Part shown: positions 1 to 64,000 of the stretch, in pieces | How the letters are laid out: every line of letters begins with the position of its first letter | Numbering within the stretch: the first letter of the stretch is position 1 | Assembly (NCBI GenBank): GCA_015061605.1 | Contig: SUWH01000013.1 | Location: 1 to 64,000 of the forward strand | Direction of reading: 5' to 3' | DNA: 64,000 nucleotides | DNA from: Lentisphaerota bacterium | GTDB lineage: Bacteria; Verrucomicrobiota; Lentisphaeria; Victivallales; Victivallaceae | Position numbers and translations under genes: made by a program | Notes under the pieces: model-generated | The model's input: only the letters and a program-made list of their open reading frames with translations | Database searches by the model: none | What the model was told of the DNA's origin: nothing

Positions 1-95
1 TGCCGGAAATTCAAGTTTTCCCATCTGAAAACTTAAAAAAATCCCGAATTTTTCATCTTCACCCCTGCGATTGCAGCCATGATGGTCTTATGTTA

Positions 96-124
96 TTGAC
101 AAATCACACTTCTTGTGATATATT
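96..124 (+). promoter_or_regulatory. sigma70-type promoter of the DUF790 gene
   Basis: TTGACA at 96-101, a 17-bp spacer, then TATATT at 119-124, preceded by TG at 116-117 (extended -10). The start codon at 165 lies about 40 bases downstream. The leader has no clear Shine-Dalgarno motif. Confidence 0.7.
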
Positions 125-164
125 CAGCGCGGACAAACTATTGTAAGCAGAAAACATAACAACT

Positions 165-1337
165 ATGTTGAAAAAAGAACATATCATTTGCAAAATCAAC
201 TCCGGACGGGTGAAACCGGTGTATATTGTTTCTGATGATTTCTCTGCATTGGAAAATGCTTCCGGACTGCTTGCCGTTTACCGCCACGCCTGTCAGCATA
301 ATTTGACTTGCAGTGAACTTGAGGAGTTGAGCAAAAATTTCATTGACAGTTCAGTTGACTCACGTTTTACTTCCGGCTTGAATAAGCTTCTGTTTGACCG
401 CTGTCAATTCGATGTCGTTGAAGATATCGACTATCCGGCGCGCCGCCGTGAACTTTTTCTGGTTTCCGCAGCCAATTTCAAAGCAAATTTACCGCCGCTT
501 CCGGAAAATCCCGCTGACATTTACGGCGATCTCCCCGGATTTGAAAGGTTGAAAAGTTTTCAGGATATTACACCTGCTGAACTGCTGGATGCTTTCAATC
601 TCGCACAGGCTCAAGCGCTGCTCATTTACGCTGAAACTATAACGCTTCAGCTTGCCGATCCGGATGTGACCGCGCTGCGCAAAGTGATGAAAGCGATCAA
701 ATTTTTCCGCCTGCTGGCGAAGTTTGAACGCGGCAGAAATAAAACAGTCAATATTGATATTTCCGGACCCTATTCATTGTTCGGCCCCTCGGTCAAATAT
801 GCAGTTTCACTGGCATCATTGCTGCCGGTCATTGTAAATCTCAAACAATGGAAACTTTCGGCGCAGCTCAAATTCCGCGACCGGGAGCTGAAACTCAAGC
901 TGGACGAAAAAAATCTGCTCCGTTCACCCAACCGCAGTTTTTCCTCCTTCGTCCCCGAAGAGATCCGGATGTATCACAAACTTTTTGCAGAAAAACCCTC
1001 CGCCTGGCAGATCATTGGCGACACTCCGTTTCTTGACGGCGGCAATCAGGAGATAATCTTTCCCGACCTCTCGTTTCAGGAGAAATCTTCCGGAAAAGTC
1101 ATCCATCTGGAACTCTTTCACCGCTGGCACGCCGGACAACTTGCCCGCCGCCTCGAACTTTTGAAAAAATCTCCGGAACTCCCACTCATCCTTGGCATCG
1201 ACCGTTCCCTTGCCGATGAAGAATCCCTCGCTCAAATGACTGCTGATTCTCCACAGCTCGCCCAACGCTGCCGGCTCTTCCGCGACTTTCCCGGTGTCGA
1301 AAACACCCTCCGCGCATTGAAAAAGATGATAGGGTGA
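165..1337 (+). CDS. DUF790 family protein (Bax1-like nuclease)
   Basis: A 390-residue protein matching the DUF790 family in order: an N-terminal segment with GRVKPVYI (about 14-21), a middle LAQAQALLIYAETITLQL segment with the 'GPYSLFGP' motif (about 200-208), and a C-terminal PD-(D/E)xK-like nuclease end in which IFPDLSF is followed by HLELFHRWH and a basic RRLELL helix. In archaea the family member Bax1 is a nuclease partner of the XPB helicase, and bacterial homologues often sit next to an XPB-like helicase. No such helicase follows here, so any partner would lie upstream of the window. The gene has its own promoter. A DNA-repair role is inferred from the family; the specific substrate is unknown. 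Confidence 0.8.
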   Translation: MLKKEHIICKINSGRVKPVYIVSDDFSALENASGLLAVYRHACQHNLTCSELEELSKNFIDSSVDSRFTSGLNKLLFDRCQFDVVEDIDYPARRRELFLVSAANFKANLPPLPENPADIYGDLPGFERLKSFQDITPAELLDAFNLAQAQALLIYAETITLQLADPDVTALRKVMKAIKFFRLLAKFERGRNKTVNIDISGPYSLFGPSVKYAVSLASLLPVIVNLKQWKLSAQLKFRDRELKLKLDEKNLLRSPNRSFSSFVPEEIRMYHKLFAEKPSAWQIIGDTPFLDGGNQEIIFPDLSFQEKSSGKVIHLELFHRWHAGQLARRLELLKKSPELPLILGIDRSLADEESLAQMTADSPQLAQRCRLFRDFPGVENTLRALKKMIG

Positions 1338-1343
1338 CTTTTT

Positions 1344-1403
1344 CGTTATTATCTCATTTCTTGTAAAAATCTTTGCGCCGCCGCCGCATTGCGAACAATC
1401 TCG
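1344..1403 (-). mobile_element. truncated copy of MITE family B
   Basis: The sequence TATTATCTCATTTCTTGTAA followed by a GCCGCCGCATTGCG...CAATCTC block matches, in reverse orientation, the right terminal part of the two complete 276-bp family B elements at 12266-12541 and 14400-14675. The rest of the element is missing, and the fragment abuts a piece of rlmI 3' sequence. Confidence 0.55.
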
Positions 1404-1427
1404 TTCTTGTCTTCCGTAGCCATAAAG

Positions 1428-1502
1428 TCCGGGCGGTGTGATGTTCAACTTTTCCTGTTCCGGGCTGATGGATAGCGAACTCTTTCAGAAAATAACCGCT
1501 TC
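1428..1502 (+). pseudogene. 75-bp fragment of the rlmI 3' region
   Basis: Read on the plus strand this encodes GGVMFNFSCSGLMDSELFQK, nearly the same as the C-terminal part of the methyltransferase at 25962-27149. It begins at the same point (TCCGGGCGG) as the longer duplicate at 20927-21115, and both are preceded by AAAG. It has no start codon and is not a gene. Together with the MITE fragment before it, it fills most of the 327-base gap between 1338 and 1664; the rest (1503-1664) shows nothing recognisable. Confidence 0.75.
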
Positions 1503-1664
1503 GGCGCGTGGCAGTGAAAATCATCGGTAGTGAACTCATTGCCAGACATGGCCGCGATATTTTGAGAAGCTGTGCCAAACTGCACTTCAAAACCGCTTCA
1601 GAACTGTAAAAAATTCGGGCAGGCAGAAACTTGTTCCGTTTTCACAAACGTGTACAGGATAATA

Positions 1665-2720
1665 TCAAATGTCAAAGGCAGATTCCTGCCACGGCAGCTC
1701 AAAACAGCCGTTGTCCATAAACTTTACTTTCAGTAAGCAATACCGGCTGTCGATAAAGTTTTCCATATTCCAGCGGTCGAGCATTATATATATTTCGCCG
1801 TCAATATTTACCGCACACGCCCCCTGACAGTTGAAAGTTGTTTCTGCATTACTGTCATTTTCAGCGCAATACCCGGAACACGGATTGCCGAATTCATGCC
1901 ACGGTCCCATTATATTCTCCGCCCACGCACCACGGGCGGCATTGGGATACCACCCGGTACATCCGGACATGAAAAGATAATAGATCCCGTTGCGCTTGAA
2001 TATTACCGGAGCCTCCATCCATCGGCGGTGGAACGCCCGGTTGAAAATACCGGAGTGATAAAGGTAATCTTCGCTCAACAGTGAAATATGCAATGTACTG
2101 TTCTGTTCCGATGCATAAATATGATAGGCTTTATCATCATCATCAACAAACAGTGTTTGATCACGGGACATCTGGCCGCCGGAAAAATCCCGCCCCAGCA
2201 GATTGACTGTGAATGCTTCTTCGTGTTCACGGTTGATGATGTAATTACGTTCAATTGTCCGCCGGATTGATTCTTCATCTTTGTCAGCATCGGTAACATC
2301 CAGCGGCCAACATTCTTTATCCGGCCGTTCTGCATAAAGAAATTCAAACGGGCCGAGCGGAGAATCAGCAACCGCGACCCCGCATTTGGCAATGGTATGT
2401 TTATCGTCAGTACTGTGAAAATACATGACAAACTTTCCGGTTGAAGCACAATAAATGACTTTTGGCCGTTCAATACGGCATCCACGGCAAATCGGACTTG
2501 CCGGATCATCATTGACTTTCAACGCTATTCCTTCATCCTTCCAGGAAAGAAAATCTGCCGAACTGTATACGTGCACCCCGACAAACGCCAAACGTCCTTC
2601 CCATCCGGCGATCTTGTGTTCACCGTACCAATACCAGACTCCATTGTGACGGAGAAATGATCCTGCATGAGCGTTGATGTGACAACCGTTGGTATCCAGC
2701 CACAAAGAACCGTTTTTCAT
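1665..2720 (-). CDS. glycoside hydrolase family 43 protein (exo-beta-1,3-galactanase-like)
   Basis: A 351-residue protein with no signal peptide, so probably cytoplasmic. It shows the five-bladed propeller signatures of GH43 members of the galactanase-like subgroup: WYGEH (31-35), ERPKVIY (84-90), SRDQTLFVDDD (185-195), YASEQNSTLHI (202-212), EAPVIF (236-241) and SGCTGWYPN (252-260). Enzymes with this motif set release galactose or arabinose units from plant side chains; the exact substrate cannot be read from sequence. It is the last gene of sugar locus 1, two bases after the pseudopilin gene stop, and is presumably transcribed from the promoter near 6361-6389. Confidence 0.8.
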   Translation of the reverse strand: MKNGSLWLDTNGCHINAHAGSFLRHNGVWYWYGEHKIAGWEGRLAFVGVHVYSSADFLSWKDEGIALKVNDDPASPICRGCRIERPKVIYCASTGKFVMYFHSTDDKHTIAKCGVAVADSPLGPFEFLYAERPDKECWPLDVTDADKDEESIRRTIERNYIINREHEEAFTVNLLGRDFSGGQMSRDQTLFVDDDDKAYHIYASEQNSTLHISLLSEDYLYHSGIFNRAFHRRWMEAPVIFKRNGIYYLFMSGCTGWYPNAARGAWAENIMGPWHEFGNPCSGYCAENDSNAETTFNCQGACAVNIDGEIYIMLDRWNMENFIDSRYCLLKVKFMDNGCFELPWQESAFDI

Positions 2721-2722
2721 AA

Positions 2723-3574
2723 TTACAAATCACCCCAGCCGTTCCACTGCACCAGTTCCTTGCCGCTGCCCAGAGTATTGTAGGGATTGGCAGCATCCAC
2801 CCGGACATTGGCAACATGAATATCTCCGTGAAGAATATTGATCGAAGCCCGGTGCCGCTGTCCGTCCGGATTACCGAGAGTTCTGCTTGACAGAGAATGA
2901 CTCATCCGGTAATTGCCTTCGTAATAACCTCCGGTTTTCAATATCCGGCAATCCATAACAAAAAACATCTTTGACGGATGGCGTATATCGCTTTGATGCA
3001 GATTGCCCCAGGCAACATCCTGATCATCCCCTGTATCGCCGCCGCGGCGGTAACGGGCGCTCAACATGGTGTAGACGATACCATAACCGCTGTAACGCAA
3101 ATTATCAGAGTCATCAATATTATCCTGCGGGATACCTCCGGAATGAAAACTCGGACAAACAAAAATATTTTTATCCAATTTCTGATTCTGAATAAGCCAG
3201 CCGTTCCATGCTCCGGCACCGACCTGTCCGTTGCGGCGTTTCACCAGCAGATTGTCATAACGGATGATCCGGCCGTCGAACATGTCGGAATAAAGATTGA
3301 AACCGATCCCCTGCTGTTTCAAATTTGATATACAGCTTGCACTGCGGCCGCGTTCCCTGGCACTTTGAAGTGCCGGAAGCAAAATCGCCGCCAGAATGGC
3401 AATAATGGCAATCACCACCAGCAATTCTATTAAAGTGAAATGGGAGTGTGCGGGGGACAAGGAAAACTTTTTTTCACGGGAAAAAAAGTTTTCCCTTTCC
3501 CCCGCGCCCCCTTTCTCTTTCAAAAAAAGCGAAGTGTTTTCTTTGATTACAGACATTTTATTTTCCTTGTTCAT
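2723..3574 (-). CDS. prepilin-type N-terminal cleavage/methylation domain protein (pseudopilin)
   Basis: A 283-residue protein with the type IV-pilin signature [24 protein letters not shown] about 45 residues in, followed by the [19 protein letters not shown] region common to the DUF1559-like pseudopilins of Lentisphaerota and Planctomycetota. The body is extracytoplasmic once the leader is cleaved. The residue before the cleavage-site Phe is His rather than the usual Gly. The leader is far longer than the normal 5-25 residues because it contains a palindromic insertion (3461-3494). The start at 3574 is three bases from the preceding stop; an internal Met at 3556 with AAGGAAA in front is an equally good start. 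It is sandwiched between the DUF4838 and GH43 genes, which suggests a role in a surface apparatus for polysaccharide use (inference). Confidence 0.85.
3461..3494. repeat. perfect palindrome inside the pseudopilin leader
   Basis: Arms 3461-3474 (GGAAAACTTTTTTT) and 3481-3494 are exact reverse complements (14 bp) around the 6-base loop CACGGG. Pairing continues less perfectly outward to about 3446-3509 (GGGGG against CCCCC). It lies in frame within the leader coding part, encoding [10 protein letters not shown] just before the prepilin motif. Confidence 0.8.
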
Positions 3575-3577
3575 GAT

Positions 3578-6307
3578 TTACCTGCCTTTTGAAATATTTA
3601 TATTTTTGATCTCGAAACTTTTCATCCGGGTAAAAAATAGTGCATTCAATCCCACAGCCCCCTGGGGGATCACGGTGTCAAAACTCAATCTGCTATCCTC
3701 CGCCTCTTTCATCATCGACGCCGGGAAAATCTTTCCGTCGATCTTACGGAACTGCTTTTTTCCGGGACGGCTGTTGATGATCAATTCGATACCCTCCGGT
3801 CTGCTGCGCGGGATCACGGTCAGAGTTATGCGGTATTTTCCCGGCACAGCCCAGCGCAGCAGAGCATTGAACCGGATCCGGTTATTTTCTTTGCGTGATA
3901 TTTTTTTGCCGGAAACGCTCCCATTGACAACAGTGGAAAATATATCTGATTTAAAGAGATTTTCCCGGAAAAATTGCAGTTTAACCGGTTTCCAGATACC
4001 GCCGTTGCCGCTGGTATCCTGCACCGCGATGGCAATATGATACGTTTTTCCCGGTACAACGACTCCGGAAAGATCGAAACGGCGTTCCATCATCCATCCT
4101 TCCGGTTCATTCACCGGATCGAATTTGTGTTCACCGATCAATTTACTGTTACAGTAGACCAAGCAGTTTTCATCGACCGCGCCGAGAGACAGCACGATCC
4201 TGCCGGAATCATCCCAATCGGCGGGAACAGTTACTTTTTTCCGGTAGACTCCCCAGCCGTTATAATTGGAAAATCCCTGCATTTCCCAACAATTTGCTGT
4301 GGAGATGCTCTTCCACGATGAATCATTGTACTCCTTTTTAACAACAGTACCGATATTTTTCTCTGCGACCGGAGAAAATTGCCACGCATCGGTCAAATCA
4401 ACTTCGGCAGCAGCTTTCACTTTATTTGCTTCTTTTTCATTGACCCGGAGCATATGTTCCCATGCCCGATTCCCCTGCACATAAGTTGCCACCGCCGTCG
4501 GGAGACCGCCGTGATTGATATGTTTATTGATAAAATCCCACCGTTTGGCAATTGCCGCATTAGCTTTTTTGAAATCTGCTGCGGTCGGCGGAATCACAGG
4601 CTCTATTCCGTGGATCGCACCGCAGGCGATAAGAGAACGGTAATAGTTGCTGTCGGTTTCTGCGGCCTCAAGGCCGGTCGCCATGAAATCAATGCGTTTC
4701 AATTCCGCTTTGTCCTTTGCCGCTTTGCGTGCCTGTGCCAGAAAACGGCGGCCTTCAGCGATTGCCTGTGGAGACATAAGTTCGATGCCGGCAAGCAAAT
4801 TGCCCGGGAATTGATTTTTTCCTTTGGATTTGATTTCGGTCAACCGGCGCTCAAAATATTCAAAATAGGCTCTCATATGCCGGTGGCTGCCGGGAAATCC
4901 GGACAGATAATATTCGTCCAGAAGTTTGTCCAGACTCTGCTCCGGATCCCAGCAGAGCCTTGCCCGGACGAATTCATTCGGTCCGGTCAGCGCGAAATCC
5001 CGGGAATCGTCGCCGCAACTGTCGATACCGTAGAAATTTTTCACTGTCCGGTAAAGCTGTTTTATGGTTTTATCGATCAGAGATGGATAACAGCATATAC
5101 TCATTCCGCGACCGCTGCCCGGATAATCCCGCAGCAGTATGCCGGAAGCTTTTTTGCTCCACGCCGTCACCAGACGGTCAAACTTATCTTTATCCTGCGG
5201 AACCATGTTCCAATTTATACCTTTGCATACAGCCACGACAACTCTGTCATTCAATTTCGGCAGCCCAGCCGGTGGATCAGTGTGCAAACTGTAAGCGTAT
5301 ACCGCGATTTTCTGTGTTGAACCCAGTTTATCAAGTGCTTCAGCTGTCCGCTGGGCAAATGTGAAAACCCGTCCGGAGACACACCGGGTATCATCCAGAT
5401 TATCAAACTGTGCCTTCTGACCGCCGTCCAGCTCAATACATTCACTGCATTCGCAATAATTTTCCCCGTCATTCGGACTTACCGGGAAAAAATCCCGTGC
5501 ATCCGGATGTTTCATACCGGTTCGGGCAAAAATCAATGGCAGTTCCCGGTTGGAATGGCAAATTTTCCAACGCGGCCGCCCGTCCCCGGGGCGGCGGCGT
5601 TTCCCGTCGATCTGCGCATAATATTCAGGATGTGAATCAAAATAACGGTCTCCGATGAATTGAGCCGATGAATGGTTGAACCACCCCTGCCATGAACTAC
5701 CCATTCCATTGTAACGGCCGAAACGTACCGCCGCCTCGCGTGATTTCACCGGATAACGTCTGCCGTGTCCGTAAAAACCGGTACGTATCGGCAGCTTCGG
5801 AGCATCATTGACTTTATAACCGGCGGTCGAAATCTTTTCCAATTCCGGATAAATTATACCGCTTTCATCCGGCCACAGCATACGGATGCCGAGTTTATCT
5901 CTCATGAAGCGGTAGACTGCATAAAGAGTTCCGGTATTTGCACGGTAATAATCGGCAAATGGCTTACGGTGATCATCTTTTCCGGCAAGTCGCAGAATAT
6001 TTTCCCCGGGAGAATCAATGATGAATGCATCCCACTCCAATTTTTCCAAAAGCGGATATTTTTCCATCTCCCCGACGATGAACAATGCAGAATATTTTTC
6101 CGGGATCGTACCGGAAACAATACCGGCGTTTATATCCAGTGTCCGTTTCAATGCGGTTTGCAATTCCTTTGCCGCGCACAATGCGGAGGGAGTGGGAGTA
6201 CCAGAGTGGCAGATGATGACCCCCGGCATTTGCCGGTGCAAATCAAATGCGGCAAGGGTAAATGCGGTCAGCAGCAATATTGCCGCGACAAAATATTTTT
6301 TTACCAT
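3578..6307 (-). CDS. secreted DUF4838 domain protein with C-terminal galactose-binding-like domain
   Basis: A 909-residue protein with a signal peptide (MVKKYFVAAILLLTAFTLAA). The first about 150 residues have an alpha-glucuronidase N-terminal-like fold pattern (AAKELQTALKR...ALFIVGE), and DUF4838 follows with motifs such as HPEYYAQIDGKRR and FFPVSPNDGENYCECSEC. Residues about 640-770 resemble a GH2-type jelly-roll sugar-binding domain (AWQFSPVAEKN...GVYRKKVTVP...WMMERRFDL). DUF4838 proteins are abundant in carbohydrate loci but their enzymatic activity is not settled; the acidic and Cys-rich motifs suggest a glycosidase-like extracellular role (inference). First gene of the minus-strand operon of sugar locus 1, divergent from an AraC regulator. 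Confidence 0.8.
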   Translation of the reverse strand: MVKKYFVAAILLLTAFTLAAFDLHRQMPGVIICHSGTPTPSALCAAKELQTALKRTLDINAGIVSGTIPEKYSALFIVGEMEKYPLLEKLEWDAFIIDSPGENILRLAGKDDHRKPFADYYRANTGTLYAVYRFMRDKLGIRMLWPDESGIIYPELEKISTAGYKVNDAPKLPIRTGFYGHGRRYPVKSREAAVRFGRYNGMGSSWQGWFNHSSAQFIGDRYFDSHPEYYAQIDGKRRRPGDGRPRWKICHSNRELPLIFARTGMKHPDARDFFPVSPNDGENYCECSECIELDGGQKAQFDNLDDTRCVSGRVFTFAQRTAEALDKLGSTQKIAVYAYSLHTDPPAGLPKLNDRVVVAVCKGINWNMVPQDKDKFDRLVTAWSKKASGILLRDYPGSGRGMSICCYPSLIDKTIKQLYRTVKNFYGIDSCGDDSRDFALTGPNEFVRARLCWDPEQSLDKLLDEYYLSGFPGSHRHMRAYFEYFERRLTEIKSKGKNQFPGNLLAGIELMSPQAIAEGRRFLAQARKAAKDKAELKRIDFMATGLEAAETDSNYYRSLIACGAIHGIEPVIPPTAADFKKANAAIAKRWDFINKHINHGGLPTAVATYVQGNRAWEHMLRVNEKEANKVKAAAEVDLTDAWQFSPVAEKNIGTVVKKEYNDSSWKSISTANCWEMQGFSNYNGWGVYRKKVTVPADWDDSGRIVLSLGAVDENCLVYCNSKLIGEHKFDPVNEPEGWMMERRFDLSGVVVPGKTYHIAIAVQDTSGNGGIWKPVKLQFFRENLFKSDIFSTVVNGSVSGKKISRKENNRIRFNALLRWAVPGKYRITLTVIPRSRPEGIELIINSRPGKKQFRKIDGKIFPASMMKEAEDSRLSFDTVIPQGAVGLNALFFTRMKSFEIKNINISKGR

Positions 6308-6334
6308 TTTGTATCAATCCTTATCTTAAATTGC

Positions 6335-6363
6335 TTGAAAATTTTTTATTCATGCTGTATAAT
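6335..6363 (+). promoter_or_regulatory. promoter of the AraC gene, sugar locus 1
   Basis: TTGAAA at 6335-6340, a 17-bp spacer and TATAAT at 6358-6363, about 60 bases before the AraC start. Its -10 box overlaps the -10 box of the opposing promoter by three bases. Confidence 0.7.
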
Positions 6364-6389
6364 ATACGCAGATAAAGCATATTTAACAA
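6361..6389 (-). promoter_or_regulatory. promoter of the DUF4838-pseudopilin-GH43 operon
   Basis: On the minus strand TTGTTA (6389-6384), a 17-bp spacer and TATATT (6366-6361). The two divergent -10 boxes share the sequence TATAATATA, so polymerase can occupy only one of them at a time. Confidence 0.65.
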
Positions 6390-6424
6390 TGATAATAACA
6401 GTTCATAAATGGTAATTTTGTTTC

Positions 6425-7240
6425 ATGAGCAATGCTATTCAATTTTTAGAGAAATCCTGTGCCTACCGACTGGAAAATTCATCGTGGATAAATGCATTGG
6501 TCAGTGTCCGCAGTGCGGGATATTACCGGCTTGGAGATTTCTGGCAGCAGCAGGAAAAACGTGGAAATTTTCTTGAATTGTTCTGGGGAATGGATGGAGT
6601 TCTGGAGTTTCCCGGCAAACGCAGACTTCATAAAAATGAAGCATTGTTCATCATGCCCGGCGAACTGCACCGGCAGCAAATCATCTGTTTCCCGGCAGCA
6701 TATTGCTGGCTGACCCTTGATGGGCATATTGAAGAAATGATACAGATGTACAATATTGATGGAAATATTTTTGATGCCGGAGCCTGTCCGGAACATTTTT
6801 TCCGGCAGTTGATCAATGAAGTCCGGCATATAACCCCGGCGATGGGATATGCCGCCAGTGCCACTGCACTGAAAATAGTTCATCAGGCACTTGGATATGC
6901 CCCATCAAACAAAGAGGGGGAACTGCTGGTCAATGAATTCTGTAAAATGGTGGAGAAATTTTATTCTTCAAGAGAATGCAATATCGATTACATCTCCTCC
7001 ATGCTCGGCATATCCCGGGTGACTTTGTTCCGCGCCGTTACCGGCAGAATGAATTGTACTCCTAAAGAATATCTGGACAAATACCGTCTGCGTGAAGCAG
7101 TTGATCTGTTGATAAACACCGCAATGAGCGTAAATGATATAGCTTTGAGTTGCGGATATTCCGGGGCGAACTACTTTTGCAAGGTATTCCGCAAACAAAT
7201 GGGAACATCACCGGAAATGTTCCGCCGCAACTCTCATTGA
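6425..7240 (+). CDS. AraC family transcriptional regulator, sugar locus 1
   Basis: A 271-residue protein. The N-terminal half is cupin-like (FPGKRRLHKNEALFIMPGELHRQQ, about 60-83) and would bind a sugar ligand. The C-terminal 100 residues carry the two helix-turn-helix motifs of AraC proteins, including MLGISRVTLFRAVTG and DIALSCGYSGANYFCKVFRKQMGTSPEMFR. It is divergently transcribed from the DUF4838 operon over a 117-bp shared control region, so it most likely regulates that operon. The regulator of sugar locus 2 at 53544 has the same layout. Confidence 0.9.
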   Translation: MSNAIQFLEKSCAYRLENSSWINALVSVRSAGYYRLGDFWQQQEKRGNFLELFWGMDGVLEFPGKRRLHKNEALFIMPGELHRQQIICFPAAYCWLTLDGHIEEMIQMYNIDGNIFDAGACPEHFFRQLINEVRHITPAMGYAASATALKIVHQALGYAPSNKEGELLVNEFCKMVEKFYSSRECNIDYISSMLGISRVTLFRAVTGRMNCTPKEYLDKYRLREAVDLLINTAMSVNDIALSCGYSGANYFCKVFRKQMGTSPEMFRRNSH

Positions 7241-7390
7241 CAAGTTATGTCATTTTTTATTTCAGCTATGTTCCCTTCTCCCGAACCCTCATCCCTTTTC
7301 AAGAAAAGCGAGATGTTTTGCCGCTCCGTTGTCGCGGCAAAAGATGCTGTGCGTCAGTAGCATTTGAACTGTTATGCCCGTATTCCAATC

Positions 7391-7422
7391 ACAAAAAAGA
7401 GGCTGTTGCTTTTGCAACAGCC
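7391..7422 (-). terminator. intrinsic terminator downstream of the aldolase gene
   Basis: Stem GGCTGTTGC / GCAACAGCC (9 bp, loop TTTT) at 7401-7422, followed on the minus strand by TCTTTTTTG (7400-7391). A second perfect 9-bp hairpin, CGCCGGACT / AGTCCGGCG at 7444-7464, lies between it and the aldolase stop codon. Nothing else is recognisable in the 7241-7478 gap. Confidence 0.8.
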
Positions 7423-7478
7423 CCTTGTTCGATCATTGTCCTGCGCCGGACTGACAGTCCGGCGTAAGAAGAAGCCTC

Positions 7479-8456
7479 TTATTTATCAAAGGCGTGACCG
7501 GCAGAACCCAGAACTTCCTTGTTCTTGCGGATGTAAAGCTCTTTCAAGCTGGTACGGGCAGGACCGAGATATTTGCGGGGGTCGAATTCGCCCGGCTTTT
7601 CGGTAAAAACTTTGCGGATGGCAGCAGTCATCGCCAGACGGCCGTCGGAGTCGATGTTGATTTTGCAGACAGCGCTCTTGGCAGCGGCGCGGAGCTGATC
7701 TTCACCGATACCGATGGCATCTTTGAGTTTGCCGCCGTTTTCGTTGATGATCTTGACCAGATCCTGCGGAACGCTGGAGGAACCGTGCAGAACGATGGGG
7801 AATCCGGGGATGCGCTTTTCGATTTCAGCGAGGATGTCGAGACGGATTTTGGGATCGTCGCCGGGCTTGAATTTGTAAGCACCGTGGCTGGTACCGATGG
7901 CGATGGCAAGTGAGTCAACGCCGGTACGTTTGACGAAGTCTTCGACCTCTTCCGGACGGGTGTATGTGTGGGTTTCAGCTTTGACGTCATCTTCGACACC
8001 GGCGAGAACACCGAGTTCGCCTTCGACAGTTACATCGTGGGCGTGGGCGTATTCAACGACCTTGCGGGTTTCGGCGATGTTTTCTTCGTAGGGAAGATGG
8101 GAGCCGTCGATCATGACGCTGGAGAAACCGAAATCGATACAGCTTTTGCAGGTTTCAAAATCGGGACCGTGGTCGAGGTGAAGCACGATCGGGATCAGTT
8201 TACCGTTGTTGATCTCTTTGGCGTATTCGACCGCACCCTGGGCCATGTAGCGCAGCAGAGTCTGGTTGGCGTATTCGCGGGCACCTTTGGAAACCTGAAG
8301 AATCAGCGGGGATTCGGTTTCGACGCAGGCCTGGATGATCGCCTGGAGCTGTTCCATATTGTTGAAGTTGTAGGCGGGGATGGCATATCCGCCTTTGACG
8401 GCTTTGGCAAACAGTTCACGGGTGTTCACCAGACCGAGGGACTTGTAATCGACCAT
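7479..8456 (-). CDS. fba: class II fructose-bisphosphate aldolase
   Basis: A 325-residue cytoplasmic zinc enzyme that interconverts fructose-1,6-bisphosphate with dihydroxyacetone phosphate and glyceraldehyde-3-phosphate in glycolysis and gluconeogenesis. The zinc site LHLDHG (92-97, Asp95/His96), GTSHGAYK (188-195) and HGSSSVP (224-230) are all present. AAGGAG lies at 8468-8463 in front of the start. It is a single gene with its own promoter and terminator. It is the longer class II type found in many anaerobes. It could accept tagatose-bisphosphate, but nothing nearby suggests that. Confidence 0.93.
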   Translation of the reverse strand: MVDYKSLGLVNTRELFAKAVKGGYAIPAYNFNNMEQLQAIIQACVETESPLILQVSKGAREYANQTLLRYMAQGAVEYAKEINNGKLIPIVLHLDHGPDFETCKSCIDFGFSSVMIDGSHLPYEENIAETRKVVEYAHAHDVTVEGELGVLAGVEDDVKAETHTYTRPEEVEDFVKRTGVDSLAIAIGTSHGAYKFKPGDDPKIRLDILAEIEKRIPGFPIVLHGSSSVPQDLVKIINENGGKLKDAIGIGEDQLRAAAKSAVCKINIDSDGRLAMTAAIRKVFTEKPGEFDPRKYLGPARTSLKELYIRKNKEVLGSAGHAFDK

Positions 8457-8508
8457 TTTTTCATCTCCTTGATGTTGTTGTTACGGTTTCCCGATTATAC
8501 ATTAATAT

Positions 8509-8537
8509 AATATAACTCATAAACGGCTTTAATTCAA
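8509..8537 (-). promoter_or_regulatory. promoter of fba
   Basis: On the minus strand TTGAAT (8537-8532), 17-bp spacer, TATATT (8514-8509), about 50 bases before the start codon. Confidence 0.65.
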
Positions 8538-8561
8538 GTGCAGATATCGAACTTCTCCGAC

Positions 8562-8590
8562 TTGAAATATCATGTTTGAAGTGCTATATT
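8562..8590 (+). promoter_or_regulatory. promoter of the scaffold/GGGtGRT operon
   Basis: TTGAAA at 8562-8567, 17-bp spacer, TATATT at 8585-8590, about 60 bases before the start at 8652. Confidence 0.7.
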
Positions 8591-8651
8591 ATAGTGTATG
8601 TCTTAAGCGTTTTTAACGTGTTCAACCTATAATCAACAGGAGAAGCGGAGA

Positions 8652-9359
8652 ATGAGTAATTGTCCGTATCAGTGCTCACACGAAGTTGAGCAGATGTGCC
8701 GTGTCGCCAAAGGCGTCAAACACGGTCCCGCCCCGATCCCCGAAGAGGGTAAATGGGTCAAGTCCAAACAGATCAGCGATATTTCCGGTCTCACCCACGG
8801 TATCGGCTGGTGCGCCCCCCAGCAGGGCTGCTGCAAACTCACCCTCAATGTCAAAGACGGCATCATCCAGGAAGCTCTGGTCGAAACTCTCGGCTGCTCC
8901 GGTATGACCCACAGTGCCGCCATGGCTTCTGAGATCCTCCCCGGCAAGACCATCCTCGAAGCATTGAACAGCGACCTGGTCTGCGATGCCATCAACGTCG
9001 CCATGCGCGAACTCTTCAAGCAGATCGTCTACGGCCGCACCCAGACTGCTTTCAGCGAAAACGGTCTGCCCATCGGCGCCGGTCTGGAAGACCTCGGCAA
9101 AGGCCTGCGTTCCCAGGTCGGTACCATGTTCTCCACTCTGGAAAAAGGCCCCCGCTATCTGGAAATGGCTGAAGGCTACGTCCTCGAAATCGGTCTGGAT
9201 GCCAACGACGAGATCATCGGCTACAAGTTCGTCCACCTCGGCAAGATGATGGAAGCCATCCGCAATGGCGCCGCCCCTGCCGAAGCGTTTGAAAACAATG
9301 TCAAGTCCTATGGCCGCTTCGATGAAGCTGTCAAAAAGATCGACCCGCGCAAACAGTAA
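8652..9359 (+). CDS. NifU/IscU-like iron-sulfur cluster assembly scaffold family protein
   Basis: A 235-residue protein of the NifU-like scaffold family variant that occurs next to GGGtGRT proteins in anaerobes. Cys residues fit a cluster-binding scaffold: CAPQQGCCKLTL (about 54-65) and LGCSGMTHSAAMASEIL (about 80-96). The N-terminus is also Cys-rich (CPYQCSHEVEQMC). AGGAGAAG precedes the start. The next gene starts 24 bases after its stop, and the two almost certainly form a transcription unit ended by the terminator at 10407. Which Fe-S client it serves is not known. Confidence 0.8.
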   Translation: MSNCPYQCSHEVEQMCRVAKGVKHGPAPIPEEGKWVKSKQISDISGLTHGIGWCAPQQGCCKLTLNVKDGIIQEALVETLGCSGMTHSAAMASEILPGKTILEALNSDLVCDAINVAMRELFKQIVYGRTQTAFSENGLPIGAGLEDLGKGLRSQVGTMFSTLEKGPRYLEMAEGYVLEIGLDANDEIIGYKFVHLGKMMEAIRNGAAPAEAFENNVKSYGRFDEAVKKIDPRKQ

Positions 9360-9383
9360 CAATTTATTACAGGAGTTCACACA

Positions 9384-10382
9384 ATGAGCGTGAAATTTGA
9401 AGGTTACGAGCGCCGGATCGCCAAAATCGAAAAAGCGCTTGCCGAATACGGTATCGAAAGTCTCGAAGCTGCCCGCGACCTCTGCCTTGCCAAAGGCGTC
9501 GATGTCGAAGCTATCGTCAAGGGCGTTCAGCCCATCGCATTTGAAAACGCCGTCTGGGCTTACACCCTCGGTGCCGCCATCGCTTTCAAGGCCGGTGCCA
9601 AAGATGCCGCCGAAGCTGCCGAAAAGATCGGTATCGGTCTCCAGGCATTCTGCATCCCCGGTTCTGTCGCTGACAACCGCGCTGTCGGTCTCGGCCACGG
9701 CAACCTCGCCGCGATGCTGCTGCGCGAAGAAACCAAGTGCTTCTGCTTCCTCGCCGGTCACGAATCCTTTGCCGCCGCTGAAGGCGCCATCGGTATCGCC
9801 AAAACCGCGAATAAAGTCCGTAAAGATGCCCTCCGCGTCATCCTTAACGGTCTGGGCAAAGATGCCGCTTACATCATCAGCCGTATCAATGGCTTCACCT
9901 ACGTCGAAACCGAATACGACTACTTCACCGGCGAACTCAAGATCGTCGAAGAAAAAGCCTTCTCCGACGGCCCCAAAGCCGCCGTCAAGTGCTACGGTTC
10001 CGATGATGTCAGCGAAGGTGTCGCCATCATGATCCACGAAGGTGTTGACGTTTCCATCACCGGTAACTCCACCAACCCGACCCGCTTCCAGCACCCGGTC
10101 GCCGGTACCTACAAAAAGTGGGCAACCGAAAACGGCCGCAAGTACTTCAGCGTCGCTTCCGGCGGCGGTACCGGACGTACTCTGCACCCGGACAACATGG
10201 CTGCCGGTCCCGCCAGCTACGGCATGACCGATACCATGGGCCGTATGCATGGTGATGCCCAGTTCGCCGGTTCTTCCAGCGTTCCGGCTCACGTCGAAAT
10301 GATGGGCTTGATCGGTATGGGTAACAACCCGATGGTCGGTGCCTCCGTCGCGGTCGCCGTGGCGGTTTCCCAGGCGAAGTAA
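9384..10382 (+). CDS. GGGtGRT protein
   Basis: A 332-residue member of the family named after its SGGGTGRTLHPDNMAAG motif (about 253-269). Also visible are GMTDTMGRMHGDAQFAGSSS and the Gly/Ala-rich C-terminus MGNNPMVGASVAVAVAV. There is no signal peptide. The molecular role of the family is not established; its constant pairing with the NifU-like scaffold suggests an Fe-S dependent function (inference). The coding sequence is notably rich in C at third positions, as expected for a highly expressed gene. AGGAG precedes the start. Confidence 0.85.
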   Translation: MSVKFEGYERRIAKIEKALAEYGIESLEAARDLCLAKGVDVEAIVKGVQPIAFENAVWAYTLGAAIAFKAGAKDAAEAAEKIGIGLQAFCIPGSVADNRAVGLGHGNLAAMLLREETKCFCFLAGHESFAAAEGAIGIAKTANKVRKDALRVILNGLGKDAAYIISRINGFTYVETEYDYFTGELKIVEEKAFSDGPKAAVKCYGSDDVSEGVAIMIHEGVDVSITGNSTNPTRFQHPVAGTYKKWATENGRKYFSVASGGGTGRTLHPDNMAAGPASYGMTDTMGRMHGDAQFAGSSSVPAHVEMMGLIGMGNNPMVGASVAVAVAVSQAK

Positions 10383-10406
10383 TTTCCCGGGAGATCAACT
10401 GATCCC

Positions 10407-10446
10407 AACGGAGGAACGCCGCAACACGGCGTTTCCTCCGTTTTTT
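10407..10446 (+). terminator. intrinsic terminator after the GGGtGRT gene
   Basis: A 15-bp stem (AACGGAGGAACGCCG paired with CGGCGTTTCCTCCGTT, one bulged T), loop CAACA, followed by TTTTTT at 10441-10446. It lies between the GGGtGRT stop and the CYTH start. Confidence 0.9.
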
Positions 10447-10461
10447 AATCCGGCAAAAATC

Positions 10462-10956
10462 ATGGCAATTGAAATAGAACGTAAATTTCTGGTCGCTTCT
10501 GATATGTGGCGGCAGGATGTTGTTTCCAGCACGTTGATGCGTCAGGGCTATCTCGGCGGCGGAGCATCCACCATCCGGGTGCGCCAGACTGAAAACGCAG
10601 CTTTTCTCACCATCAAAGGACGCGCCAGCGGCATTGCCCGTGCTGAATTTGAATACCCAATACCCATTGCCGATGCCGGAGAGATACTCGCCGCTATGAC
10701 CGTCGGAACCATTGTGGAAAAGATCCGCCATATCGTCCCCGCTGAAAACGGTCTTTTTTGGGAAGTTGACGAGTATCTCAATGCCAACGCTCCGCTTTTC
10801 ACCGCCGAAATCGAACTTCCGACACCATACACCACCTTCCGCGTGCCAGACTGGCTGGGGATCGATGTGTCTGACAATAAAAATTACACCAACCGTTCAT
10901 TGAGCCGTGATCCCTACTCCACCTGGGTGGATGGCGCGCCGGTACAGGAGGATTGA
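10462..10956 (+). CDS. CYTH domain protein (triphosphate tunnel metalloenzyme)
   Basis: A 164-residue protein starting MAIEIERKFLV, the ExExK signature of the CYTH/TTM superfamily, with alternating charged strands afterwards (IRVRQTENAAFLTIKG, EFEYPIP, WEVDEYL, AEIELP). Bacterial members hydrolyse triphosphates, often inorganic tripolyphosphate, or act as adenylate cyclases; bare CYTH proteins of this size are usually triphosphatases. A reading frame continues 41 codons upstream, but those codons lie across the terminator, and the ATG at 10462 gives the conserved N-terminus, so it is chosen. Three bases separate its stop from the rarA start. Confidence 0.88.
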   Translation: MAIEIERKFLVASDMWRQDVVSSTLMRQGYLGGGASTIRVRQTENAAFLTIKGRASGIARAEFEYPIPIADAGEILAAMTVGTIVEKIRHIVPAENGLFWEVDEYLNANAPLFTAEIELPTPYTTFRVPDWLGIDVSDNKNYTNRSLSRDPYSTWVDGAPVQED

Positions 10957-10959
10957 TTT

Positions 10960-12258
10960 ATGGAAGAGGCCTCCCTTTTCGGCGAAAGTATCACCCGGCC
11001 GCTTGCCGACCGGATGCGTCCATCCGATATTTCAGAAATCGTCGGGCAGGATGAACTCCTCGGTGAAGGGGCTCCTTTGCGGCGGATGATCGATTCCGGA
11101 AAACTTTCCAGTTTTATTCTCTGGGGACCTCCCGGATGCGGCAAAACCACTCTGGCGCGCATCCTTGCCAACCGCACTAATTTGCGTTTCACCGCGTTAT
11201 CGGCGGTATTTTCCGGAGTGGCTGATTTGCGTAAAGCCTTTGATGAAGCTGCCAAATATCACCGCTACGGTGAAGGAACGCTTCTTTTTGTCGATGAAAT
11301 ACACCGCTTCAACCGCGCCCAGCAGGATGGATTTCTTCCATTTGTCGAAAACGGCACGGTGATATTGGTCGGTGCCACCACCGAAAACCCCTCTTTTGAA
11401 TTGAACAGTGCGCTCTTAAGCCGCTGTAAAGTCTTTGTTTTGAAACCGCTTTCAAGTGATGCTCTGGAAAAACTCATCACCCGCGCCGAAGATTTGCAGA
11501 AACGACCGCTTCCGGTCACTCCCGAAGCCCGCAACACCCTTATCGAACTTGCCGACGGCGACGGCAGATATTTTATCAATCTGCTCGAAACCGTTTACGA
11601 TCTCACCGGAATGAATGAGATCCTCGATACCGATGCATTGCTCAAAGTGGTTCAAAAGCGTTCTCCCATTTACGACAAAGATCGTGAAGGTCACTACAAT
11701 CTCATCAGCGCACTGCACAAATCTCTCCGCGGTTCGGATACCGATGCCGCGCTCTACTGGGCGGCACGGATGATCGATGCCGGTGAAGACCCGGCGTATT
11801 TGCTCCGGAGATTGACCCGTTTCGCTTCAGAAGATGTCGGTCTTGCCGATCCGATGGCACTGCAGCTCGCCATTGCCGCCTGGGAGAGCTATGACCGTCT
11901 CGGCACCCCCGAAGGCGAACTCGCCATCGCCCAGCTGATAATCTATCTCGGAACCGCACCCAAATCCAACGCCGCCGAAGTCGCCTGGTACGCAGCCAAA
12001 AAAACGGCAAAGGAAAACGCTTCCCTCACTCCGCCTGCCCATATTCTCAATGCGCCGACCAAAATGATGAAAGATCTCGGCTACGGCAAGGGTTATATTT
12101 ACGACCACGACACTCCCGAAGGCTTCTCCGGACAAAACTATTTTCCCGAAGCTATGGGCAGAAAAAAATTCTACAAACCGGTCGAACGCGGCTTTGAACG
12201 CGAAATCGCCCGCCGTCTCGCTTATTGGGAAAACTTGCGCAATAAGAAAAACGGATGA
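10960..12258 (+). CDS. rarA: replication-associated recombination protein A (MgsA family AAA+ ATPase)
   Basis: A 432-residue protein. Walker A is GPPGCGKTT (56-64), Walker B is LLFVDEIHRF (108-117) and sensor 1 is VGATTENPSF, which is diagnostic for RarA. The C-terminal oligomerisation region (LGYGKGYIYDHDTPEGFSGQ, YFPEAMGRKKFY) is intact. RarA acts at stalled replication forks. AGGAGG at 10946-10951 overlaps the end of the CYTH gene, so the two are translationally close. The stop codon is part of the 5' arm of the terminator stem that a MITE has split. Confidence 0.95.
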   Translation: MEEASLFGESITRPLADRMRPSDISEIVGQDELLGEGAPLRRMIDSGKLSSFILWGPPGCGKTTLARILANRTNLRFTALSAVFSGVADLRKAFDEAAKYHRYGEGTLLFVDEIHRFNRAQQDGFLPFVENGTVILVGATTENPSFELNSALLSRCKVFVLKPLSSDALEKLITRAEDLQKRPLPVTPEARNTLIELADGDGRYFINLLETVYDLTGMNEILDTDALLKVVQKRSPIYDKDREGHYNLISALHKSLRGSDTDAALYWAARMIDAGEDPAYLLRRLTRFASEDVGLADPMALQLAIAAWESYDRLGTPEGELAIAQLIIYLGTAPKSNAAEVAWYAAKKTAKENASLTPPAHILNAPTKMMKDLGYGKGYIYDHDTPEGFSGQNYFPEAMGRKKFYKPVERGFEREIARRLAYWENLRNKKNG

Positions 12259-12564
12259 TTTTTTGGATAATGTCCCGAATTTTGTGAAACTTTTATGTTA
12301 TAACTTGCAATATCCATTTTACTGTATTGAAATATACCTCTAAAGGGGTAATTTGTCAAACGATAAAACGGTTTGATTGCAGTCGGTGGATGCAGTGTGA
12401 GGCAAGGTCGCAGGTAAATCAAGGCGAATCTGAAAGAGTGGACTTACGTCCTCGACTGAAGATGAGTCCGCTGATTTGCCAAGAGATTGCCCGCAATGCG
12501 CCGCCGTAGGTTGTATTTTTCACAAAAAATGAGACAATACCATTTTTTGAAAATCATCCGTTTT
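12248..12564 (+). terminator. rarA terminator hairpin interrupted by a MITE
   Basis: AAAACGGATGATTTT (12248-12262) and AAAATCATCCGTTTT (12550-12564) are exact 15-bp reverse complements. Removing the MITE and one copy of its 8-bp target duplication leaves the two arms separated by only TTG, a perfect compact hairpin ending in a T run. The present transcript must form it around a 287-base loop. Confidence 0.75.
12266..12541 (+). mobile_element. MITE family B, copy 1 (276 bp)
   Basis: A non-coding element with imperfect terminal inverted repeats (GATAATGTCCCGAATTTTGT at the left; GGTATTGTCTCATTTTTTGT at the right, reverse complement). It is flanked by the exact 8-bp target duplication ATTTTTTG at 12258-12265 and 12542-12549. 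It is the same length as copy 2. The TGTCCC...TTTTGTGAAA termini and the 8-bp duplication resemble IS256-family ends (inference). Internal hairpin GGAC-TTAC-GTCC at 12440-12451. Confidence 0.88.
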
Positions 12565-12618
12565 ACCGAAATGCGAATATTACTTCATCGTACCTGACCA
12601 ATATGGATTTTTATTTAA

Positions 12619-13800
12619 TTACTGACGGTACATCACCGGGAAAGTGCTTATATCCGGTTCATCTGTCGGCACATCCAGAGGAGGACAACGGTCGACCAAT
12701 CCGGTACGGCGGCTCAATGGATAAAAGGTCAGCCACGCCCGCCCGATAAACTGTCTCCGGTTGACCGGACCGAAGTAACGGCTGTCCATGCTGAAACGGG
12801 AATTATCCCCCAGCATCAGATATTCCTCTTTTCCCAGAGTGAATTCTTCTCCGAAAGCAAACGGTTGACCGCCCATATTGGACAAATGACCGTGATACCC
12901 GCCTTTCATCGAATAAATTTTTCCAAAACGCGGTTCAATATCCTGAATCTTACGGAAAGTATCACTGCCCGGACTCTTTACATAAAGCTGATTATTTTCA
13001 ATTTTCACCGTATCGCCGGGAATTGCGGCAATACGCTTGATGTAATAATAGCCGCCGGTCAGAATCAATGGAATTCCGTTGTAACTCAAGTTTTCAGTGG
13101 TGAATACCATCACGTCACCCCGCGACGGCGGCGAAAGATAAAGCGAAAAACGTTCTACAAAAAGGTGATCACCCAGAGAAACATAACCGTCGGCTATCGT
13201 TTCACCCGGAGCAAAATTTCTGCCCTCATATAAATTGGCATATCCGGCAATTTGTTCCGGCGTGCCGGGAAGTGAAACCTGCTGCCCGCCCAGAGTGAAA
13301 GCGGTACGGTCAAAAATCATCCCGCTTTCACGGCGTTCCGTTCCGGCAAAGTAAGTTGAACTGCTTTGGGCAACGGCCTTGGCATCACACATCCCGAAAA
13401 GTATCTTATTCAATGGAGACGGCAGTTTTTCCAGAAAAGGATTACTGCCGTTTTTCACATCCAGATAGTGTATCCCGTACAACGTCGGCTGCATCGAACT
13501 GGTCGGTATCCGGAACGGTTGAAAATACAATCCGCGCAAACCGAATGCCACCGCCCCCACCACCACGATCAAATCAAGCAATGCAAACATGGTTCCGCGC
13601 TTTTCCGGCAACGGAAACTGCCGGAACTTTTCCCGGATCTTCTGCAATACACCTTTTTCAGCCGGAGCTTCTTCCAATTCAGCAATAAGCGCATCAAAAT
13701 CAGACCGCAACGCCGGGGACAACAGATCATCCTCGGCGTGGCGGCGGTTTTTTATTTCCGCAAGCAGCTTGCGTTTTTTACGGACATCAAAGAAATTCAT
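12619..13800 (-). CDS. lepB: signal peptidase I
   Basis: A 393-residue membrane-anchored S26 serine protease. It has a cytoplasmic N-terminal region of about 70 residues, one membrane segment (about 71-92), the nucleophile motif IPTSSMQPT (Ser102), the general-base motif YYYIKRIAAIPGD (Lys255) and the GDNSRFSMDSRYFGPV box (about 337-352). It is longer than the about 320-residue E. coli enzyme because of an about 120-residue insertion between Ser and Lys and the extended N-terminus. It removes signal peptides from exported proteins, of which this genome has many. Its start overlaps the stop of the upstream proline-rich gene by four bases (ATGA), indicating coupled translation. Confidence 0.94.
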   Translation of the reverse strand: MNFFDVRKKRKLLAEIKNRRHAEDDLLSPALRSDFDALIAELEEAPAEKGVLQKIREKFRQFPLPEKRGTMFALLDLIVVVGAVAFGLRGLYFQPFRIPTSSMQPTLYGIHYLDVKNGSNPFLEKLPSPLNKILFGMCDAKAVAQSSSTYFAGTERRESGMIFDRTAFTLGGQQVSLPGTPEQIAGYANLYEGRNFAPGETIADGYVSLGDHLFVERFSLYLSPPSRGDVMVFTTENLSYNGIPLILTGGYYYIKRIAAIPGDTVKIENNQLYVKSPGSDTFRKIQDIEPRFGKIYSMKGGYHGHLSNMGGQPFAFGEEFTLGKEEYLMLGDNSRFSMDSRYFGPVNRRQFIGRAWLTFYPLSRRTGLVDRCPPLDVPTDEPDISTFPVMYRQ

Positions 13801-14162
13801 CGACGCGGACGTCCTCCTCTATGCCCGCCACGCGGCGGAGCCGGACGGTGATGACGCGGCGGGGGCGGCGGAGTGGTATAACGGATGACTGTGGTCGGCC
13901 GGGTCACCACCACCGGGGCAGGCTGCGTAACCACTACCGGGGCAGGTTGAGTCACTACCACCGGAGCCGGAGCAGCAGTAACAACGGTTTGAGCGGGCGC
14001 AACCACTACCGGAGCCGGACGCAACACCTTGCATACCAGATCCACGATACCGTTGGCAAGTTCAAGACCTTCGTTGCGATAGTGACGATGCGGCCTGGCA
14101 AAAACGCAAGTTCCGACGCAGACCAGTGCAACGACCATCAAAGTTTTAGTTTTTCCATTCAT
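13797..14162 (-). CDS. small secreted proline/valine-repeat protein
   Basis: A 121-residue protein of unknown function. The start chosen is the Met at 14162 (MNGKTKTLMVVALVCVGTCVFA) because it gives a signal peptide and has GGGAGAAA eight bases upstream; upstream in-frame codons are possible but poorer. After about 45 residues there are short repeats of PAPVVVTQ (at least three), a PPPPP stretch and a basic tail rich in His, Arg and Gly (RPRR end). The low-complexity tail suggests a periplasmic or wall-associated spacer. It overlaps lepB by four bases. Confidence 0.65.
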   Translation of the reverse strand: MNGKTKTLMVVALVCVGTCVFARPHRHYRNEGLELANGIVDLVCKVLRPAPVVVAPAQTVVTAAPAPVVVTQPAPVVVTQPAPVVVTRPTTVIRYTTPPPPPRHHRPAPPRGGHRGGRPRR

Positions 14163-14286
14163 TTTTAATTTCTCCCTGTTTTTTGGATGTTTATTCAGGC
14201 TTTTGCCTTTCATCCGCATAACGCTTTTAATAATGAAATTATTTTAATAATCTAAATATTTTTCAAAAAATCTTTGATTTTGAGAA

Positions 14287-14315
14287 AATATAGCTCAAAA
14301 CAGCTCTGCCGTCAA
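14287..14315 (-). promoter_or_regulatory. promoter of the proline-rich/lepB operon
   Basis: On the minus strand TTGACG (14315-14310), 17-bp spacer, TATATT (14292-14287), 125 bases before the chosen start at 14162. Confidence 0.65.
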
Positions 14316-14399
14316 GGGTTTTTGAAAAAAATCTGCAGATAAAACTTGTAACTGTACCGGCGGTGATGTAAATTAAGCGGGTGTATAGTAACATCCATA

Positions 14400-14675
14400 G
14401 TTATTGTCCCAAATTTTGTGAAACTTTTATGTTAATTTGTAATGATAATCGTTATTGTACAAAAAATATACTGCAAAAACAGTAATTTGTCAAACAATAA
14501 AACGGTTTGATTGCAGTCGGCGGATGCAGTGTGATGCAAGGTCGATGGTAAATCAAGGCGATGGTGAGGGAGTGTACTCAGGTACTCGACCGAACCGGAG
14601 TCCGAAGATTTGCCAAGAGATTGCGCGCAATGCGCCGCCGCAGGTTATATTTTTCACAAAAAATGAGACAAAACC
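14400..14675 (+). mobile_element. MITE family B, copy 2 (276 bp)
   Basis: Same length and orientation as copy 1. Left end GTTATTGTCCCAAATTTTGT, right end (reverse complement) GGTTTTGTCTCATTTTTTGT. The flanks carry the exact 8-bp duplication CATCCATA at 14392-14399 and 14676-14683. The internal hairpin is GTAC-TCAG-GTAC (14574-14585), a compensatory change relative to copy 1. It inserted directly upstream of the CapA-like gene, whose Shine-Dalgarno (14685-14690) lies two bases past the target duplication. The remaining stretch 14163-14399 holds the lepB-side promoter and a weak TTGTAA-17-TAAATT candidate at 14346-14374. Confidence 0.9.
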
Positions 14676-14698
14676 CATCCATACAAGGAGATAATAAT

Positions 14699-15934
14699 AT
14701 GAACACCCGTTATGTAAAGTGGCGCGACGGCGGAAATAAACAGTTCAGCACAGTCATCGCCGGAGATTTCTGTCCCCGTGAACAGAATTGTGCCGACCTC
14801 GTCGAACGCGTTGACGAGATCACCCGTCAAGTCAAACCCTTTTTTGACAGTGCCGATCTGAAATTTCTGCAATGGGAATGCACCGTCACCAAACAGGATA
14901 CCCCCATCGATAAAAGCGGCCCCAACCACCGCTGCTACCCCGAATGCACCGTCTTTGCCACCGCTCTGGGCATCGATACCGTCCTGCTTGCCAACAACCA
15001 CACCGGCGACTACGGCGCCCCCGGAGTGAAAGACACGCTCGATGCCTTTGAAAAACTCAACATCCGTACCGTCGGTGCCGGAATGAATGCCGCCGATGCC
15101 GCCCGTCCGCTCCGCATCGAACAGAATGGACTTAAAATTTCCGTCATCAACGCCGCCGAATATGAGTTCGGCATCGCTTATGGTGACGTTCCCGGTGCCT
15201 ACGGCATCGACCCGCTGCAGATCGCATTGGATGTCAAAAGAGAAAAATCCGAATGCGATCTGGTTATCGTCGCGCTTCACGGCGGCCATGAAATGTATTC
15301 CTACCCCACGCCGCGGCTGCGTAAACTCTGCCGTACCATGGTGGAAATGGGCGCGGATGCAGTTTTCAACTGCCACACCCACTGCCCGCTGGGCTATGAA
15401 GTATACAATGGTGCTCCGATCATCTATTCTCCGGGCAACTTCTACTTCCCCAACCGTCCGACTTCGCTGCCCTGCTGGTATCTTGGTTATCTGCCCAAAT
15501 TTTTCTTTGATGAAAACGGTGCATATGCGCTGGAGCTTCTTCCCTACTTCAACTACAAAGAAGCATTGACTTTGCTTGATGAAGCTGATACAGAGAAATT
15601 TTTCGCCTATCTGGATGAATTGATTGCCCCCATCGACGATGAAACACGGCTGCAGAAGCTCTTTGATGCCTGGTGCACCCGCAGCGGTATCAACGGCTAC
15701 TTCGGTCAGCTTTTCAATCGCGCTATCCCGGAATCGTTCCAACTGCGCGAGGGGGTAAAGAAAAATCTCGGTTTGCGGAATTTGTTTACCTGCCAATCCC
15801 ACAATGACCTGCTGCGCAACACTTTGCTGCTTATGGAACGCTACCACCTGGAAGAAGCTGAAGAACTTATCCCGCTGATCAATGCCGCCCAAAACCCGCC
15901 CTGGGTGAAGATCGCCGAAAATCAGGAACAATAA
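14699..15934 (+). CDS. CapA family protein (PGA_cap metallophosphatase fold)
   Basis: A 411-residue protein. Conserved steps are AGDFCP (near 20), LANNHTGDYG (about 98-107), ALHGGHE (about 194-200) and FNCHTHCPLGYEVYNGAPIIYSPGNFYF (about 220-247), the metal-binding pattern of CapA/PgsA proteins. Some members take part in poly-gamma-glutamate capsule synthesis, but no capB/capC partners are present, so its role is open. There is no signal peptide. The start at 14699 is set by AAGGAG at 14685-14690; an open frame continues upstream into the MITE and is ignored. Confidence 0.85.
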   Translation: MNTRYVKWRDGGNKQFSTVIAGDFCPREQNCADLVERVDEITRQVKPFFDSADLKFLQWECTVTKQDTPIDKSGPNHRCYPECTVFATALGIDTVLLANNHTGDYGAPGVKDTLDAFEKLNIRTVGAGMNAADAARPLRIEQNGLKISVINAAEYEFGIAYGDVPGAYGIDPLQIALDVKREKSECDLVIVALHGGHEMYSYPTPRLRKLCRTMVEMGADAVFNCHTHCPLGYEVYNGAPIIYSPGNFYFPNRPTSLPCWYLGYLPKFFFDENGAYALELLPYFNYKEALTLLDEADTEKFFAYLDELIAPIDDETRLQKLFDAWCTRSGINGYFGQLFNRAIPESFQLREGVKKNLGLRNLFTCQSHNDLLRNTLLLMERYHLEEAEELIPLINAAQNPPWVKIAENQEQ

Positions 15935-16000
15935 TCTCCAGATCAAATACCGGAAAAACTGAATCTGATATACAAACAGGAAAAATAAGGAAAAATCAAA

Positions 16001-16630
16001 ATGGCTGAATTCAAGAATGACATCGATCGCATGAGCTACGCGCTCGCCCTCAACATGGCAACCAGCATCCGCCACATGCCGGTGAAACTCAACTACGACA
16101 TCTTCGGCGAAGCAGTCAATGAACTCCTCAAAGGCGGCAAACCTGCCATCACCCAGGCGGAATACGGCGAATATATGCAGAAACTTCAAAATGAGCTTGC
16201 CAAAGCTGAACAGGCCTCCAATGCCGATTCTGCCGCCGCTCTCGAAGAAGAAAAGAAATTCATGGCTGAAAACGGCAAAAAAGAGGGCATCATCACCACC
16301 GCCAGCGGTCTGCAGTATGAAGTCCTCACCCCCGGCAAAGGCGGCGAACGCCCCGGCCCCAAAGATGTGGTGCGTGTCCACTATGAAGGCAAGCTTCTTT
16401 CCGGTAAGATTTTCGACAGCTCCATCCAGCGCGGCGAACCGATCGAATTCCCGGTCAATCAGGTCATCCCCGGCTGGACCGAAGCATTGCAGCTTATGGA
16501 GATCGGCAGCAAATTCCGTCTCTACATCCCCTCCAACCTCGGTTACGGTGCGCACGGTGCCGGAAATGTCATTCCGCCCAACGCCACTTTGATCTTTGAG
16601 GTCGAACTCATCGGCTTCTTTAAGAATTAA
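16001..16630 (+). CDS. FKBP-type peptidyl-prolyl cis-trans isomerase
   Basis: A 209-residue protein. The N-terminal about 100 residues resemble the FkpA/Mip dimerisation arm (helical, Glu/Ala/Lys-rich). The FKBP domain (about 103-209) carries [28 protein letters not shown]-type residues, [16 protein letters not shown] and a C-terminal [10 protein letters not shown]. There is no obvious signal peptide, unlike periplasmic FkpA, so a cytoplasmic location is possible. It lies 66 bases after the CapA-like gene on the same strand. Confidence 0.9.
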
Positions 16631-16667
16631 CGTTGTCTTTCCAGAATGGGGAGCGGCGTGTTCTCGT

Positions 16668-17393
16668 GCGCGCTGACTTGGAAAATCCGGGGCTCGGGAA
16701 CATGAGTTCACCTCGCCCCGGACTTTCCTGCGTCTTCATCGCACGATTTTCACGCCGGTTGGAGACAGGGAAAATAATGTAACAACGCGACTGGCAAGGC
16801 GCCTTTCGCCGGGCTGATCGCCCGACAGGCGAGTGGTTGTTGATGATTCCGCCTTGCGGCGGTTGTTCTAACGATGGCGCGCTGACTTGGAAAATCCGGG
16901 ACTCGGGAACATGAGTTCACCTCGACCCGGACTTTCCTGCGTCTTCATCGCACGATTTTCACGCCGGTTGGAGACAGGGAAAATAATGTAACAACGCGAC
17001 TGGCAAGGCGCCTTTCGCCGGGCTGATCGCCCGACAGGCGAGTGGTTGTTGATGATTCCGCCTTGCGGCGGTTGTTCTAACGATGGCGCGCTGACTTGGA
17101 AAATCCGGGACTCGGGAACATGAGTTCACCTCGACCCGGACTTTCCTGCGTCTTCATCGCACGATTTTCACGCCGGTTGGAGACAGGGAAAATAATGTAA
17201 CAACGCGACTGGCAAGGCGCCTTTCGTCGGGCTGATCGCCCGACAGGCGAATGGTTGTTATATTTTCCGCCTTGCGGCGGTTGTTTTAACAAGTGCGCGC
17301 TGACTTGGAAAATCCGGGGCTCGGGAACATGAGTTCACCTCGCCCCGGACTTTCCGGCGTCATCATCGCACGATATTCTCGCCGGTTGGAAAT
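16668..17393. repeat. tandem array of a 209-bp unit (about 3.5 copies)
   Basis: Copies start at 16668, 16877, 17086 and 17295, each marked by GCGCGCTGACTTGG, giving an exact 209-base period. The fourth copy stops at about 17393. Each unit holds three inverted repeats: TCCGGGGC...GCCCCGGA, CGGGC-TGAT-CGCCCG-like and CCGCC-TTG-CGGCGG. The units differ by only a few substitutions. A single partial copy is at 21111-21260. No coding function is apparent; a 71-codon open frame across the array on the minus strand is a by-product of the repeat. The rest of the gap (17394-17586) shows nothing recognisable. Confidence 0.92.
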
Positions 17394-17595
17394 TTGGATG
17401 TAAAAGAACCACGTTGTCAAATGAATTAAGCGTACTGCACATTTTTGTACTATCGAATTTTAACTCGCCTGTCCAAGAGGAATTTTCCATCCCTTTACTG
17501 CTCTGAAATTTTTACCGGACAGCAATGACTGCAGTTCGGAGTTTGGTACTATGTAAATTTCTACAATGCTCAAAGAATTCATTCGGTTTTGCAAT

Positions 17596-17915
17596 CACAG
17601 CTGTCCCATAAAATAAGAAAAACATCTGCTCTTTCAAGTTTTTCAGCGAAAGAAAATTGAATTTTGAAAAAGTGATTTTGGCAGATTTTGTTTTGCACGG
17701 GCAAAACGTGCGTGCCGTCAGGCCGCACCACCATTTTACGCCGTGTTTAAAAAACGAATGATTCAATCGGCGGATGGATCGTGCGGCAATGTCGTGTTTT
17801 GCAAGCAAGAAGAGCGGGGAGCATACTCACGTATGTGACCCGCGAGGCGAGCGCAGCAAGGCGCGAGATTGGCCGCGAGACGCCGCCGTCCGTTGTTTTT
17901 TGTGAGATGTCTGTG
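17596..17915 (+). mobile_element. MITE family C, copy 1 (320 bp)
   Basis: Bounded by the exact 9-bp duplication TTTTGCAAT (17587-17595 and 17916-17924). The ends are imperfect inverted repeats: CACAGCTGTCCCATAAAA at the left, CACAGACATCTCACAAAA as reverse complement of the right. A central hairpin CATAC-TCAC-GTATG is at 17822-17835. The internal layout (GGCGGATG..., then ...GCGAGATTGG...ACGCCGCCG) parallels family B, so the two families are distantly related. No protein is encoded. The remaining 17925-18127 holds a possible TATATT at 18091 in front of the next gene. Confidence 0.9.
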
Positions 17916-18127
17916 TTTTGCAATACAAAACTGCGGGTGAAGTCTATTTCAGCACTTGCAATTCAGCAAACGAAGGCTATATTAGCTCGAGGCCGTTTAG
18001 GACGATTTTTGGAAAAAGTTGTCAGACATAGTGGTTATGTAAGTTTTTTTGTCGAACTTTTTCAGTGCTTTAATTAAAAGTTTTTGAAGCTATATTATCT
18101 GAAATGAATCATGGAGTTTTATAAATT

Positions 18128-20071
18128 ATGTTGGCATTGGTATTTTTGCTGGTACTGACGATAATATATTCCGTATTATATTATTGCGATATTCCAACAA
18201 TGTATTTTTTTGTTGGTGTATTTATATTACTATTCATGATGATGCTATGGAGTGCATTCCGTTTGATGAAAACTAAAACTGCAGTTTTAATCATTTTGGG
18301 TATATATTGGATAATTACATTCCCTCTGACTGTTTGTTTTGTGGCAATAAGAATTGCTATGAAAGATAACATTTCCATTGAATTATTGCAGATGTTTTCT
18401 TGGCAAAGTATGCATGGGATATTGCGTTATCATTGTGTGCCCTTATTTGTCGGGCTGATATTTCTGCTTTTGTTGTTTCTGTTGTCGTGTGTTGCTGCAA
18501 AAAAGGTTTTTCCACAATATAGATTTAAACCCGAATGGAATGGCTTTGTGTATTTTTTTATAGCAGTTTTTTTAAATCTGAGTTGTATTTACTGTGCTTC
18601 TCAACCTCTGGTAGACAAAATAATAGAATTATACAAGGTTAAGAATATGCCGGTTGATTATATTTTAAATAACGGTATTGAAGGTATAACATTCAGCAGT
18701 AAAGACTTAAGCTGTACTCCCGGTTATAACCTTGTACATATATTTCTTGAAAGTACAGAGCAAAATTATGCAGATCCCCAGAGATTTCCCAATCTCGTTC
18801 CTGAATTGCATAATGCAATTAAAAACAGCATTTGGTTTTCTAATATTGATATGGCACCGAATGCGAATTTGACTTACGGAGGTATTTATGCGTCATTAAA
18901 GGGCTTCAATATTACCCGCTTTCACATATTGAACAATCTGCGTAAGCAAAACATTTTGCCCGGTAAACAATTTGTTTCAATGCCGGATATTCTTCATGCA
19001 GCGGGATATTTGCAGCATTTTATCTATGGGCATTATTCATCTTTTGCTGATTTTAACTCTTTTCTTGCATCAGAACATTTTAATATAAAAATGTTGAATG
19101 ATAAGCAATATCAGCATTCATTGCAACAAGTTGATTCAGTCAGAGATTCAGAACTGTTTGAATCAGCATGGCAAGATTTTAAGAAACTATCGCAAAGTAA
19201 ACGTCCATTTTCTTTGACTTGTTTAACCGTTGATGCACATGCTCCTGATGGTGCATGTGATTCTGATAAAAAGTTTTATCGGTGGAATCAGAAAGAAGTG
19301 CCGCAACTGCTGCACGCCATTCATAATACAGATAAAGCATTAGGGGTATTTCTCAAAAGAATACTCGAATCAGAAGCTGCTTCAAAAACAGTAATAGTAA
19401 TTCAATCTGATCATCTCAGCCATCCATATACTCCTTCTATTGTTCTAAATCGGTTGGGAGATAACCGGAAAATGCTTTTTTTAATTATAACACCTGAGAA
19501 AATTAAAGAAAATATATCAATCGCCGGAAGAACATATGATATTGCGCCAACAATTTTACACAGCATGAAAGTAAAGCACAACTGTCCCTTTTTATTAGGG
19601 AGAAACTTGTTGGTAAAAAATCATCGGTCTGGGGATGTTAATGATGAAGATCAGCAGAAGGCTCTTGAAGGTGCGATGTTTCTGAATGCAAATATGGATT
19701 GCCAGGCAAAAAAATATGGAGTATCATTTCATGAAAAACCTTATCCTCACATAAAAATCGGCACTGATAAAATTTTTATTCAAAATACCTATTCCGGGAT
19801 AAACGGTATACCGCGCGCAGGGAAGTGTTTTCTTTTGGAAGCTACATATTCATTTGAATTTCACGCACTGTCATCTTACACCACTGATGGCTCCGGGCAG
19901 AATAAAAAAAGAAAAAATAATTTTGTAAAATACTATCACAATTTCATTTTTGGAGCAGAAAAAGATAATAGTGGTTTTTACTTTATATATAATTCCCCGC
20001 GAAAAACTATAAAGAAAAAATCCAAAACTTTTTCCAATGTCAGATTTGATGCTGATGAGATATTCAATTGA
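18128..20071 (+). CDS. membrane sulfatase-fold transferase (OpgB/LTA synthase-like)
   Basis: A 647-residue protein with five or so N-terminal membrane segments (residues 1-180) and a periplasmic alkaline-phosphatase-fold domain. The fold is marked by NLVHIFLESTEQNY (nucleophile region, about 203-216), LTVDAHAPDG (about 372-381) and VIQSDHLSHPYTPS (about 424-437). This pattern is that of phosphoglycerol transferases such as OpgB/MdoB and LtaS, which move phosphoglycerol from phosphatidylglycerol onto glycans. The gene is clearly more AT-rich than its neighbours, as is the next gene, suggesting recent acquisition. No good Shine-Dalgarno is visible before the ATG. Confidence 0.72.
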   Translation: MLALVFLLVLTIIYSVLYYCDIPTMYFFVGVFILLFMMMLWSAFRLMKTKTAVLIILGIYWIITFPLTVCFVAIRIAMKDNISIELLQMFSWQSMHGILRYHCVPLFVGLIFLLLLFLLSCVAAKKVFPQYRFKPEWNGFVYFFIAVFLNLSCIYCASQPLVDKIIELYKVKNMPVDYILNNGIEGITFSSKDLSCTPGYNLVHIFLESTEQNYADPQRFPNLVPELHNAIKNSIWFSNIDMAPNANLTYGGIYASLKGFNITRFHILNNLRKQNILPGKQFVSMPDILHAAGYLQHFIYGHYSSFADFNSFLASEHFNIKMLNDKQYQHSLQQVDSVRDSELFESAWQDFKKLSQSKRPFSLTCLTVDAHAPDGACDSDKKFYRWNQKEVPQLLHAIHNTDKALGVFLKRILESEAASKTVIVIQSDHLSHPYTPSIVLNRLGDNRKMLFLIITPEKIKENISIAGRTYDIAPTILHSMKVKHNCPFLLGRNLLVKNHRSGDVNDEDQQKALEGAMFLNANMDCQAKKYGVSFHEKPYPHIKIGTDKIFIQNTYSGINGIPRAGKCFLLEATYSFEFHALSSYTTDGSGQNKKRKNNFVKYYHNFIFGAEKDNSGFYFIYNSPRKTIKKKSKTFSNVRFDADEIFN

Positions 20072-20087
20072 CATATGAAAATTAATC

Positions 20088-20702
20088 ATGATATTATTTT
20101 TGCATTTATTATTATCAATTAATCCATTCAGTAAAATTCTGATTATTGTTTTTATATGTCAACATTTAAAAAAAGAAGTTGTCATAAAAAATGTCATATT
20201 GTCTTTTTTTATTGCATTGTTGATCTCTTTATGCAGTATACCATTGGCTGTTTTATGCTGTGGGAAGTTTGCGATTGAATTCTCTTTTATTGCAAACATA
20301 TGCGTCGCAATTTCCTTTTTACTTTGTGCGTATTGGCAACTGGATCGCGTAGAAAAAAATATTTTGAAAAGTAAAGTTTTTTTTGCATTGCCATTAGCTT
20401 TTCCTTTGATATGCGGCCCTAATTTTATTGGCGTAATATTCCAATATCTGACGGCTGGTTTTTCTGTTGGAATAATTATACTTGGAGTATGTTTTGCAAT
20501 GATTTCTAATCTTGCAATCATGTTGCTTACGATAGAATTCTCAATACCATCAAGAGAGTTTTTTTTAAAAAAGATTAAGTATATATCGATATGTATTTTT
20601 CTTTGTTGTTGTATGTATCATTTTTGCTTAACTTGGAAATTTGGTAAAATACTTTATGCAAAATATAATTACCACTTGGTGAAAGTTTCCAAATTTGATT
20701 GA
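20088..20702 (+). CDS. multi-pass membrane protein, MarC-like
   Basis: A 204-residue, six-segment membrane protein. Two stretches fit MarC family proteins: INPFSKILIIVFI near the N-terminus and PLAFPLICGPNFIGVIF around residues 101-117 (MarC has PLAIPLIAGPG). Divergence is high, so the assignment is tentative. The function of MarC proteins is unknown. The gene starts 16 bases after the preceding stop and shares its AT-rich composition, so the two were probably acquired together. Confidence 0.5.
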   Translation: MILFLHLLLSINPFSKILIIVFICQHLKKEVVIKNVILSFFIALLISLCSIPLAVLCCGKFAIEFSFIANICVAISFLLCAYWQLDRVEKNILKSKVFFALPLAFPLICGPNFIGVIFQYLTAGFSVGIIILGVCFAMISNLAIMLLTIEFSIPSREFFLKKIKYISICIFLCCCMYHFCLTWKFGKILYAKYNYHLVKVSKFD

Positions 20703-20751
20703 AATTGTCGCACTTGAATAGGTTGAAAATATTGTTCCAATCCCCTTGGAC

Positions 20752-20905
20752 TGGAGCAACAACTGGAAGGGCGCGACATCTCGCTTTTCTTTGCCTACGT
20801 TCTTTTCCCGTGAAAGAAACGATCAAGGAGCGCCAACTGTATACGTCTACTGGGAATTCCACAAGGAACTGCCGCGGTGTCTGGGGCGCACAAAGACGGC
20901 CGTGG
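20752..20905 (+). pseudogene. gene debris, possibly the 3' end of a sulfatase gene
   Basis: One plus-strand frame reads QGAPTVYVYWEFHKELP around 20825-20875. The YWEFH string recalls the C-terminal region of arylsulfatases. There is no continuation on either side, and the frame runs into the rlmI-derived duplicate from 20927. The assignment is weak; it may be unrelated intergenic DNA. Confidence 0.25.
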
Positions 20906-20916
20906 AACTTCTCATT

Positions 20917-22920
20917 TCAGATGACCGTACACAAGCCTTTGAGGTAAAAGGTTTCCGGGACAGAAAGCAGTACCGGATGGTCGGGCGACTGGGTGAATTT
21001 ACCGACGATGCGGGCTTCAACATTGGCTTCCAGTGCCGCTGAAGCGGTTATTTTCTGAAAGAGCTCGCTCTCCATCAGTCCGGAACAGGAAAAGTTGAAC
21101 ATCACCCCGCCCGGACTTTCCCGCGTCTTCATCGCACGATTTTCACGCCGATTGGATACAGGGAAAGTAATGTAACAACGCAACTGGCAAGGCGCCTTTC
21201 GCCGGGCTGATCGCCCGACAGGCGAATGGTTGTTGATGATTCCGCCTTGCGGCGGTTGTTTTTTGCTGACAGATATATCCATTATTTCAAACAGTAATCT
21301 GTCAATATGGAAGTTACAGAATTTTTCCTCTGAAAGTTTCTTTATTTTACCGGCTAACTCCGGACGCAGTCTCTGCAATTCATCCGACAGATAAACAAAC
21401 ATTACAATATCTTTTTCGTCAACTCCATGGTCAGAACAGTAAACAATAGCCCGGGTTTCCGGAAAAGAGCGTAATACAGATATGATTTTTGCCAAGATTT
21501 CATCATAATACAGCAATCCGAGTTCCTGCTCATCCATGTCGTTATGCTTCCGGGCAAAATCTTCCGGAATTATAACATCCCCTCCGTGAAGCCCAAGAGG
21601 CTTAATAACTGTAAAAGATCGTTTTTTGTCAAAAACATTCTCTCTGTACATCCTCTGCAAATTATCCGGAATTTCATTATCAACCTGAAATCCCTTTTTC
21701 CAGTATTTCCGGCCATAAGATTTATTGTCAGTCACCAATGAAAAATCAGCCCGCTTAAACATTGCATGCATTGTAATATTGAAACTCAGCCATTGACCGA
21801 CATTATGGATGAACAATGATTTATACTTCAAAAACTGCATCACATCCAGAAAATCCGGCGCATTTGCTAAAGATGCACGACTTACCAGCTGCGGCGCAAG
21901 ACTCATCATGTTGCAGACATTCATGTCTGATCTGCCAGCGTAATTCAAATAATTGTTTTCAACATCCTGTATCCAGGAAACATTTTTAAACACAAAATAA
22001 TCCGGATCATTATGAATACTTTTAAAAAAAGTTTCTTTTCTGCAAAGTGCCCGGTATGCAGGTTTATACTCATGGCTTTCGCCGATGATCAGAAAATAAA
22101 GCCCAGGAACACCAGCATTTTTCACCTCATACGAACCATCAGTCAGAGAATTGCTTATTTTTCTGTAAGTACCTTTTCTGGTATTTGCAAGGGGAAATGA
22201 TAATTGTTCCGATATCAAATAAAACAATCTGGACTCATATAATAAAAACAAAGAGGTCAAGGCAACAAAGGTCATAGCATACCAATTACACCGGAACTTC
22301 GGTGCCGGAAATGGCAGCTGCATAATAAACATACAGGCAAGCAACACCGTAAGCCGTATCCCCAATCCGACTAAAGCAAATCTGATATCATGGTTATTCC
22401 AGAAATACTCCCATACATCTCCAAGCAAAAACGAAACATGATACGCATTGAGCATTCTATTCCAATCAAAGGAAAAATAACAGAGCAGCGGCAGAGACAT
22501 TATTCCGGCATAGATGCAAAACATGATTTTTCTGCATAAATCCGGCATTTTTATTTTGAATATCAACAAAAACAATATGAGAAATATTATCCCGGAGATA
22601 TTTAACATAATTATGTTTTGTTTCAGCAATATTTCCGGTAAATGATCAATGTTATACCAGAATAATGAAATTGAGGTAAATATACAGGCGGCAAGAAATA
22701 AAAATCTGATTTTTTCCTTAACCGCCAATGTCAAAGGCAAAACAAGTGAAAGTACCAAAACAGACACTTGAAGACTTTGATACCGGTTTATCTCCGGCCA
22801 AAATATCTTCCAGATGAAAACTGATGCTGCAAAAAGCGTTAAATTGGAATAAATAATAAATCTTTTACTGTGGAAAATCTGTTTCAAATCATTCAGATTT
22901 ATCTTTTTTAATAATGACAT
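20917..22920 (-). CDS. phosphoethanolamine-transferase-like membrane enzyme with a repeat-derived C-terminus
   Basis: A 667-codon open frame. Residues 1 to about 250 contain five or more membrane segments. From about 270 follows an alkaline-phosphatase-fold domain with LYFLIIGESHEYKP (the GES nucleophile region of EptA/CptA-type lipid A phosphoethanolamine transferases) and AIVYCSDHGVDEK (about 490-502). Homology ends near residue 553 (FEIMDISVSKK). The next about 50 residues are translated from a copy of the 209-bp repeat, and the last 62 are the C-terminus of the rlmI product. The natural end of the enzyme is therefore missing. The start overlaps the upstream small membrane protein gene by 32 bases. 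Whether the chimera is active is unknown. Confidence 0.75.
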   Translation of the reverse strand: MSLLKKINLNDLKQIFHSKRFIIYSNLTLFAASVFIWKIFWPEINRYQSLQVSVLVLSLVLPLTLAVKEKIRFLFLAACIFTSISLFWYNIDHLPEILLKQNIIMLNISGIIFLILFLLIFKIKMPDLCRKIMFCIYAGIMSLPLLCYFSFDWNRMLNAYHVSFLLGDVWEYFWNNHDIRFALVGLGIRLTVLLACMFIMQLPFPAPKFRCNWYAMTFVALTSLFLLYESRLFYLISEQLSFPLANTRKGTYRKISNSLTDGSYEVKNAGVPGLYFLIIGESHEYKPAYRALCRKETFFKSIHNDPDYFVFKNVSWIQDVENNYLNYAGRSDMNVCNMMSLAPQLVSRASLANAPDFLDVMQFLKYKSLFIHNVGQWLSFNITMHAMFKRADFSLVTDNKSYGRKYWKKGFQVDNEIPDNLQRMYRENVFDKKRSFTVIKPLGLHGGDVIIPEDFARKHNDMDEQELGLLYYDEILAKIISVLRSFPETRAIVYCSDHGVDEKDIVMFVYLSDELQRLRPELAGKIKKLSEEKFCNFHIDRLLFEIMDISVSKKQPPQGGIINNHSPVGRSARRKAPCQLRCYITFPVSNRRENRAMKTRESPGGVMFNFSCSGLMESELFQKITASAALEANVEARIVGKFTQSPDHPVLLSVPETFYLKGLCTVI
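20927..21115 (-). repeat. 189-bp duplicate of the rlmI 3' end
   Basis: Matches 25972-26160 without gaps and with six substitutions that I could count (about 97% identity). The copy is in frame with the preceding open frame, supplying its last 62 codons. The boundary with the adjacent repeat lies in the short shared sequence CCCGGA. Confidence 0.92.
21111..21260. repeat. single partial copy of the 209-bp repeat
   Basis: About 150 bases matching the part of the tandem array unit from ACTTTCC to the CCGCCTTGCGGCGGTTGTT hairpin, with scattered substitutions. It joins the transferase gene to the rlmI duplicate. Confidence 0.9.
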
Positions 22921-23101
22921 CTTCTTCGATTTCCTCTTCAGAAATATTCCGGGATTTTAAAACCGCGGCACTTCTTTTTTTCAAAAATGCGAATATCAAA
23001 CTCGCCACAGTTCCCAGACCGAGGGCAATACCGGCGACAGTTTGGACAACATAAGACATCGCCGACGGTTCAATATATGCAATTATAACATTCTCAATCA
23101 T
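22889..23101 (-). CDS. small membrane protein of a surface-polysaccharide operon
   Basis: A 70-residue protein with one long hydrophobic helix (about 14-44) and a charged Glu/Lys-rich tail. It belongs to a type of short 'YIEPS/YIDPG...' membrane protein often found beside surface-polymer genes; no function is known. It overlaps the transferase start by 32 bases and follows the nucleotidyltransferase stop by 11 bases, so it is clearly part of the operon. It may be a membrane partner of the transferase (inference). Confidence 0.6.
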   Translation of the reverse strand: MIENVIIAYIEPSAMSYVVQTVAGIALGLGTVASLIFAFLKKRSAAVLKSRNISEEEIEEDVIIKKDKSE

Positions 23102-23112
23102 TTTTTCTTCCT

Positions 23113-23820
23113 TTACAATAACTTTTTTATTCTTTCCAAATCTTCTTTATTGTCGATCTCGGCACAGAGAGCATCTTTGGCATCGTATCCGTAAATACAA
23201 CACTCATCAGAAACTTCGTTAAACGCATTTTCAGCATAACAATCCCGTTTTCCGGATTCGCAAAATTCGCAGATCCGGTCAAGCCATATCAGCCAGTCTT
23301 TCTGTTTCAACTTGTAAAAAGCCTGTGCCTCCACAGCCCCCGGTCCAAAAAATTCAATGCCGATTTTTTTGACCGTCCCACCCTCGATGACAGCTTTGAA
23401 ATCCTTTTCCGGCAACGGACAGCTGGTACTTATTTTAACACAGCTGTACGGTGTTGACATGATTCCGGCAAGGACAGAACTTTCAAAAACAAGATCACCG
23501 TGCATAAGAATGATATCATCATCCAGAAGCTCTTCTCTTGCCCGGTAAATAGAATATATGTAGTTGGTATTCCTGTAATCGCTGTTGAAAACAAAACGGA
23601 AATTCAGCGGCAGATCAAGTGATTTGCAATACTGCTGCAGAAGTTGATGCTGATACCCGGTCGTCATTATGATATCCCGCAGATTCTCTTTGCAAAGCAT
23701 CGACAGTTGACGGCTTAAAATGGTTTTCTCACTGGAGACGGCAGTCATACATTTGGGGTGTATTTTGGTTTCATCTCCCATGCGGCTTCCAACGCCGGAA
23801 TTAAGAATAAGCACTTTCAT
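23113..23820 (-). CDS. LicC-like sugar/alcohol-phosphate nucleotidyltransferase
   Basis: A 235-residue cytoplasmic enzyme of the GT-A nucleotidyltransferase fold. The N-terminal loop LNSGVGSRMG (6-15) with the following PKCMTAV binds NTP-Mg. FNSDYRNTNYIYSIYRARE (about 78-96) and MHGDLVFESS (about 105-114, the metal-binding Asp) match LicC-type phosphocholine cytidylyltransferases. It would make a CDP-activated head group (choline, ethanolamine, glycerol or similar); the specificity cannot be read. It lies 19 bases after the YidC-glycerophosphotransferase fusion, which uses CDP-linked donors if typical of its family, so the two steps fit one pathway. Confidence 0.75.
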   Translation of the reverse strand: MKVLILNSGVGSRMGDETKIHPKCMTAVSSEKTILSRQLSMLCKENLRDIIMTTGYQHQLLQQYCKSLDLPLNFRFVFNSDYRNTNYIYSIYRAREELLDDDIILMHGDLVFESSVLAGIMSTPYSCVKISTSCPLPEKDFKAVIEGGTVKKIGIEFFGPGAVEAQAFYKLKQKDWLIWLDRICEFCESGKRDCYAENAFNEVSDECCIYGYDAKDALCAEIDNKEDLERIKKLL

Positions 23821-23839
23821 TGTCAGACATCACCATTTT

Positions 23840-25717
23840 CTACTGATTTAATGTTTTGCGGCGGGATTGTTGCTTTTCGACCAAGCGTTCCAAAATATAC
23901 CTGCCTGCTGCCTCTCCGCTTTTTCCGGCATTGAATACATATTTTTCCCGGGCGGCGATTATTTTTTCTCTGTACCGTTCGGGATTTTGGAAAAGTTCCC
24001 TGACGGTTTCTGTTATTTTTCCGGTTTCCGAAATATCGAGTGAAATTCCGGTCTCATCACGCATAGTGATATTTATAGGTTCGATCCCGACTTTCCGGTA
24101 ATTGGGATTGATCACTTTCATCGGGGTATTGATAAAAAGAACCGGACGCAGAACGGAAAACGCAAATTCATAAGCGATACCGGACCAGTCGGTGATGACC
24201 ATATCGGACGTAAAAATAGTTTCATTGGAGGAAAAATCAGATTCAAGCACCACATTCTGATATTTTTCAGCCTTGCAAAAAGCAGTCACAGCCGCCCATT
24301 TATGTGGAAATCGTTTCAAATATTCCGGATGCGGTCTTACTGTTATGAGGTAATCTTCTTTGGTCAGTTGCTCAAGAATTTCCTGATACACTCCGTCAAG
24401 GATATTACCTTCATGCCAACTTGGAGCGATCAAGATCCGTTTGGTTCCCGGAGTAACAGCAGAAGTCTCATTTGCATAACGTGCCATCAAAGTATCGAGC
24501 AGACCGTATCCGCAATGAACAAGATTTTTTCTGTTGGTATGATAAAGTTCCTCCATTTTGCGAAGTTCGCGCACCTGACTGTCGCATACGCAGAAAATGG
24601 TATCAAAATTATCGAGGGCATGTTCGCGCAAGGTCATATGCGTACTGCTTATGGCATGATCGGTATATATGTATTCAATGTCTTTTTTCACATAACTGCG
24701 TTTGAGGTGAAAATTTCCAAGATCCGGAGTGGTCATAACAACAATATCGGCATCCATGCGCATAAAAAGGGAAATCAACTTTGCCGGTCCCTGAAAATAT
24801 CCTTTGATCCGCGGATTATTCATTTCAAATATCCGGTCATGGAAGTCCGAGGTCACATAGTGGATAATACAGTTTGAATTTTCGAGCAGGTAATTTATGA
24901 TCTGCTCAAAATATTTATAGAAACCGCTGGCTTCGCTGTAAAAAACAATGTGCTTATTGGCAACTGAAAAGAAACGTTTCCGGTCTTCTTTTTCTTTTTT
25001 CTTCTGTTCCGGAGTCATTTGGGAATGCAAAGCTCTCCGGACTTTATTGTACCGTATCTGACTTTTTCTCAAGCGGTAATAGTTTATGAATTTTGCCGGA
25101 GGAAGGATCCTGTTGCAAATCAACTGAAAGAGTATCGACAGCAGGTTACTGGCCGACCAGTAAAACGAGATCCCGGCCATGACAAACAAACCGAAGAAAA
25201 ATGAGAGCGAAATCGAAATAATATTGGTTATGAATTGTGAAGTACGGCTCTGTTCACGCTGAAGCGGGTTGCACGCATTCTGACTCCAACCGAAAAGAGC
25301 CGCAGAAACTCCGGCAAATATCGGCATGCCCCAGGATATTCCTCCATCCTTGACCGGTACCATGGCGGCAAAGGAATCCACACCGGCAAGTTGTTTCTCT
25401 ACAGCAGACAGAAGAAGAATAAGCAATATGAGCTGCAAAGTCACCGGCAGCAAACTCAAAAAGGGATGATATCCGGCTTCCTTGAAAAGCTTTCTTTCTG
25501 TTTGTGCCAGAAGTTCGCTGTCGGCGGCATAGATACTTTTTGCTTCATTGAGCTGCGGCAGGAGTCTGACCATAAGGATCTGGTTCCAGTGGCACCAGAG
25601 CGAAACCGGAAGCAGAATCAATTTTGTTATAACGCCAAACAGCAGTACGCCGGTAAAAAATTCACCGGTAACACCACAGCACCACGATAAAAATTGATTT
25701 ATAACTTCAATACCCAT
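23840..25717 (-). CDS. YidC/Oxa1-like domain fused to CDP-glycerol glycerophosphotransferase domain
   Basis: A 625-residue protein with two recognisable halves. Residues about 10-215 look like the YidC/Oxa1 core: a membrane segment with LLFGVITKLILLPVSLW, the cytoplasmic hairpin with ARG-rich and acidic residues (LLPQLNEAKSIYAADSELLA, KLFKEAGYHPFLSLLPVTLQ), then MPIFAGVSAALFGWSQ and SFYWSASNLLSILFQL. After a charged linker (KKKEKEDRKR, about 240) residues about 255-610 match TagB/TagF-type glycerophosphotransferases: YTDHAISSTHM, IAPSWHEGN, VRPHPEYLKRFP and DMVITDWSGIAYEF. The TagF-type domain normally adds glycerol-phosphate to a lipid-linked acceptor at the cytoplasmic face. The fused YidC part could anchor it or handle the lipid-linked chain (inference). 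First gene of a four-gene operon. Confidence 0.85.
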   Translation of the reverse strand: MGIEVINQFLSWCCGVTGEFFTGVLLFGVITKLILLPVSLWCHWNQILMVRLLPQLNEAKSIYAADSELLAQTERKLFKEAGYHPFLSLLPVTLQLILLILLLSAVEKQLAGVDSFAAMVPVKDGGISWGMPIFAGVSAALFGWSQNACNPLQREQSRTSQFITNIISISLSFFFGLFVMAGISFYWSASNLLSILFQLICNRILPPAKFINYYRLRKSQIRYNKVRRALHSQMTPEQKKKEKEDRKRFFSVANKHIVFYSEASGFYKYFEQIINYLLENSNCIIHYVTSDFHDRIFEMNNPRIKGYFQGPAKLISLFMRMDADIVVMTTPDLGNFHLKRSYVKKDIEYIYTDHAISSTHMTLREHALDNFDTIFCVCDSQVRELRKMEELYHTNRKNLVHCGYGLLDTLMARYANETSAVTPGTKRILIAPSWHEGNILDGVYQEILEQLTKEDYLITVRPHPEYLKRFPHKWAAVTAFCKAEKYQNVVLESDFSSNETIFTSDMVITDWSGIAYEFAFSVLRPVLFINTPMKVINPNYRKVGIEPINITMRDETGISLDISETGKITETVRELFQNPERYREKIIAAREKYVFNAGKSGEAAGRYILERLVEKQQSRRKTLNQ

Positions 25718-25773
25718 ATTGATTTGCTTCTATCAGCGAATTATTACCGACAACAAAAATATACCGGTGAATA

Positions 25774-25802
25774 ATGTAGCATAAAATTTGCTCCTATGCA
25801 AA
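25774..25802 (-). promoter_or_regulatory. putative promoter of the surface-polymer operon
   Basis: On the minus strand TTGCAT (25802-25797), 17-bp spacer, TACATT (25779-25774), about 55 bases before the fusion gene start. The rest of the 25718-25961 gap is AT-rich with no recognisable feature. Confidence 0.5.
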
Positions 25803-25961
25803 TAAAAATATGATTTTACAATAAAATTATCTTCAAATATACACAAATATTCCATGAATTTTTAAAAACAGCGTTTACCAACCGCCTGTCACGGCGCAGT
25901 GCAACAAATATACCGCCGCCATAACAGAACAACACATCGTGAAGTCCGGATCATGACAAGC

Positions 25962-27149
25962 TCAAATTGCAGTACACAAGCCTTTGAGGTAAAAGGTTTC
26001 AGGGACAGAAAGCAGTACCGGATGATCGGGCGACTGGGTGAATTTACCGACGATGCGGGCATCGACATTGGCTTCCAGTGCCGCTGAAGCGGTTATTTTC
26101 TGAAAGAGCTCGCTCCCCATCAGCCCGGAACAGGAAAAGTTGAACATCACCCCGCCCGGATTCAACAGTTTGAAGCCCAGCCGCGCCAGATCCTGATAGC
26201 CCCGGCAGCCGCGCATCAGCGATTTCTGCGAATCAATCAGCTTCGGCGGATCAAGAATGACCAGATCAAATTTCTCTCCGGCACGTTCAAGCTCCCGCAG
26301 TACGGTGAAACCATCGCCCTGACGGTTCTCAAAACGATCGGTGAAACCATTGAGGTGCAGATTTTTTTCCGCAGTTTTAAGTGCCGGAAGCGATGAATCG
26401 ACATTCATCACAAATTCCGCTCCGGCATCCAGTGCCACGCAGCTGAATGCCCCCGTATAGGAAAATAAATTCAAAATCCGGCGCCCACCGGCAAAACGGC
26501 GCAAGGTGCGGCGCGCTTCACGCAGATCAAAATAAAATCCGGTCTTCTGACCTTTGCGCATATCCACATGATAACGCAAGCCGTCTTCGGTGATGATCAA
26601 CTCATCCGGGATCGGTTTGCCGCAGAGCAGTTCCATACGTTCCGGCAACCCCTCTTTTTTGCGTATCGCCGCATCGGAACGGTCAAATACACTGTCGATA
26701 CCGTCAAGTTCCAGCAGCAATCTGCCGATAAGTTCACGGTGTTTTTCCGCTCCGGCACTCAAAAACTGAACACACGCACAGCGGCCGTAACGGTCAACGA
26801 TAATGCCGGGAAGTTCATCGGATTCAGAATAAATAAGCCGGCATCCGCCGTTTTCATCATCCAGACCGAGTGTTTTACGCAGTTCTACGGCGCGGGCAAT
26901 GCGTTTGCGGAAAAATTCTTCATCGACCGTTTCACCGGCATCAAAACTCCACACTCTGCCGCAAAGCTGGGATTCCGGTGACCACGCCGCCAGTGCCAGA
27001 ACATCTCCTGAACTGCTGACGACTTTAACCGTATCCCCCGGAGCCGCCTTGCCCTGCAAACGCTCAACCGCCCCGGAATATATCCACGGATGGCGGCGCA
27101 GCAGGGATTTTTCGCGCCCTTTGCGCAAAATGAGGGTGGCTTCGCTCAT
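25962..27149 (-). CDS. rlmI: class I SAM-dependent rRNA methyltransferase, RlmI family
   Basis: A 395-residue protein with an N-terminal PUA domain (RKGREKSLLRRHPWIYSGAV, then PGDTVKVVSSSGDVLALAAWSP) and a Rossmann methyltransferase domain: MRKGQKTGFYFDLREARRTL, VLNLFSYTGAFSCVAL-type motif I (ILNLFSYTGAFS) and LVILDPPKL (catalytic loop). RlmI methylates C1962 of 23S rRNA in E. coli; the exact site here is inferred from the family. The start overlaps the nrdR stop by four bases. The last 189 bp of this gene have been copied to 20927-21115 and partly to 1428-1502. Confidence 0.88.
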   Translation of the reverse strand: MSEATLILRKGREKSLLRRHPWIYSGAVERLQGKAAPGDTVKVVSSSGDVLALAAWSPESQLCGRVWSFDAGETVDEEFFRKRIARAVELRKTLGLDDENGGCRLIYSESDELPGIIVDRYGRCACVQFLSAGAEKHRELIGRLLLELDGIDSVFDRSDAAIRKKEGLPERMELLCGKPIPDELIITEDGLRYHVDMRKGQKTGFYFDLREARRTLRRFAGGRRILNLFSYTGAFSCVALDAGAEFVMNVDSSLPALKTAEKNLHLNGFTDRFENRQGDGFTVLRELERAGEKFDLVILDPPKLIDSQKSLMRGCRGYQDLARLGFKLLNPGGVMFNFSCSGLMGSELFQKITASAALEANVDARIVGKFTQSPDHPVLLSVPETFYLKGLCTAI

Positions 27150-27595
27150 TTTTTCAATCCCTTGATCTCGGAAATAAAATCCGATGCCGCCTGAAACTGA
27201 CGGTACACCGAAGCAAAACGGACAAAGGCGACCTGATCGAGTTCGCGCAACTCCTCCATCACCCGTTTGCCGATCTCCAGACTGTCGACTTCCCGTTCGA
27301 AATCACGCAGTAAACTTGCAGTTATCTTGCCAACGATCAAGTCAATATCATCACCGGAAATATCCCGCTTGTAGCAGGCATTGACGATACCGGCGCGGAG
27401 TTTGTCGCGGTTGAATTCCTCTTTACTGCCGTCACGCTTGACGACTTTCAACTCTTCGGGAATGACACTTTCAAAGGTGGAGAAACGCCGTCCGCAATCC
27501 AGACATTCCCGGCGGCGGCGCACTCCGAGTCCGCTGCGGACACTGCGGGAGTCGATCACCTTGTCATTATCACTGTCACACTGGGGGCAACGCAT
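27146..27595 (-). CDS. nrdR: transcriptional repressor NrdR
   Basis: A 149-residue protein. It has a zinc ribbon with Cys3, Cys6, Cys31 and Cys34 (RCPQC, ECLDCGRRF) and an ATP-cone domain beginning VIPEELKVVKRDGSKEEF. NrdR senses ATP/dATP and represses ribonucleotide reductase genes through NrdR boxes; no nrd genes are in this window. AGGAGA precedes the start, which abuts the stop of the lipoprotein gene without any gap. Confidence 0.96.
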   Translation of the reverse strand: MRCPQCDSDNDKVIDSRSVRSGLGVRRRRECLDCGRRFSTFESVIPEELKVVKRDGSKEEFNRDKLRAGIVNACYKRDISGDDIDLIVGKITASLLRDFEREVDSLEIGKRVMEELRELDQVAFVRFASVYRQFQAASDFISEIKGLKK

Positions 27596-28642
27596 TTATC
27601 TCTCCTGACGCAAAAATTCGATCAAAGCCAATGGCGAAACCACTACTCCGTCAAAGCTTGAATATGCAGTAAACTTTTTACCGGCGTAATCCAGCGCCCG
27701 GCAGAAGTCGTTCCAGTCACGGCGGCGCAGACCGCCCTCTTTCTGTGCGGTATGATTATTGAGATTTACCGCGATGAGCAGCGGCTGATTTCCGGCGGAT
27801 CTCAACTCATTTTCGGCACGTTTGACCAGTTGAGTGGCAACATTGCCGTGATTTATCACCATGACTTTGCCGAACTTGGCAAAGTCGGCGACTGTTCCGC
27901 AGCTCAATCCGCCTTCTTTTGCTTTATCATGGTAAAAGTCGGGGATGCCTATGGTCAGCGGCGGCAGAGCTTCAAAGGCGGCGATCGCTTTAAGTTCATC
28001 AAAGAATTTCCGGATCAGCATATCGTTGTCTCTGCCGATGCCGTAGCGGTCATCCGCCCAGGCGTAAAGCTGTCCATGAGAGCGTTCGACATTGGCGGTG
28101 GTGAAATCGTGCGCTCCGGCAATGATGGTGAGCCCGGAAATCTTTTTCACATCTTCAGGCAGAGCGTTATTGAAATCAATTACTTTCTGCACCGCCTTTT
28201 TCAGTGTCGGATACTGGAAAAGAAGCGGACGGATCAACTGATTGGCATGATTTTTACGGTAATAATCACGCTGAAAAACTACTATTTCCGCCGGGATCGA
28301 ACGCTTGCCGAGTTCCCGCAGTACCCCGGTCAAATGATCGTCCAGCGCAGTTTCAGTGGAAATATAGCAGTACGCCCGGTTGAAACCGAGAGATTGGATG
28401 CGTTCAACCACTTCAGACGGGGTATAACGTTCGCGGAAAGCTTCCGGATAGACACCGATGCCCCGGACTTTGAAGTTGGCAGTCAGGGCGCGGAACTGTT
28501 TGCTCCGCGCGATACCGACAGCACTTTCTGCGGTGTGCGGCGGAACCACTCCGGGCATCACCTGACGCGGCGGCGTGGAACAGCCAGCCAGAATAAACAA
28601 CGCCGAAGCGGTCAGTAAAATTTTTGAATATTGTTTTTTCAT
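27596..28642 (-). CDS. putative lipoprotein of unknown function
   Basis: A 348-residue protein with a lipobox (ALFILAGCS, Cys about residue 20), so anchored in a membrane facing the periplasm. The body has an alternating strand/helix pattern consistent with a TIM-barrel or deacetylase-like fold (RGIGVYPEAF near 60, SGLTIIAGAHDFTTANVERSHGQLYAW, LTIGIPDFYHDK, VVSPLALIEFL), but no family was recognised with confidence. The ATG at 28642 is preferred over an upstream TTG at 28657 because GAGAG sits at the right distance. It lies between the MBL-fold gene and nrdR in the long minus-strand run. Confidence 0.6.
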   Translation of the reverse strand: MKKQYSKILLTASALFILAGCSTPPRQVMPGVVPPHTAESAVGIARSKQFRALTANFKVRGIGVYPEAFRERYTPSEVVERIQSLGFNRAYCYISTETALDDHLTGVLRELGKRSIPAEIVVFQRDYYRKNHANQLIRPLLFQYPTLKKAVQKVIDFNNALPEDVKKISGLTIIAGAHDFTTANVERSHGQLYAWADDRYGIGRDNDMLIRKFFDELKAIAAFEALPPLTIGIPDFYHDKAKEGGLSCGTVADFAKFGKVMVINHGNVATQLVKRAENELRSAGNQPLLIAVNLNNHTAQKEGGLRRRDWNDFCRALDYAGKKFTAYSSFDGVVVSPLALIEFLRQER

Positions 28643-28653
28643 CTTTATCACTC

Positions 28654-29532
28654 TCAAAGATTTACCTCCAATCCGTCAAAAGCAACACCGATATTGTGCG
28701 GATTGAAGTACTCTTCCAACTGGGCATGGGTCATGTGGCCGTTGTGGGAGAAGTGGTTGACAAAATATTGAGTGTTTTCATCGACGAGACCGAGTTCAGT
28801 AAGACGTTTTTTGGTATCCATGATGAATTTACCGCTCATGTGGTTGGTCGGCCAGTCTTTGCCGCAACCGGTGCAGTCGTTGAATACCGCCGAAAGTTTT
28901 ATATTCATTTTGGCAAGATATTCCCAGTTTTCATCGCAGAAATATCCGGTATCGTTGGCGATCATCAGATATTTGTCCTCCCAGCGGATGACGTAGATGA
29001 ATGGTTCTTCGGTGGCAACTCTTACCATGTGATCGGCTTTCAGAGGATAAATGGTCATATCCACATCCGGCAGCTCGACCGGCTCGAAAGCTTTGAGTTC
29101 ATGATCTTTCATTTTAAGACAGGAAAAATCTCCGTTGAAACCGATAGTTTTTCCCCATTCCCACGCCGCCAGATGGAGCTTGCGCATCACTCCGGTACCA
29201 CCGTAAACGTGCAGAGTATTATCGGGATCGACCTTGGAAAAACTGGTACTTTTACGGTAATAAAAAAGCGTTGTATCAAAGTGATCTTCGTGGCTGTGGG
29301 TGACGATGATGTGACGGAGTTTTTCGCTGTGCAGATTGTAGCGGAACTCCTGTGCCATGGCATCAGGACCGAAGTCGATACGGACAAACTCTCCGAGCTG
29401 GTAGCTGGTGCGCATGCGGAAATCTTTACCGCCGTTTTTCCACGCCTGTTTGCAGGTGTCGCAAACACAGAATATCGCCGGAATACATTCTGCTGCCGCA
29501 CTGCCGAGAACAGTTATTTTTTTGTCACTCAT
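28654..29532 (-). CDS. MBL-fold metallohydrolase, PhnP-like
   Basis: A 292-residue protein with the metallo-beta-lactamase motif THSHEDHFD (78-86) and further ligands in IANDTGYF and FSHNGHM. The N-terminus GSAAAECIPAIFCVCDTCKQA resembles the Cys pairs of PhnP-type phosphodiesterases, which cleave cyclic phosphoribosyl compounds; no phn genes are near, so the substrate is open. It follows metY by 27 bases. Confidence 0.8.
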   Translation of the reverse strand: MSDKKITVLGSAAAECIPAIFCVCDTCKQAWKNGGKDFRMRTSYQLGEFVRIDFGPDAMAQEFRYNLHSEKLRHIIVTHSHEDHFDTTLFYYRKSTSFSKVDPDNTLHVYGGTGVMRKLHLAAWEWGKTIGFNGDFSCLKMKDHELKAFEPVELPDVDMTIYPLKADHMVRVATEEPFIYVIRWEDKYLMIANDTGYFCDENWEYLAKMNIKLSAVFNDCTGCGKDWPTNHMSGKFIMDTKKRLTELGLVDENTQYFVNHFSHNGHMTHAQLEEYFNPHNIGVAFDGLEVNL

Positions 29533-29559
29533 AATAACACCTATTATTACAGTTTGATT

Positions 29560-30840
29560 TTATGCCCGCAATGCCTGATCCAGGTCTGCCTTGATGTCTT
29601 CGACATTTTCGATACCTACCGAAAGACGGATCAGATCGGGGCTGACACCGGCGGCAATGAGTTCGCTGTCGCTCAACTGGCGGTGGGTCATGCTTGCCGG
29701 ATGCAGTACACCGGTACGGACATCGGCGACGTGGACAACGATATTGGCAAGTTTGAGCGCGTTCATCGCGCGTTCACCGGCCGCTTTGCCGCCCTTGACG
29801 CCGAAGCACAGCACTCCGGAAGCCATGCCGTTGCGGAAATATTTCTGAACTTTGGCATATTCCGGGCTTTCCGGAAGTCCGGGATAGTTGACCCAGCTGA
29901 CATTGGGATGATTTTTGAGGAATTTGGCGACTTCAAGTGCGTTTTCGCTGTGGCGTTCGATACGCAGCGGCAGAGTTTCGCATCCCAGATGGGAGAGGAA
30001 CGCATTGAGCGGCGCCTGCGGGATGCCGTAGTCGCGCACCAGCTGTACGCGGAGTTTGACCGAGAAAGGTGCGGCGGCAAAGTCGCGGGTGTAAACCACA
30101 CCGTGATAGCTTTCATCGGGTTCGGTAAATTCAGGGAACTTGCCGCTTGCCGCCCAGTCGAAGTCACCCTTTTCCACCACGATACCGCCGACACTGGTGG
30201 CATGACCGTCAATGTATTTGGTGGTGGAGTGGGTAACGATGTCGGCACCGAAGTCAAAGGGATTGCACAACACCGGAGTGGGGAAGGTGTTGTCGACGAT
30301 AAGCGGAATGCCGTTGGCGTGCGCCGCTTTGGCATAGAGTTCAAAATCGGCGACGACCAGTGCCGGGTTGGCGAGAGATTCAACAAAGACCGCCTTGGTG
30401 TTGGGACGGATGGCGGAAATAACTTCATCATATCCGGCATCGGGGGTGACAAAGGTGATTTCAATACCGGCTTTTTTCAGCGTATTGGTAAAAAGTGAAA
30501 CGGTTCCGCCGTACAAACTGGAAAGTGCCAGCACATGATCGCCGCATTTGGCGATATTGAGCAAGCTGTAAGCATTGGCGGCCTGTCCGCTGCTCAACGC
30601 AACTGCCATGACGCCTTTTTCCATAGCGGCGATCTTTTTCTCGAAGCAGTCTACGGTCGGGTTGGCGAGGCGGGAATAGAAAAATCCGCTCTTTTTCAGG
30701 TCGAACAAGTCGGCAACGCTCTGAACATCGTCATATTTGTAAGTGGTACTCTGCACTAAAGGCAGGATGCGGCTTTCACCGTCTTTGGGCTCATATCCGG
30801 CTTGAACAGCGAGGGTTTCAATTTTCCAGTTTTTGTCCAT
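29560..30840 (-). CDS. metY: O-acetylhomoserine sulfhydrylase (aminocarboxypropyltransferase)
   Basis: A 426-residue PLP enzyme of the Cys/Met metabolism family. YSRLANPTVDCFEKKIAAMEKG (about 55-76), SSGQAAN (83-89), VDNTFPTP (182-189) and the PLP lysine in HSTTKYIDGH (Lys208) are all present. It converts O-acetylhomoserine and sulfide to homocysteine. The length and the internal insertions fit MetY rather than cystathionine gamma-synthase. No SAM riboswitch or S-box-like leader precedes it; it is read as part of a longer operon. Confidence 0.92.
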   Translation of the reverse strand: MDKNWKIETLAVQAGYEPKDGESRILPLVQSTTYKYDDVQSVADLFDLKKSGFFYSRLANPTVDCFEKKIAAMEKGVMAVALSSGQAANAYSLLNIAKCGDHVLALSSLYGGTVSLFTNTLKKAGIEITFVTPDAGYDEVISAIRPNTKAVFVESLANPALVVADFELYAKAAHANGIPLIVDNTFPTPVLCNPFDFGADIVTHSTTKYIDGHATSVGGIVVEKGDFDWAASGKFPEFTEPDESYHGVVYTRDFAAAPFSVKLRVQLVRDYGIPQAPLNAFLSHLGCETLPLRIERHSENALEVAKFLKNHPNVSWVNYPGLPESPEYAKVQKYFRNGMASGVLCFGVKGGKAAGERAMNALKLANIVVHVADVRTGVLHPASMTHRQLSDSELIAAGVSPDLIRLSVGIENVEDIKADLDQALRA

Positions 30841-30859
30841 GATTTTTTTTCTCCAATAT

Positions 30860-32098
30860 TTACTTTATGTCAATAATACGCACATTGAGGTCACTTTTTG
30901 CCAGATGTTCCTCCATACCGGAAAGCGCGCGGTCGAAACGGGAAAATTCTGCCGTTTCGCTGTCGCCTTTACCGTTGACCGCATCGAGAAACGCCAGTAT
31001 CGTGAAGTTTTCCGGCGGCACACCGGGCAGAAATGCCAATTCCTGTTTGTCATCCATCGTCCGGCAGATCAATTTCTTTTCCAACAGCTCACCGATTTCC
31101 TGACGAAGCATGGTTTCAGGCAGATGCAGTGTTCCGAAAAGTGCCTTTTCCGAAAGCGCACCGTTCCCGTTGGCAAAGTGATTGAAGATCCGGGCAAGTA
31201 CAGCCAGCTGATGTTCACGGCACAAACGCAATGAACGCTCTTTTTCCTTGCCGTTTTCAAAAACTCCGCTGTCGATATTCTGACTGACAAAACTCACCTC
31301 CGCACCGAAAAGCACGATCTGCCACGACCAGTTCATCCACACCAGAAACAGCGGCAGCGCAGCAAATCCGCCGTACAACCGGTTGTAGGAAAAGACCTTT
31401 TTCTGCAACAGTAAAAAGCCGTCCTGCAATACCAGAAAGGCGATACCGGCGATCAATCCGGCAAGCAATGCACTGGAAAAATTCACCCGGGTATTCGGAG
31501 CGCAACGATAAATCGCCGCAAACAATAAACAGAAAATCAATACCGTAGAAAGTTTAACCAGCAGCGGTATCAGCGGAAACTCCTCAAAAAGCGGCATGGT
31601 TTCCGCCAGTTTGTGCAGACAGCGGTTGACCATCATCCCGGCAGTTCCGGTGATGATCAGCAGGAATGGAGTAAACAATGTCAGCGAAAGGCAGTTGGTA
31701 AGTTTTCGCCACCAGTTTCTGCCGGTACGCAGATCCCAGACCGCATTGAATGCCTGTTCGATATTGGTAATGAGCCAGAAAACCGTCCAGAGCAAAGCGA
31801 CCACACCAATACCGGCGACCACGCCGCCGGAAGCTTCAGCCAGAGTCCGTTCAGCGAATTCACTGATATACTGTAAAAGCTCCCGGTGGTTGACCGCACG
31901 GGTCTCAATGATCTCCTGCAAATTTTTTTCCAATGCAAAGCCCTTGGCGATACCGAAAAGCAATGCCGCCAGCGGCACGATGGAAAACAAAGTGTAATAG
32001 GTCAGCAGCACCGCACGCTGGGCGTGCCGGGCGGTGACATAACGCCGTCCGGAGATCAGAAATATTTCACATATCCTGCTCAACTGTTTTTTCAACAT
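30860..32098 (-). CDS. YihY/BrkB family membrane protein
   Basis: A 412-residue protein with about six membrane segments between residues 25 and 285 and a C-terminal cytoplasmic, winged-helix-like region (HQLAVLARIFNHFANGNG...LPETMLRQEIGELLEKKLI) that occurs in the longer YihY proteins. Conserved RAVLLTYYTLFSIVPLAALLFGIAKGF and LFGAEVSF blocks are visible. Earlier annotations as ribonuclease BN are obsolete; the function is unknown. The ATG at 32098 is preferred over a GTG at 32107 because GGAG is eight bases upstream. Confidence 0.85.
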   Translation of the reverse strand: MLKKQLSRICEIFLISGRRYVTARHAQRAVLLTYYTLFSIVPLAALLFGIAKGFALEKNLQEIIETRAVNHRELLQYISEFAERTLAEASGGVVAGIGVVALLWTVFWLITNIEQAFNAVWDLRTGRNWWRKLTNCLSLTLFTPFLLIITGTAGMMVNRCLHKLAETMPLFEEFPLIPLLVKLSTVLIFCLLFAAIYRCAPNTRVNFSSALLAGLIAGIAFLVLQDGFLLLQKKVFSYNRLYGGFAALPLFLVWMNWSWQIVLFGAEVSFVSQNIDSGVFENGKEKERSLRLCREHQLAVLARIFNHFANGNGALSEKALFGTLHLPETMLRQEIGELLEKKLICRTMDDKQELAFLPGVPPENFTILAFLDAVNGKGDSETAEFSRFDRALSGMEEHLAKSDLNVRIIDIK

Positions 32099-32116
32099 CG
32101 TTCCCACTCCATTAAA

Positions 32117-32782
32117 TTATTTGTTTTCAAGCAGATAATCGATCAACAACAGATTATTGGCGATAAATTCTTTATTGGCAAATGATTCCACTTTATGTCC
32201 GGGCAAAAAGATTATCTGTTTGCCGCCGTAAGGAGTGATGCACTCCACACACTGCGGGTAGATACCTTCATCGGTATTGGTTTCCATCAAAACCGTCATC
32301 GGCAAAGTCTGTTCACACTTGATATAGATTTCGTCATCAACAAGAGTGAATTCCTGCAGTCTGCCGGTCAAAGCATGGCGGCTTTTGGAAACAGTAGTGG
32401 TGAATGTACGCACCGGGTGGATGGAACGCTCCACATTGTCCGGGTCATTGGGACGAACCCAGCGGAATCCGCAGACTTCCCGCCACCATGCCCAGTGCCA
32501 GAATGCGGCTGATGAACCATGGAGCATCAAAATATTGCCGCCGCGTTCAACGTAACGTTTGACCGCCGCTTCAGCAGCTTCTCCGGCATGGGGCTGACCG
32601 CAGGTGGTACCGATCATGTTCAAAATCAAAAGTTCACAATCGCGATCCCACTCGCCGTTTTCCAGAATATCCCACTGGTTTTCGGTAAAAACGGTACGCG
32701 CTTTCAAATCAGCGGGGAACTTTTCATATAAATTCGCTCCGCAATGTTTATCAAAATGTGAATCACTGAAAAAGTATATCAT
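32117..32782 (-). CDS. ThuA-like (trehalose utilisation) domain protein
   Basis: A 221-residue protein with the class I glutamine-amidotransferase-like fold of ThuA proteins: LLILNMIGTTCGQPH, GGNILMLHGSSAAFWHW and a C-terminal GGKQIIFLPGHKVESFANKEFIANNLLLIDYLLE. There is no signal peptide. ThuA proteins are associated with sugar metabolism, but the reaction is not generally settled. It lies 18 bases upstream of the YihY-like gene. Confidence 0.75.
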   Translation of the reverse strand: MIYFFSDSHFDKHCGANLYEKFPADLKARTVFTENQWDILENGEWDRDCELLILNMIGTTCGQPHAGEAAEAAVKRYVERGGNILMLHGSSAAFWHWAWWREVCGFRWVRPNDPDNVERSIHPVRTFTTTVSKSRHALTGRLQEFTLVDDEIYIKCEQTLPMTVLMETNTDEGIYPQCVECITPYGGKQIIFLPGHKVESFANKEFIANNLLLIDYLLENK

Positions 32783-32802
32783 CTCTGTTTCCTGCTGAAA
32801 AT

Positions 32803-33435
32803 TTATCTGACACCGTTATTTGCCGCATCTTCAGCGGCACGGGAACGTTCGCGGATCGCTCTCATTCTTTTGCTGCCGGATTTTTTCTCCGGCTCTTCGA
32901 CATCATCATTTGACTTATCTCTTACTTCATCCAGAGTCCGGGAAAAAATCTGCCATTTTGCACCGATTCCCGGAGTATCGCGCATTTCAAAGACAGCTTT
33001 ACGGAGCACATAGCCGTTTGCCGGTTTGGCAATAACCCGCTTGATCAGATAAAATGACGTTGCACCGGTTGCGACCAAAGCGGAAATGATCAACAGCAGC
33101 AATAAAACCACTATGGAAAGCAGCACACTTTTACGGTATGCAGCTTCAGCTTTGGTTTTGCCCCGTTTTCTCCGCTCTTTAGTCTGCTTTTTTGCCTGTC
33201 TGCGAATATCATCCAACTGCGCTTCAACTGATTTCGCATTATCATTTTGCGCCGCATCACCTGCTGCCGGTTGAACCGTTTTGATCGCCACCGGGATCTC
33301 ATGTTTTTTCAAACCGATAGTGGCACTGTCATCGACCATCGCCGGTTCTTCGCTGACTTGAACTTTCGACGGTCGGTTTTTGTGGAGCTCCTGCGGATCC
33401 ACTTTGAGTTTGATCGGATTTTTTTCATCGCTCAT
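32803..33435 (-). CDS. single-pass membrane protein of unknown function
   Basis: A 210-residue protein with a charged, Lys/Gln-rich cytoplasmic N-terminal region (helical from about 66 to 100, RRQAKKQTKERRKRGKTK), one strong membrane segment (about 103-130) and a C-terminal domain of about 80 residues ending in a charged tail. No family was recognised. It lies 25 bases downstream of queC and 20 upstream of the ThuA-like gene, so it is co-transcribed. Confidence 0.65.
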   Translation of the reverse strand: MSDEKNPIKLKVDPQELHKNRPSKVQVSEEPAMVDDSATIGLKKHEIPVAIKTVQPAAGDAAQNDNAKSVEAQLDDIRRQAKKQTKERRKRGKTKAEAAYRKSVLLSIVVLLLLLIISALVATGATSFYLIKRVIAKPANGYVLRKAVFEMRDTPGIGAKWQIFSRTLDEVRDKSNDDVEEPEKKSGSKRMRAIRERSRAAEDAANNGVR

Positions 33436-33460
33436 CGTTCTGCACTCCCGGTCTATGGAT

Positions 33461-34144
33461 TTAAAACTTCACATTGTCAACATATTTTGTCGGATCATCG
33501 ACTCCGGCGGCAATAAAACCGCGGTGCCGCAGAAAACAACTGTCACATTTTCCACATGAACGCCCATCGGCATCCGGATTGTAACAGCTGGTGGTCAAAC
33601 TGTAATCCACGCCCAGACTCATGCCGAGTTTGATTATTTCAGCTTTAGAAAGTTCCTGCAGCGGCGTGTGGATATTCCATTGCCACTTTTCGTCCACGGC
33701 ACAGGTGCCGAGACGGGCGGTTTCGGCGAAACTGCCGATGAATTGCCTGCGGCAATCTGGATACCCGGAATAATCCACGCTGTTTACTCCGATAAAAATA
33801 TCGTGCGCCCCCAACACTTCCCCCCAGGCGACTGCCAGAGAAAGAAAAATCATATTCCGCGCCGGGACATAAGTTATGGGGATCCCGCCGTCGCTGTGGT
33901 CCGGTACTTCAATATTGCTGTCGGTCAACGCTGAACCGCCCCACTGGCTCAAATCCAGTTTGAAACAACGGAACTCCGCCGCCCCGAGCTGTTTGGCGAC
34001 CGCTTCAGAAGCGGTAATTTCGCAACGATGCCGCTGACCGTAATCAAAACTCAAAGCGTAACACTCAAAACCTTCGGCACGGGCTTTCGCCAGACAGGTG
34101 GCGGAATCCAGTCCGCCGCTTAAAAGAACAATTGCTTTTTTCAT
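33461..34144 (-). CDS. queC: 7-cyano-7-deazaguanine synthase
   Basis: A 227-residue protein. The N-terminal ATP-pyrophosphatase loop [12 protein letters not shown] (7-18) and the C-terminal zinc site SCYNPD...SCGKCDSC are intact. QueC converts 7-carboxy-7-deazaguanine plus ammonia and ATP into preQ0, the queuosine precursor. Four bases separate it from queE, and the three genes queD-queE-queC are in pathway order. Confidence 0.96.
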
Positions 34145-34148
34145 AAAA

Positions 34149-34787
34149 TCAGACCCCTTTTCTGTCGCCCCAGATAACTTTGTGCATTTGTATTTGCATC
34201 CGAAGCGGAAGTTGACTGTTGACGACCCATCCGGTAAGAGTTTCCGGCTGGATGCGTCCCCATACCGGCGAAAACAGAAGATGGGGAGTTTTGGCGGTCA
34301 AGTCATATTTTTTTATGACCTCAAGGGCAAAATCAAAATCCTGCCGGTCGGAAACGACAAACTTCACCTCATCGCGGGAAGTCAGATGTTTATACGCTTC
34401 ATAACAGTTATACTGCGCCATTCCGGACGCGGGAAGTTTGCAGTCAACGATGCGGCAGCACCCTTCAGGCAGGATGGAAAAATCAATGCTGCCATTGGTT
34501 TCGATAAGCACCTCTTTACCCATAGCGAGGAGTTTTTCTGCCAGAACGGGAGTCTCTTTCTGAAGCAGCGGTTCTCCGCCGGTGATCTCGACCGTGGCAC
34601 AGTTGGCAGAAGCGACTTCGTCAAGCAGACTCCCGACAGAACGCTCCTCTCCCCCCTCCCAGGCATAGGTGGTATCACAGTAACTGCAGCGCAAATTGCA
34701 CCCGCAAAGCCGGATAAAAAAACAGACTTTCCCGGCGTGGGTGGATTCCCCCTGCACACTCTTGAAAGTCTCTATTATTTGAAGCAT
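34149..34787 (-). CDS. queE: 7-carboxy-7-deazaguanine synthase (radical SAM)
   Basis: A 212-residue protein. The radical-SAM cluster motif is CNLRCSYC (about 30-37), followed by TTYAW and the SAM-binding [11 protein letters not shown]. QueE makes the deazaguanine ring from 6-carboxytetrahydropterin. It lies 11 bases after queD. Confidence 0.95.
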
Positions 34788-34798
34788 AGATAAATATT

Positions 34799-35167
34799 TT
34801 ATTCTGAATATATTACTCGGCTCGCGGAAGATTCAGCGATGCTGACGCGGGCAATTTTTATACCATCCCTGTTCAATCGTCCGGCAAGTGTCCGGTAAAT
34901 CGTCTGCGCGAGAACTTCACTGGTCGGATTTATCTCCTGAAATTCCGGCAATTCGGACAAGTTGCGGTGATCATATCTTTCAATGACCTCATCGACTGCC
35001 GCTTTGAGCAGTTTGAAATCCAATGCGATGCCGATCTCATTGAGTTTATCTGCGACCACGGTAACAGTAACGCCGTAGTTGTGTCCGTGAAGATTACGGC
35101 AGTCTCCTTCATAGCCTTTGAGCTGGTGGGCGGCGGCAAAAGAACGGTCAATTTCAATTTCAAACAT
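34799..35167 (-). CDS. queD: 6-carboxytetrahydropterin synthase
   Basis: A 122-residue protein. The zinc ligands are His14 (AAAHQL), His27 and His29 (NLHGHNYG); the catalytic Cys23 is in GDCRNLHGH. It starts queuosine biosynthesis by making 6-carboxytetrahydropterin from dihydroneopterin triphosphate. First gene of the eleven-gene minus-strand run. I could not fit a preQ1 riboswitch into the leader. Confidence 0.95.
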   Translation of the reverse strand: MFEIEIDRSFAAAHQLKGYEGDCRNLHGHNYGVTVTVVADKLNEIGIALDFKLLKAAVDEVIERYDHRNLSELPEFQEINPTSEVLAQTIYRTLAGRLNRDGIKIARVSIAESSASRVIYSE

Positions 35168-35217
35168 TTTCTGCGACTCCGTCGGTTAAAGGTTGTCTGC
35201 ACTCCATCCCCTTATTC

Positions 35218-35293
35218 AAAAAAAGCGTTTTTGCTCCGACTCCCCGCCGGCAACAAACCATCAGAAGACTTCGGCACGGCATCCGGAGCAAAA
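35218..35293 (-). terminator. hairpin with T run between serC and queD
   Basis: TTTTGCTCCG (35229-35238) pairs perfectly with CGGAGCAAAA (35284-35293) around a structured 45-base interior. On the minus strand it is followed by CGCTTTTTTT (35227-35218). It could end readthrough from serC or form part of the queD leader. Confidence 0.5.
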
Positions 35294-35358
35294 CTCAAAA
35301 AGCCCGGGGCAACATCAAATCAGGAGGGGTGGGTGGCCCTGATCCGCAGTTTCCCCGG
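35294..35358 (-). terminator. serC terminator
   Basis: Nested stems: outer CCGGGG (35304-35309) with CCCCGG (35353-35358), inner ATCAGG (35319-35324) with CCTGAT (35338-35343). On the minus strand the structure is followed by GCTTTTTGAGTTTT. It lies 15 bases after the serC stop. Confidence 0.6.
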
Positions 35359-35372
35359 AGCGTCAGCAAGCA

Positions 35373-36455
35373 TTAACGGTTGGCAGCTTCAAATTTCTTC
35401 ATGAAGTCGACCAGAGCGATGATACCTTCAACGGGCATCGCGTTGTAGATGCTGGCACGGCATCCGCCGACCAGACGGTGACCTTTGAGCTGGGTAAGTC
35501 CGGCAGCAGTGGCTTCGGAAACAAACTTGGCATCGAGTTCATCGCTGGGGGTACGGAAGACGACGTTCATGCGGGAACGGTCGAGACCCTTGACCGGGCA
35601 GCTGTAGAAGCTGCTTTCATCCAGGAAGTTGTAGAGGATGGCAGCTTTTTCGTTATTCATCTTTTCGACACCGGCAAGACCGCCGTTTTCCTTGATCCAG
35701 TCGGTAACCAGAGCGAGGAGGTAGATGGCGAAAGTCGGAGGAGTGTTGAACATGGAACCGTTTTCGATATAGGTGGAATAACGGAGCATGGTCGGAACTT
35801 TGGTAACATCGGTGCGTTCAGCCAGATCCTTGCGGAGGACGACCAGGGCGACACCGGCGGGGCCGAGGTTCTTCTGGGCACCGGCATAGATCATGCCGAA
35901 CTTGGAAGCATCGAACTGACGGGACATGATGTCACTGGACATATCAGCGATCAAAGGCACACCTGCGGGAGCTTCCGGCAGATTGTAGTACTGGGTACCG
36001 GCGATGGTGTTGTTGCTGGTGATATGCATATAAGCGGCGTTGGGGGTAAGTTTCCAATCGCTCTGCGCGGGGATGAAAGCATATTTGTCATCGCGGCTGC
36101 TGGCGACGACATTGACATTGCCGAACATCTTGGCTTCTTTGATCGCCTTGTTGCTCCAGACGCCGGTATCGACATAGTCGGCAGTACCGCCGTTGAGGAA
36201 GTTCATGGCGAGCATGGCGAACTGCATGCTGGCGCCGCCCTGAATGAAAAGGACCGCGTAATCATCGGAGAGATTCAGGATCTCGCGGACATTGGCTTCG
36301 GCGCGGTCGATGACCGGCTGGAAAAATTTACCGCGGTGGGAGAGTTCGAGAATACCGCTTCCACTGCCCTGATAATCGGTGAATTCAGCTTGTGCCTTGC
36401 GCATAACGGATTCCGGAAGCATGGCCGGACCAGCAGCGAAATTGTAGATCTTCAT
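35373..36455 (-). CDS. serC: phosphoserine aminotransferase
   Basis: A 360-residue PLP enzyme of serine (and pyridoxal) biosynthesis that converts 3-phosphohydroxypyruvate to phosphoserine. It begins MKIYNFAAGPAMLPE, the canonical SerC start, and has GSGILELSHRGKFF, the PLP-lysine region YAGAQKNLGPAG and a C-terminal GGCRASIYNAMP. An open frame continues 39 codons upstream, but the start at 36455 is set by AAGGAGA and by conservation. Confidence 0.96.
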   Translation of the reverse strand: MKIYNFAAGPAMLPESVMRKAQAEFTDYQGSGSGILELSHRGKFFQPVIDRAEANVREILNLSDDYAVLFIQGGASMQFAMLAMNFLNGGTADYVDTGVWSNKAIKEAKMFGNVNVVASSRDDKYAFIPAQSDWKLTPNAAYMHITSNNTIAGTQYYNLPEAPAGVPLIADMSSDIMSRQFDASKFGMIYAGAQKNLGPAGVALVVLRKDLAERTDVTKVPTMLRYSTYIENGSMFNTPPTFAIYLLALVTDWIKENGGLAGVEKMNNEKAAILYNFLDESSFYSCPVKGLDRSRMNVVFRTPSDELDAKFVSEATAAGLTQLKGHRLVGGCRASIYNAMPVEGIIALVDFMKKFEAANR

Positions 36456-36509
36456 AATACTCTCCTTGGCTTTGAACGCTTCTTGCGTTTTTAATTGGTT
36501 TGTCTTTAT

Positions 36510-36538
36510 AATATATACCCGGAACCGACAAATTTCAA
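36510..36538 (-). promoter_or_regulatory. promoter of serC
   Basis: On the minus strand TTGAAA (36538-36533), 17-bp spacer, TATATT (36515-36510), about 55 bases before the start. Confidence 0.7.
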
Positions 36539-36577
36539 GCAGAAATGCCACGTTTGCAAGAGCGTTTGGCAAAAAAA

Positions 36578-36735
36578 CACAGCTGTCTCATAAAAAATAA
36601 CGGACGGCGGAGAAGAGCGGGCGACCCCGCTCTTGTCCGCCCGGAGCCATAAAGGCGAAGGAAGATGTATCACACTGCATCCGTCGGTTTCCGCGTAAAG
36701 CTCCGACCCGACAAGCCGATTGCAGCAGCGTTTAT
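36578..36735 (-). mobile_element. degenerate MITE related to families B and C
   Basis: Begins ACACAGCTGTCTCATAAAAA followed by CGGACGGCGG, the inverted right end of family C. Further on (36671-36690) it contains CACACTGCATCCGTCGG, the reverse complement of the internal 'CGGCGGATGCAGTGTG' block of family B. The middle does not align with either. No target duplication could be identified. It directly precedes MITE C copy 2. Confidence 0.4.
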
Positions 36736-36746
36736 CATATCAGTTC

Positions 36747-37125
36747 CACAGCTGTCCCATAAAATAAGAAAAACATTTGCTTTCTCAAGTTTTTCAGCGA
36801 AAGAAAATTGAATTTTGAAAAAGTGATTTTGGCAGATTTTGTTTTGCACGGGCAAAACGTGCGTGCCGTCAGGGCGCACCACCATTTTACGCCGTGTTTA
36901 AAAAACGAATGATTCAATCGGCGGATGGATCGTGCGGCAATGTCGTGTTTTGCAAGCAAGAAGAGCGGGGATCCGTCTTCGCCGAGGCTCCGCCGGGACA
37001 AGGCATACTTGTATCCTCTTCGCTTGTCACGGCGAAATGCAATGGAGCCGGACGAGGCGAGCGCAGCAAGGCGCGAGATTGGCCGCGAGACGCCGCCGTC
37101 CGTTGTTTTTTGTGAGATGTCTGTG
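36747..37125 (+). mobile_element. MITE family C, copy 2 (379 bp)
   Basis: Flanked by the exact 9-bp duplication TATCAGTTC (36738-36746 and 37126-37134). It is the same as copy 1 over both ends and is 59 bases longer because the central hairpin region is replaced by a longer segment (about 36970-37048) with its own hairpin ATAC-TT-GTAT at 37005-37014. The segment 37135-37215 after it is AT-rich and has no gene. Confidence 0.9.
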
Positions 37126-37215
37126 TATCAGTTCTGATAAATCATGCCCCGCGCAGTATATTATCGTTGTAACAGAAGTTGTCTCAATTGTCAACGTTTT
37201 ACAAAATTCCGGACA

Positions 37216-37599
37216 TTACCTGTCTTCAATGACAGCGGTAACTTCCACTTCGACCAAAGCTCCTTTGGGGAGAGCCGATACTGCAACGCAGCTGCGGGCG
37301 GGTTTGCTTGTAAAGTATTTGGCATACACCGCGTTGAATTCGGCAAAGTCGTTGATATCGGCAAGAAAACAGGTCGTTTTCACCACATCATCAAAGGTTG
37401 CTCCGGATGCCGCAAGAACTGCGGAGATATTCTGCATGACTTGTCCGGTTTGTGTTTCGATGTCTTCCCCCTTCAATACTCCGCTTGCCGGATCAAGTGC
37501 GATCTGCCCGGAAGAGAAGAGCAAATTCCCTGATTTTACTGCCTGGGAATATGGTCCGACTGCCGCCGGAGCATTATTGGTTGAGATAACTTCTTTCAT
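37216..37599 (-). CDS. ridA: RidA family reactive enamine/imine deaminase
   Basis: A 127-residue protein with the YjgF/RidA signatures GPYSQAVKSGNLLFSSGQI (15-33) and the C-terminal ARSCVAVSALPKGALVEVEVTAV, including the conserved catalytic Arg. RidA hydrolyses 2-aminoacrylate released by threonine/serine dehydratase. Its position 17 bases after ilvA as the last gene of the ilv operon fits this exactly. Confidence 0.95.
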   Translation of the reverse strand: MKEVISTNNAPAAVGPYSQAVKSGNLLFSSGQIALDPASGVLKGEDIETQTGQVMQNISAVLAASGATFDDVVKTTCFLADINDFAEFNAVYAKYFTSKPARSCVAVSALPKGALVEVEVTAVIEDR

Positions 37600-37616
37600 G
37601 TAAAAATCCTCCTAAT

Positions 37617-38807
37617 TCAATATAATATCTGATAACCGGCATTGGCGATCGCCTGACGGATCTGCATAAGCTGTTCCCGGTTTCTCGTTTCCATTTTGAT
37701 GTGCAGGAAACAACCGATGATGTCGGCATGTTCACCGCCCGGATCGTGCCGGACCTGAATGACGTTTGCTCCGCAATCGGCGATGATAGTTGAAACTTCC
37801 CGCAACTGTCCGGGTTTGTCCAGCATGGCGATTTTCAATTCCGCCACTCTGCCGCTGGAAAGCAATCCCCGGTTGATGACCCGGGAAAGGATATTGACAT
37901 CGATATTTCCCCCGGAAACCACGGCACAGACTTTCTTTCCGGCAAGTTCAAGTTTCTTTGACAAGACCGCCGCCACGCCGACCGCTCCGGCCCCTTCGGC
38001 GACCAGTTTCTGTTTTTCCATCAACGTCAATATGGCACTTGCGATCTCATCGTCACTGACCGTCAGCATACCATCCACATATTTACAGCACAATTCCCGG
38101 GTCAGATCACCGGGAGTTTTCACCGCAATACCGTCGGCAAAGGTGGAAACTTTATCCAGCGTAACGCTCTGCTTTTCACTGAAAGCCTTACACATCCCGG
38201 AAGCTCCTGCCGCCTGAACACCGTAAATCTTTACATTCGGCTTCAGTTGCTTCAGGGTAAATGCCACTCCGGAACACAAACCGCCGCCGCCCACCGGAAC
38301 CAGTACGGTATCCACATCTGGAAACTGTTCGAGTATTTCAAGGGCGATCGTTCCCTGTCCGGCAATGACATCTTCATCATCAAAAGGATGTACGAAGATG
38401 CCGCCGTTTTTTTGGCAATACTCATTTGCCGCAAGGTAAGCATCATCATAAACCCCGTCAACCAGATGGACTTCGGCTCCGAGTTTTCTTGTTGCCTCCA
38501 CTTTGGAAATGGGGGCGATACTGGGCATGAAGATCACGGCTTTGCGGTTGAGTTTTCCGGCGGCAAGGGAAACTCCCTGTGAGTGATTTCCGGCTGAACA
38601 GGCGATGATTTCCCGGTCATCCTGCGGTAAAGAGGCGATCTTGAAAAATGCTCCCCGCAGTTTGAATGAACCGGTCAACTGTAAATTTTCCGCTTTCAAG
38701 CGGAAGTCGCAATCACCGGTAAGTCCGTTGCTTTCGATCATGTCGGTATAGCGTACCACGCTTTTAAGCAGATGGTGCGCCCGGTAAACTTTATCCAGTG
38801 TCAGCAT
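37617..38807 (-). CDS. ilvA: threonine ammonia-lyase
   Basis: A 396-residue PLP enzyme converting threonine to 2-oxobutanoate, the first step to isoleucine. The PLP lysine is in [12 protein letters not shown] (Lys49), the phosphate loop is [10 protein letters not shown] and the C-terminal Gly-rich loop is SGGNIDVN. The last about 75 residues form a single ACT domain ([24 protein letters not shown]). This is the shorter form; allosteric behaviour cannot be predicted. The start overlaps ilvD by seven bases. Confidence 0.94.
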
Positions 38808-40432
38808 AATTTTGCCCCCTTGTCTGCGGATGATACCAGTGCGGCGTAACGCTTGAGATAACCGGACAACTGCCGCTTTGGAACAAACTCTTTTCTGCTC
38901 CGTCTTTCAGCGAGAAGATTTTCATCCACCAGAAGTTCCAGAGAATAGTTGGGAATATCTATTTTTATCAAATCCCCTTCCTCCACCAGAGCGATATTGC
39001 CGCCGGAAACTGCTTCAGGAGAAACGTGTCCGATCGCCGCCCCCCTCGTTGCTCCGGAAAATCTGCCGTCAGTGATGAGAGCCACATCCGCATCCAATCC
39101 CATCCCGGCAATGGCACTGGTGGGTGAAAGCATCTCCCTCATTCCCGGACCACCGGCAGGACCCTCATTGCGGATGACAACACAATCGCCTTTGACAATT
39201 GCTCCGGAAAGGATTGCTTTTACCGCATCTTCCTCACACTCAAACACCCGCGCCTTGCCGGTGAATTTCAGCATTTCCGGTCTCACGGCACACCGTTTGA
39301 CGATCGCCCCGTCCGGAGCGAGGTTGCCGTAGAGTACCGCAAGTCCCCCTTCGGCAGAATATTGATGGATCACCTCCGGATCTTTGACTTCAGCTCCGGC
39401 AACAACTTCGCCAAGTGTTTTGCCGCAAACGGTCATGGTGTCAAGATTCAGTAAATGAGAAACCTGATTCATCACGGCGGTCACCCCTCCGGCACGGAGA
39501 AGGTCCTGCATGTGGTGTTTCCCTGCCGGAGCAAGGCGGCACATATTGGGCGTGCGGGAACTTACTTCATTGACGGTATGCAAATCAAATTCCACCCCGG
39601 CTTCAGCGGCAATGGCAGGCAGATGCAGAACCGTATTGGTGGAGCATCCCAGAGCCATATCCACCGTCAAGGCATTGCGAAACGCTTTTGCTGTCATGAT
39701 GTCACGGGGACGCAGATCATTCTTTAACAGTTCCATTACAGTCATCCCCGCTCGTTTGGCAAGGTGGGTTCTTTGTGAATACACGGCGGGTATCGTTCCG
39801 TTACCCGGCAGAGCCATGCCGATAGCTTCACAGAGACAATTCATGCTGTTGGCGGTGAACATCCCGGAACACGAACCGCAGCCGGGACAACTGGAACACT
39901 CTACTTCAGAGAGTTCCGCTTCACTCATCTTTCCGGCATTGACCGCACCTACTGCCTCAAATACGGTGTTGAGGTCTTTACCATCCAATGAGAGCATGGG
40001 GCCGCCGGAAACGAAAACGGCAGGTAAATTGCATCTTGCCGCCGCCATCAGCATTCCGGGAACGACTTTATCGCAGTTGGGGATGAAAACCAGAGCATCA
40101 AAGCAGTGCGCCTTTACCATACATTCGATACTGTCGGCGATCAATTCCCGTGAAGCAAGACTGTAATGCATACCGTCATGGCCCATGGCAAGACCGTCAC
40201 AGACGGCAACTGTATTGAATTCCATCGGAGTACCGCCGGCGGCAAGAATTCCATCTTTGACTGCACGGGCCACTTGCTGCAAGTGCATGTGGCCGGGGAC
40301 GACTTCATTGAAACTGTTGACCACGCCCACCAGAGGTCGTGTCATTTGTTCCGGAGTATATCCCAGCGCACCCAATAAGGCACGCTGGGGAGCGGCAGAT
40401 ACTCCTGTTGTCAGTTTATCGCTGTTCATCAT
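38801..40432 (-). CDS. ilvD: dihydroxy-acid dehydratase
   Basis: A 543-residue Fe-S enzyme that dehydrates the dihydroxy acids to 2-oxo acids in valine and isoleucine synthesis. The cluster cysteines are in [11 protein letters not shown] and [21 protein letters not shown], and [15 protein letters not shown] is near the C-terminus. The start at 40432 shares ATGA with the ilvC stop. An upstream in-frame TTG and an immediately following ATG are alternatives. Confidence 0.95.
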
Positions 40433-41418
40433 TTGTTCCAATTCATTTTTGCCCGCAGTTCAGCGCCTACAGTTTCCAGCTGATGAGTTTTGGCAGCTTC
40501 ACGCTGTTTGGAAAAAAGCGGTCTGCCATCGGCATTTTCTTTCAGCCATTTGCGGGCGAAAGTTCCATCCTGGATTTCGGAAAGCACCTTTTTCATTTCC
40601 GCTTTGGTGGCATCGGTGATCAGACGGTGTCCGGTATTGTAGTCACCGTATTCGGCGGTATCGCTGATACTGTAACGCATAAAGGAAAATCCGCCTTTGA
40701 CCACCAGATCGATGATGAGTTTCATTTCGTGGATGCACTCGAAGTAGGCACTTTCCGGTTTATAACCGGCTTCGACCAGAGTTTCAAAACCGGCCTGCAT
40801 CAAAGCGGTGACACCGCCGCACAGGACCGCCTGTTCACCGAAAAGGTCAGTTTCAGTTTCCTCTTTGAAGGTGGTTTCCAAAATTCCGGCACGCCCGGCA
40901 CCGAGACCAGCGGCGTAAGCCAGAGCCAGTTCCATGGCGTTTCCGGTCGCATTTTGCTGGACTGCGACCAGACAGGGAACGCCTTTGCCTTCAACAAACT
41001 GACTGCGGACAGTATGTCCGGGGCCTTTGGGGGCGATCATCACCACATTGACAAAATCCGGAGGAACGATCTCTTTGAAGTGAACATTGAATCCGTGAGC
41101 AAAACTCAAGGTCATACCGGGACGCAAATTATCGCGCACACCGTTTTCGTAGATGGAACGCATTTTTTCATCATTGACCAGCATCATTACCCAGTCCGCT
41201 TTTTTGACCGCATCGGGGGTATTCAAAACCTCGAATCCATCAGCTTGGGCAACGGCGGCACTTTTGGAATTTTCATAAAGTCCCACGACCACGTTTACTC
41301 CGCTGTCCCGCAGATTCTGTGCGTGGGCGTGTCCCTGACTGCCGTAACCGATCACGGCGACGGTCAAACCTTTGAGGAGTTCCTGATTGCAGTCGTTGTC
41401 ATAGTACATCTTGCTCAT
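40429..41418 (-). CDS. ilvC: ketol-acid reductoisomerase (class I)
   Basis: A 329-residue enzyme. The NAD(P)-binding motif is [19 protein letters not shown] (about 20-38), followed by [11 protein letters not shown], and the magnesium ligands lie in [12 protein letters not shown] and the E-rich C-terminal domain. It isomerises and reduces acetolactate and acetohydroxybutyrate. It overlaps ilvD by four bases, and ilvN lies 33 bases upstream. Confidence 0.96.
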
Positions 41419-41451
41419 TTTCTTTTTTCCTTTCTTTTAAAGTTGGTTATT

Positions 41452-41700
41452 TCAGAGCATTGAGTTATTCAATAAAACAACAGTTTTGACATCAAAAAGT
41501 TTGCGCAACTGCCGTGTCATCTGACTTTGGATGGCGGCATCACCACGCGAAGATATCCGCATGACCGACAGTGCCGGATCACTGCTTTCGTGAACCGTCA
41601 GACTGTCAATATTGTACTTGCGTTTTGCATAAAGTCCGGTGATCCGGTTCAACACGCCACAATGGTTGGCGACGGTAAGTTCGACAATAAAACGTTCCAT
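41452..41700 (-). CDS. ilvN: acetolactate synthase small (regulatory) subunit, single ACT domain
   Basis: An 82-residue protein with an ACT domain: FIVELTVANHCGVLNRITGLYAKR and SLTVHESSDPALSVMRI. It has only the N-terminal ACT half of the usual about 160-residue IlvH, like E. coli IlvN. It binds valine and controls the catalytic subunit encoded three bases upstream. Confidence 0.92.
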   Translation of the reverse strand: MERFIVELTVANHCGVLNRITGLYAKRKYNIDSLTVHESSDPALSVMRISSRGDAAIQSQMTRQLRKLFDVKTVVLLNNSML

Positions 41701-41703
41701 TTT

Positions 41704-43359
41704 TCAATTCCTTTGAGTTACCAGATCCTGCACACTGCCGCCCGGAGGGATCATGGGCAGGACAAATTCATCCATATCAAGCTGACAATCCAGTACGGTC
41801 GGAGTGTCAGGTGCAAGAGTGGTCAACGCATTTTCCAATTCAGACAATGTGGTGACTTTTTTCCCCTCTGCACCGAAAGCTTTTGCCAATGCCGGGAAAT
41901 CGGTTTTGCGGTTCAAGGTGGTTGAGGAATAATGTTGTTCATAAAACATCGTCTGCCACTGACGCACCATACCGAGGACACCGTTATTGAAGATCACGAT
42001 CAAAAGCGGCAGTTTCTGTGAAACCGCAGTGGCAAGTTCCTGCAAACACATTCCGAAACTGCCGTCTCCGGTAAAGAGAACAGTTCTTTTCCGGTCATGG
42101 GCAATGCATCCGCCGATCGCCGCCCCGAGACCGAAGCCCATCGTGCCAAGCCCTCCGGAAGTAAGCAGAGTCCGGGGTGACCGGAACGGGAAATACTGCA
42201 TCGTCCACATCTGGTGCTGACCGACATCAGTAGCGACAACGGTATCTGCTTCACAATATTTGGCAACTGTTTTCAGCAAAGTCCGGGGTGTTAGATTGTT
42301 TTCTGTGGGGAGCAAATCAAGTTTTTGGGCTTCAGAAATTTGTTTCTGCCACTGGGGGCGGGACTGCTGCTCCAGAAGTACAAGCAGTTTTTGCAAAACC
42401 GTTTTCACGTTTCCGCACAACTCGAGGTCGGTATCGGTATTTTTATTGATTTCTGCCAGATCAATATCCACATGGATCAATTTTTTTCCCTGCTTGTATT
42501 TGGCGGTATTGCCGGTGGCACGGTCGGAAAAACGGACGCCGAGAGCTATGATAAGATCACACTCACTTTGCAGTTTTGCTGAACTTTGACTTCCGTGCAT
42601 TCCGCACATTCCCAGATTTGCCGGATGTCCGGCAGGGAGCGCGGTCAATCCCATCATGCTGAAAGCCACCGGGGCGGATATTCTTTCGGCAAAAGCACGC
42701 AGTTCCTCACTTGCTCCGGAAGCGACCACACCGCCACCGGCATAGATCAACGGGCGTTCTGCTTCGGCGATGGCGGCAACTGCGGCAGTCAAATCTGCTT
42801 CAGGCAGGTCGTTGAAAAAGAGTTCCTGCGGAATAAATTCTGATTCATCGCACACATCGGTCTGGATGCTTTTGGGGATATCCACCAGTACCGGTCCGGG
42901 ACGGCCGGATGAAGCGATTTCAAAAGCCGCATCCAGTATGCCGGAAAGTTCCCGGACATCACTTACAGCAAAATTGTGCTTGACGATCGGCTGGGTTATT
43001 CCGGTTATATCCACCTCCTGAAAACTGTCTTTTCCGAGAAGCGGGACTGCCACGTTTCCGGTGATGGCAACGAGAGGCACGCTGTCAAGGTAAGCATTGG
43101 CGATGCCGGTCACCAGATTGGTTGCTCCGGGGCCGCTGGTGGCAATGACCACGCCGGGACGGCCTGTAACCCTGGCGAAACCGTCTGCCGCGTGAGCCGC
43201 ATTCTGTTCATGGGCGCACAATACATGGTTCAAGCAACTGGAGTTTTTATACAGTTCATCATAGATAGGGAGAACTGCACCGCCCGGATAACCGAACACG
43301 GTCTTGACCTTGTTGCGGCACAAGGACTCTATTACTATTTCTGCTCCTGATCTTTTCAT
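41704..43359 (-). CDS. ilvB: acetolactate synthase large (catalytic) subunit
   Basis: A 551-residue thiamine-diphosphate enzyme. It has FGYPGGAVLPIYDEL with the following catalytic Glu region, GRPGVVIATSGPGATN, GRPGPVLVDIPKSIQ, and the ThDP/Mg motif GDGSFGMCLQELATA...NNGVLGMV. First structural gene of the ilv operon. GGAA eight bases before the start. It is preceded by two leader peptides and two terminators (43388-43786). Confidence 0.95.
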   Translation of the reverse strand: MKRSGAEIVIESLCRNKVKTVFGYPGGAVLPIYDELYKNSSCLNHVLCAHEQNAAHAADGFARVTGRPGVVIATSGPGATNLVTGIANAYLDSVPLVAITGNVAVPLLGKDSFQEVDITGITQPIVKHNFAVSDVRELSGILDAAFEIASSGRPGPVLVDIPKSIQTDVCDESEFIPQELFFNDLPEADLTAAVAAIAEAERPLIYAGGGVVASGASEELRAFAERISAPVAFSMMGLTALPAGHPANLGMCGMHGSQSSAKLQSECDLIIALGVRFSDRATGNTAKYKQGKKLIHVDIDLAEINKNTDTDLELCGNVKTVLQKLLVLLEQQSRPQWQKQISEAQKLDLLPTENNLTPRTLLKTVAKYCEADTVVATDVGQHQMWTMQYFPFRSPRTLLTSGGLGTMGFGLGAAIGGCIAHDRKRTVLFTGDGSFGMCLQELATAVSQKLPLLIVIFNNGVLGMVRQWQTMFYEQHYSSTTLNRKTDFPALAKAFGAEGKKVTTLSELENALTTLAPDTPTVLDCQLDMDEFVLPMIPPGGSVQDLVTQRN

Positions 43360-43387
43360 TTGTATATTCCTGAATTTGTGTTGATTA

Positions 43388-43429
43388 AAATTAAAAAGCC
43401 CTGCCGGAAATTTTTTCTCCGGCAGGGCT
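43388..43429 (-). terminator. attenuator 2, proximal to ilvB
   Basis: A 12-bp stem (arms 43397-43408 and 43418-43429, AGCCCTGCCGGA on the transcript), loop of nine A/T-rich bases, then TTTTTAATTTT on the minus strand. UGCCGG in its 5' arm is also complementary to CCGGCA in the last codons of leader peptide 2 (43468-43463), a possible antiterminator pairing. Confidence 0.88.
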
Positions 43430-43454
43430 GCTGTTCAATGTTGGATGAATTTCT

Positions 43455-43604
43455 CTATGCCATGCCGGGGGGCGTAATAATAATTACGCTGATAATCATG
43501 GAAATAATAATAGCGATGGCAATGAAAATGGATACGACAAAGGAATCGGACACAAGGAGTGCCGGGATATAGCTGAAACTGTTTTCAAACTTCATCGTAT
43601 TCAT
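43455..43604 (-). CDS. ilv leader peptide 2 (49 residues)
   Basis: A short gene with AGGAAA before its ATG. It encodes 49 residues, of which 12 are Ile, 4 Val and 2 Leu. Runs such as AIIISMII and VIIIT lie in the second half, and the peptide ends TPPGMA just before the antiterminator candidate. Stalling at isoleucine codons would free that segment. It could instead be a real small membrane protein since it is hydrophobic, but the following terminator and the ilv genes favour a leader peptide. Confidence 0.75.
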   Translation of the reverse strand: MNTMKFENSFSYIPALLVSDSFVVSIFIAIAIIISMIISVIIITPPGMA

Positions 43605-43627
43605 TTTTTTTCCTGTTAAACTATGAT

Positions 43628-43666
43628 AAACAAAAAACCTCTCTGCAGCTGATCACCGCAGAGAGG
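43628..43666 (-). terminator. attenuator 1, between leader peptides 1 and 2
   Basis: A 9-bp stem CCTCTCTGC / GCAGAGAGG (43658-43666 and 43638-43646) with an 11-base loop, followed by TTTTTTG on the minus strand. GAGAGA overlapping the stop codon of leader 1 (43698-43693) could pair with the UCUCU of the 5' arm. Confidence 0.85.
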
Positions 43667-43696
43667 CTTGAATTTTTATTTCTTATACCGTTTCTC

Positions 43697-43786
43697 TCAA
43701 CAACAACAACCAGCCGTACCGCAGCCGATAATAATGGCGGCGATAATAATAATCATGCTGTTAATGTTGTTGAAAAACTGCTTCAT
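43697..43786 (-). CDS. ilv leader peptide 1 (29 residues)
   Basis: A short gene with the strong ribosome site GAGGAAAG. It encodes 29 residues with Ile at eight positions, including two runs (IIII and III), and ends GCGTAGCCC with three consecutive Cys codons before the stop. It is the first reading frame after the operon promoter. The Cys run is unexplained and may be structural or a second sensing element. Confidence 0.72.
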   Translation of the reverse strand: MKQFFNNINSMIIIIAAIIIGCGTAGCCC

Positions 43787-43816
43787 TCTTTCCTCGTCTT
43801 TTTCAGAACACTACTT

Positions 43817-43844
43817 AATATATCATGATTTTTCATTTTGTCAA
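43817..43844 (-). promoter_or_regulatory. promoter of the ilv operon
   Basis: On the minus strand TTGACA (43844-43839), 16-bp spacer, TATATT (43822-43817) with an extended TG. Leader peptide 1 starts 30 bases downstream. The 43845-44034 remainder of the gap shows nothing recognisable. Confidence 0.75.
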
Positions 43845-44034
43845 GCCCTCCTGTAAGATATTTTTTGCGGCGTACCGTCCAAGCCGCCAAAAAACAACCG
43901 GCAGCTTCTATCTGCGCGTGCGTCCATCGGGATTTTTTCTGCTTGGATCAAACGGAAATCTCTCCCGCTGATTCACGGATATTATCACCGGAAGTACAAA
44001 ATACAGTTATTTTCACAAGAAATGATAATAACGA

Positions 44035-45411
44035 TTATTTATATTCCGGCAGCATATTGCCATGGGCCTCGATCAGATCATCGCACAATGCGATAATATC
44101 GTCGATGCTCAATTCGGCTGCGGTATGGGGATCCAGCAGCGCGGCATGGTAGATGTGTTCTTTTTTCAACGTAAGGGCAGCTTCGATGGTCAGCAGTTGA
44201 ACATTGATATTGGTCATATTGAGTGCCGCACACTGGACCGGCAGACGTCCGACATAAGTACCTTGAATACCATTGGAATCGACCAGACATGGTATTTCGA
44301 CCACCGCATCGGAGGGCAGATTTTCAATAAATCCGTGATTCAGCACATTGCCGGCGATCTGATACGGTTTATTGGTGATGATCGCCTCCATGATCCCGGA
44401 ACCGTATTCATGGGACAGTTTGTGCTCTATTTTGCCGTTTTTACATATATCCTGATACCGTTTTTTCCATCCTTCGATCTGAACGATACAGCGGCGGGGA
44501 TATTCATCCAGCGGGATACCGTATTCCCGGATCAGTTCCGGATAGGCTGATTTTATCCAGTAGGGAGTGTATTCGGCATTGTGTTCGCTTGATTCAGTCA
44601 CATAATATCCGAAACGCTTCATTATTTCCAAACGGACGAGATTTGCCCCGCATTCTTCGGGATGTTCAAGGTGTCCACGCTGTTTTTTCAGAACCTGCAG
44701 AGCTTTTTTCCGCAAAGCCGGATAAACATCTTTACCGTCTTTGGTGAGTTCCAGCAGCCATGCCATGTGGTTGATCCCGGCGATTTTTGCCCGGTATCCA
44801 AGATCGGCAGCATAGATACCTTTTTTCAGCAGGTCAAAGTCGTACAAGCCCAGTACCCGCAGGAAACTTTCGGCACAGACCTGTACGCTGTGACAGAGAC
44901 CCACTGTTTTCACTCCGGTGCCGCGGAGCATCGCTCCGGTAAGCATTGCCATGGGATTTGAATAGTTCAACAGCCAGGCATTTGGACACACTTTTTCCAT
45001 ATCTTTTGCAATATCCAGCATCACCGGAATGGTTCTCAATGCCCGGAAGATCCCTCCGATACCCAGTGTATCGGCGATGGTCTGGCGGAGACCGTATTTT
45101 TTGGGAATTTCAAAGTCGATAACAGTCGATGGTTCATAACCGCCGACCTGAATGGCATTGACTGCAAAATCGGCATTTTTCAAGGCTTTTTTCCGATTGG
45201 CGACACCGCAATATGCGGTGATTTTTGCGCGTGAAGCATTGATATTTGCATTCAAGGCATTCAAAACATATTCAGATTCTTTCAATCTGACCGGATCAAT
45301 ATCATACAAAGCTATCTCTGCATCCCGGAGAGATTCCCTGAACATGCAGTCGCCCAATATATTCTTGGCAAAGATCGTACTTCCGGCTCCTAAAAAGGTG
45401 ATTTTCGGCAT
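44035..45411 (-). CDS. glycoside hydrolase family 4 (alpha-galactosidase/glucosidase type)
   Basis: A 458-residue cytoplasmic NAD- and metal-dependent glycosidase. The dinucleotide motif is FLGAGSTIFAKNILGD (5-20), the NPMAMLT box is at about 150-156 and the metal-binding Cys is in GLCHSVQ (about 172). The family uses redox elimination chemistry on alpha- or beta-linked sugars; specificity here resembles MelA-type enzymes but is not certain. Last gene of sugar locus 2, separated from the PIG-L gene by 97 bases. Confidence 0.9.
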   Translation of the reverse strand: MPKITFLGAGSTIFAKNILGDCMFRESLRDAEIALYDIDPVRLKESEYVLNALNANINASRAKITAYCGVANRKKALKNADFAVNAIQVGGYEPSTVIDFEIPKKYGLRQTIADTLGIGGIFRALRTIPVMLDIAKDMEKVCPNAWLLNYSNPMAMLTGAMLRGTGVKTVGLCHSVQVCAESFLRVLGLYDFDLLKKGIYAADLGYRAKIAGINHMAWLLELTKDGKDVYPALRKKALQVLKKQRGHLEHPEECGANLVRLEIMKRFGYYVTESSEHNAEYTPYWIKSAYPELIREYGIPLDEYPRRCIVQIEGWKKRYQDICKNGKIEHKLSHEYGSGIMEAIITNKPYQIAGNVLNHGFIENLPSDAVVEIPCLVDSNGIQGTYVGRLPVQCAALNMTNINVQLLTIEAALTLKKEHIYHAALLDPHTAAELSIDDIIALCDDLIEAHGNMLPEYK

Positions 45412-45508
45412 TTTTTCTCCATTTTTATTTAAATTTGTTCAAAAATTCATATCGCTCTGTCAGTCGGCGGCACCACTTTTGTGATCAAGATCTGCTTATA
45501 ACTGAATT

Positions 45509-46399
45509 TCACCGGTCGGTTGTGACCCGGCGGTAATTTTGTTTCAACTCCTCTGTAAGTATTCCGGTTCTGGTTTTTGAGAGTTCAAATACATAATACA
45601 GTTCAGCGGCTCCCACGCCGCAGCGTCTGCCGCGTGGAACATCTTCAATATCGAGCAGTTCCGGATAAGGGACCTGACAGGCATGTTTTCTTAACACATC
45701 AAGTTTCTTTTTTTCAAATCCGGTCATATCGATAAATGTATCAAATTGATCGAAAAAGGCTCCGTATTCCCCGGATGTCACCGGATGGACGAATACCAGA
45801 GAGCCGTCATATCCTTTTTCTTTTGCCGCGAGAAATGCTTTGCGTACCAGATGACTGGTGGCGGTGTGTTCTTCGGTATAATCCACCGGAGCGTGAGTGA
45901 TGATGACTTCCGGATCTTCTTTGAGGATCAGATCTGCCACTTTTGCCACTTCCGCCGCAGAATCATGTGCGGTCACGATGGTCAATGTTGATTCAGGGAT
46001 ACATTCCGGGCGGGGAGAACCGAAACACAAATGGACGGATTTGAGATTTTCATCCCGGTAATGACGTTGCGGATAGTCCAGAAAAACCGGTTCGGTACCA
46101 AAGACCGCAGCTGCATCGGCGGCCTCTTTTTTTCTTTGCGGCATCTCGATGAACCATGGCACATTATAGTAGAAACGCCCGGAACGCATTTGGCACTTTT
46201 CTCTTTTGTAATTCCCGGGAGGTAATTGCGGTTCATCTTCCGCGTTTACTGCCCAGGCGCCGGACATATTGTTGGTTGACTCAACATAACAGACTTCGTA
46301 GCCGTACTTTTCATGGTACTTGAGCAGTGTACCGGCAAACAGGAACTCTATGTCGTCACAATGTGCCGCCACACCCATGACCAGAGGTTTTTTATTCAT
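45509..46399 (-). CDS. PIG-L family deacetylase
   Basis: A 296-residue protein with the zinc motif AAHCDDIEF (His13, Asp15, Asp16), ITHAPVDYTEEHTATSHLVR (HPDH-like second ligand region) and FIDMTGFEKKKLDVLRKHACQ. PIG-L enzymes remove N-acetyl groups from sugar derivatives. There is no signal peptide. It lies 25 bases after the GH15-like gene. Confidence 0.88.
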   Translation of the reverse strand: MNKKPLVMGVAAHCDDIEFLFAGTLLKYHEKYGYEVCYVESTNNMSGAWAVNAEDEPQLPPGNYKREKCQMRSGRFYYNVPWFIEMPQRKKEAADAAAVFGTEPVFLDYPQRHYRDENLKSVHLCFGSPRPECIPESTLTIVTAHDSAAEVAKVADLILKEDPEVIITHAPVDYTEEHTATSHLVRKAFLAAKEKGYDGSLVFVHPVTSGEYGAFFDQFDTFIDMTGFEKKKLDVLRKHACQVPYPELLDIEDVPRGRRCGVGAAELYYVFELSKTRTGILTEELKQNYRRVTTDR

Positions 46400-46424
46400 A
46401 TTTCAATTCTCCTGAAAAGTAAAT

Positions 46425-48260
46425 TTAAGGCTTGAAAAAAGCATGAAACAACAAATTGCCCTGCGGCGGGGGAAGCGGGGCGCATCCGATAAGTTCTCCA
46501 TCTGCCAGAGAAGTCTGCTCCGGGATCAGGCCTTGCGGAGAAGCGTTGACAGCCAGAGAGGATACTACTTCATTGGCTTTTTCATATTCCCCGATCCCAT
46601 CCAGTCCCAATAAAAGAATTGAGGCATAATACATCCAATATGAAGCATAAGGAGTTCCCGGAGAGCTGATAACGCCTCCGTGGTCACTGTCCCAGCGGTC
46701 GGTATAGATTTTTAAAACCCCGGCGCGGAGTTTTTCATCCTCCGGCCGCCACAACCGGAAAGGAAGTGCGCCCCAGCACAGCGAAATATCAGCTTTTGGA
46801 TTATCCGGAACAATTGAAGTATGGAAGTAACGCTCCACCGGATCCCACAACAGTTTTTCCACTGCATCTCTGATACTTTGTGCGGCAGTACGATATTTGT
46901 CTGCCAACTCATACTGCATGAGCTTTTCTGCGACAGATGCCGCACCCAGAAGGCCGGCGGCTGAAGCAATGGCATTGCTCAATGATTCAGCGACCACGGT
47001 TTCCCGGTGATCTGCGGCAGGCAGCGGCAGCCCGCTTTCCGGGTTGCGGCGTTTGACCAGATGATCCGCCAATTGAAAAAGCTGCGGTGCAACCGAGTTG
47101 ATCCATGAATCATCCGGATCCATTTCCGCGATCATCGCACAAACCTTACAGATGAATCCGGCATGATCTCCCTGCGGCGGACGGTTATCCAGCAGCATGG
47201 GAACGGCATCATACTGGTAGCGTGCCTCGTAGACTCCGGAAGATGGAGCGATCGCCAGTAAATGGCTCATTATCTTTTCCGCTTCTTCCAGAAATCCGGC
47301 GGCGGCGAAACCCAATGCCTGCTGACTGCAGTCCCGCGGCCAGGCGAATCCCCAGAATGGTCTCACTCCGCTGATACTGAAACCGTTTTCTCCAATCAAA
47401 AGAGAGTTTGAAAGCAGCCAGCGTTTATAGTTTTTTACAATAAACGGGTGTTGCGACACCGGGGTTCCGGCTCTGCGAAGCGCGGTACGGTCTTTTTCCA
47501 GAGTTTCCGCCAGCATTTGGTCAAAACCGTTTTTGCGTTGAGCTTCAGATATTGCAACTGCTTCTGCCAGATCTTTGCCGACCGAGAAATAGAGTGTGAC
47601 TTCTATTTCACCATTTACAGCCAGAGAATATTCGCGTCCGTTCCGCGAAAGGGGGCGGTCGGAATGCAGAACAAATACTCCGGAGGGACGGGCGGAAAGA
47701 AATCCCCGGTATCCGGCATCTCCCAGATGGCTTTGCGCATGTCCCGGAACCATTTGATCAAAAAATTCACCACGGAAAAACCAGCGGCCGTTTCCCCGGA
47801 TATGGTAGTGGCGCACCCAGCAGTCTGAATCGGAGTGGACCAGTAAAGTTTCGGCAAGTTCCATGCCGCCGGGCAGACGGTAGAAGCCGCGCAGAACATT
47901 TGAATCCGGCAGATAACCGACAGCAACATCTGTCGCCGAATCCAGAGTTTCAATATGAGCGTCTTCATACTCAAATCCGGGCATCTGTAACGCAATTTCC
48001 GCTTGCGGCATTTCGCGCCAGTAGGGCCATTCGTCACACAGATTGCGTTTCCCGATCCGTTCCGGAGCGCCGGGAGATGGCCATTGGAAAGATTGCGGGA
48101 TAAGGAAGGCATCCAGATGCATCAATATGCGGTGGTTGCCGGTCATCAGATATGGACACAATGGTCGTTTCCACCGTGCCTCTTTTATAGGTTCCGGCAT
48201 GAATCCGGTTCCGGAAGATGTGTCGTTGATTTTTTTCATTTCGGCAGTATGATCTGTCAC
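46425..48260 (-). CDS. (alpha/alpha)6-barrel glycosidase, GH15-like
   Basis: A 611-residue protein. The N-terminal about 270 residues are beta-rich. The rest is a six-hairpin helical domain with FWGFAWPRDCSQQALGFAAAGF (about 307-328, the substrate-binding WPRD motif of glucoamylase-type enzymes) and ASYWMYYASILLLG and GLIPEQTSLADG near the end, where GH15 members carry their catalytic Glu. No signal peptide. The start shares ATGA with the TPR gene stop. The substrate is unknown; a GH15/GH65/GH94-like superfamily member is certain, the family less so. Confidence 0.7.
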   Translation of the reverse strand: MTDHTAEMKKINDTSSGTGFMPEPIKEARWKRPLCPYLMTGNHRILMHLDAFLIPQSFQWPSPGAPERIGKRNLCDEWPYWREMPQAEIALQMPGFEYEDAHIETLDSATDVAVGYLPDSNVLRGFYRLPGGMELAETLLVHSDSDCWVRHYHIRGNGRWFFRGEFFDQMVPGHAQSHLGDAGYRGFLSARPSGVFVLHSDRPLSRNGREYSLAVNGEIEVTLYFSVGKDLAEAVAISEAQRKNGFDQMLAETLEKDRTALRRAGTPVSQHPFIVKNYKRWLLSNSLLIGENGFSISGVRPFWGFAWPRDCSQQALGFAAAGFLEEAEKIMSHLLAIAPSSGVYEARYQYDAVPMLLDNRPPQGDHAGFICKVCAMIAEMDPDDSWINSVAPQLFQLADHLVKRRNPESGLPLPAADHRETVVAESLSNAIASAAGLLGAASVAEKLMQYELADKYRTAAQSIRDAVEKLLWDPVERYFHTSIVPDNPKADISLCWGALPFRLWRPEDEKLRAGVLKIYTDRWDSDHGGVISSPGTPYASYWMYYASILLLGLDGIGEYEKANEVVSSLAVNASPQGLIPEQTSLADGELIGCAPLPPPQGNLLFHAFFKP

Positions 48261-49108
48261 AGCATATCCTGTGACAGTGTATCTATCTGTTTTTTGATTT
48301 TTGCTTTATCCTTTTCCGGAACCATTTGCAACAGATGATCCAGAACTTTCAGTGCTTCAAGCTTTTTGTCTGCGCTGATGAGGGCTTCCGCATAAGCGGT
48401 ATTCATTTTGATTCCCCAGTATCCGCGCATTGCGTTGAGAGCTTTTACTGATTCAAATATTTTGCAGGCGTCAGCGGCACGTTTCTGTGCGATCAGGAGG
48501 GCACTCAAGTCGATAACTGATTCATTTCTCCAGGCAAAATTCGCGTTGGAAATGGTCAGGGCTTTCCGGAAGTACTTTTCCGCCTGTTCCGTCTGCTTCC
48601 GTGTACGGCATATCCAACCGGCATATCTTGCCGCCCATCCCGCCTGTGAATTGGCTCCCGGTAAAGACAGTGCCTTATTGAAATCATTAAGTGCCTGATC
48701 ATATTGTCTCAATCTGAAATAAGCACTTCCCCGTCTGGCGAATGCTTCTCCCCGGATATCTTCCGGATAGGTCATGAAATCGATATTTCCGGCGGCAGTT
48801 ATGATCTCTGCCGGTTTTTGGATCGTCATCAACACCAGTTGACGGCGGTGGGGATTTTTTACCCGTTCCGCCAGACGTTTGGCTGTGGCGGGATCTTTTT
48901 TGCTGTTCGCAGCGGCGATCGCCCACAGCATATACTGTTGATCATCTTTTTCATTGGCGGTTGCATCGCTCAATTTTTCATATACGGTGATGGCTTCGTC
49001 ATAGCGTTTTTCTTTTTCCAGAGTTTTTGCGCTGTGATAACCTTTCCAATCGATTCCGGAAGCGGTGAGTGTAACACAGACCAGGAGACAGAAGATGATT
49101 TTTTGCAT
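48257..49108 (-). CDS. secreted TPR-repeat protein
   Basis: A 283-residue protein with a signal peptide (MQKIIFCLLVCVTLTASG) followed by tetratricopeptide-like helices: EKRYDEAITVYEKLS (about 33-47), GSAYFRLRQYDQALNDFNKALSL (about 128-150) and KQTEQAEKYFRKALTISN (about 168-185). It probably scaffolds proteins in the periplasm. It overlaps the GH15-like gene by four bases and follows the DUF4838 gene by 32. Confidence 0.75.
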   Translation of the reverse strand: MQKIIFCLLVCVTLTASGIDWKGYHSAKTLEKEKRYDEAITVYEKLSDATANEKDDQQYMLWAIAAANSKKDPATAKRLAERVKNPHRRQLVLMTIQKPAEIITAAGNIDFMTYPEDIRGEAFARRGSAYFRLRQYDQALNDFNKALSLPGANSQAGWAARYAGWICRTRKQTEQAEKYFRKALTISNANFAWRNESVIDLSALLIAQKRAADACKIFESVKALNAMRGYWGIKMNTAYAEALISADKKLEALKVLDHLLQMVPEKDKAKIKKQIDTLSQDML

Positions 49109-49140
49109 TTTTGATTCCTTTCAAATGTTAAAATTGTGAT

Positions 49141-51684
49141 CTACTCAAAGTGGAGCTCTCCCAATACCGCATCGGCACTGACCCGCGATGGATTCATCTT
49201 ATGATTCCAAACCGACAGTTCCCGTTTGCCGCCGGCGTTGAAATGAACTCGTCCGATATTGAAATACCAGATATCGCCTTTTGCCGGAGGTGCGGCTTTG
49301 ATGGTTTTCCACGGTATCACCGCCATGGAGTGCCATTTGCCGTTTGAAAATTTATTTTCATACTTCCAGTCGCCGTTCCAGGTCCAGTCGTTCCAACCGA
49401 AGCGGGGATCATAGGTGTCGGTGATAAAACCATGTTCAGCATCGGCAAACGAATTTTTTGCTGCTTCATAACTGAAGTAGTAGTATTGACTTAAATCCAT
49501 TTTTGGAGAAATCTGGAAAACGATGGATTCCTGAAGCCAGATCTCCGCATCCCGGCCGCGGGATTTTCGCTGATTTGCTCCGGGGATGGGAGTGCCGCTT
49601 ACCAGAATATAAAGATTTTCCTGATCGTATAAGATCCGGAATCCGGTTTGGGTACTCAAGGCGGTTGTACTGCCGCTTTCCGGATGCAGAAACTCGGGAG
49701 AAATCTGCTTTGATTCAGGGGAATCCGGTTTCGGAGCAGCGGTGATACGACGGGCTTTCACAACTTTTTTATTCAGAGAAGCGAAACCCTGTTGCCGCAT
49801 TTTGGCGATATTCCAGTTAAAGGGTGGAATATCCATTCTGGTTCCGTTTTTCTTTAAAGTTTCGGCGTTGAGGGTGACTGCCGGATTGTAAGGAGTTCCT
49901 TTACTGGCGACAAACCTGCCGATATGCTTATTGCGGGCTTCGACCGCATCCAGAAGCAGGGAAAATGATTCCTGATCTTTGCGGTTGTTGAAATCATGCC
50001 AGCGGTAGACCACATTTACGATATTTTTCAGGAAATCAAATTCTCCGCGTACCGTGGCAAGACGGTTTTTCACTGCCGTTGAGCGGGCATTTTTTTCCGC
50101 ATTTGTCAAATCCTCTTCCATGGAGCGGATCTGATCCGGTGTATACATTACGGTAAAGGTTTTTACCGGGTCGCGACCCATTTGTAAAAGCCGGTTTCTA
50201 TTCAACAGATAATAAGCGGTCGAATTCTGAAGTTTGGTAAAGAACCGCCGCATAGGGGTCTCAACTTCACCGAAAGCGGCTTCCAGATATTCCTGAAACA
50301 GTTCCGAAGCATCTTTATAGTCCGGGTCGACACCAAGACGAAGGTAGATATATACATTCGGTCCTTCCAGTCCGTATTGATACGGCAGACCATTCATCTG
50401 GACGATCCGGACATTATATTTGCGGAAAAGTTCACTTTGCTTTCCAAGATAAGAAACTTCATTGAGCGGCGTATATCCGGGCAGATTGAAGTTCCCCCAG
50501 TTATAGAGGTATGCCGCATATCCGCCCGGAACTTTTATTTTTTCCCAAGCTGCGAAGTTTTCCGGAGTTGACTGCATCATTTCGATGATGACATTGTCCG
50601 GAAATTCCCGGATGCTGTGCGGTGGTTTGGCGGTGACCGTATAGGCGGAAATCATGACCTTTCTGCCAGGACGGTCTTTCTTTAACCGGATCGCCATATC
50701 ATAGTGCATCTTCCAGAGTTTTTCGCCCCATGCCGGATCATTTATCCAGCTGGAAGCATGTTCCGGTCGGGTCGACGGCAAAACACCGTACAATTCAAAA
50801 CACCCTTTGCACTGACAGGGGATGAAGCCGTCAGGCTGACCGAGTTCCACGATTTCGTATCCTTCGTCACAGCGGTCGAGGATGTGTTTGTAAATGAGTT
50901 CACGGACATTTTTGTTGGCATAGCAGTAGTGCCCGCTGCCGGTGGTGCGAACGCCGGAATTCAAAATGAAATATTCCGGATGAGTTTTGGCGTATTTGGC
51001 TTTCGGGATCGCCGCCGGGTGCTGATGTCCCCAGCGCGACCAGGTTTTCTGAAACTGGATACCGTGGTTGGCGATATTGAAATCCTGATACTGGTTTCTC
51101 CACCATTCATGTTCCAGAAACCATGGTTCCCGTGTTTCGTCAAGAGTATCCGGGACAGTGAAAATATTACGGGGCAGAAATACGATCCCGTCATCGCCCG
51201 GTTTCAGAAAACGCGCTCCGGCATGACGGTACAGAAATTCCGAAACTGCGTGGAGAGTGCCCAGGTAGGGACGTTTGGAGTAAGTTTTGACCGGATTTGC
51301 CGCATCATTTCCGGCAAGGATCAGATTTTTTCCGACCGCTTTGGCAACGTGCTGCCAGTTGGTCAGTTTTGAAACGGCAACCCCTTTGGAAGCAGCATAT
51401 TTTGTTGCTCCGAGGTAAATTCCGTGCCATCCGGGAGTTTTCATTGATTCCCGGACGATTTTCAATTTGATATTATTGGCAGCGAAACACTTCTGCATCA
51501 ACTCGGCGGCGCGTCTGACCGAATTTTTTGCCGTTTCGCTTTTGTAACTGTCCGGAATAACGATCTCATGCTTCGTTCTGCCGTTGAGACCGAGAATGAT
51601 ATCCCCTGCCCACACCGGCATTACCGGAAGCATTGCAGCAAAAATACTGAGCAGAATATACTTTATTTTCATTATATTATCCAT
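49141..51684 (-). CDS. secreted DUF4838 domain protein with C-terminal CBM9-like domain
   Basis: An 847-residue protein with a signal peptide (ILLSIFAAMLPVMPVWAG). It has an N-terminal domain like that of alpha-glucuronidases (SVRRAAELMQKCFAANNIKL...GIYLGATKYA), then DUF4838 with TYSKRPYLGTLHAVSEFLYRHAGARFLKPG and CQCKGCFELYG. The C-terminal about 170 residues (ILYDQENLYILVSG, DAEIWLQESIVFQISP, WHSMAVIPWKTI, WYFNIGRVHF) match the carbohydrate-binding CBM9 type. Same family as the protein at 3578-6307 but with a different C-terminal binding domain. Two Met starts 12 bases apart are possible; the Shine-Dalgarno is weak for both. Confidence 0.8.
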   Translation of the reverse strand: MDNIMKIKYILLSIFAAMLPVMPVWAGDIILGLNGRTKHEIVIPDSYKSETAKNSVRRAAELMQKCFAANNIKLKIVRESMKTPGWHGIYLGATKYAASKGVAVSKLTNWQHVAKAVGKNLILAGNDAANPVKTYSKRPYLGTLHAVSEFLYRHAGARFLKPGDDGIVFLPRNIFTVPDTLDETREPWFLEHEWWRNQYQDFNIANHGIQFQKTWSRWGHQHPAAIPKAKYAKTHPEYFILNSGVRTTGSGHYCYANKNVRELIYKHILDRCDEGYEIVELGQPDGFIPCQCKGCFELYGVLPSTRPEHASSWINDPAWGEKLWKMHYDMAIRLKKDRPGRKVMISAYTVTAKPPHSIREFPDNVIIEMMQSTPENFAAWEKIKVPGGYAAYLYNWGNFNLPGYTPLNEVSYLGKQSELFRKYNVRIVQMNGLPYQYGLEGPNVYIYLRLGVDPDYKDASELFQEYLEAAFGEVETPMRRFFTKLQNSTAYYLLNRNRLLQMGRDPVKTFTVMYTPDQIRSMEEDLTNAEKNARSTAVKNRLATVRGEFDFLKNIVNVVYRWHDFNNRKDQESFSLLLDAVEARNKHIGRFVASKGTPYNPAVTLNAETLKKNGTRMDIPPFNWNIAKMRQQGFASLNKKVVKARRITAAPKPDSPESKQISPEFLHPESGSTTALSTQTGFRILYDQENLYILVSGTPIPGANQRKSRGRDAEIWLQESIVFQISPKMDLSQYYYFSYEAAKNSFADAEHGFITDTYDPRFGWNDWTWNGDWKYENKFSNGKWHSMAVIPWKTIKAAPPAKGDIWYFNIGRVHFNAGGKRELSVWNHKMNPSRVSADAVLGELHFE

Positions 51685-51749
51685 TTTTATGTCTCAAATT
51701 TACTTTAACCCGGTCTGTCATGAAAAACAAGTTATGATTTATGATATTT

Positions 51750-52529
51750 TTACTGAATATCTGATTCTCTGATATTGTCCCAGATAAAATAGGGGAAAAT
51801 CAGCCGGTATGCAGATTTACCGGTCGCATTTGAAGTGTTGGCATTCAAACCCAGCAAGCCCTTTTGCTGAAATAATCCGGCGTGACCGTCAAAAAACAGC
51901 ATCGTACTTTTGTTGTTGTGTCTTCCGGAATTTTCATTGGATGGACCGATATTCTGCGAATTATGCATTTCATACTGCCCGGATTTCGGTGTATCTCCGC
52001 CAAAGATCAATTTTTGAGGATGATAAACATGCGACAGTTTGAACAACCAGAATTTGGTATTGCCGGCTAATGTTGTCAAACGGACATTTCCTCCGGCATG
52101 GTAAGTATAACCATCCAATCCAGGATTTCCGACCGCCGGACAGGTGAATTTCGACGCAACGGTATCCTTGTTCCATTTACCGATGCCGCCAATCATACTG
52201 TAATACATCGCAAAGGTGCATTGCTTGCATCCGTCAGCCCAGACCGAATGATATTTATGAGTCCCATAAAGATCACCGACACCGTTGCCGACCCGTGACC
52301 AATCCTGTGTCGGCGGGAACCACTCTTTGTAATCTGCCATATATTGACCGACAGAGAAACCATGCTGGCGGTAATTGGAAAGACACTGGGTCTCTTTTGC
52401 CCGTCCCCTTGCGGAACTCAATGACGGCATCAGCATCGCCGCCAGAATGGCAATAATAGCAATTACGATCAGCAGTTCGATCAAAGTAAATAAATGCCCG
52501 GAACTCGAATTTCTTTTTGCAGTTTTCAT
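51750..52529 (-). CDS. prepilin-type N-terminal cleavage/methylation domain protein (pseudopilin)
   Basis: A 259-residue protein with a short leader (MKTAKRNSSSGHL) and [44 protein letters not shown]. The C-terminal part includes the H-x-G like FGGDTPKSGQYEMHN and MLFFDGHAGLFQQKG signatures of DUF1559-like pseudopilins. The leader here is of normal length, unlike its homologue in sugar locus 1. It starts directly at the stop of the DUF5596 gene and precedes DUF4838. Confidence 0.88.
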   Translation of the reverse strand: MKTAKRNSSSGHLFTLIELLIVIAIIAILAAMLMPSLSSARGRAKETQCLSNYRQHGFSVGQYMADYKEWFPPTQDWSRVGNGVGDLYGTHKYHSVWADGCKQCTFAMYYSMIGGIGKWNKDTVASKFTCPAVGNPGLDGYTYHAGGNVRLTTLAGNTKFWLFKLSHVYHPQKLIFGGDTPKSGQYEMHNSQNIGPSNENSGRHNNKSTMLFFDGHAGLFQQKGLLGLNANTSNATGKSAYRLIFPYFIWDNIRESDIQ

Positions 52530-53372
52530 TTATCCTCTCCCTGTCTTGTTTATGAGTTCATTTTTTAAAATAAACATTCCACCGCTCCGGAATATCTGCC
52601 CTTTTGATTGGTCAGATACGACATGATCCCGTAATTTCCCGGGGTACAGGCGGTTGAGAACATCGGATTCAGTTATCATCGGATACAATTTTCCCAATCG
52701 TTGAAATTGGACAATATTGGAATTTTCAGGCAGCATATCCTGAAATACCGGATTCAGCAGCCAGGCTTGGCAGGAGAAACCTTTCCAGTCCTGACAATTC
52801 TTACCGAACCATTGCGCGGCAGTTTCAAGTGATGCTCTGCAGTCTTCGATTTTCAAAGGGCCGTCTTCGGGGATATGGATCGCAATTACCGGATCACCGT
52901 ACTTTAAAACCGGTTGCCATTCATCAGCGTTGAGTCCGGTCAATCCCGGTTCAGCTTTTCCGTTGCAAATCAGATTTCCCAGCCAGAAACCATCTTCACA
53001 TTTCAACACGCTTTGCCAGCCGTTTTCCGTTCTCAACCCCTGCCGGTCAAAAGTAAGAGCGTCTTCTGCCATTATTGCAATATCTTCTCCTTTGCGGAAA
53101 ACTGCGATCCTGCCGCCGAATCGGGTTCTGCAGTATTGCAGCCGTCCGATCCGGAGGAGTTCTCCGGAAAAGATCTGATCAAACCAGGCGGTCTTGCAAT
53201 CCGGCACGGCATACGGTCCGCCGTGGCGCAGCGAATTGATGCTCCAGATATGAATATCTTTAAGTATATCATACAGCCACTCTTCCGGGATTCCGCGCTG
53301 CTCATAGATGGAACGCAATTGTAAAATTTTCTGCTGTAAATTTTTTATTCCGCCGTTCAATTTCCGCTCCAT
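52530..53372 (-). CDS. DUF5596-type acyltransferase-like protein
   Basis: A 280-residue protein that fits the NAT_N/GNAT C-terminal architecture of DUF5596 proteins: IPEEWLYDILKDIHIW (about 27-42), VIAIHIPEDGPLKIEDCRASLETAAQWF (about 163-190) and the diagnostic CQAWLLNPVFQDMLPENSNIVQFQRLG (about 202-228). The acceptor is unknown, and it may act on a sugar or amine. It is the first gene of the minus-strand run of sugar locus 2, divergent from an AraC regulator. Confidence 0.7.
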   Translation of the reverse strand: MERKLNGGIKNLQQKILQLRSIYEQRGIPEEWLYDILKDIHIWSINSLRHGGPYAVPDCKTAWFDQIFSGELLRIGRLQYCRTRFGGRIAVFRKGEDIAIMAEDALTFDRQGLRTENGWQSVLKCEDGFWLGNLICNGKAEPGLTGLNADEWQPVLKYGDPVIAIHIPEDGPLKIEDCRASLETAAQWFGKNCQDWKGFSCQAWLLNPVFQDMLPENSNIVQFQRLGKLYPMITESDVLNRLYPGKLRDHVVSDQSKGQIFRSGGMFILKNELINKTGRG

Positions 53373-53399
53373 TGTTTATCCGGTATATGTTCCTGCATC

Positions 53400-53428
53400 A
53401 ATATACCGCAATTTGAAAAAAATACAAA
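53400..53428 (-). promoter_or_regulatory. putative promoter of sugar locus 2 operon
   Basis: On the minus strand TTTGTA (53428-53423), 17-bp spacer, TATATT (53405-53400), 28 bases before the start of the DUF5596 gene. The -35 match is poor. Confidence 0.4.
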
Positions 53429-53492
53429 ATCCGATAAGATTTTATTTTTATCCGATTCGATTATAAATATGTTTTTTATTTTGGAACAGCAC

Positions 53493-53521
53493 TTGCTTTG
53501 GCAGTGAAGTGTTGTTATATT
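53493..53521 (+). promoter_or_regulatory. promoter of the AraC gene, sugar locus 2
   Basis: TTGCTT at 53493-53498, 17-bp spacer, TATATT at 53516-53521. The start codon follows 23 bases later with AAGGAG at 53531-53536. Confidence 0.6.
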
Positions 53522-53543
53522 ATTTCCGGAAAGGAGAAATCTT

Positions 53544-54359
53544 ATGGAGCTGAAGTATTTTTTCAAACCGTCGCTGATACGCCGGATCGCCTACATAACT
53601 CATTGTAAGAAGAAATACGGCTATAAACATCCGGATCATGCTCACGCTTCCTATGGACATGAGATCATTTATCTGGACTACGGCAAAATGGATATCACTC
53701 TGGACGGCAATCCGCTGATTTTGAATACCGGGGAAATTCTGTTTATCAAAGGGGGAGTCCACCATTTGTTCAAAGGGCGCGATGATGTGCCGTTTGATTA
53801 TCTGAATGTGATGTTCCGGGGGACTCTGCCGGAATATATTTTCAACCGTCCGTTACCTATTGACCGGAAAATGCGGGACATCCTTATGCAGTTGAAATAT
53901 GAATCTGAATATCAGGAGTACGGTTCTCCGGAAATGATCGGCAGTCTGCTCACCGAATTGGTGGTGCTGCTTATGCGGCAGAATATGCCCGAAGTGCAGA
54001 ACAGAACGGTTGATCTTCTGTCCAATCGCCTGCATTATGAATCAGACAAGGTGGAGAAAGCCTGCGAGATCATCTGTAAAAATTATAATACTAAATTGAA
54101 AGAGGAGGATGTGGCGCGGGCGATCCGGATCAGTGCATCACATCTGCGTCTGCTTTTGAAAAAAAATCTGGGGAAAAATTTTACCACATTACTGCACGAG
54201 TACAGAATAGAGGCGGCGAAACACCTTATCATCAATGAAGGGCAGACATTTTCTGAAATCGCGTTGCGGGTCGGGTTTGAAACTCCGGCGTTTTTTTTCA
54301 AACTGTTCAAGCGCCACACCGGCATGACCCCCAAGGAATATGCCAAAAGTCTCGGATGA
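53544..54359 (+). CDS. AraC family transcriptional regulator, sugar locus 2
   Basis: A 271-residue protein. The N-terminal cupin half has HPDHAHASYGHEIIYLDYGKMDITLDGNP and GEILFIKGGVHHLFKG. The C-terminal two-helix-turn-helix region has IRISASHLRLLLKKNLGKNFTTLLHEYRI and EIALRVGFETPAFFFKLFKRHTGMTPKEY. It is divergent from the DUF5596-pseudopilin-DUF4838 operon across 171 bases and presumably controls it. It is a relative, not a close copy, of the regulator at 6425. Confidence 0.9.
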   Translation: MELKYFFKPSLIRRIAYITHCKKKYGYKHPDHAHASYGHEIIYLDYGKMDITLDGNPLILNTGEILFIKGGVHHLFKGRDDVPFDYLNVMFRGTLPEYIFNRPLPIDRKMRDILMQLKYESEYQEYGSPEMIGSLLTELVVLLMRQNMPEVQNRTVDLLSNRLHYESDKVEKACEIICKNYNTKLKEEDVARAIRISASHLRLLLKKNLGKNFTTLLHEYRIEAAKHLIINEGQTFSEIALRVGFETPAFFFKLFKRHTGMTPKEYAKSLG

Positions 54360-54369
54360 ACCGTGAAGT

Positions 54370-54443
54370 GCCTGAATGCAGCACGGCAGTCCGCAATAAA
54401 GCTGGGATGCTGTGTGTGAAGTGCATTCAGGCTTTATTTGCGG
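54370..54443. repeat. two interleaved inverted repeats
   Basis: GCCTGAATGCA (54370-54380) pairs with 54422-54432, and CCGCAATAAAGC (54391-54402) pairs, with one bulge, with 54431-54443. The order A-B-A'-B' with A' and B' overlapping by two bases makes the helices mutually exclusive or pseudoknot-like. It lies between the AraC stop and the stop of the minus-strand gene remnant, and the plus strand continues into CGTTTTTTTC, so one helix may act as the AraC terminator. Confidence 0.6.
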
Positions 54444-54638
54444 TCAGCGTTTTTTTCTCAAGTCGACTCCGGTTTCCTCCCAAAACAGGGTGTCTTCGAC
54501 CGGTTTGTTGTCGATTTCCCAGAAGTGATTCATCACATCTTCCTTGCAGACGCCTGCCTCTGTCGCGGAAACGATGCACGCTTTCAGTTGTTCCGGCGTG
54601 ACTTCCGGAACTTGACGGAGCGTTTCTGCGCAGTTGAT
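54444..54638 (-). pseudogene. 5'-truncated gene remnant (64 codons)
   Basis: An open minus-strand frame with coding character that reads ETLRQVPEVTPEQLKAC, then CKEDVMNHFWEIDNKPVEDT and ends GVDLRKKR-stop. There is no start codon; the frame meets a stop just upstream of 54638, where the AT-rich island sequence begins. I do not recognise the family. It is the surviving 3' end of a gene that was cut off when the island formed. Confidence 0.65.
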
Positions 54639-54640
54639 GA

Positions 54641-54717
54641 GTACTAATTGGTACTAATTGGTCAAAAATGGTGCCATTCTATATATCTCAAAAAATGGTG
54701 CCATTCTATATATCTCA
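54641..54717. repeat. short direct repeats at the left island edge
   Basis: GTACTAATTG occurs twice in tandem (54641-54660). Then a 27-bp unit containing ATGGTGCCATTCTATATATC occurs twice (54664-54717). GGTGCCATTC recurs at 60281-60295 and, in the 20-bp repeat, at 60355-60364. Confidence 0.8.
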
Positions 54718-54740
54718 ATGACAGGCAATTTGTTACATAC

Positions 54741-54869
54741 AAATTATTCTCTTTGGGTATTTTCCGCTTGACAAATTGGATCACGGATGGTATATTACTT
54801 GCGGCGTTTATGTAAAAAACAAGGTGGGTAGAACGTTTACCCCGGGAGACCAGCAAAAGAGAATAATTT
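54741..54869. promoter_or_regulatory. promoter flanked by 14-bp inverted repeats (candidate invertible switch)
   Basis: AAATTATTCTCTTT (54741-54754) and its exact reverse complement (54856-54869) flank 101 bases. Inside is a near-consensus promoter: TTGACA at 54768-54773, 17-bp spacer, TATATT at 54791-54796, currently pointing to the Rhs tip. A hairpin GGGTA / TACCC (54826-54842) follows the predicted transcription start. A third copy of the 14-mer is at 60326-60339 at the other end of the island. Confidence 0.6.
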
Positions 54870-54898
54870 AATTGCAAATGCATGATATAAAGTTGTTT

Positions 54899-54918
54899 GT
54901 ATGGAATGGCACCAATTA
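54899..54918. repeat. left copy of the 20-bp inverted repeat bounding the Rhs island
   Basis: GTATGGAATGGCACCAATTA at 54899-54918 is the exact reverse complement of 60350-60369. It overlaps the start of the first Rhs frame. Confidence 0.85.
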
Positions 54919-56393
54919 ATAAATGGAATTATACCTATGATGTTATGGGACAGTTGACAGGTGCAGTCAAACAAGATACCACAAACAATCCATTGGCAAA
55001 CATGAATTATTTCTATGATCTGATCGGTAATAGAACATCAGCAACGGAAAACTCGGCGACTACGACATATACAAGTAATATCGTAAATCAGTATACCGCT
55101 GTCAATGCCGTAGTACCGGTCTATGATCTTGACGGAAATATGACAAATTATAATGGCTGGACATACACCTATAATGGTGAAAACCGTCTAATCGTTGCAG
55201 AAAATGCTGCTACCGGAGTTCGTGTTGAAGCTGATTATGACTATATGGGACGGAGAATTTTCAAAAAGGTTTATAACAGCAATGCCTTGACAAAACACTC
55301 TGTCTATGTCTATGATGGATTCAAGCAGATTGCTGAGTTTGACGCTCTCAACAATAACTCTCTAAAAGCAAGCTATCTCTGGCAGCCAGTAGGCTTGGAT
55401 ATTGTTTTGCTGCGTAATAATGAATATCTTGTTGCAGACGGCAATAAAAATATTATTCAAGTTCGTAATGCTACTGGAAGTGTTACAGATTCTTATGTCT
55501 ATGATCCATTCGGCAAAGTAACACATAATGGTAGTTCTGAAAATCCATTCCGATTCAGTTCTGAATTTTCCGATAGCGAAACAGGATTGGTATATTATAA
55601 TTACAGATATTATATGCCGGAATTAGGGCGGTGGATCAATAGAGATCCTATTGAAGAAGATGGAGGCATGAACTTATATGTTATGATTGACAATAAGATT
55701 GTTAATAACTTGGATATGTTAGGTTTGCAATATTTATTGTTATTATATGATAGTGCAGATACCATGTTTTCTAAATGGGCAGACGCTGTTGAGAAAAAAA
55801 TAAAATCATCTTCTAAAACTTATTTTGGAGCAAAAGTAAAATTTAATAAAAAAAGAGATGTATTTGCAAAGATAGCAGTTAAATCAATATTTTCCTTTGA
55901 TGAATTAAAAAACTACTCTTGCGTAAAATATCTTGCTTCATTTGGACATGGAAAAGAAGGACGAATATGGTGGGATGTGGGGAAAAAGGGAAATTCAATT
56001 GTAACTGGAATTCCAGGATATAGGACCACGGCCACCAAAAGTATTGATTTTTCTACATTGGCAGATATCAATTTTACAGACGATGCTGTTATTGAATTTT
56101 ACCATTGTTATACAGCAAGGATGTTTAATGTAGATCGTACTGGATTACTTACTTTTCCCGATGACACCAGTTCGATGCCAGAATCTCCCAATAATGCACG
56201 AGAGTCAATTTTGACATATTATAAAAAATTGTTACACAATCAAGGTTATGGGGATATAACGATATACGGAAGTCCAAGAGGAATAAGCAATGGATATCCA
56301 TTTTTCAGAGGATATCCGAGAATATTTGGTTCCCAAAAAAAGACAACAGAAGATCATCACCATGTTAATTGCCCATACTGTGGAGGTAATTGA
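54906..56393 (+). CDS. Rhs repeat core tip with caspase-like C-terminal domain (5'-truncated)
   Basis: A 495-codon frame that starts inside the Rhs shell: YD repeats (YDLDGNMTNYNGWTYTYNGENRL and similar), the core ENPFRFSSEFSDSETGLVYYNYRYYMPELGRW type region and RDPIEEDGG at about 249-257, after which the variable tip begins. The tip (about 270-495) has YLASFGHGKEG (His348) and VIEFYHCYTARMF (Cys401), a His-Cys pair placed as in caspase-like peptidases, and ends with HHHVNCPYCGGN. There is no signal peptide and no ribosome site; the N-terminal two-thirds of an Rhs protein is missing, so it is most likely a silent tip cassette. AT-rich. Confidence 0.8.
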   Translation: MAPINKWNYTYDVMGQLTGAVKQDTTNNPLANMNYFYDLIGNRTSATENSATTTYTSNIVNQYTAVNAVVPVYDLDGNMTNYNGWTYTYNGENRLIVAENAATGVRVEADYDYMGRRIFKKVYNSNALTKHSVYVYDGFKQIAEFDALNNNSLKASYLWQPVGLDIVLLRNNEYLVADGNKNIIQVRNATGSVTDSYVYDPFGKVTHNGSSENPFRFSSEFSDSETGLVYYNYRYYMPELGRWINRDPIEEDGGMNLYVMIDNKIVNNLDMLGLQYLLLLYDSADTMFSKWADAVEKKIKSSSKTYFGAKVKFNKKRDVFAKIAVKSIFSFDELKNYSCVKYLASFGHGKEGRIWWDVGKKGNSIVTGIPGYRTTATKSIDFSTLADINFTDDAVIEFYHCYTARMFNVDRTGLLTFPDDTSSMPESPNNARESILTYYKKLLHNQGYGDITIYGSPRGISNGYPFFRGYPRIFGSQKKTTEDHHHVNCPYCGGN

Positions 56394-56394
56394 T

Positions 56395-56868
56395 ATGAAA
56401 TATATTATATATTCTGCTGTTGGTATTGTATTTGTTATATTGTTATTCTTTGTTATATTGTTATTCTCTAGTTTTATATCTTACAACAGTAAATCTGCAG
56501 TAATTGTTTTAGAATCAAATTTGTCTGATTCTAATAACGAGGACATTAAGAATATTTTTGAAGGTTATGTGGGAGACAAAGGCAGTTATAAACTAAAAGA
56601 CACTAAATATATTGGGCATAATATCAAGTTTGGTTATTGTGTAGAACAAATTTTCCAAAAAAGAAAAATCAAACAATTGTATAAGTTTAGATTCCTGGAA
56701 GAAAGAAAAATGTTACCATTACTGATAAAGGGATATAAAATAAAAACATTAAAGAGTAATCTATTCAACACAGATGATATTATTTTTGAATTAGAACAAA
56801 CAAATGATGAAATTGTTTATGGTTATTATATTGATGAACGTTTTTGTAATTTCTTTGGAGGATTCTAA
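56395..56868 (+). CDS. putative immunity protein for the first Rhs tip
   Basis: A 157-residue protein that starts one base after the Rhs stop, with GGAGG at 56382-56386. It has an N-terminal membrane segment (about 4-28) followed by a domain of about 125 residues rich in Lys and Ile. No known family was recognised; the immunity role rests on position and small size. Confidence 0.6.
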   Translation: MKYIIYSAVGIVFVILLFFVILLFSSFISYNSKSAVIVLESNLSDSNNEDIKNIFEGYVGDKGSYKLKDTKYIGHNIKFGYCVEQIFQKRKIKQLYKFRFLEERKMLPLLIKGYKIKTLKSNLFNTDDIIFELEQTNDEIVYGYYIDERFCNFFGGF

Positions 56869-56875
56869 ATTTTAA

Positions 56876-56953
56876 TCAGCAAAAGATGCAGAAACGATTC
56901 GCAGGTTAAAAGAGCAAGGATATTTTCAGAAAATATTTCTTGATAAAAAATGA
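56876..56953 (+). pseudogene. remnant of a gene tail between the Rhs cassettes
   Basis: A 25-codon coding-like tail, reading AETIRRLKEQGYFQKIFLDK and then a stop at 56951-56953. No start. It is probably what is left of an immunity or Rhs-associated gene from an earlier cassette. Confidence 0.45.
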
Positions 56954-58746
56954 ATTTGCAGAGCAGTTTCACTTATGACAATTTTGGAAGAAGGACATCA
57001 AGAACATTGCAGATGAATAATACAACGGTTTCTACTGCCGGACGCAGTTACGATACTTTCGGTAGAATTGCTTCAATTTCCAATGGAACCGATACCTTGT
57101 CTTACACCTATCGTCCGGGAGGACAGTTGAGCCTTGCCGGCTGGACAAATGGTCAAAATTCCGCAATGAGCAACCAGAGTTATGAATATGATCAGTACAA
57201 CCGTTTGACCGGTATCAAACTGAATAATGTCAATGAAGTATCCTATACGCTTAATGCCAAAGATCAGCGAACAGCGGCAACCTATGCCAATGCCGGGTTG
57301 TGGAACTTTACATATGATGATAAAGGTCAGGTAACTGGAGCCAATGGCAGCAGCAAGAGTTATACATACTCCTATGATGGTATCGGCAATCGTTTAACGG
57401 CAAATGAAAACAGTACCGCTACCAACTATACCAGCAACTTGCTGAACCAGTACACTCTGATCAACAATACTGCTCCGGAATATGATGCTGATGGTAACAT
57501 GACCGGTTCCGGCAACGGCTGGGGATATACCTATAATGGTGAGAATCGTATTACGCAAGCAACCAAAGGCAGTACCACGGTCACAATGGCGTATGACTAC
57601 GCTGGACGCAGAATCAGCAAAACCGTTACTGCTTCTGGAGTTATTCAGAATGCCTATAAATATGTATATGACGGCTTCAAGTTGATTGCGGTATATAACA
57701 ACAATGATTTGGTTATGACCTTTACCTGGCAGCCGGAGTCATTGGGAATGGATGTGCCGGTCAGCATGACCTATGCCGGAGCAACTTATTATTATGTTAC
57801 AGATGGCAATAAGAATGTAACGGCATTACTCGATGCCAGTGGAAACCGTGTTGCCGAATATGTTTACGGTCCATTCGGACAGACTGTCAGTGCAACCGGC
57901 TCAATAGCTCAAATCAATCCCTTCCGTTTCTCCAGCGAATTCCACGATGATGAAACCGGACTCGTTTATTACAACTATCGTTACTACAGCCCCGAACTCG
58001 GCAGATGGACGAAACGTGATCCGATAGAGGAAGATGGCGGCAGTAATTTGTATGGATTTGTTAATAATGCTCCAATTCTTTTAAGTGATTACCTTGGAAT
58101 GAAATATACTATACGTGATACTGCTATTCTTGCTCGTCGTTTGCGCTATGCTGCTAAAAAAAGTGGATGTTCCAAGATAGAAAAATATGCGGAATGTTTA
58201 TGTGAAAAAATGAGAGCGATAAATAAAGATGTTGATACATTTTTCTCACAATATGATACTTTTGTTAAAGCAGTAAGTGAAAATATAGAGAAGTATGAAA
58301 AATATTCTTTCTCCGATGAGCGTAAATACTTGCAAGATATTGCGGATATATTATCCGCATTTAATATTGATAAATTAAATAATGTTTTAGAAAAAAGTCG
58401 TATATTAAATGCTTTAGGTAAGATAGATGGCAGTAATGCCAAAATAGAGAAGGTGATAACAGCATATACCGCTTACAGAGATGGAGGAGGTTTTGGATTG
58501 ATGCTAAATATGGCAGAATTTGTTTCTTCAGGTGTCCCTGGGATGTCAGATGTTATAGGACTCTATTCAAACATTTTTAATGCGGCGCGTGTAGCAATAA
58601 ATAATATATCCATATTTTCAGATAGTGTTGCAGAACGTTTTGATGGCGCGATACACCGTTTGGAAAAAAACAAAAAAGATTGTGATTGTATTGCAACTGA
58701 TTTAAATACAGGGTTCAGTAATGAATGTAAACATTTTTTGAGGTAA
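56950..58746 (+). CDS. Rhs repeat core tip with a second variable C-terminal domain (5'-truncated)
   Basis: A 598-codon frame with YD repeats (FTYDNFGRRTSRTL, YSYDGIGNRLTANEN, YEYDQYNRLTGIKL), the core FRFSSEFHDDETGLVYYNYRYYSPELGRW and RDPIEEDGG at about 357-365, closely matching the first tip. The C-terminal about 225 residues are different from the first tip: a Lys/Glu-rich, mostly helical domain with KKSGCSKIEKYAECLCEKM and a hydrophobic stretch near 510-545. I recognise no toxin family. The frame lacks an N-terminus and a ribosome site. Confidence 0.75.
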   Translation: MNLQSSFTYDNFGRRTSRTLQMNNTTVSTAGRSYDTFGRIASISNGTDTLSYTYRPGGQLSLAGWTNGQNSAMSNQSYEYDQYNRLTGIKLNNVNEVSYTLNAKDQRTAATYANAGLWNFTYDDKGQVTGANGSSKSYTYSYDGIGNRLTANENSTATNYTSNLLNQYTLINNTAPEYDADGNMTGSGNGWGYTYNGENRITQATKGSTTVTMAYDYAGRRISKTVTASGVIQNAYKYVYDGFKLIAVYNNNDLVMTFTWQPESLGMDVPVSMTYAGATYYYVTDGNKNVTALLDASGNRVAEYVYGPFGQTVSATGSIAQINPFRFSSEFHDDETGLVYYNYRYYSPELGRWTKRDPIEEDGGSNLYGFVNNAPILLSDYLGMKYTIRDTAILARRLRYAAKKSGCSKIEKYAECLCEKMRAINKDVDTFFSQYDTFVKAVSENIEKYEKYSFSDERKYLQDIADILSAFNIDKLNNVLEKSRILNALGKIDGSNAKIEKVITAYTAYRDGGGFGLMLNMAEFVSSGVPGMSDVIGLYSNIFNAARVAINNISIFSDSVAERFDGAIHRLEKNKKDCDCIATDLNTGFSNECKHFLR

Positions 58747-58749
58747 TTT

Positions 58750-59742
58750 ATGAAAAGATTTATTACTACTTGCATGTTGTTGGCAGCCGTGATTTGTTAT
58801 GGTTTGGAAATCCACACTCCTACAAAAACAGAAAAAGAGATTATTGCTGCTCAAGTATGGCACGACGTGGATGGTTTTGTGATTGTTGTCAAATCGCCGC
58901 CACCAGAAAATTATTTTTTCGCATTTGTGGCAGAAAAAAATGACATTTACCCCGAAATTGTTGTTTTTAAGAATAATATCAATGTCGATAAAAAATCATT
59001 GGTTTGTGTATTAACTTGCGGATATAAACGTAAACGCAGTTCATTGACTGGAGGGATCTTTTATATCTCGCCAGCAACAAGAAATAGTAACTTGCTTCAA
59101 GAATATGGATCATCGTATATCTCCGTCGTGTTTAATGAGTTTATAGGTACATCTATTGGTTTTGAAAAACAGAACAAACACACTATAAAAAATGAACATG
59201 GACGTATAAAAAGACAAGAGGTTATTTTAATTAAGGATAAAACTATTGATTATTCAAAGTTGACTGTAAAAGGTATGTTAGAAAAAAGACTTTTTCAACG
59301 GAATAACACAGTCGTAAAAAATCCATTACCTTTCAAGTTTGAAATACCTGATTCAATCCTTGCAGAAATTAAAAATACAAGTAAAAAATTGACTTTGTTT
59401 CCTCACTATGATATAATAAAAAACGGCTATAAATTTGCATATCAAGATGAGGTAATATACTATATCGTACAAATTGAAAACAAAATACACATTGTGGCGA
59501 CACATAAAAACGTGCCGTTTTTGCAGTGTGGTTTCGATAAAGGCAACTTGCTTGCACTATTCAATAACGAATCCGGTTCAACAATGGCATATATAGAATC
59601 TGAACCATTACAAGCTATGGCTAAATTTTCCTGGCAGAATGGCGAAGAAGTAAACGTTTTTTATAAAGATCAGTTGGATGCAGAAAATCTTTTTGAAGTG
59701 TTTCATCTTTCTGGATCACAAAAGAGAAAAGAACAAAAATAA
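58750..59742 (+). CDS. secreted protein of unknown function, possible partner of the second Rhs tip
   Basis: A 330-residue protein with a signal peptide (MKRFITTCMLLAAVICYG). The start is three bases after the Rhs stop with GAGG upstream. The body is beta-rich with many Lys and no recognised domain. Immunity proteins with signal peptides exist for periplasmic effectors, so an immunity role is possible but unproven. Confidence 0.5.
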   Translation: MKRFITTCMLLAAVICYGLEIHTPTKTEKEIIAAQVWHDVDGFVIVVKSPPPENYFFAFVAEKNDIYPEIVVFKNNINVDKKSLVCVLTCGYKRKRSSLTGGIFYISPATRNSNLLQEYGSSYISVVFNEFIGTSIGFEKQNKHTIKNEHGRIKRQEVILIKDKTIDYSKLTVKGMLEKRLFQRNNTVVKNPLPFKFEIPDSILAEIKNTSKKLTLFPHYDIIKNGYKFAYQDEVIYYIVQIENKIHIVATHKNVPFLQCGFDKGNLLALFNNESGSTMAYIESEPLQAMAKFSWQNGEEVNVFYKDQLDAENLFEVFHLSGSQKRKEQK

Positions 59743-59751
59743 AAGATATCA

Positions 59752-59850
59752 ATGAATAATTTCGGAAGAACGTCAAATAGAATAATATTCACACATAACA
59801 ATACCGGTACCTTGTCTTACACCTATCGTCCCGGTGGTCAGTTGAGCTAA
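59752..59850 (+). pseudogene. Rhs remnant (33 codons)
   Basis: A frame ending TGTLSYTYRPGGQLS-stop, which matches the Rhs repeat of the second tip (TDTLSYTYRPGGQLSLAG). It is the trace of a third cassette. Confidence 0.7.
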
Positions 59851-59872
59851 CAAACTTTATTGATTGTATCGT

Positions 59873-60352
59873 ATGAAAATTTTGTTATTGTCATTTGTTT
59901 TTTTATTTATAATAAATGTATATGCTCACAACAATGGTTCTTTGTTTTTTGCCTCCAACCAAGAACTCAAAGATAGATATATTATCAAGAACTCATCTGC
60001 TAAAATTCTGAAACTCGGCAAAATCCGTGCATCTTGCACTTGTGCTGATGTGAAATATCTGAAGTCAGAATTGCAGCCTGGCGAATCAACTGAATTGATT
60101 GTAACATTAAAAGCCAATTCATTATCCGGACCGTTTACACACACGATTTATGTAGAAACGGATAATCCAAAACAGCGTTTTATGCGGTTTGTTATAAAAG
60201 GTAACGCAATACCTCTGCTGAAGGTCTCTCCTGATCCGCTACAATACATCGGTACATTACAGGTTGGGAAAAAGTTAATTGGTGCCATTCTATGTATATT
60301 TTTTATTGACAATAGGTTAGTCGGTAAATTATTCTCTTTTTATAATTGGTAA
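59873..60352 (+). CDS. DUF1573 domain protein, 3'-truncated
   Basis: A 159-codon frame with a signal peptide (MKILLLSFVFLFIINVYA) and the DUF1573 core IKNSSAKILKLGKIRASCTCADVKYLKSELQPGE. Homology stops at about residue 134 (60277), where the island-edge repeats with GGTGCCATTC begin; the last about 25 residues are repeat-derived. An in-frame TTG at 59864 is an alternative start but less likely. It may be associated with the third cassette. Confidence 0.6.
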   Translation: MKILLLSFVFLFIINVYAHNNGSLFFASNQELKDRYIIKNSSAKILKLGKIRASCTCADVKYLKSELQPGESTELIVTLKANSLSGPFTHTIYVETDNPKQRFMRFVIKGNAIPLLKVSPDPLQYIGTLQVGKKLIGAILCIFFIDNRLVGKLFSFYNW

Positions 60353-60369
60353 TTGGTGCCATTCCATAC
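60350..60369. repeat. right copy of the 20-bp inverted repeat bounding the Rhs island
   Basis: TAATTGGTGCCATTCCATAC at 60350-60369 is the exact reverse complement of 54899-54918. It lies 30 bases from the stop codon of the sodium:solute symporter gene. Confidence 0.85.
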
Positions 60370-60398
60370 TATTATCGGGAACATAGCGTTTAATTAAA

Positions 60399-62705
60399 TC
60401 ACTGTTTCTTTTCAGCTTCGATCTTTTCCATCGCAGCCTTGTCAGCAAGTGAAAGGTTGCCTTCCACTCTGCCGTTGTCCAGCGGACTGGCAATTCTTGC
60501 GGCAAGGTCACGGAACATACGGCGAAGATCGATCGTACCGCAAATGGCAAACCAGACCGCCGTGATGACTGCCATGGTGCCGGGGATGATAAGGAAGGTG
60601 ATCAGGAAGTACCAACCCCACCAGGCAAACGGCCACGGATCGATCAAGTTCCAAACCAGAACAAGGATGAATGTTCCGAGGAAACGGTAGATCACTGAGT
60701 AAACGAAGTATCCCCAGGCGATCACTTTGTCACCGGTAGTGTATTCCGGAGTGATGCCGATAAGTTTGTTGTAGACATTTCTCCACGACCACACGCTGGT
60801 GATGGTACGCTTGCCGTCAATGGCATATTTGCCGCGATGGAGCATCCGGTCAAGATTGAACGGTTCTTTGCTGGTGAGATAAGAAATCACACAGTACAAA
60901 ATCAGCGTGGTCGCCATGGTGATGAAATACCATTCATAACTGTTGATCGGACATTTTACTGCATTCATCCGCCAGACAACAATGGGTTCAAAGGGACCGG
61001 AAAGAGTTTCAAGGATCTTGCCGACATGCTTATCCCAGCCGTTGGATGAGAGCCACGGATATACCATGTTTGCCCAGTTTCGCTGGACGAAGAGACCGAT
61101 GATTGCCATGGACATACCGGTAACCAGACTGGTCCACGCACCTTTGGTCGTTCCGAAACGGCTGTACAGCCCGAATACGATCACCGGACCGCAGCCGCCG
61201 ACCCACATCGTACAGACAAGCGTCATATACATGGTGATATAATCCAGCTGGGACATGAAACTCGAACCGAGGAAGAAGAAGATACCCACTCCGATCGCTG
61301 TAAAGCGCAGCATCCACATATGCTGTTTGGGGGTCAGGTCTTTTTTGATCAGCGGCAGGAAAAGATCCTGACTGATCGTCACTGTCGAACTGAATATACG
61401 GGTGTCATCGGTCGAAATCATCGCCATGAGCATCAACAGACAGAATAATCCCAGCATACCCGGCGGCAGCATCTGCCGCAAGGCGGTCGGCAGCATCTGC
61501 TGATAGTAAAGGGTGCGGAACTGCTGGAAAAGAGAGTTTTTCTGTCCTTTGTTCCCTTCGGCAGATACTGTTTTGTAAACCGTATCAAGGTAGGGGGTAT
61601 CGACATTTTGTTTTTCAGACAACGGCTTATCGGTAGCAGGATTATACTGCGGTACCGGCACTTTACTGATATTTTCACTGACCTGCTGCCGCAGTGAAGC
61701 ATCTGCAATCAATTCGTTTGATATTTTCCGGGTCAGATTGGTTCTGATTTCATGCGCCTGAGAACTGAAGTGGTAGTGGGTCAGAAAGGTCAGTATGGCA
61801 ACGGCAAGCAGCACATAAAGTATCTGTCCCATTGCAGTACGCCAGGTGCCGAGCAAACCTGCCATTTTCTGTTCGTGGGGGGATTTTGCAGCTGTGGATG
61901 CTCCGCCGCCGCCCGCCCAGCTTGAACGGTGCATAAAAGTTCCGAGGATGCTGACCATCAACAAAAAGAAGTTGAATTCACGCAGTTCATGGATGTCGAA
62001 CGGATTAAGAAAGTTTTCACCCGCTGCACGGTTTGCCATGACCGGCATAATTTCTTCTGTCCAGGAAAATTTGTACAGCACATAAACCACGAAGATCACC
62101 ATCAATGGATAACAGATAAAGCCCTGGATCGTGTCGGTGACGATGATCGACAGTGTACCGCCGATACAGATGATAAATATGGCGATCGACAACAGCAGAA
62201 GCATCAAAGCGTTAAAGGTCGGGATTTCAAGACCGAATATCTGAAAAGTTTTCGGAAGATCAAGAAAGTAGATGAAAAAACGCGCCGCCAGTGACGGCAT
62301 GATCATATTGGCACACATTTCCGTAAAACTGCGGAGAATTGCTGCAAAGATCCGCAGTTTACGGCTGTAACGCAGTTCCAGAAACTGTCCGATACTCTGG
62401 GCTTTGGTTTCCCGGAAACGGTAGGTGCAGTATCCGAAAAGGCTCAAAATAACCGCAAGCGGCAAGGTGATCGTCTGCCAGAATGAGAGAGCAAATCCGG
62501 TTTTGTAGTGGATCTCGACATACGCCAGCAAACTGATGATCGACAGCGCATTGGCGATATCGCCGATGGAGATCACATAACGGCCGCAGACCCGGCCCGC
62601 AGACAGAAATGTCGTGATATCTTTTAAATATCGCCTTGAATAAAGTCCCATGCCGAGAACTATCGCCAGCGGCACAATTACGATCAACCAATCAAACCAA
62701 CTCAT
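60399..62705 (-). CDS. sodium:solute symporter family transporter
   Basis: A 768-residue protein with more than a dozen membrane segments and the SSS features SAGRVCGRYVISIGDIANALSI (about 35-55) and YRFRETKAQSIGQFLELRYSRKLR (about 95-118). It is longer than typical (about 500-600) owing to an about 90-residue hydrophilic loop (about 320-410) and a charged C-terminal tail. The substrate is unknown but is probably a sugar acid or oligosaccharide, since it lies 31 bases after a GH28 gene in the same direction. AAAGGAG before the ATG. Its native terminator region is replaced by the Rhs island. Confidence 0.88.
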   Translation of the reverse strand: MSWFDWLIVIVPLAIVLGMGLYSRRYLKDITTFLSAGRVCGRYVISIGDIANALSIISLLAYVEIHYKTGFALSFWQTITLPLAVILSLFGYCTYRFRETKAQSIGQFLELRYSRKLRIFAAILRSFTEMCANMIMPSLAARFFIYFLDLPKTFQIFGLEIPTFNALMLLLLSIAIFIICIGGTLSIIVTDTIQGFICYPLMVIFVVYVLYKFSWTEEIMPVMANRAAGENFLNPFDIHELREFNFFLLMVSILGTFMHRSSWAGGGGASTAAKSPHEQKMAGLLGTWRTAMGQILYVLLAVAILTFLTHYHFSSQAHEIRTNLTRKISNELIADASLRQQVSENISKVPVPQYNPATDKPLSEKQNVDTPYLDTVYKTVSAEGNKGQKNSLFQQFRTLYYQQMLPTALRQMLPPGMLGLFCLLMLMAMISTDDTRIFSSTVTISQDLFLPLIKKDLTPKQHMWMLRFTAIGVGIFFFLGSSFMSQLDYITMYMTLVCTMWVGGCGPVIVFGLYSRFGTTKGAWTSLVTGMSMAIIGLFVQRNWANMVYPWLSSNGWDKHVGKILETLSGPFEPIVVWRMNAVKCPINSYEWYFITMATTLILYCVISYLTSKEPFNLDRMLHRGKYAIDGKRTITSVWSWRNVYNKLIGITPEYTTGDKVIAWGYFVYSVIYRFLGTFILVLVWNLIDPWPFAWWGWYFLITFLIIPGTMAVITAVWFAICGTIDLRRMFRDLAARIASPLDNGRVEGNLSLADKAAMEKIEAEKKQ

Positions 62706-62736
62706 AAAACTCCTTTTATATTTATTTAAAAATTAT

Positions 62737-64000
62737 TTATTCAATTATACCGGAAACCGGTTTGCCGAAAGAACAATTTTCAATTTCGATCCCGTGATTG
62801 CGGTACAGCATCATCGAATACTGCCATTCTGAAGCAAAATCCCCCCAATCCACAGAACATTTTTCAAATCTGACATTGCGTGCATGAGCAACGTAGATCG
62901 CACAATCCGGAACCTCTTTCGACCACAGACTGTAAGGACCGACAGGATCGGATGAATGGATCTTCAGAACCCCGTTGCAGCTCATTTTCATGTCGAAAAA
63001 GCTGAAGCCGTCGACCCCGGTTTCAGCACATCCGCAAATTACAGACGGCAGTTTGAATGTCCCGCGGATATTGCGGAACGAAATGTTGCGGATCTCTTTT
63101 GCTGCCGGTTCCGGCGTGGCTCCGCGCACCTGACTGGAGATGAAAAACATCCGGTCAACATCCATCTGCAGATTTTCAAAACTGATATTTTCAATCTGTA
63201 CTCCGCGGGTGGGATCGGTGCTGTAATTCGAGTTGAAACCGACCGCATCCCGGCAATTATGAAAGACGATATTGGAAACATTTATGTTGCGGACGATCCC
63301 GTTACCGACACCGAAGCGGAATGCCATCGTCCGGGAATGCAGTACGCAGTTGGTAACGGTGGCATATTCGCAGGGACGGGGATTTTTCAGCAAATCGCAG
63401 TTGCCGCGGAAAGTAATGCAGTCATCCCCGGTATCAATGATGCAGTCGGAGATGACGACTTTCCGGCAGCAGTCAATATCCAGACCGTCGCCGTTGGCGG
63501 TACGTTGATCATTCAAAATCCGGAGACCGCGGACGAATACATCTTCGCAACCGTGGAAAAAGCAGGTCCAGTAGGAGGAGTTGTACAGCTGAACATTTTC
63601 AAGATGCACATTGCTGCATTCACAGAAATAGATCATCTGCCCCGGCCGCCAGACTCCTTTGAGTGACTCGTTCCAGGCGCTGCCGGGCTGAAATTTTCCT
63701 GCATACGGAACTTCGTCTGCACCGTAAAATGCTTTGCGGTTGCCGTCGATGCGGCCGCCGCCGCTGATTATGATATTTTCCTGTTCAAGAGCGACGATCA
63801 GATGCGCTCCGGAGGCGTTCTCCGAAGGATGCGCCTTGTTCTGCGGACAGAAGTCATCCGCATTGTAGTCCTCCGGATCGGGACTGCCGAGCAGCGTGGC
63901 TCCCGGTTCCAGAAAGAGTCCGCCGTCGGACTTCAAATACAAGGTGCCGGTAAGATAGGTTCCGGGCGGGAAATGTACCACTCCGCCGGCATCGATCGCC
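62737..64000 (-). CDS. glycoside hydrolase family 28 (polygalacturonase-like), 5' end outside window
   Basis: A right-handed beta-helix protein, at least 421 codons, open to the window edge (frame continues as DAGGVVHFPPGTYLTGTL, the standard GH28 start region). It shows GATLLGS, IISGGGRIDG, SSYWTCFFHGCEDV, NGDGLDIDCC and DTGDDCITFRG (the catalytic Asp pairs). The usual GHG triad position reads FRFGVGNG, a change also known in some bacterial GH28 members. It would cleave galacturonan or rhamnogalacturonan; the signal peptide, if any, lies outside the window. Confidence 0.88.
   Translation of the reverse strand, partial: AIDAGGVVHFPPGTYLTGTLYLKSDGGLFLEPGATLLGSPDPEDYNADDFCPQNKAHPSENASGAHLIVALEQENIIISGGGRIDGNRKAFYGADEVPYAGKFQPGSAWNESLKGVWRPGQMIYFCECSNVHLENVQLYNSSYWTCFFHGCEDVFVRGLRILNDQRTANGDGLDIDCCRKVVISDCIIDTGDDCITFRGNCDLLKNPRPCEYATVTNCVLHSRTMAFRFGVGNGIVRNINVSNIVFHNCRDAVGFNSNYSTDPTRGVQIENISFENLQMDVDRMFFISSQVRGATPEPAAKEIRNISFRNIRGTFKLPSVICGCAETGVDGFSFFDMKMSCNGVLKIHSSDPVGPYSLWSKEVPDCAIYVAHARNVRFEKCSVDWGDFASEWQYSMMLYRNHGIEIENCSFGKPVSGIIE

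Follow-up and report, generated by a model that had tools for sequence, protein, structure and literature searches.

What does an insertase fold do when it is joined to a transferase of the TagF type, and which group does such an enzyme move? The question is raised by one gene in a 64,000-nucleotide stretch of DNA from a Lentisphaerota bacterium, called the window in the following. The source genome is 2.56 Mb in 52 contigs and 88.7% complete. The features of the locus are:

23840..25717, minus strand: 625-aa fusion protein, YidC/Oxa1 core plus PF04464 transferase, first gene of a co-directional set
25109..25651, minus strand: YidC/Oxa1 domain (PF02096), with Lys32 at the groove position
24125..24967, minus strand: PF04464 (TagF-type GT-B) domain match, including H354 and H463
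23113..23820, minus strand: LicC/PntC-type nucleotidyltransferase, 235 aa, 19 bases after the fusion gene
20917..22920, minus strand: EptA/sulfatase-like membrane protein, 192 bases beyond the nucleotidyltransferase gene, with GES and SDHG motifs
20917..21115, minus strand: copy of the 3' end of rlmI, 199 nt long and 95% identical to 25962-26160, situated at the acquired segment's border

The Fusion Protein

The original prediction was that a YidC core and a TagF-type domain are found in a single 625-residue protein, and this is confirmed by both curated Pfam cut-offs being exceeded: PF02096 scores 76.5 bits at residues 23-203 (cut-off 35) and PF04464 scores 57.2 bits at residues 251-531 (cut-off 22.1). 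The core had been placed at about residues 10-215, which agrees with the PF02096 match and with the fold, as the fusion gives structure matches to the YidC proteins of B. halodurans and E. coli. The family TIGR03592 gives 64.6 bits on the window fusion, below its cut-off of 84.3. That the gene heads an operon is borne out by the co-directional genes downstream. The source genome has a separate housekeeping YidC, a 560-aa open frame, and no PF04464 match besides the fusion.

Distribution and Origin

Including the window there are 16 distinct fused loci (the others are L005, L006, L037, L038, L039, L046, L047, L048, L129, L130, L131, L132, L133, L134, and L138). The 15 others are 40-59% identical to the window protein, and L047, L130, and L131 are nearly identical among themselves. 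A near-copy of the window locus (L004/L137) was excluded from this count, and a fragment at a contig end (L124/G468) was left out. The expectation that other genomes carry the same fusion is thus met by 15 distinct loci and, in another genus, by the near-copy. An assembly error joining two genes is ruled out for all practical purposes by this recurrence at 40-59% identity together with the 99% copy in another record.

The PF04464 subfamily to which the fusion belongs is sparsely distributed. It is present in 4 of 137 genomes of the window's order, all with fusion-length frames, in 13 of 345 genomes of the class of G277 (eight fusion-length frames, four unfused, and one fragment), and in 6 of 288 genomes of the phylum (E 1e-40), four of them fused. 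Further fusions were found in Planctomycetia and Bacillales bins and in three human-gut scaffolds. A search of the own genome and 59 relatives gave matches at E 0.001 in 54 of the 60 genomes and none in six; the matches in these relatives cover residues 4-229 and lie in frames of 560-690 aa, as expected for housekeeping YidC. Among the papers listed in searches of an open-access library none describes a YidC-PF04464 fusion, and the architecture may well be recorded in domain-architecture databases.

A phage or plasmid origin of the gene was considered and rejected, there being no plasmid match and no viral-contig match. L037, L038, and L039 are deposited as "Bacteriophage sp."; they are unannotated gut scaffolds which we take for bacterial DNA, and L039 carries an operon for the biosynthesis of 2-aminoethylphosphonate (AEP).

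The window copy appears to be a newcomer in its genus. Positions 22848-25907 are 98.3% identical to L004; L137, in genome G589 of another genus of the same family, gives the same matches as L004 on a contig which likewise has 7,321 bases. The fusion segment has a lower GC content and is flanked on either side by a copy of the 3' end of rlmI, and the fusion was not found in 33 other genomes of the same genus. The simplest reading is a recent horizontal transfer. L004 also carries a 77-nt piece of the rlmI copy. In the window the sulfatase-like open reading frame extends into the rlmI copy, whereas the L004 version ends after SKK; a search of PDB sequences with the window frame gave matches confined to the rlmI-derived end.

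Some other elements of this region should be mentioned. A 209-bp unit is repeated in tandem at 16668-17390, three and a half times in all, with a partial unit at the segment border (21102-21260), and the same unit is found in L004 at 6881-7289; as RNA it folds strongly (-83.8 kcal/mol). The same low-GC island carries, on the opposite strand, a phosphoglycerol-transferase-I-like sulfatase-type protein (18128-20071, plus strand) and a small membrane protein (20088-20702, plus strand).

The Transferase Half

Aligning the classical member L089 to TagF, together with the family alignment, makes H354 and H463 of the fusion correspond to H444 and H584 of TagF, which we take to be catalytic. The number H584 is a count made here; the title of 3l7m reads H548A. 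The aligned positions are His in all 16 fused proteins and in all five unfused members described below. The TDYSS block of the classical enzymes reads TDWS(G/D/N) in the fused set, and the D...Y motif which follows it in the classical members compared is replaced by TPMK..N, in which T531, P532, M533, K534, and N537 are invariant; by this motif the fused proteins fall outside the classical subfamily. A profile of the PF04464 half gave no match among PDB sequences at E 0.01; the link to TagF rests on Pfam and on the fold comparison. The fusion has in common with TagF/TarL the PF04464 domain, the GT-B fold by structure match, both His positions, and the RxHP and TD-aromatic-S blocks. It differs by the attached YidC core, by TPMK in place of D...Y, and by the phosphonate genes found at half of the loci.

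For a tree, 13 classical PF04464 loci were tried among 31 matches listed; three gave no frame, two a wrong frame, and eight entered the tree. The fused proteins and their unfused sisters are separated from these eight classical members of the phylum by a branch of 3.19 with support 100/99, and the classical members form a group of their own (100/99). The fused proteins come out as one group in 86% of the bootstrap trees, with support 89/99, which is not above the starred threshold. This grouping makes a single fusion event likely.

Linkage to Phosphonate Genes

The gene for PEP mutase (PepM) is found within eight of the 16 fused loci (L005, L039, L047, L129, L130, L131, L132, and L138), which represent four lineages, five of the loci being from one genus. 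Phosphonopyruvate decarboxylase (Ppd) accompanies PepM in all eight and AEP transaminase in seven. At least one of PepM, Ppd, AEP transaminase, and nucleotidyltransferase is present in 12 of the 16 loci, and a sulfatase-type membrane protein in ten. All these neighbour counts are lower bounds, as several of the stretches are short; they rest on a separate similarity search for the partners, the gene caller being crude in high-GC loci. Several of the sulfatase-type partners were identified by their phmmer similarity to one another, and Pfam at E 0.001 assigned no family to the partner in L046 or to that in L005, which is truncated by the contig end.

In both L005 and L039 there are enzymes that score over the NCBIfam cut-offs of PEP mutase and of AEP transaminase. 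L005 passes also that of phosphonopyruvate decarboxylase, and the L005 nucleotidyltransferase scores 205 bits against T. denticola PntC vs. 52.7 against LicC. L047 has in one run the decarboxylase, a nucleotidyltransferase, the transaminase, a CTP-transferase-PepM, the fusion, and the sulfatase-type protein. L006 has a nucleotidyltransferase gene adjoining the fusion gene and preceding it, no PepM in its 17.5-kb stretch, and genes for an ABC transporter; in NCBIfam these come closest to the AEP importer families PhnS2/T2/U2, all below cut-off. The nucleotidyltransferase of L046 is PntC-like, with 162 bits to the PntC of L005, while its genome, G281, has no PepM listed at E 1e-60, which is consistent with the use of scavenged AEP. 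In L132 a protein which by eye looks NusG-like (3944-4462) lies between the decarboxylase and the fusion.

The linkage is also seen at the level of genomes. The 288 genomes of the phylum drawn for PepM, for the subfamily, and for PF04464 are taken as identical (same request, recurring handles). PepM is present in 17 of them (E 1e-60) and the subfamily in six, and both occur in four (Fisher p = 1.2e-4). The genomes are not independent, as G135 and G146 belong to one genus. With the fused genomes alone PepM is found in two of four (p = 0.018). PF04464 as a whole (E 1e-8) is found in 19 of the 288, five of them with PepM (p = 0.003). The fused-family profiles of either half found nothing in 17 further PepM stretches taken from these genomes, and PepM pathways can thus dispense with this enzyme. 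In two of the 17, L078 (2578-7336) and L081 (5078-11490), PepM and Ppd are followed by an enzyme gene and then, a few genes away, by a different PF04464 gene of a more classical type, which the fused-family profiles miss. The connection between PF04464 and phosphonates is thus wider than the fusion subfamily, and the product of this gene is perhaps another phosphonate transferase.

We count against a phosphonate reading that L134 has the fusion without any of the partners sought, that L037, L038, and L048 have the sulfatase-type partner only, and that the loci with PepM are skewed towards one genus. By eye, the L134 fusion (3582-5507) lies amid housekeeping-looking genes.

A Model for the Reaction

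In the reactions of PF04464 enzymes the point of attack on CDP-glycerol or CDP-ribitol is the phosphate linked to CMP. CMP-AEP is the phosphonate counterpart of the CDP-alcohols, and it would thus be a natural donor for a PF04464 enzyme in which the alcohol end is changed. The original prediction had the fusion make a polyol-phosphate polymer. This part is not upheld: half of the fused loci lie in AEP clusters and the D...Y motif is replaced by the invariant TPMK, with which the transfer of a single CMP-activated headgroup fits better.

We consider it reasonably probable that the fusion is a membrane-bound transferase which draws on a CMP-activated donor to place a phosphonate or phospho-headgroup on an acceptor embedded in the membrane. 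In many relatives PepM, the decarboxylase, the transaminase, and the cytidylyltransferase would together make CMP-2-aminoethylphosphonate; in the window the nucleotidyltransferase would make the CMP-activated donor. The PF04464 domain would take the CMP-activated small phosphorus group, CMP-AEP in many relatives, and the direction of transfer would be from this donor onto a hydroxyl of the acceptor at the cytoplasmic face, with release of CMP. The reaction would be TagB/TagF chemistry with a different headgroup, which in much of the family is most probably a phosphonate. The YidC domain would be the anchor, and its positively charged groove is the probable site at which the lipid-linked acceptor is held. 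At the outer face, the product would be the substrate of the neighbouring sulfatase-type membrane protein.

PntC is the enzyme that makes CMP-AEP (PMC6697681), and relatives of the window have PepM, Ppd, AEP transaminase, and PntC-type enzymes in their clusters, as in the Pnt pathway. For its own clusters PMC6697681 points to LicD-like phosphotransferases or glycosyltransferases, whereas the clusters here have the PF04464 fusion; the main text of that paper mentions neither YidC nor CDP-glycerol.

The Donor in the Window Lineage

The alternative that we take most seriously concerns the donor. The window lineage might use CDP-glycerol, CDP-choline, or CDP-ethanolamine in a Lic/Tag-like phosphate pathway, and phosphonate would then be used in relatives only. 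We hold this to be possible, although we would not bet on it. It agrees with the chemistry of the PF04464 family, and with the window genome (88.7% complete), in which neither the cluster nor the rest gives a PepM match at E 0.001. Furthermore, the window nucleotidyltransferase has LicC as its best match among solved structures, with 40.5 bits vs. 25.8 for T. denticola PntC. The enzyme carries the GXG(T/S)RX4-8PK motif, in the form given for PntC in PMC6697681, as GVGSRMGDETKIHPK in translation. Its His107 is aligned to Glu104 of Tde-PntC, which contacts the amine, so that the Glu is lacking in this alignment; the register is uncertain at such low identity.

On the other hand a search of the window genome for choline kinase, at the same completeness and E 0.001, gave no match either. 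The close relative L046, with its PntC-like enzyme and no PepM listed, fits scavenged AEP, and the window protein keeps the TPMK which is common to the PepM-linked fused members. In comparison with the Lic pathway, then, the window system shares the nucleotidyltransferase that is nearest to LicC; it differs in the missing choline kinase match and in having a PF04464 transferase and not LicD. The genome also codes for a permease resembling PhnU2, with 109 bits against a cut-off of 593; this is uninformative, because the same search gives matches in all 14 control genomes. The window copy may move scavenged AEP or an alcohol phosphate, or its headgroup may be of another kind.

The sulfatase-like protein of the window scores 20.8 bits with Pfam Sulfatase, below the cut-off of 25. 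No position for a nucleophile Thr could be made out in this protein, which may be altered or inactive.

The YidC Half and its Groove

It was suggested to look for conservation of the groove Arg of YidC in this family. The positive charge is conserved and the Arg is not: the position is Lys in all 16 fused proteins (Lys32 in the window). Among 30 housekeeping YidC proteins of the order, 27 are readable at this position, 18 with Arg and nine with Lys, and the remaining three have no letters there. Across the 16 fused proteins 24 positions are invariant in residues 1-212; the groove Lys is one of these, as are Q95, Q146-N147, Q153, and E155-Q156. The fusion shares with the YidC/Oxa1/SpoIIIJ insertases a PF02096 score over cut-off, structure matches, and a positive groove residue. 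It differs from them in being without the large periplasmic domain, in being joined to a soluble transferase, and in being a second copy besides the housekeeping YidC.

The transferase is also found without YidC, in five loci (L049, L050, L125, L135, and L136). PepM or Ppd adjoins the unfused transferase in four of the five; for L049, PepM is encoded on a separate contig of the genome. By eye, the N-termini of these sisters are short basic stretches, except that L050 has one hydrophobic stretch. In L050 the gene next to the transferase (7702-10380) codes for a protein of 892 aa, in which a YidC domain precedes a sulfatase-like part, and after this gene come genes for a PepM-nucleotidyltransferase and a nucleotidyltransferase-transaminase. 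This YidC domain scores 79.9 bits and is also over the TIGR03592 cut-off; the sulfatase-like assignment consists of a 31-bit match and motifs seen by eye, the C-terminal part giving no Pfam sulfatase match at E 0.001. The YidC module thus occurs fused to either partner, the transferase or the sulfatase-like protein. The L050 protein has Asn and not Lys at the groove position, which speaks against an identical role.

These observations bear on what the YidC domain is for. It might be a membrane anchor only, the groove being idle, and the basic N-terminal stretches of the unfused sisters, or the hydrophobic stretch of L050, could likewise serve to anchor a transferase. We find this somewhat unlikely in view of the 24 invariant positions of the YidC half, the groove Lys included. 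Also, the YidC-like domain of L050 is joined to a sulfatase-like protein which has hydrophobic segments of its own, and the N-terminus of the L050 transferase is itself hydrophobic. It is plausible, as was originally proposed, that the YidC fold handles the acceptor at the cytoplasmic face.

A more far-reaching version would combine synthesis with lipid scrambling. E. coli YidC is reported to scramble lipids in vitro (PMC10491306), which makes it conceivable that the PF04464 domain loads phosphonate on a lipid of the inner face, that the YidC half scrambles this lipid outward, and that the sulfatase-type partner passes the headgroup to surface glycans. We consider this doubtful. If it were true, the YidC fold would be a movable lipid-handling module, which in L050 sits on the outward-facing enzyme.

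Finally, the YidC domain might be an insertase dedicated to the partner membrane enzymes of the operon. It does have a YidC core with the groove charge, the blocks of its cytoplasmic loop can be aligned, and membrane partners are present in ten of the 16 loci. However, the genome already has a housekeeping YidC, and tying an insertase to a nucleotide-dependent transferase would seem to have no obvious purpose. We regard this as improbable.

Implications

We thus prefer the headgroup transferase with an acceptor-handling YidC domain. The steps after formation of the C-P bond in the tailoring of surface phosphonates are called enigmatic in PMC6697681, and the fusion family would be a concrete and repeatedly linked candidate for the transfer step in surface phosphonate decoration. 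The fusion would also exemplify the reuse of an insertase fold in the chemistry of glycolipids or glycans, and the family may serve as a natural test of lipid handling by YidC folds.
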